43,063 nucleotides of DNA. Source: Alphaproteobacteria bacterium (GTDB taxonomy: Bacteria > Pseudomonadota > Alphaproteobacteria > Reyranellales > Reyranellaceae). The stretch lies in the NCBI GenBank assembly GCA_019239835.1, contig JAFAZJ010000307.1, positions 1-43,063 of the forward strand, in the 5' to 3' direction. This document shows positions 1 to 43,063 of the stretch, in pieces. The notes beneath the pieces were generated by a model. That model did no database searches and was not told where the DNA came from. It saw only the letters and a program-made list of their open reading frames with translations. The position numbers were made by a program, and so were the translations under genes. Numbering within the stretch: the stretch's first letter is position 1; each line of letters begins with the position of its first letter.

Positions 1-986
1 CCGGCATCCTTCTCGTCGACGCCCATGGCATGCAGCACGGGCGAAAACGCCACCTTGCCCGACGAGCACGCCGAGCCGGCGCTGATCGCGATGCCCGCGA
101 GGTCCAGCGCCATGATCTGGGTCTGCGCCGGCACGCCGGGCATGGCCACGTTCAGCGTGTTGGGCAAACGCGGTGCATCCGCGCCCAGCATCCGCCCGCC
201 GGTCAGCGCCGCTTGCACGCGATCACGCAGCGTGGCGAGACGCGCGAAAGTACCAAGTTCGCTCTGGGCAATCTCGGCCGCCGCGCCGAAGCCGACGATG
301 CCGGCGACATTCTCCGTGCCGCCACGACGACCGCGCTCCTGGCCACCGCCGGTCTGCACCGCGACAAGCGGCGCGCCGTCGCGCAACACAAGAGCGCCAA
401 CACCCTGCGGACCGCCCAGCTTGTGCGCCGAGAGGCTGAGGTAGTCGACGCCGAGCGCAGCCATGTCGACGGCGATCTTGCCGGCCGCCTGTACGGCGTC
501 ACACGCGACCAGTGCGCCGTACTTGTGCGCCCTGCGCACGACCTCGGCCACCGGCTGGATCACGCCGGTCTCGTTGTTCGCCAGCATCACGGCGACGAGT
601 GCCGGCTCCGCCGACGCCACGAGCACGCGCTCCAGCGCCTCAAGGTCGACCACACCGCTGGCGTGCGCCGGGATGCGCTCGGCCTGCTCTATCGGCGTGA
701 GCACGCTATCGTGCTCGATCGCCGAGACCAGCACGCGCGCGCGACCGCAGCCGCGTAGCGCCAGATTGTTTGCCTCGGTACCACCAGACGTGAAGACCAC
801 GTTCGCGGCCTTGCCGCCGACCAACGCCGCGACCTGCTGCCGGGCGCGATCGACGTGGCCGCGCGCGGTGCGGCCGAAGCCGTGAACCGACGAGGCGTTG
901 CCGACAACACGCATGACCTCGACCATCGCCTCGATGGCCTTCGGGCGCATCGGCGTGGTGGCGTTGTGATCGAGGTACACGGCCAT
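1..986 (-). CDS. cysteine desulfurase (NifS/IscS family), 3' end truncated by the window edge
   Basis: Hand translation of the minus strand from ATG at 986: MAVYLDHNATTPMRPKAIEAMVEVMRVVGNASSVHGFGR...VVFTSGGTEANNLAL...LSAHKLGGPQGVGALVL...SAGSACSSGKV. PLP-Lys motif (SAHK) and active-site Cys loop (SACSSG) present. Not in the ORF track because no stop lies in the window. Confidence 0.93.
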   Translation of the reverse strand, partial: MAVYLDHNATTPMRPKAIEAMVEVMRVVGNASSVHGFGRTARGHVDRARQQVAALVGGKAANVVFTSGGTEANNLALRGCGRARVLVSAIEHDSVLTPIEQAERIPAHASGVVDLEALERVLVASAEPALVAVMLANNETGVIQPVAEVVRRAHKYGALVACDAVQAAGKIAVDMAALGVDYLSLSAHKLGGPQGVGALVLRDGAPLVAVQTGGGQERGRRGGTENVAGIVGFGAAAEIAQSELGTFARLATLRDRVQAALTGGRMLGADAPRLPNTLNVAMPGVPAQTQIMALDLAGIAISAGSACSSGKVAFSPVLHAMGVDEKDA

Positions 987-997
987 CGGACGACGTC

Positions 998-1501
998 CTA
1001 CTCCGCGGCCACTGCTGCGGCGCTGTTGGCGCGCGGCGACAACGCCACATCGTCGGACACCGCCGGTGAGAACGGCCTTGCTGTGCCCAGCACGCGGCGC
1101 TCGACCACGTCTTGCAGGGTCACGGAGTTCAGGAACAGATGGATCTGGTTGCCGAGTTCGGCCCATAGATCATGCGTCAGGCAGCGCGAGTGATCGCTGT
1201 GGCAGCCGATCGACGAATTGCCCTTGCAGCGTGTGGCGGTGATCGGCTCGTCCACCGATAGGATGATGTCGGCAACGCGCGTGCCGCCCGCACCGCGTGC
1301 CAGCAGATAACCACCGCCCGGTCCACGCACACTCTTCACCAGCCCGCCGCGGCGAAGGCGTGCGAAAAGCTGCTCGAGATATGAAAGCGAGATCTCCTGG
1401 CGCTCGGCGATGTCCGCCAGCGACACAGGCTTGGTCTCGCCGTGGCGGGCCAAATCGACCAGCGCCATCACGGCGTAACGTCCCTTGGTGCTGAGCTTCA
1501 C
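998..1501 (-). CDS. iscR: Rrf2-family Fe-S cluster-responsive regulator IscR
   Basis: MKLSTKGRYAVMALVDLARH N-terminus typical of Rrf2/IscR; three Cys plus His cluster region (RCKGNSSIGCHSDHSRCLTHDLW); next to cysteine desulfurase. Confidence 0.93.
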   Translation of the reverse strand: MKLSTKGRYAVMALVDLARHGETKPVSLADIAERQEISLSYLEQLFARLRRGGLVKSVRGPGGGYLLARGAGGTRVADIILSVDEPITATRCKGNSSIGCHSDHSRCLTHDLWAELGNQIHLFLNSVTLQDVVERRVLGTARPFSPAVSDDVALSPRANSAAAVAAE

Positions 1502-1672
1502 GCTCCGCCTCCCTCGTTCGCGTCCGACCCTCGTGCGGCCGACCGGGCCCGCCTTGGTGCCGTCCGCTGGCGTCCCCGATCTCCACTACCGGCGTCGATC
1601 GCATTGAAATCGCTCTTGAAAGCGCGGCCAGCGACACGGATAGTGGCATTTCGATGATCGGGTCATCTCCGA

Positions 1673-1697
1673 AAAACCGACTGTCGTAGTCGGATAT
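1673..1697. promoter_or_regulatory. putative type-1 IscR box (proximal)
   Basis: AAAACCGACTGTCGTAGTCGGATAT; core CCGACT-N5-AGTCGG is a perfect inverted repeat and fits the YYGACTR-N3-YAGTCRR...TAT IscR type-1 pattern; upstream of iscR. Confidence 0.75.
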
Positions 1698-1700
1698 AGG

Positions 1701-1725
1701 AAAACCGACTACAGCGGTCAAGATT
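1701..1725. promoter_or_regulatory. putative second IscR-like box, 28 bp from the first
   Basis: AAAACCGACTACAGCGGTCAAGATT; same architecture with one mismatch in the AGTC half-site (GGTC). Confidence 0.55.
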
Positions 1726-1825
1726 AGAATCGTGTCGGTTCAATGGGGTTGGCCTACCAATCCCGATCCACAACAGGGGTCTTGGACGGCAGAGGCCGCT
1801 AGGGACAGGCGAGGCGAGCGCACGG

Positions 1826-2482
1826 ATGCCTGATGTCATCTTCACGGGCCCCGAGGGGCGCCTGGAAGGCCGCTACCACCAGAGCAAGGAGCCCAACGCG
1901 CCTATCGCGTTGATGCTTCACCCACACCCGCAGGCCGGCGGGACGATGAACAACAAGGTGGTGTTCACCCTGTTCCACGTCTTCGTCACCCGCGGCTTCT
2001 CGGTGATGCGATTCAACTTCCGCGGCGTCGGGCGCTCGCAGGGCACATTCGACAACGGCCAGGGCGAACTCAGCGACGCCGCTGCGGCGCTGGACTGGCT
2101 TCAGGGCATGAACCCCGATGCCAGCGCCTGCTGGGTGGCCGGCTTCTCCTTCGGCGCCTGGATCGGCATGCAGCTGCTGATGCGCCGGCCCGAGATCGAC
2201 GGCTTCGTCTCGGTGGCGCCGCCCGCCAATAGTTATGATTTCGGTTTCCTGGCGCCCTGCCCGTCATCGGGCCTGATCGTGCACGGCGACAAGGACGAGG
2301 TCGTGCCGGCCGCCGACATCCAGAAGCTGGTCGCCAAGCTCTCGCTGCAAAAGGGCATTACCGTCGAATCGCGCACGGTGAAGGGCGCCAACCACTTCTT
2401 CCACGATTGCCTCGACAAGCTCGCGGTCGAGGTCGACCGCTACGTCGCCAAGTCGATGAAACCGGCGCCGGCGAAAACCTGA
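1826..2482 (+). CDS. alpha/beta hydrolase (COG2945-like)
   Basis: 218 aa; LMLHPHPQAGGTMNNKVV, GFSFGAW nucleophile elbow, GDKDEVVP, GANHFF. Confidence 0.85.
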   Translation: MPDVIFTGPEGRLEGRYHQSKEPNAPIALMLHPHPQAGGTMNNKVVFTLFHVFVTRGFSVMRFNFRGVGRSQGTFDNGQGELSDAAAALDWLQGMNPDASACWVAGFSFGAWIGMQLLMRRPEIDGFVSVAPPANSYDFGFLAPCPSSGLIVHGDKDEVVPAADIQKLVAKLSLQKGITVESRTVKGANHFFHDCLDKLAVEVDRYVAKSMKPAPAKT

Positions 2483-3550
2483 TCAGGGCTGATGCAGCAC
2501 GCCGCCGACGATCGGTTGGCTGGCGCCGGTGGTAGATGGAAACGAATTGGCCAATCCCCGGAGATGGCGCACGGCCAGGAAGCCGAAGGCTTGCGCTTCC
2601 AGCGCGTCGACGTTCCAGCCGTAATCAGCGCCGGTGGTGACCTGGCCGTCGACGAGTTGGCTCAGCCAGCGCATCAGGGTCTCGTTGCGAGATCCACCGC
2701 CGCAAACAATCCAAGTCTGCGCCGGTGCCGGGAAGTGAGCTCGGGCTACGGAAAGAGCCAAACATGTACAGAAGGTTAACGTTGAAACTCCATCCTCGAC
2801 TTTAGGTGAAATAGGAAAACTGAAGCCAAAACTATTTCTATCTAGTGACTTAGGTGGTAATTCTAAGAAGTACGACGAACTAAGAAACCCCTTCACGACA
2901 CTCCCAAGAACCTCACCTCTGTCTGCAAGAATTCCGTCTACATCAAAGTTTTGGTTCGTGAATCTTCTAACCCAATCATCAATGGGCGCGTTGCCCGGTC
3001 CGGTGTCAAAGGCAAGCAAGCGGCCACCCTCACCGACCCAGGTAACATTGGCGACACCACCGATATTGACCACTGCGACCGGCAATTCGAGGTCACGTGC
3101 CAATGCCTGGTGAAAGACTGGCACCAGCGGGGCGCCCTGTCCGCCCGCGGCAACGTCGCCGCTGCGAAGGTCGGCAACCACAGGTCGGCCCAGTGCTCGG
3201 GCCAGGGCTTGGCCATCGCCGATCTGCCAGGTGAAGTTGTCCTGCGGTCTGTGGGTGATGGTCTGGCCGTGGAAGCCAACGACGTCGATCGAAGCCAGAT
3301 CGACGCCCTCTTCCCGCGCAAAGCGGCGGACGGCGTCGATATGGGCCGTGGTGATCGCCGCCTCGGCGGCGTCGGTGGCAGGGTTGCGGGTCGTCGCACC
3401 GAAAACGGCGCGCACAAGCTCCCGGGTCGACTCGGCATGCGGGTAGGTCGCCGCCGGGCCGAAGCCCTCGATGCGCTCGCCATCGGTGTCGATTACGGCG
3501 ACGTCGACGCCGTCGAGCGACGTGCCGCTCATCAGGCCCAGCGCGCGCAC
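2483..3550 (-). CDS. anmK: anhydro-N-acetylmuramic acid kinase
   Basis: RALGLMSGTSLDGVDVAVIDTDG, GFHGQTITHRP, WQIGDGQALA, NIGGVANVTW, FDTGPGNAPIDDW, PPKSLDRNSF, VCGGGSRN. Probable GTG start at 3550; the 571-aa ORF extension is antisense to tyrS. Confidence 0.9.
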   Translation of the reverse strand: MRALGLMSGTSLDGVDVAVIDTDGERIEGFGPAATYPHAESTRELVRAVFGATTRNPATDAAEAAITTAHIDAVRRFAREEGVDLASIDVVGFHGQTITHRPQDNFTWQIGDGQALARALGRPVVADLRSGDVAAGGQGAPLVPVFHQALARDLELPVAVVNIGGVANVTWVGEGGRLLAFDTGPGNAPIDDWVRRFTNQNFDVDGILADRGEVLGSVVKGFLSSSYFLELPPKSLDRNSFGFSFPISPKVEDGVSTLTFCTCLALSVARAHFPAPAQTWIVCGGGSRNETLMRWLSQLVDGQVTTGADYGWNVDALEAQAFGFLAVRHLRGLANSFPSTTGASQPIVGGVLHQP

Positions 3551-3625
3551 CCTGCCCCTCGCGTTGTTGAAACCGGGTACCTGTGATACAGCGCCGGCCG
3601 CCAGCTTCAAACCGAAGACAGGAAG

Positions 3626-4879
3626 ATGAGCGCGTTCAAGTCCGACTTCATGCGCACCGTGCACGAGCGCGGCATGGTGCATCAGTGCAGCGATGCGGCG
3701 CGTCTGGACGCGCTGCTCTCGTCGGGCGTGCGCACGGCCTATATCGGCTTCGACTGCACCGCCGACTCGCTGCATGTCGGCTCGCTGCTGCAGATCATGA
3801 TGCTGCGCTGGTGGCAGAAATGCGGGCACAAGCCGATCGTCCTGATGGGCGGCGGCACGACCAAGATCGGCGACCCGTCGGGCCGCGACGAGACGCGTCA
3901 GCTGCTCACCGACGAGCTGATCGCCGCCAATATGGCCGGCATCCGCCGCGTCTTCGATAAGTACCTGACCTTCGGCACCGGCACGACCGACGCCGCGATG
4001 GTCAACAACGCCGATTGGCTCGACGAGCTGCGCTACATACCACTGCTGCGCGACGTCGGCCGGCACTTCTCGGTCAATCGCATGCTGACGATGGATTCGG
4101 TGAAGCTGCGGCTCGAGCGCGACCAGCCGCTGACCTTCCTCGAGTTCAACTACATGATCCTGCAGTCCTACGACTACGTGGAGCTGTGGAAGCGACACAA
4201 GTGCATGGTGCAGATGGGCGGCTCCGATCAGTGGGGCAACATCATCATGGGCGCCGATCTCGGCCGCCGCCTGGAGAGCGCCGAGCTATTCGCGCTGACC
4301 ACGCCGCTGATCGCGACATCGTCGGGCGCCAAGATGGGCAAGACGGCCGCCGGCGCCGTGTGGCTCAACGCCGAGCGCGTGACGGCTTACGATTTCTGGC
4401 AGTACTGGCGCAACGTCGAGGACGCCGATGTTGGCCGCTTCATGCGCACCTTCACCGAACTGCCGATGGACGAAGTGGCGCGGCTGGAAAAGCTGCAGGG
4501 CGCCGAGCTGAACGAGGCCAAGAAGATCCTCGCTACCGAGATCACCAAGCTCTGCCACGGTGCGGCAGCCGCTAACGAGGCGGCCGAGACAGCGCGGCGC
4601 ACATTCGAGGAGGGCGCACTGGCCGAGTCGCTGCCCACCGTCGATCTGCCGCGGGCACGGCTGGAAGGCGGCCTGCCGGCCTTCGAGCTGTTCGCCGACG
4701 CCAAGCTGGCGGAGAGCCGCAGCGAGGCGCGCCGCCTGATCAAGGGCGGCGGGGCGCGGGTCAACGACAAGCCGGTGGCATCTGACACCGCGACCGTGTC
4801 GCTGGCCGATGCCGACAGCGAGGGCCGCATCAAGCTCTCCGCCGGGCGCAAGCGCCACGTACTGGTGCGCGCGGTCTGA
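3626..4879 (+). CDS. tyrS: tyrosyl-tRNA synthetase
   Basis: 417 aa; [17 protein letters not shown] (class I HIGH-like), [18 protein letters not shown] (KMSKS-like), C-terminal S4 domain. Confidence 0.97.
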
Positions 4880-5892
4880 TGCGCGCCGACCTGGAAGCGC
4901 GGCTGGCGCGCTTCCAGCGCCTGGGCCTCTCCCATCTGCCCACCCCGCTCGAGCCGATGAAGCGACTCAGCACCCATCTCGGCGGACCACGCCTATGGGT
5001 GAAGCGCGAGGACTGCACCGGTGTCGGGTTGGGTGGCAACAAGCTGCGCAAGCTCGACTTCGTGCTGAAAGAAGCGCTCGACACTGGCGCTGACACGCTG
5101 GTGTCGGGCGGCGTGGTGCAATCCAACAGCCAGCGCCAGGTAGCGGCCGCTGCCGCGCGGCTCGGGCTGGAGTGCCATCTCGCCGTCTATCACGGCCGCG
5201 TGGCGCCACCGAATGCGGCCTACGAGACGTCGGGCAACGCGCTGCTCAATCGCCTATTCGGCGCGACATTGCACGACGTTCCGTGGACCGGCGATCGCAA
5301 TGGCGCGATCCGCGACTTGGCGCAGAAGCTCAGCGAATCCGGCCGCAAGCCATACGTGGTGCCCTACGGCGTCTCCAACCCGCTGGGTGCCGTGGCTTAC
5401 GCGACAACGATCGTCGAGATCGCGCACCAATCGGCATCACTGGGTTTCACCCCCGCAGCGATCGTGCATTGCAGCGGCAGCGCAGCGACGCAGGCGGGTC
5501 TCGCCGTCGGTGCAGCGCATGCATTGCCCAATACGCGCATTGTCGGCATCGACATCGATGCGGAGCCCGAGCGCGTGCACGCGGACGTCGTGCGCTATGC
5601 GCAGGGCGCTGCGGTCCTGCTCGACCTGCCTTTCGACAGCGGCAGCATCGAGGTGGTCGCAGGCCACGCCGGTCCCGCCTACGGCGTCGCGCACGACGCG
5701 ACAATCGAGGCGATCAGGCTGGCCGGACGGCTGGAAGCGCTGGCACTCGATCCAGTCTATTCCGGCAAGGGTCTCGCGGGTCTGGTCGCGCTGATCCGCG
5801 GTGGACGTTGGCCAGCCGACGCCGACATCGTCTTCATCCACACCGGCGGCACGCCTGCGCTGTTCGCCTACGGCGAGACGCTGGGGCTATAG
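4879..5892 (+). CDS. PLP-dependent D-cysteine desulfhydrase / ACC deaminase family protein
   Basis: 337 aa; KREDCTGVGLGGNKLRKLDFVL, TLVSGGVVQSNSQRQVAAAAA, HTGGTPALFAY. Start overlaps tyrS stop (TGATG). Confidence 0.88.
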   Translation: MRADLEARLARFQRLGLSHLPTPLEPMKRLSTHLGGPRLWVKREDCTGVGLGGNKLRKLDFVLKEALDTGADTLVSGGVVQSNSQRQVAAAAARLGLECHLAVYHGRVAPPNAAYETSGNALLNRLFGATLHDVPWTGDRNGAIRDLAQKLSESGRKPYVVPYGVSNPLGAVAYATTIVEIAHQSASLGFTPAAIVHCSGSAATQAGLAVGAAHALPNTRIVGIDIDAEPERVHADVVRYAQGAAVLLDLPFDSGSIEVVAGHAGPAYGVAHDATIEAIRLAGRLEALALDPVYSGKGLAGLVALIRGGRWPADADIVFIHTGGTPALFAYGETLGL

Positions 5893-5896
5893 CGGC

Positions 5897-8800
5897 TCAC
5901 TGCGATGTCGAACGCTGCTGGTCGTTGCGTTCGCTGAGATCGCTGTTCGGGCTGACGTCGCTCGACGTCGTGCCACAACCGGCCAGCATCAGGTTGCGCA
6001 GTGGGCCGATGGGCAGCACCGAGAGCGGATTGACGCTGGAATTGGGATCGTCGATCGGCCCGCGGATCAGGTAGTTGAGCGCGAACAGCCCGCCACCGCG
6101 GCCGCCGGTCAGCAGATCGCCGATCAGCGGGATGTTGGAGATGATGCTGTTGAGCGCATAGGCCGGCACGATGCCGCCGGCGAGGCAGACCTCGTCGGTG
6201 TTGAGCTGCACCATGCCCTGCACGGTGACGCCGACATTGTCGCCCGCCGTGCGGCCGTTACGCAGGCGCAGGCGATCGCCGTCCTTCTCGATGTCGACCG
6301 TCAGCGCGTCGAAGACCTGCCGGTCGCCGCCGACGCGTCCGAGCTGGTCGACCACGCCGTTGACGTTGGCGACGCCGCGCGACGGATTGGCCGGCACCTT
6401 CATCAGGCGATAGCTCTTCATCTCGACGCGGCCGCGTAGCGGCGGATCGGGCCTGGTGTCGTCGGTGGTAGCGCTGACATGCAGCTGGCCACCGACCATC
6501 CCTTCGAGCCAGCCGGCGCTGCGCAGCACCGCGCCGAAATCCGCCGCCACGAGGTCAAACGATCGGCCCTTGCCCGAAGGCGTCACCCGCAACTGTGCCG
6601 GCGCCGCACCGTCGGGCGTGGTCTGCAGATTGGCGGAGATCAGCCGGTCACCGCGCAACGCCAGGCTGCCTTTCACCCGCGGCAGAGATCCGCGCTTGAG
6701 CAGCACCGCGCCGACATCGAGGTTGATCGACACCAGCGGTCCCTGCGGCGAGGCGGGCTTGGGCACGCCGCGCGCGTTGGGATCGGCATCGGGCAGCACG
6801 CGCTTGAGCTCGATCGCCGCACCGCTGAGGTCGACGGCATAGCCGCCTTCGACCCGGCTCACGGTGCCGGCGACATTGGTCGCACCCAGCGCCAGCTTGC
6901 TCAATGTGATACGCTCGATACGCCCATCTGTCGGACGCGACTCGAGCTTGCCGGTGGTCTGCAGGTCGGTGGCCGCGACCTCGAACTCCAGAATCGGTGG
7001 GATTGGGCCGCCCGCGAAGCGCGCGACGAGCGTCGCACGGCCGTCGACGCCGGCCGCCTTGGACCAGGAGGCTTCCTTTACACTCAGCGCCGTATCGCGC
7101 AGGTCGAGGCGTGCGCGCAGTTCGGAGGGGCCTGTGACGGGTGTCTGATAGGACAGCTCGAACGCGGTCGCGCCGCTCGCGAATGCCGTCAGATCGGGCA
7201 CTCCTGCCTTGTAGAGCGTCGCCAGCGGCAACGCGCCCTTGGCTTCGTAGCGGCGGCGGAAGGCGGGCTTGGGACCGAACAGCTCTGTCCAGCTGAGATC
7301 AACCGATTGGCCCTGGGCCTTGCCGCGGCCGGCGACCTTGAGCTGGGTCATGTCGAGCTGCAGCGCGCCGGCGAAATCGGTGAGGTTCAGCGTGCCGACC
7401 GCATTGGTCAGCGAGAAGCGATCAAGCTTGGCGTTGGCGGCATAGGCGATGTCGCTGACCGACAGCGCATCGAGCAACGGGAACTTCAGCGACAGGCTGA
7501 TCGCGGCGTCGCCGCCCAGCCGCTTGGGATTGTAGAGCAGGTCCTTGGGCAGCCCGAGCCGGGGCTGGGTCAGGAAGTTCATGGTCTCCTGCACCGACGC
7601 CTGCAGCTCGATCTGCATGTCGGTGCGGTGGTCATCGCCATCCAGCCCAACGAGATCGACGCGCGACTTGTTGACCTTGATGGCGCCGGCCTGCCCACCA
7701 TCGATCAGGAAGCGCAGGGTCGAGCCGTCGAACTTCGCCGTGCCTGACACACCTTTCACCGGCGGCAGCGGCGCGAGGTAGTTCACCGTGAGGTCGCTGT
7801 AGCGCAGCTCACCGACGGTCCGGGACACCTTCAGCTCGTCGGGATTCTGGAAATCACCCGCGGCCGAGACCGTGAGCTTGGCACTATCCAGTCGGCCACC
7901 GCTGATATTGGCCAGCGCCCAACGCCTTCCGCCAGGGGCCATGGTAGGCAGCCAGAACTCGCCCAGCCGGTCGATCGGCACGTTCTCGAGCTTGGCCTCG
8001 CCGTCGAACTGGAAGCTATGGTCCTCGACGCGCATCACGCCCTGCATGCCGAGCTCGGCGCCGCCCATGCCGAAGCGGAAATCTTCCAGGCGCACCGCGC
8101 TCTGGTTGGTGTCGAAGGCCATGCGCAAGGTCGCCCAGTCGACCTTGCGCGGCTCGGGCAGCACACCGGGCACGCCGATCATGCCGCTGCCACCCTCGAA
8201 ATCGAGCGCGACACGCTGCACCTTGCCGGCGCCCGACGCGGTGAGCCGGATGTAGCCGGTCATCGGCAGATCGATCTGCGCCAGCGGCGCCAGCTGCGGC
8301 GCGGCGGTGGCGAAGGCCGAGAGCCTCAGGTCGCGCGCGCGCAGCATCACCTCCATGACCTCGCGCTTGCGGCCATAGAAGGCGATCAGCTCCATATTGG
8401 CGGTGTGGCCCATGGACTCGACGGTCAGCGCGCCCTTCACGCGCAGGCCGTCGTAGTCGCGTTGCAGCACGGCGCGGCCGGCCGGCGCGTCCCAGACGAA
8501 GCCGGTGGTCTGGTCGTCGATGCGCAGCCGCGCGGACTCGATTCGGACCTCTGTAAGGCGGCCCAACGGGTGGTCGGTGTTGGGCTCGCGCAGCAGCTGC
8601 TCGACGATGATCGGCAGCATGCGCGACGAGGGCGCCGCCTCGGCCGGCGGCAACATCAGGTCGATCAGGCCGTCCTTGCGGATCACCGCGTTGAGCGCCA
8701 CGCGGTCGATGACGATCTCGGTCGGCGCCAGCGCGCCGTCGACCAGGGCGCCGATGCTGACGTTGATGGCCACGGCCGGCACCGAGCCGATTACGGTGCC

Positions 8801-9070
8801 CTTGGTGTCCTTGGCCTCGATGCCCAGCAGGATCAGGCGCAGCGGCTGCTCCCAGCCGGCCCATTCAATGCGCACATGCTGGGCGCCCAGCCGCACCGGC
8901 CCCTCCGGGGTGTCGAAGGAGCGGCTGACATAGGAGCGCAGGAAATCGAGCTCGACCGGCCCCTGGGCCAGGCGCCAGACCAGCAGCAGGCCGAGCACGC
9001 TGAAGCCGACCACGACCGCGGCAACGATCTCCGCGATGGTCAGGGCGACTCGCCTCAGCCTCCTGGTCAA
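5897..9070 (-). CDS. AsmA-like / DUF3971 (YhdP-TamB-like) envelope protein
   Basis: 1057 aa; one N-terminal TM segment (IAEIVAAVVVGFSVLGLLLVWRLA) followed by long beta-rich AsmA-like repeats; C-terminal INGVVDQLGRVGG...LIRGPIDDPNSSVNPLSVLPIGPLR type ending. Confidence 0.8.
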   Translation of the reverse strand: MTRRLRRVALTIAEIVAAVVVGFSVLGLLLVWRLAQGPVELDFLRSYVSRSFDTPEGPVRLGAQHVRIEWAGWEQPLRLILLGIEAKDTKGTVIGSVPAVAINVSIGALVDGALAPTEIVIDRVALNAVIRKDGLIDLMLPPAEAAPSSRMLPIIVEQLLREPNTDHPLGRLTEVRIESARLRIDDQTTGFVWDAPAGRAVLQRDYDGLRVKGALTVESMGHTANMELIAFYGRKREVMEVMLRARDLRLSAFATAAPQLAPLAQIDLPMTGYIRLTASGAGKVQRVALDFEGGSGMIGVPGVLPEPRKVDWATLRMAFDTNQSAVRLEDFRFGMGGAELGMQGVMRVEDHSFQFDGEAKLENVPIDRLGEFWLPTMAPGGRRWALANISGGRLDSAKLTVSAAGDFQNPDELKVSRTVGELRYSDLTVNYLAPLPPVKGVSGTAKFDGSTLRFLIDGGQAGAIKVNKSRVDLVGLDGDDHRTDMQIELQASVQETMNFLTQPRLGLPKDLLYNPKRLGGDAAISLSLKFPLLDALSVSDIAYAANAKLDRFSLTNAVGTLNLTDFAGALQLDMTQLKVAGRGKAQGQSVDLSWTELFGPKPAFRRRYEAKGALPLATLYKAGVPDLTAFASGATAFELSYQTPVTGPSELRARLDLRDTALSVKEASWSKAAGVDGRATLVARFAGGPIPPILEFEVAATDLQTTGKLESRPTDGRIERITLSKLALGATNVAGTVSRVEGGYAVDLSGAAIELKRVLPDADPNARGVPKPASPQGPLVSINLDVGAVLLKRGSLPRVKGSLALRGDRLISANLQTTPDGAAPAQLRVTPSGKGRSFDLVAADFGAVLRSAGWLEGMVGGQLHVSATTDDTRPDPPLRGRVEMKSYRLMKVPANPSRGVANVNGVVDQLGRVGGDRQVFDALTVDIEKDGDRLRLRNGRTAGDNVGVTVQGMVQLNTDEVCLAGGIVPAYALNSIISNIPLIGDLLTGGRGGGLFALNYLIRGPIDDPNSSVNPLSVLPIGPLRNLMLAGCGTTSSDVSPNSDLSERNDQQRSTSQ

Positions 9071-9155
9071 GACTCTGCGACTCCTTCGGCTTGACGCTCA
9101 GCCCGGGCGGCGGTCAGGTTCTCGTCCTGTTTCGCAGCATCGGCCCGACCGTGCA

Positions 9156-12092
9156 ATGACATTCACCCGCGCGCTGACGCTGCCCCGCCCGCACTACGCC
9201 GAGCAGTTAAAAGTCCGTAACGAACGCTGGCTTGAACGGTTACGCGACCTCGGTCATGGCGAGGGGGAGAAGCCTCCTGCGGCGCTCTTGGCGGCGCTCT
9301 TCGGCAACAGTCCCTATCTCTCGGAAATCGCCCTATCAGAGCCCGCCTTCTTGGCCGATCTGTGGCGCGAGGGCCCGGATGCGACCGTCGGCCGCGAAAC
9401 CGACCGGCTGGCCGCCCTGCCGGCCGAGCCCGAGTCCCTGGCGGTCGCATTCAGGCGCGCCAAGCGGCGCATGGCGCTCAGCGTCGCGGTGGCCGACATC
9501 GCAGGCCTGTGGCCCCTGGCCCGGGTAACCCGGGCGCTGAGCGACTTCGCCGAGCTGGCGATCGGCCGATTGCTCGACGCCATCCTGTTGGATATGGAGC
9601 GGGGTGGGCAGCTGAAGCTGGGCGGTGACCCCAGGGCCGCCGGGCTCACCGTGCTGGGCATGGGCAAGCTGGGCGCCCACGAGCTGAACTACTCCAGCGA
9701 TATCGACCTGATCGTACTCTACGACCGCGAGGCGCCGGCGATCGCCGCCGACGACGGCATCGGCGCCAAGCTGGTACGCGCCACCCGCCGGCTGGTGCAG
9801 CTGCTGAGCGACCGCACCGCCGACGGCTACATCTTCCGTACCGACCTGCGCCTGCGTCCCGACCCCGGCTCGACGCCGCTGGCGATCTCCGTCCAGGCCG
9901 CGGAGACCTATTACGAAAGCGTCGGCCAGAACTGGGAGCGCGCGGCGATGATCAAGGCGCGGCCGATGGCCGGCGATCCTGCCGTCGGCGCCGCCTTCCT
10001 CGAATCGCTGCGGCCTTACATCTGGCGCAAGCATCTCGACTTCGCCGCGATCAACGACATCCATTCGATCAAGCGCCAGATCGACGCCTTCCGCGGCACC
10101 GGCGAGATCAAGGTGCTGGGCCACAACGTCAAGCTCGGCCGCGGCGGCATCCGCGAGATCGAGTTCTTCGCCCAGACACAGCAGCTGATCTTCGGCGGGC
10201 GTCATCCCTCGTTGCGCCTGCGCGGCACCATCGAGGCGCTCGATGCGCTGGCCGAGGCGGGCATGATCTCGCTGCGCGTCGTCGCCGACCTCACCCGCGC
10301 CTACGACTTCCTGCGTCGGCTCGAGCACCGGCTGCAGATGATCGATGACGCCCAGACGCACACCCTGCCCGACACCGATGCCGGCATCGACGCCGTCGCC
10401 ACCTTCATGGGATATGAGGATCCGGCAGCATTCCGCACCGACTTCCTCGACACGCTGCGCCTGGTCGAGAGCCACTACGCCAGGCTGTTCGAGGAAGCGC
10501 CCAGCCTCGCCGGTCCCGGCGGCAACCTCGTGTTCACCGGCGCCGAACGCGATCCCGATACATTGAAGACGCTGGAAGGCCTGGGCTACCGCCAGACCGA
10601 GCGCGCATGGGACATCGCGTCCCGCTGGCATCACGGCCGCTACCGCTCGACCCACACCGTGCGCGCGCGCGAGCTGCTCACCGAGCTGATGCCGGCGATC
10701 CTCAAGGCGTTGGGCGATTCCGCCGATCCCGACCAGGCGCTGCTGCGCTTCGACGCGGTGTTGGCGAGCCTGCCGGCGGGCGTGCAGATCTTCTCACTGT
10801 TCAAGGTCAACCTGCCGCTGCTCGAGCTGGTCGCCACCATCATGGGCAGCGCGCCACGCATCGCCACGCATCTCGGCCGCCGGCCGATCCTGCTCGACGG
10901 CGTGCTGACGCGCGACTACTTCGACACCCTGCCCGATCGCGCCGGCCTCTCGGCCGATCTCTCGCGCGCGCTCGACATGGGCGAGGACGAGCAGGACATC
11001 CTCGACATCAGCAGGCGCTGGACCAACGACCAGCGCTTCCGCGTCGGCGTGCAGCAACTCGCCGCCACGCTCTCGACCGAGCTTGCGGGTGCCGCCTACA
11101 GCGACATCGCCGAGGCGGTGCTGTGGGAGTTGCCAGCACGTATCCAGCGCATCTTCGCCGACCAGCACGGCCAGATCGCCGGCGCCGAGTTCGCCATCGT
11201 GGCGCTGGGCCGCCTGGGCAGCCGCGAGATGACGGCCTCGTCCGATCTCGATCTGATCTTCATCTACGAAGCGCCCGACGGTACCGAACAATCCGACGGC
11301 GAGCGGGCGCTGACGCCGGCCCATTACTATGCGCGGCTGATGCAGCGCATCGTTGGCGCGCTCACCTCGCCGACCAACGAGGGTACGCTGTACGAAGTCG
11401 ACATGCGCCTGCGGCCTTCCGGCAACAAGGGGCCGCTGGCGACGTCGCTCGGCGCCTTCGAGACCTACCAGCGCGAATCGGCGTGGACCTGGGAGCATCT
11501 GGCGCTGGCGAGGGCTCGTGTTGTGTCAGGCCCACCGCTGCTAGCCGCGCGTATCGATGCGGCGATCGCTACGGCGCTGTCGAGGCCACGCAATCGCGAG
11601 TCGCTGCTGCGCGACGTCGCCGAGATGCGCGCGCGCCTGATCGAGCATCGCCCGTCGAAGAGCCTGTGGGACTTCAAGCTGCTGCGCGGCGGCTTTTTCG
11701 ACATCGAGTTCGCGGCGCGCTACCTGATGCTGCTGCATGCACACGCCAAGCCATTCCTGCTGGCGCGCCATATCGTCGATACGCTGATCCTGCTGCGCGA
11801 TGCCCGCATCCTCGCGCCCGACGCCGCTGCGGCGTTGATCGAGGCTTATCGCCTGTGGTCCTCGCTACAGGGGCTGATGCGGCTGGCGCTGGAGGAGCCG
11901 GACGAGGCCTTTGATGAGGCCAAGGCGCCCGAGGGCCTGCGCCGCCTGCTGGCCAAGGCCGGCGGCGTCGGGAAGTTCGAGCTGCTGCGCGAGAAGGTGC
12001 AGGCGACGGCCGACGCCGCCTATAAAGTCTATGCCGAGATCATCGAGAAGCCGGCGGCCGCGCTGCCGCCGCGCGAGGAGGACAGGACATGA
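9156..12092 (+). CDS. glnE: bifunctional [glutamine synthetase] adenylyltransferase/deadenylyltransferase
   Basis: Two nucleotidyltransferase domains (LGMGKLGAHELNYSSDIDLIVLYD; LGRLGSREMTASSDLDLIFIY). Start taken at MTFTRALTLPRPHYAEQ (9156) rather than the longer ORF at 9036. Confidence 0.95.
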   Translation: MTFTRALTLPRPHYAEQLKVRNERWLERLRDLGHGEGEKPPAALLAALFGNSPYLSEIALSEPAFLADLWREGPDATVGRETDRLAALPAEPESLAVAFRRAKRRMALSVAVADIAGLWPLARVTRALSDFAELAIGRLLDAILLDMERGGQLKLGGDPRAAGLTVLGMGKLGAHELNYSSDIDLIVLYDREAPAIAADDGIGAKLVRATRRLVQLLSDRTADGYIFRTDLRLRPDPGSTPLAISVQAAETYYESVGQNWERAAMIKARPMAGDPAVGAAFLESLRPYIWRKHLDFAAINDIHSIKRQIDAFRGTGEIKVLGHNVKLGRGGIREIEFFAQTQQLIFGGRHPSLRLRGTIEALDALAEAGMISLRVVADLTRAYDFLRRLEHRLQMIDDAQTHTLPDTDAGIDAVATFMGYEDPAAFRTDFLDTLRLVESHYARLFEEAPSLAGPGGNLVFTGAERDPDTLKTLEGLGYRQTERAWDIASRWHHGRYRSTHTVRARELLTELMPAILKALGDSADPDQALLRFDAVLASLPAGVQIFSLFKVNLPLLELVATIMGSAPRIATHLGRRPILLDGVLTRDYFDTLPDRAGLSADLSRALDMGEDEQDILDISRRWTNDQRFRVGVQQLAATLSTELAGAAYSDIAEAVLWELPARIQRIFADQHGQIAGAEFAIVALGRLGSREMTASSDLDLIFIYEAPDGTEQSDGERALTPAHYYARLMQRIVGALTSPTNEGTLYEVDMRLRPSGNKGPLATSLGAFETYQRESAWTWEHLALARARVVSGPPLLAARIDAAIATALSRPRNRESLLRDVAEMRARLIEHRPSKSLWDFKLLRGGFFDIEFAARYLMLLHAHAKPFLLARHIVDTLILLRDARILAPDAAAALIEAYRLWSSLQGLMRLALEEPDEAFDEAKAPEGLRRLLAKAGGVGKFELLREKVQATADAAYKVYAEIIEKPAAALPPREEDRT

Positions 12093-12553
12093 GCGTCGAG
12101 GAAGGCAGGAAGGCGCCGGATTTCACCGCCGCCACCGATACCGGCGGCAGGATCAGGCTCTACGACCTGCGCGGCAAGGCGGTGATCCTCTACTTTTATC
12201 CAAAGGACGACACGACGGGCTGCACCAAGGAAGCGTGCGCGTTCCGCGATTCGCTGCCGGACTTCTCCAAAGCCAAGGCGACCGTGGTCGGCGTGTCCAA
12301 GGATACCGTCGCCAAGCACGACAAGTTCAAGGCCAAGTACGACCTGAACTTCCCGCTGGTCTCCGACGAAGACGGCAAGATCTGTGAGAAGTACGGCACC
12401 TGGGTGGAGAAAAGCCTCTACGGCCGCAAATACATGGGCATCGACCGCGCGACCTTCCTGATCGATGGGACAGGCACGGTGCGCAAGATCTGGCGCAAGG
12501 TGAAGGTGCCTGGCCACGTCGAGGCGGTGCTCGAGGCGGCGAAGGGACTCTAG
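12089..12553 (+). CDS. bcp: thioredoxin-dependent peroxiredoxin, Bcp/PrxQ type
   Basis: YFYPKDDTTGCTKEACAFRD; ATGA overlap with glnE. Confidence 0.93.
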   Translation: MSVEEGRKAPDFTAATDTGGRIRLYDLRGKAVILYFYPKDDTTGCTKEACAFRDSLPDFSKAKATVVGVSKDTVAKHDKFKAKYDLNFPLVSDEDGKICEKYGTWVEKSLYGRKYMGIDRATFLIDGTGTVRKIWRKVKVPGHVEAVLEAAKGL

Positions 12554-12640
12554 GGCGACGGAGCAATTTCACACGCCCGTAAAGGTTGAACATGCGATAA
12601 GGCGTACTATGTACCGGAGGAGCGTTAGAGGTGCGTAGTC

Positions 12641-12763
12641 ATGACGCCTTGGGGATCGAGTGCTGACCGGCCCCGTAGCAGAGGCCATTTGTGGGGTACC
12701 GTTGTGGGCATCGGCGGTATCGCCGTGGTCATCGCCCTGATCGTCTGGCGGTTCTCGGGATGA
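12641..12763 (+). CDS. small single-pass membrane protein (40 aa), not in the ORF track
   Basis: MTPWGSSADRPRSRGHLWGTVVGIGGIAVVIALIVWRFSG*; one hydrophobic helix after a basic N-terminus. GGAGGAG lies upstream at suboptimal spacing. Confidence 0.5.
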   Translation: MTPWGSSADRPRSRGHLWGTVVGIGGIAVVIALIVWRFSG

Positions 12764-12776
12764 TCACGGAACACGA

Positions 12777-14447
12777 TCAAGGACGCGCACAGGTAAAGGA
12801 CGACGCCTTCTCCGGATCGCCGCCCTCATACTTGGCGTAACTCGGCCACGGGCAGAGAGGGCGCATCCGCTCCTTGCTCCAGGATACAGGCAGGTCCGGG
12901 TTCGCCGGGTTGACCGACGCCGTAATGGCGTCGGGCGCCTTGCCTTTCTCGACCCAGTCCATCAGCGCCGACAGCGCGTCCATGCGATCGAGACCGACGC
13001 CGCCCCCGCAATGCGTCACGCCGGGCATCGCGAACAGCCGCGTGAACGCGTTGGCCTTGCCGGCGAGATTGCGATCGAGCGCCTCGTACCAGCGGATCGT
13101 GTCGTTGATCGAGAACACCGGATCCGCCGCGCCGTGATAGATCAGCATCCTGTGGCCGCTCTTCTGCAGCCCGGTCAGCTTGGGATCGTCGACATCGGGC
13201 GGCGCCATGAAGTCCATGGCCGATTCGCCGAAGGGCTCCGCCCGGGCGAAGATCTTCGGCGCGTCGCGGTCGAAATTATAGGCCAGCAGATAGTCGAGCA
13301 GCTTGTCGTTGGCGCCCTCGACCTGCACCGGCGGGGTCGAGAAGATGTAGCCCAGCGACGCCGCGCCCATGGTGGCGATGATCGGGTAGTTGTTCCACGG
13401 CGCGACCGTGCTCTCGACCTTCCAGGCGCGCCAGTTGCCCATGCCGACGCCACCGTCGACCGGCCAATCGGCGTAAAGCGCCTTGCCGGAACTGTCACGG
13501 GGCCCGGCAAACACCTTCTTCAACGCCTCGACCTTCGCCGGCGACAGGCAGGCTTCGTTCGCGCCAGATCGGCATATGAGGCTGTCGAAGGTGAATGCCT
13601 TCTGGCAGGCGGCGAGATTTGATGTCAGGTCATCCTTGACGCCGTCGAGCGCATCGCACGCCTCGATGATCTTCGACGAGATGAGGCGCCCGTCGTCGCG
13701 CGTGATCGACTTGCGGATGTCGGGATCGATCTTGTGGAAGGCCTGGACGTCCCACGCGTGCTGGATCGCGGCGCGTGGCAGGTTGAAGCCGGGATTGCCG
13801 ACCAGGAAGCCGTCGTAGCTCTGTGCCATGCGCGAGGCTGCCACCATCGCGTGGCGGCCACCGTTCGAGCAGCCGGCCATGTAGGAGTAATCCGGCTGCC
13901 GGCCATAGTGCGCCGCGATCATCGCCTTGGCGATCGGCGAGAGCGTCATATCGGCCGAATAGCCGTAGTCGCGCCGCGCCTGCGGATCGAGCCCGAACGC
14001 GGCACCAGCCGCTAGGCCGCGCGGCTTGTTGGCGGGATCGGCGCCGGAATGGCCGCTGTCCGACGACAGCACCGCGAAGCCACGCGCCAGCGGCACGCGC
14101 CCGCCCGACACCCAGCCATCGGCGCGATCGCCCAGCGCGGGCACCACGACACCGTCGTTGCCGCCATTGACCTGGTGCAGGAAGCGCCCGTTCCACTCCT
14201 GGGGCAGGCGCATCTCGAAGGCAATGCTGTAGGTCCTACCATCGCTGCCGGTACGGCTGGCCGTGTTGGCCGTGACGCGGCAATGGCGTGGCAGCCCCTT
14301 GTCGGCTTCCTGCCACGCCGAGCCGGTGATGGTGATGCCCGCGGGCGGCGGGCCCTTCCAGCATTCCTCCGCCTGCGCCGCCGCCGATATCGACAAGACC
14401 GACGACGCGGCGAGCGCGCAGAGCAGCCGGCGCCGATCGTGTCCCAC
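12777..14447 (-). CDS. tannase/feruloyl esterase family alpha/beta hydrolase, secreted
   Basis: 556 aa; signal peptide (LLCALAASSVLSISAAAQA), YMAGCSNGGRHAM nucleophile region, GVTHCGGG. Confidence 0.88.
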   Translation of the reverse strand: MGHDRRRLLCALAASSVLSISAAAQAEECWKGPPPAGITITGSAWQEADKGLPRHCRVTANTASRTGSDGRTYSIAFEMRLPQEWNGRFLHQVNGGNDGVVVPALGDRADGWVSGGRVPLARGFAVLSSDSGHSGADPANKPRGLAAGAAFGLDPQARRDYGYSADMTLSPIAKAMIAAHYGRQPDYSYMAGCSNGGRHAMVAASRMAQSYDGFLVGNPGFNLPRAAIQHAWDVQAFHKIDPDIRKSITRDDGRLISSKIIEACDALDGVKDDLTSNLAACQKAFTFDSLICRSGANEACLSPAKVEALKKVFAGPRDSSGKALYADWPVDGGVGMGNWRAWKVESTVAPWNNYPIIATMGAASLGYIFSTPPVQVEGANDKLLDYLLAYNFDRDAPKIFARAEPFGESAMDFMAPPDVDDPKLTGLQKSGHRMLIYHGAADPVFSINDTIRWYEALDRNLAGKANAFTRLFAMPGVTHCGGGVGLDRMDALSALMDWVEKGKAPDAITASVNPANPDLPVSWSKERMRPLCPWPSYAKYEGGDPEKASSFTCARP

Positions 14448-14487
14448 TATGCCTCTCCCCCAATATACGATCGGCGCTTGTCCTGGA

Positions 14488-15600
14488 TTACTCGGCCGCG
14501 GCGCGTGCCATCGGTTTCTTTGGCTTGAGGTGTTGCACCTTGGGCATCACCTCCTTCGACAGCAGCTCGAGCGAGCGGCGCCAGGCCTTGGGGTTCTCGA
14601 CATAGTCGAAGCCGAAGACCAGCAGCTGGCCGAAGCCGCCGACCTCGTCGTAGACCTTCTCGATCTTCTCGATCACGGTCTTGGGCGAGCCGACGATCCA
14701 GTTGTGCTTGGCGCAGTATTCCGGCGTGACGTCGGAATCGGCGTGACTCGGATCGGCCTTGAGGTATTCGAGGAAGGCGAACTGCCCCAGGAGCGGCAGG
14801 AAGTACTCGCGCATCATGCGGCCCATCATCGAGCCGACCGAGAGCTTCATCGCCTCTTCATCGGTGTCGGCGACGAAGACCTCACGCACCATGCGCCACT
14901 CGCCGCGATCGGCCACACGACCGCCGCGCGCCGCGCCGATCTCGACCGCCTCCCAATGGCTGCCGACATAGGCCGGGCTGAGGTTCAGGCTCATCGGCAG
15001 GAAGCCCTTCTCGCCGGCAAGCTTCAGCGTGTCGGAGCCCTTGCTCAAGCCCGCGACGCCGATCGGCGGATGGGGCGTCTGCAATGGCTTGATGTGGTGC
15101 TTGAGGAAGCCGAACATCGTTTCCGGCGCGGTGACGTGCCAGAACTTGCCCTTGTAGTCGAAGGGCTCCTTGGCGCTCCACATCTTCAGGATGATATCCA
15201 GCGCCTCGCGCGTCATCTCGCGATTGACGCCCGACATGCCATCGACATTGAACATCACCCAGTCGCTCGGCAGGCCCGACGCGGCGACGCCGAAATTCAG
15301 CCGGCCGCCGGAGATGTGGTCGAGCATGGCGACGCGGTTCGCCAGTTCCGCCGGATGATGATAGGGCAGCAGAAAGCCGCCCGGCCCGAGCCGGATGTTC
15401 TTGGTCTGCATCAGCCCTTGCGCCACCAGCAGGTCGGGCGACGGATGCGGCTCCCACGGCGCGGTGTGGTGCTCGCCGATCCAGCATTCGGTGAAGCCCA
15501 GCTCGTCGAGCCAGCGGATCACCTGGAGGTCCCATTCATGGCCCGTCGCCAGCGGCCGCTCCGGCGGATGCGATGGCATGGTGAAGTACCCGAACTGCAT
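14488..15600 (-). CDS. LLM class flavin-dependent oxidoreductase
   Basis: 370 aa; luciferase-like fold motifs (MQFGYFTMPSHPPE, ECWIGEHH, RLGPGGFLLPYHHPAELANRVAMLDHISGGRLNFGVAASG). Confidence 0.92.
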   Translation of the reverse strand: MQFGYFTMPSHPPERPLATGHEWDLQVIRWLDELGFTECWIGEHHTAPWEPHPSPDLLVAQGLMQTKNIRLGPGGFLLPYHHPAELANRVAMLDHISGGRLNFGVAASGLPSDWVMFNVDGMSGVNREMTREALDIILKMWSAKEPFDYKGKFWHVTAPETMFGFLKHHIKPLQTPHPPIGVAGLSKGSDTLKLAGEKGFLPMSLNLSPAYVGSHWEAVEIGAARGGRVADRGEWRMVREVFVADTDEEAMKLSVGSMMGRMMREYFLPLLGQFAFLEYLKADPSHADSDVTPEYCAKHNWIVGSPKTVIEKIEKVYDEVGGFGQLLVFGFDYVENPKAWRRSLELLSKEVMPKVQHLKPKKPMARAAAE

Positions 15601-15620
15601 GCTGGTCCTCCCAAAGACGC

Positions 15621-15638
15621 GCCGGGACCGGTCCCGGC
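15621..15638. repeat. perfect 18-bp palindrome upstream of the LLM oxidoreductase gene
   Basis: GCCGGGACCGGTCCCGGC equals its reverse complement; 21 bp upstream of the start at 15600. Confidence 0.7.
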
Positions 15639-15708
15639 CCAGAAGCGAGTCTTGCGCGACCTCACAACCGAGTCACGCAGGCAATTGGGTCAGCGGGGCT
15701 TACCCGCC

Positions 15709-16917
15709 TCAGGGTGACGCGTAACGGCTCAGCAGCAGGCGCGCCGGCTTGTCCTTCTCGCGGATCTCGCGCAGCACGACGGCGCCGCCGTCGGCCAGCG
15801 CCGCAACCTCGAGCGAGCCCGGCAGCTCGAGCCGCCAGCGCACGACGCCATCGGGCGCCAGCGCCAGCAACAACCTCTTCTTGTCGGGCTCGGATGCCTC
15901 GGAGACGAAGATGGCGTTCGCGCCATGGCGCACGATCTGCGAGCAAGCGCGCAGGCCGGTGTCGATGCGGTGGGAAATGCCCCGGCCGATCTCATGCCAG
16001 AGGATCTCCGTCTTCACGTTGCGCTGCAGCTTGACGTCGTAGTCGGACGCGCCACGAACATGGCTGCGCGGCCCGATCAGCACGGCGCAGGCGAAGAACT
16101 GCGCGACATCCTCGAGCCTGATGTTCTCCACCGTACGGCCGTCGGCGGCGATGCGGCGGAAGGTCGGCATCTCCGGTCCGTTCTCGGCGTCGATCATCAA
16201 CACCGAGGCGCCACCATCGGGCAGCGCCCAGCCGTCCTCGGCAAGATCGGGGAACCCCTTGGAGCCTTGTTCCCACAGAAGTTTGCCCACCCTGTCGTAG
16301 CGCGCGTACCACCATTGTGGTGGGCCGAAATAGTGCGTACCGAGCGCCAACAACGAGCCGTCGGCGAGTGGCGTCAGCTTCACCGCCGAGCGCACCACCA
16401 TCCGAGCGGCAGAGCCTGCCAGCTGGCGGCGGGGATTGGCGACCGCGATCTCCATGCCGCCGTTGCGGTTAAGCCCCACGATGCGACTGACGCCCTGATC
16501 TACGTCGTCGCGCGTCGACCAGGACTGGAACACCCAGGTGCGCGCCGGATCGCTTGCGTCGATCGCCGCCGAGAGCATACGGGCGGTCTTGTTGTTGCCG
16601 CCCGGCACAGCGAGCTTGCGCGTCCACAGATCCTTGCCAGTGCCGTCGAGAGCGACGACGCGCAACGCCTCGAGCGTGTCGGTCCGCCCCTTGCGCCCCT
16701 CGACGGCGGCGATCACCACTCCTCCGTCGGGCCGCGCCACCATGCGCAACACGCCGTAGGCCGCATCGTTGAGCAGGTCCTCGGGCTCGACCGACGGCAA
16801 TTCGATCGGTCGTTCCCACACGAGCCTCGGCGCGGGGGCGTCCTGCGCGAAGGCGACGGTCGGTGCCAGGAGAGCCAGCACCACTACCTTCCCCCGGAGG
16901 GGGAAGGTGGCGCGCAT
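15709..16917 (-). CDS. secreted beta-propeller-like hypothetical protein
   Basis: Preferred start MRATFPLRGKVVVLALLAPTVAFAQDAPAP gives a plausible signal peptide. Repeated WD/PQQ-like blades (VVALDGTGKDLWTRKL, YDRVGKLLWEQGSKG, LALAPDGVVRWRLELPG). The longer ORF to 17034 would translate a palindromic repeat. Confidence 0.7.
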   Translation of the reverse strand: MRATFPLRGKVVVLALLAPTVAFAQDAPAPRLVWERPIELPSVEPEDLLNDAAYGVLRMVARPDGGVVIAAVEGRKGRTDTLEALRVVALDGTGKDLWTRKLAVPGGNNKTARMLSAAIDASDPARTWVFQSWSTRDDVDQGVSRIVGLNRNGGMEIAVANPRRQLAGSAARMVVRSAVKLTPLADGSLLALGTHYFGPPQWWYARYDRVGKLLWEQGSKGFPDLAEDGWALPDGGASVLMIDAENGPEMPTFRRIAADGRTVENIRLEDVAQFFACAVLIGPRSHVRGASDYDVKLQRNVKTEILWHEIGRGISHRIDTGLRACSQIVRHGANAIFVSEASEPDKKRLLLALAPDGVVRWRLELPGSLEVAALADGGAVVLREIREKDKPARLLLSRYASP

Positions 16918-17014
16918 AGCGCGACGGATGAGGGAAGTCGAAGACGAACGTCGGAGTCCGGCTTCGACATCCCCCATCCGCCCTTCGGGCACCTTCCCCC
17001 TCCGGGAGAAGGTA
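16885..17014. repeat. compound inverted (REP-like) palindromic element
   Basis: Left arm TACCTTCCCCCGGAGGGGGAAGGTGGCGCGCATAGCGCGACGGATGAGGGA and right arm (reverse complement) TACCTTCTCCCGGAGGGGGAAGGTGCCCGAAGGGCGGATGGGGGA; arms contain internal hairpins; centre also inverted (GTCGAAG...CTTCGAC). Confidence 0.85.
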
Positions 17015-17026
17015 AACGACAGGAGC

Positions 17027-18004
17027 CTAAACAATCTGGTTCTTCAGATTGGTTTCACCGCGATATAGCCGGTCGAGGTTTTCCATCAGCAGGTCGAGCA
17101 CGTTGTCCTCGTACTTGCGCGTCTCGCCGGCGGTGTGCGGTGTCACCAGTACCTGCGGCATGGTCCACAGCGGCGAGGCTTCGGGCAGCGGCTCCTCGAC
17201 CGTGACGTCGAGCCCGGCACCGGCGATCTGGCCAGCGTTGAGCGCGGCGATCAGCGCCGGCTCGTCGACTACCTTGCCGCGCGCGACGTTGATCAGGAAC
17301 GCCGATGGCTTCATCGCCTTCAGCGCCGCGGCGTTGATCAGCTTCTCGGTCTGCGGGGTGAGCGGACAGGTCAGCGCCACGTAGTCGGCTCTAGGCAGCA
17401 CATCGAGCAGCTTGCTGTCGGCCACCACCTCGTGCGCTGCCTCCGCACCCTTCGACGGATCGCGCTTGGTGCCGATGACGTGCATGTCGAAGGCCTTGGC
17501 CAACGTCGCCAGCCGGCTGCCGATGCGGCCCATGCCGACGATCACCAGGGTCTTGCCCCCGAGCTCGTCCTCGCGCTTGGTGAGGTCGCCGATCATGCCG
17601 CGCCACAGCTTGCGGTGCTGGTTATCACGCCCGAGATGCAGCTGGCGCGACATGGCGAGGATCAGCGAGATCGCATGCTCGGCCACCGCGCGCTCGTTCG
17701 AGCCCTGGGCGCTGGCCAGGCGCACGCCCTTGGCGCGCAGCGCATCCTTGTCGTACTGGTCGACGCCGGCGCTGATCGACTGGATGAAACGCAGCTTGCC
17801 GGCCTTGGGCAGCAGATCGTTGCGCCACATGCCCGATACCACCACGACATCGGCGTTGGGAATCGCCGCCTCGTAGTCCTCGCGGGTACGAACCTCGACG
17901 AACTTGATGTTGCTGCCGCGTGCGGCATGTCGGTCGCCCATGCGGTAGGCGACATGGGCGAACAGGATCGACAGCGCCTCGCGCGCCGGCAGGCCATTGG
18001 ACAT
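17027..18004 (-). CDS. D-2-hydroxyacid dehydrogenase
   Basis: GGKTLVIVGMGRIGSRLATLAKAFDMHVIGTKR Rossmann motif, NVARGKVVDEPALIAAL, TPHTAGET. Start taken at MSNGLPAR. Confidence 0.93.
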   Translation of the reverse strand: MSNGLPAREALSILFAHVAYRMGDRHAARGSNIKFVEVRTREDYEAAIPNADVVVVSGMWRNDLLPKAGKLRFIQSISAGVDQYDKDALRAKGVRLASAQGSNERAVAEHAISLILAMSRQLHLGRDNQHRKLWRGMIGDLTKREDELGGKTLVIVGMGRIGSRLATLAKAFDMHVIGTKRDPSKGAEAAHEVVADSKLLDVLPRADYVALTCPLTPQTEKLINAAALKAMKPSAFLINVARGKVVDEPALIAALNAGQIAGAGLDVTVEEPLPEASPLWTMPQVLVTPHTAGETRKYEDNVLDLLMENLDRLYRGETNLKNQIV

Positions 18005-18042
18005 TACTGGTGACTCCCCTTCCCTCATCGGGTTTCCTGCCG

Positions 18043-18768
18043 ATGATGCGGATCGTCGCGTGGAACTGCAACATGGCGCTGGAGCGCAAGATCGAGGCCC
18101 TGCTCGACCTGCGGCCGGATATCGCCGTGATCAGCGAGTGCGCCCAGCCCGACCTGCTGCGCGCCCGCTCGAGCCGCGACTGGCTGCCGGCCGACCCGAT
18201 CTGGATCGGCCGCAACCCGCACAAGGGCCTCGCGGTGTTCGCCTTCAACGACTACACCGCCCGCCTCGCCGAGGCCTACGATCCGCATCTGCGCTATCTC
18301 GCGCCGGTCCACGTCGACGGACCGACGCCCTGCACCCTTCTGGCGGCCTGGGTCCATTCCGGTGGCTTGCGCAAATACCGCCTCGGTCCGCTGCGCCGCG
18401 CGCTCAGCCGCTATCGCGCACTGCTGTCCGCGGCGCCCACCATCGTCGCCGGCGACCTCAACCACAACGTGATCTGGGACAAGCCAGGCTGGCGCGGCAA
18501 CCACGCAACATCGGTGCGGCTGATGGGCGAGCTCGGCCTGGTCAGCGCCTATCACGCGGTGCGCGGCGAGGCGCACGGCCGGGAAACCACGCCCACCATC
18601 TACTGGCGCGACCGTACCCGCGACGGGCCGACCTACCACATCGACTATGTCTTCCTGCCGCAGCCCTGGGTCAGCCGGATCTCCTCTCTCGATGTCGGCG
18701 CGTTCGAGCCATGGTGTGGTGCTGGATTGAGCGACCACGTCCCGGTGATCGTCGACGTCGCGCCGTGA
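18043..18768 (+). CDS. endonuclease/exonuclease/phosphatase family protein
   Basis: MMRIVAWNCNMALERKIEALLDLRPDIAVISEC; IVAGDLNHNVIWD; HIDYVFLP; LSDHVPVIVDV. Confidence 0.9.
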   Translation: MMRIVAWNCNMALERKIEALLDLRPDIAVISECAQPDLLRARSSRDWLPADPIWIGRNPHKGLAVFAFNDYTARLAEAYDPHLRYLAPVHVDGPTPCTLLAAWVHSGGLRKYRLGPLRRALSRYRALLSAAPTIVAGDLNHNVIWDKPGWRGNHATSVRLMGELGLVSAYHAVRGEAHGRETTPTIYWRDRTRDGPTYHIDYVFLPQPWVSRISSLDVGAFEPWCGAGLSDHVPVIVDVAP

Positions 18769-18809
18769 GGAATTGCGTCGCTGCCTGTTGGGAGCTATAG
18801 CGCGCGGCC

Positions 18810-19664
18810 ATGGCTCCTCGTCCTCATGATCGTGGCGGTCGCCGCCCGTCCCGTGTGCCCGAACCGCGCGTCTTCGAGCGCGAGCGGGGCGGCGCGCCGG
18901 GTGGCGGTCAGGTCTGGCTCTATGGCCGTCACCCTGTGGTGGCGGCGCTGGCAAACCCGCAGCGCCGCGTCTTCCGCGTGCTGGCGACGGCCGAAGCGGC
19001 ACAGCGCCTGCAGGAGGATTTGGCCAAGTTCGACCTGAAGGGCCGCGCCGTGCCGCAGCCGGAGATCGTACCGCGCGAGCGCATCGGCTCGCACTTGCCC
19101 TCCGGCGCGGTGCACCAGGGCCTGCTGGCGGCGGTGGGCACCCTGCCCGAGCCGACCCTGGACGACATCCTCGCGCGCGGTGGCGAGAAGGCCGTGGTCG
19201 TGGCGCTCGACCAGGTCACCGACCCGCACAATGTCGGCGCCATCCTGCGCTCGGCCGAGGCCTTTGGCGCGTCGGGCGTGCTGGTAACCGAGCGCAATGC
19301 GCCGGACGAGACCGGCACCCTCGCCAAGGCTGCATCAGGCGCGCTGGAGCGCGTGCCGCTGATGCGCGCCACCAACCTCGCGCGTACCCTGCGCGAGCTG
19401 AAGGAGGCCGGGTTCTGGGTGATCGGCCTGGACGAGCGCGGCAACCAGAGCCTGGCGGCGGCCAAGCACGACGGTCGTATCGTGCTGGTGATGGGCGCCG
19501 AGGGCGAAGGCCTGCGCCGTCTGACCCTGGAGCATTGCGACCTGCTGGCCCGCCTGCCGATGCGCGGCTCGATGCCCAGCCTCAACGTGTCGAATGCCAC
19601 CGCCGTGGCGCTCTACGAGCTGGCGCGCGACCGGCAGGACGGGTTGACGCTTGACTTCTTCTGA
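18810..19664 (+). CDS. rlmB: TrmH-family 23S rRNA 2'-O-ribose methyltransferase (RlmB-like)
   Basis: WLYGRHPVVAALANPQRRV; DQVTDPHNVGAILRSAEAFGASGVLVTERNA; LVMGAEGEGLRRLT; IPM-like motif (PMRGSMPSLNVSNATAVALYE). Confidence 0.93.
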   Translation: MAPRPHDRGGRRPSRVPEPRVFERERGGAPGGGQVWLYGRHPVVAALANPQRRVFRVLATAEAAQRLQEDLAKFDLKGRAVPQPEIVPRERIGSHLPSGAVHQGLLAAVGTLPEPTLDDILARGGEKAVVVALDQVTDPHNVGAILRSAEAFGASGVLVTERNAPDETGTLAKAASGALERVPLMRATNLARTLRELKEAGFWVIGLDERGNQSLAAAKHDGRIVLVMGAEGEGLRRLTLEHCDLLARLPMRGSMPSLNVSNATAVALYELARDRQDGLTLDFF

Positions 19665-20148
19665 GCGTCCCACGATCCGCCCTGCCCGTCCGGACGACGC
19701 AGACGCGGTTGTGGCGCTGGCGCACGCACTTAGCGTCCACACCCAGGAGCCGACCGGCAACTTCACGCCTGAGGCCATGCGCGCCGCCGTGTTCGACGAT
19801 CCACGCGTGCGCATGCTGGTGGCGGAGGTCGGCGGCAAGGTCGTTGGCTACGCCATGTTCCACGACAGCTACGACACCGCGAATGCCGCGCGCGGCCTGT
19901 ACCTCAACGACATCATCGTCGATGAACGCGTGCGCGGCGACGGCGTGGCCCGCGCCCTGATGGCCGGCGTCGTGCGCGAGGCAAAGCGGCAGGGCGACGT
20001 CTTCGTCTGGTGGACGGCCAAGCCGACCAATGCCCGGGCACTGGCCTTCTACATGAAGCTCGGCGCCATCAACGTGCCTGCCGTGACGCATGCGATCTTC
20101 GGTCCGGCCTTCGACGCGCTGGCCGAAGAAACCGACGAGGCATCCTGA
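19651..20148 (+). CDS. GNAT family N-acetyltransferase
   Basis: 165 aa; YLNDIIVDERVRGDGVARALMAGVVREAKRQG; overlaps rlmB 3' end by 14 bp. Confidence 0.87.
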   Translation: MTSSERPTIRPARPDDADAVVALAHALSVHTQEPTGNFTPEAMRAAVFDDPRVRMLVAEVGGKVVGYAMFHDSYDTANAARGLYLNDIIVDERVRGDGVARALMAGVVREAKRQGDVFVWWTAKPTNARALAFYMKLGAINVPAVTHAIFGPAFDALAEETDEAS

Positions 20149-20213
20149 AGGAAAGACGGCACAAGTGATCGCCCTGCGCTAACATCCGCTCGCATTCGGG
20201 GAGAGCGCTATTT

Positions 20214-21761
20214 ATGGGCCGCAAGATCCTGTTCATCACCACCGATCAGCAGCGTTACGACGCGCTGGGCTGCAACGGCGGCACGGTGGCGCGCACGCCT
20301 GTCGTCGATCGCTGGGCGGCCGAGGGCGTGCGCTTCACGCGCGGCCATGCGCAGGCGGTGGTCTGCATGCCGGCGCGCTCGACCATGATCACCGGGCAAT
20401 ACGTGCGCACGCATGGTGTGTGGATGAATGGCGTGCCGCTGCCGGAGGACTCGCCCAGCGTCGCGGCCTATCTCAAGGACAAGGCCGGCTACCGCACCGC
20501 GCTGATCGGCAAGGCGCATTTCGAGCCCTTTCTCGACCCCAAGGGACGGTTCTACGAGAACCGCATGGGCCGTGCGGGCGAGCATGGCCCGCATCGTGGC
20601 TTCGACCACATGGAGCTGGCCGCGCACGGCGCGCGCGGGCCGCTGCACTATCCGGTGTGGCTGGCGAAGAACCATCCGCAAACTGTCGACGGCTTCTACA
20701 ACGTGCTGAAGCTGCCTAGCCTCGAGCAGGATTCGGCCGGCGGCGGCGATACTGGCGCGATCCAGGTCAAGCACAACCCGGTCGACCGCGGCCTCTATCA
20801 CACCGACTGGGTGGCCGACCGCACCATCGCCTGGCTCGACTCGCTGCCGGCGGATTGCGACTGGTTCTGCTGGGTGAGCTTCCCCGACCCGCATCATCCC
20901 TGGGATCCGCCGCAATCCGAGATCGGCCGCCATCCGTGGCGGCAGGAGAAGCTGCCGGCGAACTGGCCGGCCGACCGCGCGGCGGCGCTGGCGATGATGG
21001 CCGACAAGCCCAGGCACTGGCGCGACTGGTACGAAGGCCGCACCGTGACCTGCTTCGAGGCGCCGCCGGATTTCGTGCCGGCGAACCTGAGCGCCGACCA
21101 GCTGCGCGAGATCAACGCGCTGACCCATGTCGAGAACGAGCTGATCGATGAGGCCTGCGGGCGGGTGTGGGACGCCGTTGCGCGGCGCGGCTGGGCCGAC
21201 GACACCGACGTGCTTTTCACCACCGACCACGGCGAGCTGCAGGGCGATTTCGGCCTGCTGTTCAAGGGCCCCTACCACGTCGATGCGCTGATGCGTCTGC
21301 CGTTCATCTGGAAGCCGGCGAAGAACGCAGGCGTTGCGTCAGGCGTGGTCGACCAGCCGGTGGGCCAGGTCGATCTCGCGCCGACCTTCTGCGTCATTGC
21401 CGGCCTCGACGTGCCGGCGTGGATGCAAGGCAAGCCGCTACCGCAAAGCACCGTGCAGGCCGACATTCAGAAGCGCGAACGTGTCATCACCGAGTGGGAC
21501 AGCGTCTTCAAGGGCACCAGTCTGCACCTGCGCACGATCTATCGCGACGGCCTGGTGTGCACGGTCTATGAGAAGAGCTCTCTGTACGACGGCGACGGTT
21601 CGGTGGGCGAGCTCTACGACTGCGCCAACGATCCGCTGCAGCGGCGCAACCTCTGGCACGAGCCGGCCTGGCAGGCGCGCAAGAAGGATCTGGTCGCCGA
21701 TCTCTACGCCAACCTGCCGGCCGAGCGTTCACCCAAGCTGGAAGCCGTGGCGAGCGTTTGA
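20214..21761 (+). CDS. sulfatase (formylglycine-dependent)
   Basis: ILFITTDQQRYDALGCNGG; CMPARSTMITGQY contains the C-x-P-x-R fGly modification motif; TTDHGELQGDFGLLFKGPYH. Confidence 0.93.
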   Translation: MGRKILFITTDQQRYDALGCNGGTVARTPVVDRWAAEGVRFTRGHAQAVVCMPARSTMITGQYVRTHGVWMNGVPLPEDSPSVAAYLKDKAGYRTALIGKAHFEPFLDPKGRFYENRMGRAGEHGPHRGFDHMELAAHGARGPLHYPVWLAKNHPQTVDGFYNVLKLPSLEQDSAGGGDTGAIQVKHNPVDRGLYHTDWVADRTIAWLDSLPADCDWFCWVSFPDPHHPWDPPQSEIGRHPWRQEKLPANWPADRAAALAMMADKPRHWRDWYEGRTVTCFEAPPDFVPANLSADQLREINALTHVENELIDEACGRVWDAVARRGWADDTDVLFTTDHGELQGDFGLLFKGPYHVDALMRLPFIWKPAKNAGVASGVVDQPVGQVDLAPTFCVIAGLDVPAWMQGKPLPQSTVQADIQKRERVITEWDSVFKGTSLHLRTIYRDGLVCTVYEKSSLYDGDGSVGELYDCANDPLQRRNLWHEPAWQARKKDLVADLYANLPAERSPKLEAVASV

Positions 21762-21776
21762 ACGAGGAGAGTTGCC

Positions 21777-22256
21777 ATGGCGCGCCTGATGATCATCAAC
21801 GGGCCCAACCTGAACATGCTGGGCGTGCGCGAGCCGCACATCTACGGCACGACGACCCTGGCCACGATCGAGGCGAGTTGTCGCGACTTTGCCCAGCAAC
21901 TGGGCGCGTCGCTCGCCTTCCACCAGTCCAACCACGAGGGCGCGATCGTCGACCTGCTGCAGTCCGCGCGCGAGAGCGCCGATGCTGTGATCATCAACCC
22001 CGCCGCCTACTCCTTCACCTCGATCGCCATCTACGATGCGATGAAGATCTTCGAGGGGCCGATCATCGAGGTGCACATCTCCAACATCCACGCCCGCGAC
22101 GAGCTACACCGCCATTCCAAGCTGTCGAGCGCCGTCACCGCGGTGATCGCTGGACTTGGTCCCTACGGCTACATCGTCGCCATGCAGGCTGCTGTCCGAT
22201 TGATAGGCAAATTGCCTGAATCATGGTCTGCGCCGCTGCGCACGGGGCCGCGCTGA
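21777..22256 (+). CDS. type II 3-dehydroquinate dehydratase-like protein (divergent active site)
   Basis: NGPNLNMLGVREPHIYG; NPAAYSFTSIAIYDAM; EVHISNIHARDELHRHS. Fold motifs conserved but several substrate-binding residues changed (see findings). Confidence 0.85.
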   Translation: MARLMIINGPNLNMLGVREPHIYGTTTLATIEASCRDFAQQLGASLAFHQSNHEGAIVDLLQSARESADAVIINPAAYSFTSIAIYDAMKIFEGPIIEVHISNIHARDELHRHSKLSSAVTAVIAGLGPYGYIVAMQAAVRLIGKLPESWSAPLRTGPR

Positions 22257-22618
22257 TGTCCGCTCTGATGATCCTGGTCGCGGGCCCCTACCGCTCCGGC
22301 ACCGGCGACGATCCGGTCAAGATCGCCGCCAATGTGCGTGCCATGATGGATACGGCACTCGAGCTGTTCCGCGCCGGACACCTGCCGGTGCTCGGCGAAT
22401 GGTACGCCCTGCCGCTGATCGAGCATGCCGGCTCGACCAGCATCGGCGATGCGGTATTCAACGAGATCTTCCATCCCGTCGCCCGCCGGCTGGTCGCCAA
22501 ATGCGATGCCTGCCTGCGCATTGGCGGTCCCTCGGCCGGCGCCGACGAGATGGTGGCTTTGGCGCGTGCCGCGGGTAGACAGGTGTTCTTTTCGTTGGGT
22601 GAGATTCCGTCCATCTGA
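22256..22618 (+). CDS. DUF4406 / nucleoside 2-deoxyribosyltransferase-like protein
   Basis: ILVAGPYRSGTGDDPVKIAANVRAMMDTALELFRAGHLPVLGEW...LRIGGPSAGADEMVALARAAGR; TGATG coupling with the upstream gene. Confidence 0.75.
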   Translation: MSALMILVAGPYRSGTGDDPVKIAANVRAMMDTALELFRAGHLPVLGEWYALPLIEHAGSTSIGDAVFNEIFHPVARRLVAKCDACLRIGGPSAGADEMVALARAAGRQVFFSLGEIPSI

Positions 22619-22665
22619 CTTCACTTGTCTGGACAAGTTGGCATGGATCGTGCGACGCTGCGGTC

Positions 22666-23196
22666 ATGACCTCGCTGCCCACCGTGCGCGATTCGCGCGA
22701 CGACGACCTGCCCGCCATTACCGCGATCTACGGCTATCACGTGCGCTATGGCCTGGCCTCCTTCGAGGAGGAAGCGCCCTCGCTGGAGGAGATGGCCAGG
22801 CGCCGCGCCGGCTATCTCGAATCAGGCTATCCCTACATCGTCGCCGAGGCCGAGGGCCGCGTGCTGGGCTACGCCTATGTCAGCGCTTATCGGCCGCGGC
22901 CGGCGTATCGCTTCTCGGTCGAGAACTCGATCTACATCGACCACGAGGCTCGCCGCGGCGGCATCGGTTCGGCGCTGCTGCCGGTGCTGATCGAGCGTTG
23001 TAGCGCGCTGGGCTATCGCCAGATGGTCGCGGTGATCGGCGACAGCGCCAACACCGCCTCGATCGGCCTGCACGCCAAGTTCGGCTTCCGCGAGGTGGGC
23101 ACGTTGCGCTCGATCGGCTTCAAGCACGGCCGCTGGGTCGACTCGGTGCTGATGCAGCGCGCACTGGGCGATGGCGACGGCACCCTGCCGCGTTAG
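22666..23196 (+). CDS. GNAT acetyltransferase, phosphinothricin acetyltransferase (PAT/Bar)-like
   Basis: VRDSRDDDLPAITAIYGYHVRYGLASFEEEAPS; YIDHEARRGGIGSALLPVLIERC; SIGLHAKFGFREVGTLRSIGFKHGRWVDSVLMQR. Confidence 0.9.
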   Translation: MTSLPTVRDSRDDDLPAITAIYGYHVRYGLASFEEEAPSLEEMARRRAGYLESGYPYIVAEAEGRVLGYAYVSAYRPRPAYRFSVENSIYIDHEARRGGIGSALLPVLIERCSALGYRQMVAVIGDSANTASIGLHAKFGFREVGTLRSIGFKHGRWVDSVLMQRALGDGDGTLPR

Positions 23197-23825
23197 CGCT
23201 TCAGCAGCCGTGCCGCTGACGTGAGGATCTTCGCCCGCTTGGCGATGTCGGCCATGCTCATGTCGGGCTTGAACAGCGAAGAGCCGATGCCGAAGCCGTC
23301 GGCGCCCGCCTCCCAATAGGCCGGCAAGGTGCGATCGCTGACGCCGCCCACCGGCAGCATCAGCGTATCCTTGGGAAACACCGCCCGCATCGCCTTCAGC
23401 ACCGGCGGCGTCAGCATCTCGCCGGGAAACAGCTTCAGCCCGTGCGCGCCGGCCTTCAGGGCGGCGAATCCCTCGGACGGCGTGGCGATGCCCGGCAGGC
23501 AGATCAGGTTGCGCGCGCGGGCGTGGCGTACGATGTCGAGATCGGCATGCGGCATGACGATCAGCTTGCCGCCGGCCTCGGCGACGCGATCGACGTCGGC
23601 CGTCGTCATCACCGTGCCGGCGCCGATCATGTGGATGGGATGCGCCTTGGCCAGCCGCGCGATGCTCTCGAACGGCCGCGGCGAGTTCAGCGGCACCTCG
23701 AGGATGATGAAGCCGGCCTCGACCAGCACTTCGCCGATCGCCGGCGCCTCCGCCGGCGAGATACCGCGCAGGATGGCGATCAGGGGGCACTTCGCCAGGG
23801 CGGCGCGCAGGGCTTCGGTCGACAT
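23193..23825 (-). CDS. dgoA: 2-dehydro-3-deoxy-6-phosphogalactonate aldolase
   Basis: KCPLIAILRGISPAEAPAIGEVLVEAGFIILEVPLNSP; MIGAGTVMTTADVDRVAEAGGKLIVMPH; KLFPGEMLTPPVLKAMRAVFPKD. Confidence 0.92.
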   Translation of the reverse strand: MSTEALRAALAKCPLIAILRGISPAEAPAIGEVLVEAGFIILEVPLNSPRPFESIARLAKAHPIHMIGAGTVMTTADVDRVAEAGGKLIVMPHADLDIVRHARARNLICLPGIATPSEGFAALKAGAHGLKLFPGEMLTPPVLKAMRAVFPKDTLMLPVGGVSDRTLPAYWEAGADGFGIGSSLFKPDMSMADIAKRAKILTSAARLLKR

Positions 23826-23826
23826 G

Positions 23827-24723
23827 TCAGGCGATCATGCCGGCGGCGCGCGCAATACGCCACAACCCGCGCGGCGTGACGTCCTCATCGGCGATCCGCG
23901 CCGCGATCCCCTGCGCCGCCAACACGCGATGGTAAGCGGCGCACAGTGGCCGAGCACCGATCAAGATCGGCGAGGCGGCGGCCTCCCGATGCAGCGCCGC
24001 GGCGATCTCCGCGCCGATCAGCAGCCCCGAGAGATAGCTCGGCGAATCGGTGGCCGGAAGGCGCTCGAACAGGCCCAACGCCCGCACTTCGAACAGCCGA
24101 TGCAGCAGGTCATCACCGTGATTGAGGCCGACCTCGGCACCAGCCTCAAAGGCCGCGGCATTGAGATCAGGCATCGCATCCGACGCCATCAGCCGCCCGA
24201 GGATCGAGTGCTGACGCAGCACGGCGAAGATCTCGCCGGTCATGTAGGTGGCGAACGACACGATGCGCCCCGACGCCACCCGCGCCCACTTGCTGTGCGT
24301 GCCAGGAAGGATGAACAGGCCCGACGCATCATCGGCGTCGAGCGCGCCGAAGATCTGAGTCTCCTCGCCACGCATCACATCGGGGGCGAGACCGGGCACC
24401 TGCCAGGCGAATCCGGGCACGATGCGCAGCGCGTTGTCAGGTGTCGCGCGCAAGCCCGGCGAGAGATCGACGAAGCCACCCGGGCAATTTACATAGGGTG
24501 CTTCGAGCCAACCCTGCTTGCTGCCGATCATGCCCGACGCGATCGACGGCAGGCTCGGCCAACCGGAGACGAAGCTGCGATGCGCGCCGGCAAAGTCGTT
24601 GCCAGTTACCGCGAGGATGCCCGGCCCGCCGGCGCGGCGATCGAGGATCGTGCCATCGCCGTCGATCAGCCAGCCGCGTAGAGAACTCGTGCCCCAGTCG
24701 AGGGCGATCAGCGCGGCGCTCAC
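23827..24723 (-). CDS. dgoK: 2-dehydro-3-deoxygalactonokinase
   Basis: ALIALDWGTSSLRGWLIDGDGTILDRR; ASGMIGSKQGWLEAPYVNCPG; FILPGTHSKWARV. Confidence 0.92.
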   Translation of the reverse strand: MSAALIALDWGTSSLRGWLIDGDGTILDRRAGGPGILAVTGNDFAGAHRSFVSGWPSLPSIASGMIGSKQGWLEAPYVNCPGGFVDLSPGLRATPDNALRIVPGFAWQVPGLAPDVMRGEETQIFGALDADDASGLFILPGTHSKWARVASGRIVSFATYMTGEIFAVLRQHSILGRLMASDAMPDLNAAAFEAGAEVGLNHGDDLLHRLFEVRALGLFERLPATDSPSYLSGLLIGAEIAAALHREAAASPILIGARPLCAAYHRVLAAQGIAARIADEDVTPRGLWRIARAAGMIA

Positions 24724-25917
24724 CTACTCCGCCGCCAGCGCGCGCTGATCCTCGATCGTGTCAGCGGGCACGCGCACCCACCCTTCCATCAGGCGGCGAG
24801 CGCTGCGGCTCATGATCGCCTTGGTGACGATCCACTCCTCGCCCTGCTTGATAGCCTCGGCGCCCACCGCGAGCGTGCCGGAGGGATGGCCGAAGCGGAC
24901 ATTACCGCCCCGGGCACGGCCGGCAACGATGCGCTCGACGACGGTGCCGGGGATCGCCGCGGCCACCGCTAGCGCCACCGCGCCGGTGCCGGTCATCGCA
25001 TGGTGCAGCTTGCCCATCGATAGGATGCGCGCGCAGAGCTGCAGGTCCTTGGCGGCAACAGGCTTGCCGCTCGAGGCGGTGTAGTCCTGTGGCGGTGCGA
25101 CGAAGGCGAGCTTGGGCGTATGCGGGCGTTCTCGCGTCGCGGCTTCGGCGGTCTTGGCCAGGCCCATCGCCACGGTACCGGCGGCGCGGATCTTCTCGCA
25201 GCGCGCCAGCAGCGCGGCATCGCCGTTGATGTCGTCCTGCAGCTCGGTGCCCTTCAGGCCCAGCGCCGCGGCGTCGACGAAGACGGTCGGGTTGCCGGCA
25301 TTGATCAGCGTCGCGGCCAGTGTGCCGACGCCGGGCACCGCGAGCTGATCGACGATATGGCCGGTGGGGAACATCGGTCCGCCTTCGTCATCCTCGCCAC
25401 CGCCGGGCTCGAGGAACTCGATGCGGATCTCGGCCGCCGGAAAGGTCACGCCGTCGAGCTCGAAATCGCCCTCCTCCACCACTTCGCCGTTGCGCATCGG
25501 CACGTGTGCCACGATGCGCTTGGCGATGTTGGCCTGCCAGATGCGCACGACAGCCACGCCGTCGCGCGGCGCGGCCACCAGCCCCTCGCTGATCGCGAAG
25601 GGCCCGACCGCGGCGGTGAGGTTGCCGCAATTGCCCGACCAGTCGACCATCGGCTTGTCGATCGCGACCTGGCCGAAGAGATAGTCGACGTCGCAATCCG
25701 GCCGGCTGGAGCGCGACAGGATCACCGTCTTGCTGGTGCTCGACGTCGCAGCCCCCATGCCGTCGATCTGCTTGCCGTAGGGATCGGGGCTGCCGATCAC
25801 GCGCAGCAGCAGGCGGTCGCGCGCCGGGCCGGGTGGGGGCAGCGCGGCCTCGTGGAAGAATACGCCCTTGCTGGTGCCACCGCGCATGTAGATCGCGGGA
25901 ATGCGCAGCTGGGTCAT
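24724..25917 (-). CDS. PrpF-family isomerase (PrpF / 4-oxalomesaconate tautomerase-like)
   Basis: IPAIYMRGGTSKGVFFHEAALP; GNCGNLTAAVGPFAI; HAMTGTGAVALAVAAAIPGTVV; GHPSGTLAVGAE. Confidence 0.92.
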   Translation of the reverse strand: MTQLRIPAIYMRGGTSKGVFFHEAALPPPGPARDRLLLRVIGSPDPYGKQIDGMGAATSSTSKTVILSRSSRPDCDVDYLFGQVAIDKPMVDWSGNCGNLTAAVGPFAISEGLVAAPRDGVAVVRIWQANIAKRIVAHVPMRNGEVVEEGDFELDGVTFPAAEIRIEFLEPGGGEDDEGGPMFPTGHIVDQLAVPGVGTLAATLINAGNPTVFVDAAALGLKGTELQDDINGDAALLARCEKIRAAGTVAMGLAKTAEAATRERPHTPKLAFVAPPQDYTASSGKPVAAKDLQLCARILSMGKLHHAMTGTGAVALAVAAAIPGTVVERIVAGRARGGNVRFGHPSGTLAVGAEAIKQGEEWIVTKAIMSRSARRLMEGWVRVPADTIEDQRALAAE

Positions 25918-26270
25918 TTCATCACCCTGACGTCGACGACGACGACCACGGTCTCTTTCTTCATGCAGCGCGGGTTGCCCTTGCAGGACTCGGCCTGGAT
26001 CTCGTCCAGCTTGTAGACCAGCTGCACGCGCTTGCCGATGATGTGCATGCCGCAGATTTCATCTGTCGTGAACTCGCTGAACTGCACGCTGCGGGTGTCG
26101 CGCAGGATGATGGTGCAGGCGCGGTCGCCCGGCCGCAGCTCCTCCACGGTGCCGAATGTGCGCTTCACCTGGTCGCCGACCTTGGTGGTTTGCGGCAGCG
26201 ATTGCTGCGCGGCCGCCGGCAGCGCGAGCGCGCCCAGCAGGCAGGCCAAGAGGACAGATCTGGACGCCAT
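25914..26270 (-). CDS. small secreted Cys-containing hypothetical protein
   Basis: MASRSVLLACLLGALALPAAAQQSLPQTTKVGD...CMKKETVVVVVDVRVMK; signal peptide; ATGA overlap with prpF. The 462-aa ORF extension upstream is out of frame with the MFS gene and rejected. Confidence 0.75.
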   Translation of the reverse strand: MASRSVLLACLLGALALPAAAQQSLPQTTKVGDQVKRTFGTVEELRPGDRACTIILRDTRSVQFSEFTTDEICGMHIIGKRVQLVYKLDEIQAESCKGNPRCMKKETVVVVVDVRVMK

Positions 26271-26314
26271 GGACTCCCTCGACGACCTGATGACGGTCGC
26301 GCGGGAGTATAGCG

Positions 26315-27502
26315 CTATTCGGCCGGTTTGATCGATGCGGCAGCCGCGGCGCGCTCGTCGGGCAGGAAGGACAGCACGCAGAGCGTGAAGGTCGCCGCAC
26401 CCGCCAGCACCAGCATCATGGCCGGGAAGCCGGCCGCCTTCACCGAGGGGCCGATCAGGGCCACGACCAGCGAGCTGACGCCAAAGCCGATCGCCAGCCG
26501 CGTGCCAGTCACGCGCGAGCGCAGCCGGTCGTCGATGTACCGTACGATCATCGCGTCGGTGAACGGGATCGCGCCAAAGACGAAGACCATGTAGCAGACC
26601 GCGACTGCCACCAACGCCCATCCGCTGACCTGCGAGGCGAGGATGAACAGCGGGATCTGGCACAGGATGATCGGCAGGTAGATGTGCTTCAGCGGATAGC
26701 GGTCGATCAGCGCGCCGACCACCAGCTGCGCCAGCGAGGCTACCGAGAAGATCACGAACACCGAGACGGAGAGCAGCATCGGATTGTTCGCCAGATCGGC
26801 GACGCGGTCCTTCAGCATCTCGCCGCTGCCGTTGGTGGTGAAATTGAAGACGATGCTGCCGCTCATCGCCGTGAAGGTCATGACCATGAACACCTTGGCC
26901 ATCACCGACTTCGGCAGGTCGAGCATCTTGGCCTTGCGCTTGGCCGGCGCGGTGCTTTCCTTCGGCACCAGCATCGCGAAGGCGACGGCGGCGATCAGGC
27001 AGATGATGCCGGGCACGACATAGGCCATCTGCCAGCCGAAGCGCGTCGCCAGCCAGACCGAGACGCTGGAGCCCAGTGCGATGCCGAGATTGCCCACCAG
27101 CCCGTTCACGCCGATGGTGAAGCCCGGCTTCTCGGCATTGGCGACCAGCATCGGGATGCCGACCGGGTGGTAGATCGAGGCGAAGGCGCCCATCAGGGTC
27201 ATCGCCAGGCCGATCTGGAGCGGTGAGGAGGCGAGCGAGATGATCAGGCTGGAGACACCCATGCCGGCGAAGAAGATGATCATCATCGCGCGCCGACCCC
27301 ACTGGTCACCCAGCTTGCCGGAGACGATCGAGCCGGCGCCGAACATGAACGAGGCGCCGAAGGCGTAGGGCGTGAGCTCCTTCCAGTCCGTGCCCCAGAT
27401 GCCGGCGATCACGCTCACCGTGTAGAGGAAGATCACCAGGACCCAGTGGTCCATGCAGTGGCCCAGATTCAGCAGAAGGGACGTCGGACTCGTGTTCTTC
27501 AC
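26315..27502 (-). CDS. MFS transporter
   Basis: 395 aa, about 12 hydrophobic segments; GKLGDQWGRRAMMIIFF motif A-like loop. Confidence 0.9.
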   Translation of the reverse strand: MKNTSPTSLLLNLGHCMDHWVLVIFLYTVSVIAGIWGTDWKELTPYAFGASFMFGAGSIVSGKLGDQWGRRAMMIIFFAGMGVSSLIISLASSPLQIGLAMTLMGAFASIYHPVGIPMLVANAEKPGFTIGVNGLVGNLGIALGSSVSVWLATRFGWQMAYVVPGIICLIAAVAFAMLVPKESTAPAKRKAKMLDLPKSVMAKVFMVMTFTAMSGSIVFNFTTNGSGEMLKDRVADLANNPMLLSVSVFVIFSVASLAQLVVGALIDRYPLKHIYLPIILCQIPLFILASQVSGWALVAVAVCYMVFVFGAIPFTDAMIVRYIDDRLRSRVTGTRLAIGFGVSSLVVALIGPSVKAAGFPAMMLVLAGAATFTLCVLSFLPDERAAAAASIKPAE

Positions 27503-27592
27503 AGGCGCTCACTCCCGATAACCGCTCGCAACTTACGCTCCGTCGCCCTGTCGCGCACGCGCGAAAATGACTACAATTGTCTCGATCCGGAC

Positions 27593-28378
27593 ATGGCCAG
27601 AACCCGCTCCAAATCGACCAATCCCTGCGACTACCAGCGCGTCGCACGCCCCGTTGCGGCCATGGCCAAGGATTTCTCCGACGGCTTCCACATCGTGCCG
27701 CATCATCACGAGCGCGCGCAGCTGATCTTCGCCGCGCGCGGCGTGATGACGGTGGGCACCGAGGCCGGTACCTGGGTGGTGCCGCCGCAGCGCGCGGTGT
27801 GGATGCCGGGGCGCGTGACACACGAGATCCGCATGTCGGGCGCGGTGTCGATGCGTACCCTCTACGTGCGCCCGGATAAGGCCGCGTCCCTGCCACCGGC
27901 AGTGCGGGTGATCGCAGTGTCGCCACTGTTGCGCGAGCTGATCCTGCGCGCTTGCGAGTTGCCGGTGCTCTATGACGAGGCCGGGGCCCAGGGCCGGCTG
28001 ATGTCCCTGCTGCTCGACGAGATCGCCGCCCTGCCCTCGGTCGCGCTCGATCTGAAGATGCCCGTCGATCCACGCCTCGAGCGCGTCTGCCGTGCCTTGC
28101 GCGCCGAGCCCGGCGACGATCGTACGCTGGACGACTGGGCCCGCGAGGCTGGTGCCTCGGGCCGCACGCTCGCGCGGCTGTTTCAGAAGGAGACCGGGCT
28201 CAGCTTCGCAGACTGGCGCCAGCAGGCGCGGCTGCTCGCGGCAATGGCGCGGCTGGCGGCCGGCCAGCCGATCACGCGCATCGCGCTCGACCTCGGCTAC
28301 GACTCGGTGAGCGCCTTCTCGGCCATGTTCCGGCGTGCGCTGGGTGCCCCGCCCAGCCGCTACTTCGCCGATGGTTGA
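27593..28378 (+). CDS. AraC-family transcriptional regulator
   Basis: Cupin-like N-terminus (FHIVPHHHERAQLIFAARGVMTV) and C-terminal HTH (GASGRTLARLFQKETGLSFADWRQQARLLAAMARLAAGQPITRIALDLGYDSVSAFSAMFRRALGAPPSRYF). Divergent from the MFS/dgo operon. Confidence 0.92.
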   Translation: MARTRSKSTNPCDYQRVARPVAAMAKDFSDGFHIVPHHHERAQLIFAARGVMTVGTEAGTWVVPPQRAVWMPGRVTHEIRMSGAVSMRTLYVRPDKAASLPPAVRVIAVSPLLRELILRACELPVLYDEAGAQGRLMSLLLDEIAALPSVALDLKMPVDPRLERVCRALRAEPGDDRTLDDWAREAGASGRTLARLFQKETGLSFADWRQQARLLAAMARLAAGQPITRIALDLGYDSVSAFSAMFRRALGAPPSRYFADG

Positions 28379-30810
28379 GCCAGCTCCGACAGCGTGGCCA
28401 ACGCCCGCTCGAGTCTGGCTTCCGTCAACGCCGTGTCCTTGCCCATCCGCCGCTGTTCGTCCATTGCCGCATGATAGCCGGCCACCGCCTCGTCGAGGCA
28501 GGCGGTATCGCGCGTGGCCTTGCCCAGCGCCTCGAGCGACCACGCGAGATCCTCCTGCACCGCCGCCCATTCCGAAGGGACGCGGTCGCGCCGATATTCC
28601 TCGAGCACGGCTCGCTGGATCAGGACGCTCTCGGTCAGCTTCGAGACATCGCCCTGATACTCACCGAGACTTCTGAGCGCGATCCCGATGTTCGCCTGTG
28701 TCGACGCCCATTCGAGCGGCACGCGCTCGCGACGGCGCTCTTCGAGGGCCGCGCGGAGAGCCTCAACGGCCTCCTCCAGGAGAGCTGGGTTTTTCTCCTG
28801 ATCGCCGAGCCAGATCAGGGCGCAGCCGAGATTGTTCTTGGCCATCGCCCAGAATATCGGCACGCGCTCGCGTGGCAGCTCCTCGAGCGACGAGCGAAAC
28901 GCGACAGCCGCCTCGGCCATGGTCCGGGTGTCCTCGAGGCACATGGCACGATCCAACAGGGTGCAACCGAGATTGACTTGGCACGACGCCCACTCGAGCG
29001 GTATCGCTTCGCGCGTATAGACCTGCAGCGCCGCGCGATGGGCGACCACCGATTCATCCAGCCGCGCCACGTCGCCACTGCGCCTGAAGATGCGGGTCAG
29101 CGCGGCAGCCAGATTGCCCTGTGCCGTCGCCCAATCCTCCCCAGCGGACTCCGGAGTCAAGGCGCCGAGCGCAGCCCGGAGCGCCGCGACAGCTTCCTCC
29201 TGGCGTGCGGTGCCTGTCTCGAATTGCGCCAGGTGCAGGAGAGCGGCGGCGCGACCATTCTGCGAGCGGGCCCAGGCAATCGGCTCCGTCTCGCGCGGCC
29301 GGGCGTCGGCGGCGGCGCTGAACGCGACCAAGGCTTCTTCGAGGTACGTCACACTGCCGTCGCGTTCGCCCAGCAGCGTCAACGCGCGGCCCAACCGGTG
29401 CTGGACCGCCGCCCAGTCCAGCGCCGCGCGGGTGCGCGGTGCCAAAGGCAGGGCCTTCTCCCGCAACAGGGCGATTGCGCGCTTGAACGACTGGGAGTCG
29501 CCGAATTCGTCGCCAAGCATAATCAGCGCATCGGCACATTCCAGGAGGTAGCCACGCGCAGCCTCCCCGTCGAAGCGCACGAGCTCGGCGGCCTCCTCGT
29601 AGGATGCGACGGCCTCGGCATAGCGGATCTCGAGCAGGTCGAGACGCGCGCGATCAGCGAGCAGCATCGCCTCTTCGCGCGCCACTTGCCGCCGACTCTC
29701 GCGCACGCGCACCAGCTCGTCTGCCAGCATTGCGCGCGCGCCGACCAGGTCTCCAGCTTCGAGCATTGCCAGCATCCGGCGGCGCGCGCCGGCGATGCCG
29801 GGGTCGGCGTTGGTCGGCCGCGCTAGCTCAGCCTTGAGCTTGAGGAACTCGGTGACGAACGACTCGATGCGCGCCGGTATCGTATCGGCATCGACGCGCA
29901 CTTCGCCCAGTCGCGCCAGCTGCGCCTGCAAGGCCGTCAGCGGCACGCCCCGCTGGGCTGCGATCGCCTCGATGACCTCGCGGTGCCGCCGCTCGGCCGC
30001 CGCCGCGGCGTCGTCCTGGCCGCGCGCGATCCCACCGATGTCGAGGCGCAGTGCGCGGTACCGCGCCGCGCTCGCCTCGATCAGCGTACCCGCGTCGACG
30101 CGCGCAACAAGCTGATCGACCTTGGCATCGATGCCGGCAGTCCGCGCCAGCGTCTCGGACACGAGGCGCCGCGTGGCCTCCTGCTGGGCGATGGCGAACG
30201 CAGTCCCGGCCTGCGGGTACTTGTTCGGGTCCTTCAGCAGCTCGGCGAAGGCGGCGAAGACCAACTCGCCAAAGTCGCGCGGCGGCCCATCCTCGAGCTG
30301 CCGCAGACCGGCGTGGGCGATCTGGCCGACCTCCACCGGGATCTCGGGAACCGGCCAATGGCTGATGCGCGCCAGGGTCTCGACGAATCCCGCGGTCAGC
30401 GGATCGGTGGATTGCGAGGCGCCGCCGGGCGTGATGAAGCCGGGCGTTTCGCGCAGGATCACCTCGAGATGAACGTCGATGGCAGTGGTGCCTGGATGGC
30501 CACGACGGTCCCAGGCGTCATGCCGGATTGCTCGCAGGGCCTCGAACGCGACCGGGAAGAAGCCGTCAGGCGCATCGGCGCCCTGGCTCGTAGCTTCCTG
30601 CGCCGCTTCGAGCACGGCGATCGCCGCCTGCACCCAGGCGATGCGGACTGCCCGGGTGAGGTCGTGGTTGGCCTTGATGATCTCGAACGGGTTGAAGTCG
30701 GCCAGCCGCGCATGGGCCTGCTGCCGCCAGTGTTCGGGCATGAGGGCACCGGCGACGCCGCCGACGCCGCCCAGCACAAGATCGATCAGCTTCTCGGAAA
30801 ACCCCGGCAT
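28360..30810 (-). CDS. large tetratricopeptide-repeat protein (816 aa) with uncharacterised N-terminal domain
   Basis: C-terminal half has ~50-aa TPR-like units such as LEEAVEALRAALEERRRERVPLEWASTQANIGIALRSLGEYQGD. Start chosen at MPGFSEKLIDLVLGG (30810); the longer ORF to 31551 runs antisense/out of frame through the amidase gene. Confidence 0.85.
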   Translation of the reverse strand: MPGFSEKLIDLVLGGVGGVAGALMPEHWRQQAHARLADFNPFEIIKANHDLTRAVRIAWVQAAIAVLEAAQEATSQGADAPDGFFPVAFEALRAIRHDAWDRRGHPGTTAIDVHLEVILRETPGFITPGGASQSTDPLTAGFVETLARISHWPVPEIPVEVGQIAHAGLRQLEDGPPRDFGELVFAAFAELLKDPNKYPQAGTAFAIAQQEATRRLVSETLARTAGIDAKVDQLVARVDAGTLIEASAARYRALRLDIGGIARGQDDAAAAAERRHREVIEAIAAQRGVPLTALQAQLARLGEVRVDADTIPARIESFVTEFLKLKAELARPTNADPGIAGARRRMLAMLEAGDLVGARAMLADELVRVRESRRQVAREEAMLLADRARLDLLEIRYAEAVASYEEAAELVRFDGEAARGYLLECADALIMLGDEFGDSQSFKRAIALLREKALPLAPRTRAALDWAAVQHRLGRALTLLGERDGSVTYLEEALVAFSAAADARPRETEPIAWARSQNGRAAALLHLAQFETGTARQEEAVAALRAALGALTPESAGEDWATAQGNLAAALTRIFRRSGDVARLDESVVAHRAALQVYTREAIPLEWASCQVNLGCTLLDRAMCLEDTRTMAEAAVAFRSSLEELPRERVPIFWAMAKNNLGCALIWLGDQEKNPALLEEAVEALRAALEERRRERVPLEWASTQANIGIALRSLGEYQGDVSKLTESVLIQRAVLEEYRRDRVPSEWAAVQEDLAWSLEALGKATRDTACLDEAVAGYHAAMDEQRRMGKDTALTEARLERALATLSELAQPSAK

Positions 30811-30863
30811 CACTGCTGTCCCGCCCCGGACGGCAGTATAGCGGGCGTACTCCAAACAGACAG

Positions 30864-31526
30864 CTAGGGCGACGACGTCATCGGCAGGCCACTCGAGATG
30901 CCGGCCGCGGCGTTCGCGCCCATCAGCGCTTTCCAGCGCCGCGCGTTGTTCGCGATCTCCTGCAACTGCCCCATGATGCCGGTGCCGGGACAGGCCTTGT
31001 CGGTGATGTCCATCGGCGACAGGCGGCCGGCCTTGATCTCGCGCTTGGCCGCCACCTGGATGAAACGGTGACAGGTGATGCAGGCCTTGGTCGGATCGCC
31101 CGGATCGGCCTCGCCCGTGCCCTCGACCTCGAGCCGGATATCGGGATGCACGGTGGCCAGCCAGGCCATCAGCTTGGTCGTGTAGTACATCTGGTCGGCG
31201 GTCAGCGGCAGCGGGTGATTTCCCGCATGCTCGATGTGGATCGAGCCGCCGGTGCACCAGCCGGTGCCGAAGGCGATGTCGTCGGTGTCGGCGAACTGGT
31301 AGACGCGGCCGTCGCGCTCGACGCAGAAATGCGCCGAGACCATGCTGTCCTTCTTCTCGCCCATCCAGGTGCCGTAGCAGCCGTTCTGGGCCTGGGTCGT
31401 GCTCTCGGGATTGGTCGAGCCGACCGTATGGACGACGATTCGTTTGACGGGTCCGTTGGCGCCGACCTTGATCTTCTTGGGGCCAACCAATTTGAAGGTG
31501 CCGTCGTTGTCGGGATACCAGGGCAT
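30864..31526 (-). CDS. N-acetylmuramoyl-L-alanine amidase (Amidase_2/PGRP-like), no evident signal peptide
   Basis: KRIVVHTVGSTNP; MVSAHFCVERDGRVYQFADTDDIAFGTGWCTGGSIHIEHAG; H...C zinc-site-like CPGTG near the C-terminus. Confidence 0.8.
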   Translation of the reverse strand: MPWYPDNDGTFKLVGPKKIKVGANGPVKRIVVHTVGSTNPESTTQAQNGCYGTWMGEKKDSMVSAHFCVERDGRVYQFADTDDIAFGTGWCTGGSIHIEHAGNHPLPLTADQMYYTTKLMAWLATVHPDIRLEVEGTGEADPGDPTKACITCHRFIQVAAKREIKAGRLSPMDITDKACPGTGIMGQLQEIANNARRWKALMGANAAAGISSGLPMTSSP

Positions 31527-31611
31527 GGGCGCTCCCTCCTGACACGCTCAATGAACATCTGTTGACGACGGCAGTATACTGACGCCCGCGACCGAGGCCG
31601 TTCCCAATCCC

Positions 31612-32880
31612 GTGACCATGACCAGCATCGACAAGCGCGCCGCAACGACCGTGATCCCGCCGACGGCACCGCTGCGCGGGCGCGTGGCGCCGCCGGGGTC
31701 GAAGTCGATCACCAACCGCGCGCTATTGCTGGCGGCGCTGGCCAACGGCACGTCGAGGCTGAGCGGCGCGCTCAAGAGCGACGACACGCGCTACATGGCC
31801 GAAGCGTTGCGCGAGATGGGCGTGGCCGTCGCCGAGCCCGACGAGACCAGCTTCACCGTCACTGGCGACGGCAAGTTGCGCGCGCCCAAAGCGCCGCTGT
31901 TCCTCGGCAATGCCGGCACCGCGACGCGCTTCCTAACGGCCGCCGTCGCCAGCGTCGACGGCACGGTGGTGGTCGATGGCGATCACCACATGCGCAAGCG
32001 GCCGATCGGCCCGTTGATCAAGGCGCTGCGCTCGCTGGGCGTCGATGCATATGCGCCGACCGACTGCCCGCCGGTCACCATCAATGGCAAGGGCCGCATG
32101 CCCGGCGGCCGTGTCGAGATCGATGCCGGCCTGTCGAGCCAGTACGTCTCCGCCCTGCTGATGGCCGCACCACTGTCGGCCGAGCCAGTCGAGGTCGCGC
32201 TGGTCGGCAAGGAGATCGGCGCGCGCGGCTATGTCGATTTGACGCTCGCCGCCATGGCCGCCTTCGGCGCTTCGGCGAAGCAGACGGGCGACGGTGAATG
32301 GCGCGTGCAGCCCGGCGGCTATCGCGCGACCGACTACTTGATCGAACCCGACGCCTCGGCCGCGACCTACCTCTGGGCCGCCGAGACGCTGACGGGCGGC
32401 GCGATCGATCTCGGCGTCCCCTCCAACGCCTTCACCCAGCCCGACGCGCAGGCGCTCTCAGTGATCCGCAGCTTCCCGAACCTGCCCACAACCATCGATG
32501 GCTCGCAGATGCAGGACGCGGTGCCGACTCTCGCTGTCCTCGCAGCCTTCAATGCCACGCCGGTGCGCTTCACCGGCATCGCCAATCTGCGCGTGAAGGA
32601 ATGCGATCGCGTCTCGGCGCTGGCCACTGGCCTCGCGGCGATCCGCCCGGGCCTCGGCCGCGAGGACGGCGACGACCTCGTCGTTGCGTCCGACCCGTCA
32701 CTCGCCGGCCAAACCCTGCCCGCGCGCATCGACACCCGAGCCGACCACCGCATCGCCATGAGCTTCGCGCTCGCCGGGCTGAAGATCGGCGGCATCACCA
32801 TCCTCGATCCCGACTGCGCGGCAAAGACCTATCCCGGCTACTGGAAAGCGCTGGAGTCGCTGGGCGTGCGGTTCGCGTAA
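31612..32880 (+). CDS. aroA: 3-phosphoshikimate 1-carboxyvinyltransferase (EPSP synthase)
   Basis: PPGSKSITNRALLLAALANGTS; LFLGNAGTATRFLTA; SSQYVSALLMAAPL; KECDRVSALATGL; DHRIAMSFALAGL. Confidence 0.96.
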   Translation: MTMTSIDKRAATTVIPPTAPLRGRVAPPGSKSITNRALLLAALANGTSRLSGALKSDDTRYMAEALREMGVAVAEPDETSFTVTGDGKLRAPKAPLFLGNAGTATRFLTAAVASVDGTVVVDGDHHMRKRPIGPLIKALRSLGVDAYAPTDCPPVTINGKGRMPGGRVEIDAGLSSQYVSALLMAAPLSAEPVEVALVGKEIGARGYVDLTLAAMAAFGASAKQTGDGEWRVQPGGYRATDYLIEPDASAATYLWAAETLTGGAIDLGVPSNAFTQPDAQALSVIRSFPNLPTTIDGSQMQDAVPTLAVLAAFNATPVRFTGIANLRVKECDRVSALATGLAAIRPGLGREDGDDLVVASDPSLAGQTLPARIDTRADHRIAMSFALAGLKIGGITILDPDCAAKTYPGYWKALESLGVRFA

Positions 32881-32902
32881 GGCGAGCCGGTTAGGATCAG
32901 TT

Positions 32903-34564
32903 ATGCGCATGCGTGCCGATCTGCTCGCCGGGCTGTCGATCGCCGGCCTCCTGCTGCCGGAGGCGGTGGCCTATGCCGGCATCGCCGGCCTCGGCCCGCA
33001 GCACGCCATTCTCGCCGCCATCGCCGGTGCGCTGACCTACGCCCTGCTCGGCCGCAGCCGCTTCGCCGTCGTCGCGCCGACCTCCTCATCGGCGGCGATC
33101 CTCGCTGCGACCCTGGCCACGCTGCCGGGCGACGAGACGAGCAAGCTCGTCCACGCAACGGTGACAGTCGCGCTGACCGGCGTCGCGTTCCTCGCGGCTT
33201 CGCTGGCGCGGCTGGGCGGCCTCACCGGCTTCGTCTCGCGCCCGGTGCTGCGCGGCTTCGCCTTCGGGCTGGCGATCACCATCATCCTCAAGCAATTGCC
33301 GGCGCTGGTCGGCCTGCCCATCGAATCCGCCGGTTTGTACGGCCTGGTGCGGACGCTGCTGAGCGATCTGCCGCGCTGGCACGGCGCCAGCCTCGCCACC
33401 GGCATCGTGGCGCTTGCCGCACTGCTGGCGTTGCGTCGGCTGCCCTGGCTGCCCGGTGCCTTCATCGTCGTGGTCGGCGGCATCGTCGCGTCGTTGCTGC
33501 TCGATCTGCCCGGCCACGGCGTCGCCGTGGTTGGCACGCTCAAGCTCGACTGGCCGCATCTCGCATGGCCTGACATGCCGTGGTCGAGCCTGGCGCGGCT
33601 GGCGCAGTTCACCCTCCCCCTGGCGCTAATCCTGCTGGCGGAGAGCTGGGGTACCATGCGCGCGCTGGCGCTGCGCCACGGCGACTCACTGGAGCCCAAC
33701 CGCGAGCTGCTGGCGCTGGGCGGCGCCAATCTCGCATCGGCGCTGGTGCAGGGCCTGCCCGTGGGCGCCGGCTTCTCCGCCGGCCAGGCGAGCGCGGCCG
33801 CGGGCACCCAGACGCGCGCCGCTGCCGTGTTCGCTGCGCTGGGCATGGCGGTGCTGGTGGCCGTGGCGGCGCGCTACGTGGCGGCCCTGCCGCATCCGGT
33901 GCTGGCCGCCGTGGTGATCGCCGCGCTCAGCCATGCGCTCGATCCGCGCCCGCTGCTACGCCTGTGGCGGCTGCGGCGCGACCACGAGGTGGCGCTGCTT
34001 TCGGTGCTGGGCGTGCTGGTGCTGGGCGTGCTCGACGGCATGCTGGGCGCCATCGTGCTGTCGATCGCGGTGCTGATCCGCCGCATGTCGGTGCCACGCA
34101 TCTCGCGCCTGGGCCGGCTGCGCGAGGGCCACGACTTCGTCGATGTCGTGCGTCATCCCGATGCGCGCGAGATCGATGGCCTGATGATCCTGCGGCCATC
34201 CGTGCCGCTGTTCTTCGCCAACGCCGAACGCGTACTGTCGCAGATCGACGCCGACACCATGCACGTCCCGACTCCGCGAGTCGTGATCGTCAGCCTCGAA
34301 GACAGCTTCGACCTCGACAGCACCGCGCTCGATGCGCTGCTGGAGCTCGATGCCCGCCTGAAGGCACGCGGCACGCGACTGGTGCTGGCCCGCGTCCACG
34401 ACGAGCTACGCGATCTCCTGGCGAAGGTCGGCGCCACCGACCTGCTGACAAACTGCGCCTTCAGCGTCGACGACGCCGTCGCGCTGGCTGCTACTCCCTC
34501 TCCCCGCTCGCGGGGAGAGGGTCGGGGTGAGGGGTTCGTCGAGCTTCACGGGCGATCACAATGA
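32903..34564 (+). CDS. SulP-family anion transporter with STAS domain
   Basis: LLAGLSIAGLLLPEAVAYAGIAGL; multiple TM segments; C-terminal STAS (VVIVSLEDSFDLDSTALDALLELDARLKARGTRLVLARVHDELRDLLAKVG). Terminal TPSPRSRGEGRGEG is encoded by a repeat. Confidence 0.93.
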   Translation: MRMRADLLAGLSIAGLLLPEAVAYAGIAGLGPQHAILAAIAGALTYALLGRSRFAVVAPTSSSAAILAATLATLPGDETSKLVHATVTVALTGVAFLAASLARLGGLTGFVSRPVLRGFAFGLAITIILKQLPALVGLPIESAGLYGLVRTLLSDLPRWHGASLATGIVALAALLALRRLPWLPGAFIVVVGGIVASLLLDLPGHGVAVVGTLKLDWPHLAWPDMPWSSLARLAQFTLPLALILLAESWGTMRALALRHGDSLEPNRELLALGGANLASALVQGLPVGAGFSAGQASAAAGTQTRAAAVFAALGMAVLVAVAARYVAALPHPVLAAVVIAALSHALDPRPLLRLWRLRRDHEVALLSVLGVLVLGVLDGMLGAIVLSIAVLIRRMSVPRISRLGRLREGHDFVDVVRHPDAREIDGLMILRPSVPLFFANAERVLSQIDADTMHVPTPRVVIVSLEDSFDLDSTALDALLELDARLKARGTRLVLARVHDELRDLLAKVGATDLLTNCAFSVDDAVALAATPSPRSRGEGRGEGFVELHGRSQ

Positions 34565-34774
34565 GCGCGCCCTCGGCGTTGGTCAGGACTTCATTGTTCC
34601 AGAGCCGCAAGACACGGTAGCCGGCCTCGATCATCGCGGCATCACGCCTTTCGTCGTAGGCGTTGTCCGGGCGCGAAGGGCCGACCAGAGGACGCGTTCA
34701 GCATCCGTGGAGTCGCGACGTAGTCGCCGCGATTTGGTGGTGCGTCTTGGATGGGCGCCGCGAAGGACACGCAT
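34491..34774 (-). pseudogene. DUF559 (endonuclease-like) gene remnant with internal deletion/frameshift
   Basis: Hand translation: MRVLRGAHPRRTTKSRRLRRDSTDAERVLWSALRAR | (junction ~34667, frame change) | DNAYDERRDAAMIEAGYRVLRLWNNEVLTNAEGALIVIAREARRTPHPDPLPASGERE*. N- and C-terminal family motifs present, central core missing. Confidence 0.8.
34493..34534. repeat. REP-like palindrome copy A (42 bp), tail facing the DUF559 remnant
   Basis: ACTCCCTCTCCCCGCTCGCGGGGAGAGGGTCGGGGTGAGGGG; perfect 12-bp stem CCCTCTCCCCGC/GCGGGGAGAGGG at 34496-34521. Confidence 0.92.
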
Positions 34775-34840
34775 AGCGCGATCATGCACGGCTCACACAT
34801 TACTTCTATATATCAGCGGTTGTGCGTCACTTGGGGGCGA

Positions 34841-34882
34841 CCCCTCACCCCGACCCTCTCCCCGCAAGCGGGGAGAGGGAGT
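34841..34882. repeat. REP-like palindrome copy B (42 bp), inverted relative to copy A
   Basis: CCCCTCACCCCGACCCTCTCCCCGCAAGCGGGGAGAGGGAGT; reverse complement matches copy A at 41/42 positions. Confidence 0.92.
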
Positions 34883-36620
34883 GGGAAGCGTCACGGTTTG
34901 AGCGGTGGTAGTCATCCCACAACGTGGCGTAGGTCAGGCATGAGGTGAGCAGGTCTTCGTGCGTGCCCTCGCCTACTACGCGTCCCTCGTCCATCACCAG
35001 GATGCGGTCGGCGTCCATGGTGGCGGTCAGGTGGTGTGTCACCAGAAGGACGAGTCGATCCTTGCCCAGGGCGGCGAGGTTGCGTTCCAGCGCCAGGGCT
35101 GCTTCGGGATCGAGGAAGGCCGTCGGCTCGTCGAGGATCAGGAACGGCGGGTCGCGGTAGAGCGCGCGTGCGACGATCAGGCGCTGGCGTTGGCCGCCGG
35201 AAAGATTGCGGGCGCCTTCCTGAATGACGGTACCGAGTCTGTTCGGCAGCGCTTCGACAAAGCGGCGGGCGCCGGAGGCGTCGAGCGCGCGCCAGACGCG
35301 GCTGTCATCGCCATCCAGGCCGCTGGTGACGTTCTCGCGCACCGTGCCGATGAACAGCGCGGAGTCCTGGTTGACGATGCCGAATTGCCGGCGCAGCCAG
35401 CGCGGCGTGTAGTCGAGCACGTCATGGCCGGCGACGCGGGCGATGCCCTGGAAATCGCGCTGCAGGCCCAGGAACGTGCGCACCAGCGACGACTTGCCCG
35501 AGCCATTGCGGCCGACAATGGCGAACAAGCCATGCGCCGGGAACGCGAAGGTCACGTCCTTCAGCGCCGGTACCGGGTTGCCGGGATAGAACAGGGTCAG
35601 GTTCTCGGCCTCCAGACCAGCGCTGCCCAGACGCTGGCGTGGCGGCACGCCGGTCGAGCGCTCGATCGGCGCGGTGAGGATGTCGGCGAGATGGGCGATG
35701 CCGACATCGGCCTCCTGGTACTGCGCATAGGCCTGCGAGGCCGACAGTACCGGTGCCATGACGCGCGCGGCCAGCAGCTGCATCGCCAGCAGCTCGCCCA
35801 CCGTCAGCTGGTTGTGGAACACGCGGTAGCAGCCGATGCACAGCACGACGACCGCCAGCGCGCGCGACGCCGCCTGGCTGCCGACCTGGAAGCGACGCGA
35901 CAGCCGGTTGACGACGCGGAACGCCGCAATCGCGTTCTCGGTCAGCGCCGCCCAGCGCACGAAGCGCGCGCCCTCCATCGCCTGCGCCTTGATCGTCGCC
36001 ATCTCGGTGATGGTCTCGGCGACGACGGCCTGGCGCTCGCCCTCGACCGTCTGCAGCGCCCGCGCGGCCCGGCGCGCCTGCTTGCGCTGGCGGGCCAGCA
36101 TGACGCCCAGCGCTGAGGCGATCGAGGCGGAGACCAGCGAGATCGTCCAGTCGTAGTACGCCATGATACCCAACGCGACGAGCGAGCTGCCGGCGTCGAG
36201 GCTCAGAGGCGGCACGGTCGAGAGCATGAAGCCGCGAATGCGCTGGATCTGGCCGAGCCGGTTGAGTGTCTCGCCCGGCGACAGGCGTTCGGCGTCGAGC
36301 CGCGCTCGAAGCAGATGCAGCGACATCACGCGATAGACGCGCCGGTCGAAGAGCTCGGCCAGTCGGATCAGGAAGCGCTGGCGCAGCGCCGAGAACGAAG
36401 CCTCTCCCACCACCGCCAGCAAGGCGGCGGCGCCCAGCCAGACCAGCCCGACGCTCGCGGTCTTGCCGATGATGCTGTCGATCGCCTGCTGCATCAGGAT
36501 CGGCACCGACGCCGCCATGGCATAGATCACCAAGGTCGCGACGAAGACGCCGGCGACGTCGCCCTTGCGCAACAGAAAGGTTCGCGCGGCCCAACCCCAG
36601 TCGAAACGCCGCGACGGCAT
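34845..36620 (-). CDS. ABC exporter, fused permease/ATPase (bacteriocin/toxin-exporter-like, no peptidase domain)
   Basis: TM domain followed by GRNGSGKSSLVRTFLG (Walker A), NLSGGQRQRLIVARAL signature, FLILDEPTAFLDP Walker B. C-terminal SHSLSPLAGRGSG and the stop are encoded by repeat copy B. Confidence 0.92.
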   Translation of the reverse strand: MPSRRFDWGWAARTFLLRKGDVAGVFVATLVIYAMAASVPILMQQAIDSIIGKTASVGLVWLGAAALLAVVGEASFSALRQRFLIRLAELFDRRVYRVMSLHLLRARLDAERLSPGETLNRLGQIQRIRGFMLSTVPPLSLDAGSSLVALGIMAYYDWTISLVSASIASALGVMLARQRKQARRAARALQTVEGERQAVVAETITEMATIKAQAMEGARFVRWAALTENAIAAFRVVNRLSRRFQVGSQAASRALAVVVLCIGCYRVFHNQLTVGELLAMQLLAARVMAPVLSASQAYAQYQEADVGIAHLADILTAPIERSTGVPPRQRLGSAGLEAENLTLFYPGNPVPALKDVTFAFPAHGLFAIVGRNGSGKSSLVRTFLGLQRDFQGIARVAGHDVLDYTPRWLRRQFGIVNQDSALFIGTVRENVTSGLDGDDSRVWRALDASGARRFVEALPNRLGTVIQEGARNLSGGQRQRLIVARALYRDPPFLILDEPTAFLDPEAALALERNLAALGKDRLVLLVTHHLTATMDADRILVMDEGRVVGEGTHEDLLTSCLTYATLWDDYHRSNRDASHSLSPLAGRGSG

Positions 36621-36636
36621 TACACGCCGACTTTTC

Positions 36637-36705
36637 CTGTCGTCCCGAGCAAAGCGAGGGATCTTTCAGCGGCGCAAAGATCCTTCGCTTTGCTCGGGAT
36701 GACAG
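36637..36705. repeat. inverted repeat / hairpin element (third palindromic family)
   Basis: Left arm CTGTCGTCCCGAGCAAAGCGAGGGATCTTT and right arm AAAGATCCTTCGCTTTGCTCGGGATGACAG; 28/30 complementary. Confidence 0.9.
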
Positions 36706-36714
36706 AGTGCGTCA

Positions 36715-39447
36715 TCACCCCGCGAGCCGCTCCATCGCCTGACGCAGGCGTGCCGTGGTCGCGACCGCGTCCTCGCGGCGTTCGCGCTGCTCGACGACCA
36801 CCTCTTCCGGCGCTTTGGACATGAACTGGGCGTTGCCGAGCTTGGCGTCGATCTTGGAAACCTCGCCGTCGAGCTTGCGGATCTCCTTCTCCAGCCGCGC
36901 GCGCTCGGCCTTCAGGTCGATCACGTCGGCCACCGGCAGCGCGTAGGTCGCTTCGCCCAGCACGACCTGCAAAGCGCCCTTGGGTGCGGGCGCGTCGAGC
37001 TCGACCCTCTCGACGCGCGCCAGGCGTTCGATCGCGGCGCGATGGCGCTCCAGGCGGGCACGGGTCTCGGCACCGGCGTCGCGCACCAGCAGGTTCAGCT
37101 TGGCGCCGGCCGGTACGTTGACTTCGTTGCGCGCGCTGCGGATATCGGAGATCAGTTTCACCAGCCAGCCCATCTCGGCATCAGCCGCGGCGTTGGCGAT
37201 GTCCGCGGGCAACACCGACCACGCCTGCTTCACCACCTCGCCGTGCCGGGCGCGCTGGTCGAGCTTGTCCCATAGCTCTTCGGTGATGAACGGCATGATG
37301 GGATGCAGCAGCTTGACCGTCTCGGCCAGCACGAAGCCGGTGACGGCGCGGGTCTCGGTCTTGGCCGCCTCGTCGTCGCCGCTGAACACCGGCTTGGCGA
37401 GCTCGACATACCAGTCGCAGAACGTGCCCCAGACGAACTCGTAGAGCGCGCCGGCCGCCTCGTTGAAGCGGAACTCGACCAGCGCCTTGTCGACGGCGTT
37501 CTGACAGCGCGCCAGCTCGCCGATGATCCATTTGCTCAAGGTCTGCCGCGCCGACTTCGGATCGAAGCCGTCGACCACCGTCACGCCGTTCATCTGGCTG
37601 AAGCGCGTGGCGTTCCACAGCTTGGTGGCGAAGTTGCGATAGCCCTCGACGCGCGCCGGCGAGAGCTTGATCGGCCGGCCCATCGCCGCCAGCGCTGTCA
37701 ACGTGAAGCGCAGCGCGTCGGCGCCGTACTTGTCGATCAGGTCGAGCGGGTCGATGACGTTGCCCTTGGACTTCGACATCTTCTGGCCACGCTCGTCGGT
37801 CACCAGCGCGTGCAGGTAGACGGTATGAAACGGCACTTCCTTCATGAAGTGCTGGCCCATCATCATCATGCGCGCGACCCAGAAGAACAGAATGTCCCAG
37901 CCGGTCACCAGCACGCTGGTCGGGTAGTACTTGTGCAGCTCCGGCGTCTCTTCCGGCCAGCCCAAGGTCGAAAACGGCCACAGCGCCGAGCTGAACCAGG
38001 TGTCGAGCACATCGGGGTCGCGCGTGAGCTCGACGTCGCTGCCGTGCTTGCGACGCGCGGCGGCGCGCGCCTCCTGCTCCGACATCTCGACGAAGACGTT
38101 GCCCTGCCCGTCATACCAGGCCGGGATCTGATGGCCCCACCAGAGCTGGCGCGAGACGCACCAGGGCTGGATGTTCTCCATCCAGCGGAAGAACTCATCG
38201 CGCCCGCGCTCGGGCACGAACTTCACGGTGCCCTCGCGTGCGGCGCGGATCGGCGCCTTGGCCATCTCGGCGGCGTTGACGTACCACTGCTCGGTCAGGA
38301 ACGGCTCGATCGGCACGCCACCGCGATCACCGTAGGGCACGGTGTGGGTATGCGGCTCGATCTTCTCGACCAGGCCCAGCGCCTCGAGCTCGGCGACGAT
38401 CTTCTTGCGGGCCTCGAAGCGGTCAAGCCCGTGATACTTTTCGACCACGCTGGCGGCCGCGTCGGCGGGCAGGCCGGCGAGGAACTCGGCGTTGTCCTTC
38501 AGCACCAGCCGCGCGAAGCGGTCGAGCACGTTGACCTGCGGCAGCTTGTGCCGACGGCCGACCTCGAAATCGTTGAAGTCGTGCGCCGGCGTGATCTTCA
38601 CCGCGCCCGAGCCCTTCTCCGGGTCGGAATATTCGTCGGCGACGATCGGGAGCGAGCGGCCGGCCACCGGCAGGATCGCGCGCCGACCGATCAGCAGGCG
38701 CCACTTGGGATCGTCGGGATGCACGGCGATGGCGGTATCGCCCAGCATGGTCTCGGGCCGCGTCGTGGCGACGGTAATGAACTCGTCCGGCTTGCCGCCC
38801 TCGATCGGGTAGCGGATGTACCAGAGGTTGCCCTTGACCTCGCGCGGCTCGACCTCGAGATCCGAGATCGCCGTGAGCATCTTGGGATCCCAGTTCACGA
38901 GGCGCTTGTCCTTGTAGATCAGGCCCTGCTTGTAGAGATCGACGAAGACCTTCAGCACGGCGGCCGACAGGCCCTCGTCCATGGTGAAGCGCTCGCGCTG
39001 CCAGTCGCACGAGGCGCCCAGCCGGCGCAGCTGGCGCGTGATGGTGCCGCCGGACTCGGCCTTCCACTCCCAGACGCGGGCGAGGAACTCGTCGCGGTTC
39101 AGAAGCTGCTGGTTGGGGCTCTTGGGCGTCTGGCCCAGCGCCAGGCCGATGCCCTTCTCCTCGAGCTGGCGGGTGACGACCATCTGGGTGGCGATGCCGG
39201 CATGGTCGGTGCCGGGCTGCCACAGGGTGTCGTCGCCCTTCATGTGGCGCCAGCGGATCAGAATGTCCTGCAGCGTGTTGTTGAGCGCATGGCCCATGTG
39301 CAGGCTGCCGGTAACGTTGGGCGGCGGGATGACGATGGAGTACGGCGGCTTCTGCGACGCGGGCTTGGCCGCGAAAACGCCCGAGCCTTCCCACTCGGCG
39401 TAGCGGCGGGCCTCGATATCCTTGGGGTCGTACGTCTTGTCCAGCAT
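36715..39447 (-). CDS. valS: valyl-tRNA synthetase
   Basis: 910 aa; PPPNVTGSLHMGHALNNTLQDILIRW, KMSKSKGNVIDP, C-terminal coiled coil. Confidence 0.98.
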   Translation of the reverse strand: MLDKTYDPKDIEARRYAEWEGSGVFAAKPASQKPPYSIVIPPPNVTGSLHMGHALNNTLQDILIRWRHMKGDDTLWQPGTDHAGIATQMVVTRQLEEKGIGLALGQTPKSPNQQLLNRDEFLARVWEWKAESGGTITRQLRRLGASCDWQRERFTMDEGLSAAVLKVFVDLYKQGLIYKDKRLVNWDPKMLTAISDLEVEPREVKGNLWYIRYPIEGGKPDEFITVATTRPETMLGDTAIAVHPDDPKWRLLIGRRAILPVAGRSLPIVADEYSDPEKGSGAVKITPAHDFNDFEVGRRHKLPQVNVLDRFARLVLKDNAEFLAGLPADAAASVVEKYHGLDRFEARKKIVAELEALGLVEKIEPHTHTVPYGDRGGVPIEPFLTEQWYVNAAEMAKAPIRAAREGTVKFVPERGRDEFFRWMENIQPWCVSRQLWWGHQIPAWYDGQGNVFVEMSEQEARAAARRKHGSDVELTRDPDVLDTWFSSALWPFSTLGWPEETPELHKYYPTSVLVTGWDILFFWVARMMMMGQHFMKEVPFHTVYLHALVTDERGQKMSKSKGNVIDPLDLIDKYGADALRFTLTALAAMGRPIKLSPARVEGYRNFATKLWNATRFSQMNGVTVVDGFDPKSARQTLSKWIIGELARCQNAVDKALVEFRFNEAAGALYEFVWGTFCDWYVELAKPVFSGDDEAAKTETRAVTGFVLAETVKLLHPIMPFITEELWDKLDQRARHGEVVKQAWSVLPADIANAAADAEMGWLVKLISDIRSARNEVNVPAGAKLNLLVRDAGAETRARLERHRAAIERLARVERVELDAPAPKGALQVVLGEATYALPVADVIDLKAERARLEKEIRKLDGEVSKIDAKLGNAQFMSKAPEEVVVEQRERREDAVATTARLRQAMERLAG

Positions 39448-39604
39448 CGCCTCGGAACCTCCAGAGGCGCGGGGTTACAGCATTTTGGCCTGACGTGGAA
39501 CCCTTCCGCAGGGCTAGCCGGCCGGCACCCGGTCATTCTCGACCTCACCCTTACCAAGGGTGCGTCCTAGCACTACGCGATTGCGGCGTCGCCGAATGAC
39601 CCCT

Positions 39605-40249
39605 TCATTCCTCGCCCGACGGTCCCTCCGGCGCAACAAAACTGTTCCGCAGCCGAACCAGGCTTTCAGCAAACCGCTCAGTCGCGACGCGATCGCCTGG
39701 AAAGCCCATCTGATCGGTTTCCAACCACCACAAGTGATCGAGAACATCGCGGCGGGTGGCTCTCATATCGAGCATCTCCGCGATCTGTGGTGCGTAGCTC
39801 CAGTACTCGTCGTCGGCGCCCGGGATGCCACGAATACCGATCGGGTCCCACTCCTCCATCAGCGCCGACTGGACCGCACCCAGGAAGGCCGGTCGCTTCT
39901 CACGAGGGACGAGCCGGTCGTAGGCGCGCAGGACATCGCGGCATGCCGACATGATGTCGTCACGCACGGCCGAGACATAGGCCTCCATCTTCTTGTCGAG
40001 CTTGGCCAGGGCATCGGGATGCCAATGCTGTCGCACGTCACCGAGCGGGTAGCCATCCGACTCGGACGACACCCCGCGGAACGGTACGAACATCATGAGG
40101 TCGGGATATGGATGGCGCATGCGCAGATCGTCGATCTTCCGCGCGCCTTCGAGCACGCCCATTCGGCGATCGAGCATTGCGTGCGCGACCTCGATGAGTT
40201 GCGTCCGCAGCTGCAGTGATGGGGCTTCGCCGTCTGCCGGCTCAGCCAT
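39605..40249 (-). CDS. hypothetical protein, possible two-domain DUF2489-like/DUF1871-like protein
   Basis: MAEPADGEAPSLQLRTQLIEVAHAMLDRRMGVLEGARKIDDLR...EEWDPIGIRGIPGADDEYWSYAPQIAEML...LWWLETDQMGF. Start overlaps the prs stop by 8 nt (ATGGCTGA). Confidence 0.7.
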   Translation of the reverse strand: MAEPADGEAPSLQLRTQLIEVAHAMLDRRMGVLEGARKIDDLRMRHPYPDLMMFVPFRGVSSESDGYPLGDVRQHWHPDALAKLDKKMEAYVSAVRDDIMSACRDVLRAYDRLVPREKRPAFLGAVQSALMEEWDPIGIRGIPGADDEYWSYAPQIAEMLDMRATRRDVLDHLWWLETDQMGFPGDRVATERFAESLVRLRNSFVAPEGPSGEE

Positions 40250-41183
40250 GGAACAATTCGCTGACCGACTCGCCGGCATGGATCCGCCGCATGGCCTCGG
40301 CCAACGCCGGTGCGATCGACAGCACCGTGAGTTTCGGAAACCGCTGCGGCTCCACGACCGGGATGGTGTTGGTGCTGACGATCTCCAGGATGTCGTCCTG
40401 AGCCGAGAGCCGCTCGAGCGCGCCGCCGGAGAACAGGCCGTGGGTGCACGCGACGCGCACGGTGCGCGCGCCTTCGCGGCGCAGGTGGCTCATCAGCTCG
40501 ATCAGGGTGCTGCCCTTGGCGATCTCGTCGTCGATGACGATGACGTCCTTGCCCTTCACCTCGCCGATGATGTCGCTGATCACCACCTTGTCGTTCTCGA
40601 AGCGCTTCTTCACCGCCATGGCGACGCCGGTGTCGAGGCGGCGGGCGAAGGCGTTGGCGTCCTTGGCGTAGCCGAGGTCGGGCGCCACCACGACGGCGTC
40701 GCTGAGATCGTAGCGGCGGAAGTGCGCGGCCATCTCGCCCAGCGCGTGCAGGTGATCGACCGGCACGCTGAAGAAGCCGTGCACCTGCGGCGAATGCAGC
40801 GCCAGCGCCAGCACGCGGGTGGCGCCCGCGGTGACCAGCAGATCGGCCACCAGCCGGCCGCCGATCGAAATGCGCGGCATGTCCTTCTTGTCGGAGCGCG
40901 CATAGGCGTAGTGCGGGATGACGACGGTGATGCGCGAGGCCGAGGCGCCGCGCGCCGCGTTGATCATCAGCAGCAGCTCGACCAGGTGCTCCTGCACCGG
41001 CGGGCTGAGCGTCTGCACGATGAACACGTCGCGCTCGCGGCAATTGGCCTGCAGCTGCACTTCCAGGCAGTCATTGGCGAAGCGCTGGCAGCGCGCGGGC
41101 GACAGCGGCACGCCAAGACAATCGCAAATCTCGCGCGCCAGGCCGGGATGCGCGCTGCCCGAGAATACCGCGATCTCTCTCAC
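40242..41183 (-). CDS. prs: ribose-phosphate pyrophosphokinase
   Basis: IAVFSGSAHPGLAREICDCLGVPLSPARCQRFANDCLEVQLQANCRERDVFIVQTLSPPVQEHLVELLLMINAARGASASRITVVIPHYAYARSDKK; VIVIDDEIAKGSTLIE PRPP loop. Confidence 0.95.
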   Translation of the reverse strand: MREIAVFSGSAHPGLAREICDCLGVPLSPARCQRFANDCLEVQLQANCRERDVFIVQTLSPPVQEHLVELLLMINAARGASASRITVVIPHYAYARSDKKDMPRISIGGRLVADLLVTAGATRVLALALHSPQVHGFFSVPVDHLHALGEMAAHFRRYDLSDAVVVAPDLGYAKDANAFARRLDTGVAMAVKKRFENDKVVISDIIGEVKGKDVIVIDDEIAKGSTLIELMSHLRREGARTVRVACTHGLFSGGALERLSAQDDILEIVSTNTIPVVEPQRFPKLTVLSIAPALAEAMRRIHAGESVSELFHG

Positions 41184-41297
41184 GCCGCTCTCCCGCCGTC
41201 AGGGGCGCTTGATAGGAAACCACGGCCGGGTTGTCTAGACGGCGCATTACCATTTGGGTAGTTGGCGCGCCGCGCTCGCAGGTTAACCTGCCGCTCC

Positions 41298-42128
41298 ATG
41301 ACGACGCTGCAGAGCATCCACCCATTCGACCGTGCGATCGCGGTGTGCCGCGAGCCCGATGGCACGTTCCTGGCCGAAGCGCGCACCGACTACTGGACCT
41401 TCATGGGCCAGTTCGGCGGCGCGACGGCGGCGACCTGCCTCAACGCGCTGATGCGCCATCCCGATGCCGCCGGCCAGCCGATCGCGCTCACCGTGAATTT
41501 CGCCGCGCCGATCCAGGAGGGCGCGTTCCGGCTGAGCCTGCGGCGCGTGCGCGCCAACCGCTCGACGCAGCACTGGAGCATCGAGATCCATCAGGGCGAC
41601 GATCCCGAACCACGCACCACTGCGACGGCGGTGCTGGCGGAGCGGCGGCCGGGCTGGAGCCACCAGAGCGCCACACCGCCCGCGCTGCCGCCAGCGGAGC
41701 AATTGCGCGAGCTGGTGCTGCCGGACACCGTGCCCTGGGTCGGCTGCTATCGCTTCTGGTTTGAATCGGGTGAACCGATCAACTCGCCTGAGCCGCTGTC
41801 GCCGCCGGGATCGGCCGTGTCTCAGTTCTGGCTCGCCGACGCCGTCGAGCGCGACGTCGATCTGACCAGCCTCGCGGCGATGGCCGACACGTTCTTCGGC
41901 CGCATCTTCCAGGTGCGGGGCCAGATCGTGCCGTTCGGCACGGTGTCGCTCACCACCTACTTCCACAGCGACGTCGAGGAGTTGCAGGCCCTCGCCACGC
42001 GCCGCGTCATCGGCCGCGTCGATGGCCGCCGCTTCCACCGCTCCTACAGCGACCAGAGCGGTGAGCTGTGGTCGCCGGACGGCCGCCTGCTCGCGACCTC
42101 GCACCAGATCGCCTACTTCAAGGCGTGA
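41298..42128 (+). CDS. acyl-CoA thioesterase family protein (double hotdog)
   Basis: YWTFMGQFGGATAATCLNALMRHPDAAGQPIALTVNFAAPI; VSLTTYFHSDVEEL. Confidence 0.82.
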   Translation: MTTLQSIHPFDRAIAVCREPDGTFLAEARTDYWTFMGQFGGATAATCLNALMRHPDAAGQPIALTVNFAAPIQEGAFRLSLRRVRANRSTQHWSIEIHQGDDPEPRTTATAVLAERRPGWSHQSATPPALPPAEQLRELVLPDTVPWVGCYRFWFESGEPINSPEPLSPPGSAVSQFWLADAVERDVDLTSLAAMADTFFGRIFQVRGQIVPFGTVSLTTYFHSDVEELQALATRRVIGRVDGRRFHRSYSDQSGELWSPDGRLLATSHQIAYFKA

Positions 42129-42134
42129 TCCACG

Positions 42135-42980
42135 TCATCGCTGTCCCAGGTGCCTGGCGAGGAACTGGAGCATCTTCTCCTTCGCGCCTGTCGCGGCGGC
42201 CTCGTCATAGGCCAGATGGTGGCCCCACGCGGACTCGGGCTTGCCTCTGAGGCGTCCCGCGCTGAAGGCATGGTAGGCGCCAGCAAATACGACGAGGTCG
42301 ATCCCGCTGCGCCCACCCGACAACGAGACCATCTCGCGGCAGTCGGCTGCGGGCGTCCAGTCGTCCAGTTCGCCGATGAGGATCAGCGCTGGCGCCGACA
42401 GCGAGAGCGCCGATCGCGGGCACGGCGGATAGTAGGCGACTGCGGCGGCGAAACGCTGCGCGGCATGTATGCTGTCGGCCGCGCCGCCCGACAGCACCGC
42501 GGACAACGCCGTGCCGGCGCCCTGGGAGAAGCCAAGCACCGCGACGCGATCCGGCGCGACAAAGTCGGTTTGCGCGAGGTAGGCCAGGGCGCCCAGCGCG
42601 TCGAGCACGCGATCCGCCGTGCCGGTGAAACCTCGCGAGCAGGTTTCCTTGATGCCGCGCGTTGTGAAGCTGTCGACCAGCAGCACGACGTAGCCTTGGG
42701 CTACGAACTGCTCGGCGCCGGCGCGTTCACGGTCGGGGTGCGGACCATCGCATCCATGCAGGATCACCAGCGCCGGAAATGGTCCATTGCCGGCGGGCCG
42801 ATAGAGCTGCCCCGTGATCTCGGGTCCATCCGCCGCGGTCGCCGGCGTCCCACGCTCGCGAGCCAGGCGCTGGGCGAGTTCCGACGGTGGCATTGCCGCG
42901 CTCCGGAAGCGCACCAATTCGGCTGCCGCCGAGTCGATCAAGGCGAGTAGTGTGACGATTGCCAGGACGAGACGGGACAT
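42135..42980 (-). CDS. dienelactone hydrolase family protein, secreted
   Basis: 281 aa; signal peptide (LVLAIVTLLALIDSAAA), VILHGCDGPHPDRERAG, VLGFSQGAGTALSAVLSGG, GAYHAF. Confidence 0.88.
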   Translation of the reverse strand: MSRLVLAIVTLLALIDSAAAELVRFRSAAMPPSELAQRLARERGTPATAADGPEITGQLYRPAGNGPFPALVILHGCDGPHPDRERAGAEQFVAQGYVVLLVDSFTTRGIKETCSRGFTGTADRVLDALGALAYLAQTDFVAPDRVAVLGFSQGAGTALSAVLSGGAADSIHAAQRFAAAVAYYPPCPRSALSLSAPALILIGELDDWTPAADCREMVSLSGGRSGIDLVVFAGAYHAFSAGRLRGKPESAWGHHLAYDEAAATGAKEKMLQFLARHLGQR

Positions 42981-43063
42981 GGCTGTCCTCCATGGCTATT
43001 TTCGCTAACGTCCGCTTCGCCCGTTGCGGAGCATCATGCCTGCCATGACGGATCGTCGCGTGT

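Follow-up and report, generated by a model that had tools for sequence, protein, structure and literature searches.

The DNA analyzed here (the window) is a stretch of 43,063 nucleotides, positions 1 to 43,063 of contig JAFAZJ010000307.1 in the Reyranellaceae draft genome GCA_019239835.1. In its aroA-valS interval (32903-36620), SulP-like and ABC-transporter genes lie on either side of a short unit with the following features.

34493..34535, plus strand: left triplex-motif repeat, outer end on the left, assigned from single-strand folding and from the mirror relation of arm2 and third arm
Parts of the left repeat: arm1 34496-34507, arm2 34510-34521, linker TCG 34522-34524, inward-directed third arm GGGTGAGGGG 34525-34534
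34548..34664, minus strand: DUF559 (PF04480) remnant, HMM positions 68-106, C-terminal part
34667..34668, minus strand: site at which 112 nt are missing compared with the intact homologous unit G011:C4:86189-86720
34668..34813, minus strand: 5' part of the DUF559 gene, decayed and out of frame, with homology to the G011 copies
34814..34839, no strand: subterminal sequence including GTGCGTCACTTG (34822-34833), common to gene-less doublets elsewhere in G000, G011 and G016
34840..34882, minus strand: right triplex-motif repeat, inverted copy (98%), linker likewise TCG, tail inward

The two repeats are 43 nt each, 98% complementary and separated by 304 nt. In both, a 2-nt loop caps a perfect 12-bp stem (34854-34865/34868-34879 for the right-hand stem), the G-rich tail is directed inward, and the single-strand fold is stable (z -2.6 and z -4.4). 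The tetranucleotide GTAG is absent from both. Between them, the remnant scored 29.5 bits against PF04480 in one profile search and 31.8 in another; its intact relatives score 133-149 bits, and the curated cut-off is 20.6. The copy lacks all residues N-terminal of HMM position 68 and its reading frame is not intact, with 4 stops in the frame tried over 34540-34810. The closest intact unit (G011:C4:86189-86720) belongs to another genome of the same genus; the sequences flanking the gap are 80% and 74% identical. As 112 nt is not a multiple of 3, the deletion shifts the frame and the DUF559 copy is dead. Judged from this alignment, it is an internally deleted relic. A sequence-only reading of this DNA had already described inverted palindromes with 12-bp stems and inward tails around a decayed minus-strand DUF559 gene, and had taken that gene for such a relic; all these points were confirmed.

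In G011, the unit stands alone between an aroA-like and a valS-like end. Because the SulP and ABC-transporter genes separate the window unit from these G011 neighbours, no clean empty site was obtained for the window locus and another locus was used. The SulP-like and ABC-transporter genes have predicted C-termini that extend into the repeats (34493-34564 and 34845-34900; e.g. ...PSPRSRGEGRGEG and ...SLSPLAGRGSG), an indication that gene ends can be altered by repeats. A coding function for such TM-derived tails (PSPLTPLPRGERG and similar) was rejected, the tails being repeat read-through.

Relation of the repeat to triplex-forming motifs

The window repeat consists of three arms (CCCTCTCCCCGC/GCGGGGAGAGGG/TCG/GGGTGAGGGG), that is, a hairpin and a third purine arm that mirrors arm2 across a 3-nt linker. 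An arm1-arm2 hairpin with a third purine arm, a CCCTC/GAGGG core and a 3-nt linker are also the features of the intrastrand triplex motif TM/TMECO (Holder et al., 2015; PMC4666352), earlier described as the PIT motif (Hoyne et al., 2000). TMECO is intergenic, is present in 23 copies in E. coli K-12, is tied to instability and forms a triplex in vitro according to CD and NMR; its authors could link it neither to a mobile element nor to a function of the flanking genes nor to a mechanism, and DUF559 and endonucleases go unmentioned in their main text (PMC4666352). The window repeat misses the literal TMECO pattern, which requires a first loop of 3-6 nt between 9-nt arms. Its 12-bp stem corresponds to an 8-nt loop between 9-nt arms, which makes it a relative of TMECO and not TMECO itself. 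Unlike the known motifs, the repeat is here the end of a DUF559 unit and comes in many further arm classes, several of which have an extra small hairpin within the linker.

The mirror relation was analyzed in 124 C-rich hairpins located beside DUF559 genes. The third arm matched the mirror of arm2 of its own repeat at 0.921, compared with 0.823 for other loci (sd 0.007; maximum of 5,000 permutations 0.847). When arms are asymmetric, mirror order beats direct order 55:9 (p=3.5e-9), as in the pairs GGGGGAAGG with GGATGGGGG and GGGGGAGGA with AGGTGGGGG. As comparative evidence, this mirror covariation newly supports selection on triplex-type symmetry; it does not demonstrate that a triplex forms in the cell. 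We conclude that the repeats flanking DUF559 genes belong to the class II intrastrand-triplex motifs of the PIT/TMECO type, with covariation as the only support here for triplex formation.

Pairing of DUF559 genes with inverted repeats

Inverted palindromes bracket 3/3 DUF559 loci of the source draft genome, two of which are intact and have other repeat classes. Brackets were found at 28/31 DUF559 genes in a Reyranellaceae sample; the control was 117 shifted windows (median score 11.5, maximum 23), since unrelated genes have repeat families in common and a cross-locus flank control was unusable. In a wider set from this family, 69/74 genes were bracketed. A Pseudomonadota sample reached a score of at least 18 at 14/29 DUF559 genes vs 1/116 shifted windows. 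The same score was reached at 54/74 named loci (alpha-, beta-, gamma- and deltaproteobacteria, Nitrospirae, Planctomycetes, Chloroflexi, Gastranaerophilales, Omnitrophota and others) vs 11/10,359 windows of the same contigs. True Vsr genes had no brackets (0/27), compared with 13/29 DUF559 genes sampled identically. Outside Reyranellaceae, no clear inverted pair was seen at about a quarter to half of the DUF559 genes. Chance or composition as the cause of the association was rejected with control windows, reversed-pattern controls and the Vsr genes. The sequence-only reading had cautioned that the link rested on one locus; this caveat is overcome by the family set and the named loci, the positional association is strong in the samples above, and the pairing of gene and repeat in these genomes is firmly supported.

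Two individual loci are described here. In Neisseria gonorrhoeae (L194), inverted CTCTCCCTGTGGGAGAGAG...AGAGAGAGGG repeats lie on both sides of the relative of NGO0050 (PDB 3hrl), a protein that is solved but uncharacterised. In Sinorhizobium sp. K101 (L195), an inverted doublet of GATCTCCCCC..GGGGGAGAT-type palindromes follows the DUF559 gene on one side only.

DUF559/YcjD is, to our knowledge, a widespread nuclease family without a known physiological substrate. A structure model of one member (pLDDT 92) matched NGO0050 (PDB 3hrl), the homing endonuclease I-Bth0305I (Foldseek E 4e-5) and Vsr; the nuclease is predicted to have a YcjD/Vsr-like PD-(D/E)XK fold. The sequence-only reading had called the family Vsr/restriction-like. 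Active-site-type residues (E18, D47, E58, D60, Q63, H64 and D71) are invariant in the intact members aligned, and PADLOC returned only weak defence or homing-endonuclease matches. By family, by these residues and by a fold near Vsr and I-Bth0305I, the enzyme belongs with NGO0050 and with Caulobacter VsrA. The DUF559 fold is also matched by several mitochondrial ribosome proteins of Toxoplasma and Tetrahymena (PDB 9i05, 9g6k and 6z1p). No literature connecting DUF559, YcjD or COG2852 to repeats was found, subscription papers and preprints being outside the search.

Repeat classes, copy number and variation of the units

On the protein tree of Reyranellaceae DUF559, the repeat class changes 6 times (minimum 5; 24.2 when shuffled; 0/200), although at least 2 repeat classes are present in 14 genomes. 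In the loci used for the mirror analysis, the arm class is identical at both ends in 32/49 vs 4.3 expected. The match between clade and class alone could be passive, because a gene and its linked ends are inherited together, and copy number was tested separately. Among 199 Pseudomonadota, at least 5 copies of the TM core were present in 27/57 genomes with DUF559 vs 8/142 without (p=4e-11), and the dependence survives permutation within families (p=1e-4), the only level at which phylogenetic dependence was controlled. In 60 Reyranellaceae genomes, repeat number correlated with DUF559 (Spearman rho 0.62). The dependence is class-specific in 51 Reyranella genomes: class-1 repeats track class-1 DUF559 (p=1e-5) and not class-2 (p=0.88), and class-2 repeats track class-2 DUF559 (p=0.001) and only weakly class-1 (p=0.04). 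Several TM-rich genomes had no DUF559 match (G232, 76 copies; G092, 34; G114, 28; G109, 17), and G007 has 47 class-2 repeats while the class-2 enzyme is missing. These comparisons show that repeat types are specific to DUF559 branches and that the copy number of a type follows the branch to which it belongs. Neither outcome that the sequence-only reading had named as refuting was observed, be it a lack of positional association with DUF559 genes or equal abundance in relatives without them.

REP-type dispersal by Y1/RAYT tyrosine transposases, with DUF559 genes as passengers, was also considered. In the order, 33/61 genomes encode Y1 transposases, and these genomes have somewhat more repeats (p=0.006). 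However, genomes without a Y1 hit are still rich in repeats if they have DUF559 (median 24, maximum 163) and poor if they do not (median 7), and the window repeat lacks the GTAG tag. RAYT-driven dispersal was rejected on these Y1-less copy numbers, and we give this explanation almost no credence.

A passive association has a little more in its favor but is disfavoured and, in our view, improbable. It would make DUF559 a house-keeping mismatch-repair or restriction enzyme, near which palindromes accumulate as terminators, buffers or fragile sites. Caulobacter VsrA contains DUF559, affects the SOS response and has been proposed as a mismatch-repair enzyme (PMC12907096), which sets it apart from the role considered here, and the repeats are intergenic everywhere (PMC4666352). 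Against this stand the missing brackets at Vsr genes and their rarity in the windows of the same contigs. Moreover, brackets are matched in class to enzyme clades across different loci, copy number follows too, and DUF559 has a patchy distribution with clean losses.

The core of the window repeat occurs in 15 copies in the draft genome and its reversed form in 0, which excludes chance. Five inverted doublets of this core were found, with match starts 68-72 nt apart. A doublet of another class was found as follows.

16885..17018, no strand: gene-less doublet, class 4 (GGGGGAAGG type with extra hairpin), subterminal GTCGAAG..CTTCGAC

It folds as a very stable long hairpin (z -10), and its subterminal GTCGAAG also lies beside the intact class-4 DUF559 gene of the same genome (L001). 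Gene-less inverted doublets in G000, G011 and G016 have the subterminal GTGCGTCAC in common with the unit that bears the gene, at its right end, and the window subterminal stretch is up to 90% identical to such doublets. Since doublets and units have this sequence in common, the doublets look like internally deleted units.

Differing linkers have been noted for five E. coli TMECO pairs (Holder et al., PMC4666352). Likewise, the two ends of DUF559 doublets nearly always combine different linker types, and class 2 has identical linkers in 1/40 vs 8.2 expected. The differences comprise 74 transitions vs 9 transversions; these doublet counts all rest on pairs copied by hand from the doublets listed. 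CTA is paired with TTG and TTA with TCG (doublets in G005, G007, G012, G035, G000, G011 and G016). Linker type showed no fixed polarity with respect to the orientation of the gene. As the linkers are related by transitions, T-G mismatches would arise in the folded-back strand.

Clean empty sites, absent for the window locus, were found at another orthologous site. It carries the unit in G005 and G059, and the unit with a further repeat in G008. G024 has a single repeat there, which combines the left half of the first repeat with the right half of the last. A degenerate solo repeat occupies the site in G006 and G007, and the site is empty in G004, G009, G017, G019, G028, G031 and G050. No target-site duplication was present at this resolved empty site, which distinguishes the DUF559 unit from a DDE transposon or MITE. 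The states in G024 and G008 are compatible with insertion into a repeat or with recombination out of one.

They are also what the main rival explanation, homing, would draw on. Here the repeats spread by other means, and a homing-type DUF559 enzyme cuts gene-less repeats or doublets and its gene is copied into them; the repeats would then be landing sites, which would explain the position of the gene between them. The nearest solved folds are those of I-Bth0305I and Vsr, PADLOC gave its weak homing-endonuclease matches, and in addition to the extra repeat beside the G008 unit and the half-and-half repeat of G024, a composite unit exists at G011:C2. Homing into pre-existing repeats is not excluded by the empty-site data. 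EDxHD homing endonucleases (I-Bth0305I) resemble DUF559 in fold and mobile-gene life style; in contrast, DUF559 was not seen in introns or inteins here and is bracketed by multi-copy intergenic palindromes. On the other hand, repeats are few in genomes that lack DUF559, their number follows the enzyme class that matches them, and the subterminal sequence common to doublets and units is as expected of internal deletions. We consider homing unlikely on balance, though a serious contender.

Proposed mechanism and related systems

Our favored interpretation, which we hold to be rather probable, is that the window feature is a decayed copy of a two-part system: a DUF559 nuclease gene and its own inverted triplex-forming repeats, with cutting and spreading by the nuclease being inferred. 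The comparisons establish the pairing, the clade-class match, the copy-number dependence, the shortened doublets, gain and loss of units, and mirror covariation of arm2 and arm3. That DUF559 spreads its repeats is a candidate explanation of them, neither movement nor cleavage having been observed.

One point against it is that PD-(D/E)XK nucleases are not known to carry out strand transfer themselves. The nuclease would recognise the folded repeat (hairpin, possibly triplex) in exposed single strands such as the lagging-strand template or a cruciform, and would nick or cut at its edge. A new intergenic site could then receive a copy of the excised or displaced unit or doublet through repair synthesis or annealing, with no target duplication. 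The short doublets that lack a gene may be the non-autonomous form, moved in trans in a REPIN-like manner.

The reference system for comparison is the REPtron, or REPIN-RAYT (TnpA-REP; PMC3116915, PMC3733652). In both systems, a small nuclease or transposase gene has a dispersed palindrome on each side, in inverted orientation, inverted doublets some 100-130 nt long that form long hairpins are also dispersed, enzymes and repeats fall into cognate classes, locations are intergenic, and target-site duplication is absent. The RAYT/REPIN parallel drawn in the sequence-only reading therefore holds for architecture, cognate pairing and doublets. The differences are in the enzyme, which is a PD-(D/E)XK Vsr-like nuclease instead of a Y1 HUH transposase, and in the repeat, which has a third mirror-symmetric arm and no GTAG tag. 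A further difference from the REPtron is that one genome has several full units with their gene, and that these are polymorphic from species to species. A REPtron-like system with a Vsr/homing-type nuclease in place of the tyrosine transposase is the best reading of these data, cleavage and movement again being inferred.

T-G mismatches are the substrate of true Vsr enzymes. A more far-reaching proposal, which we can only offer tentatively, is a new class of mobile repeat system in which a Vsr-like nuclease reads a fold (the triplex hairpin) and perhaps T-G mismatches, YcjD being responsible for PIT/TMECO. If the T-G part were true, mismatch-repair chemistry would have been turned into, or derived from, repeat dispersal. 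We know of no enzyme, origin or mechanism for the PIT/TMECO repeats, known for more than 20 years as abundant and unstable. The link to DUF559 gives the nuclease family and these repeats each a testable partner, and would show that enzyme-dedicated dispersal of palindromic repeats arose outside HUH transposases as well.

The idea is testable in E. coli, since K-12 has ycjD and about 23 motifs (PMC4666352). YcjD of E. coli K-12 is a DUF559 member. The E. coli control genome of our family search gave no PF04480 match, though K-12 MG1655 carries ycjD; the strain or the search may miss the gene, and enterobacterial absences need care. In MG1655, ycjD (L196, 1351204-1351760) lies between sapF and fabI, and its 3' side has one triplex motif as well as degenerate ones. 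Matches covering at least 80% of the sapF-ycjD-motif query stretch were found in 3361/5426 E. coli genomes, and in the ycjD-less lineages examined the ycjD site is occupied by the eef efflux operon (PMC12817139).
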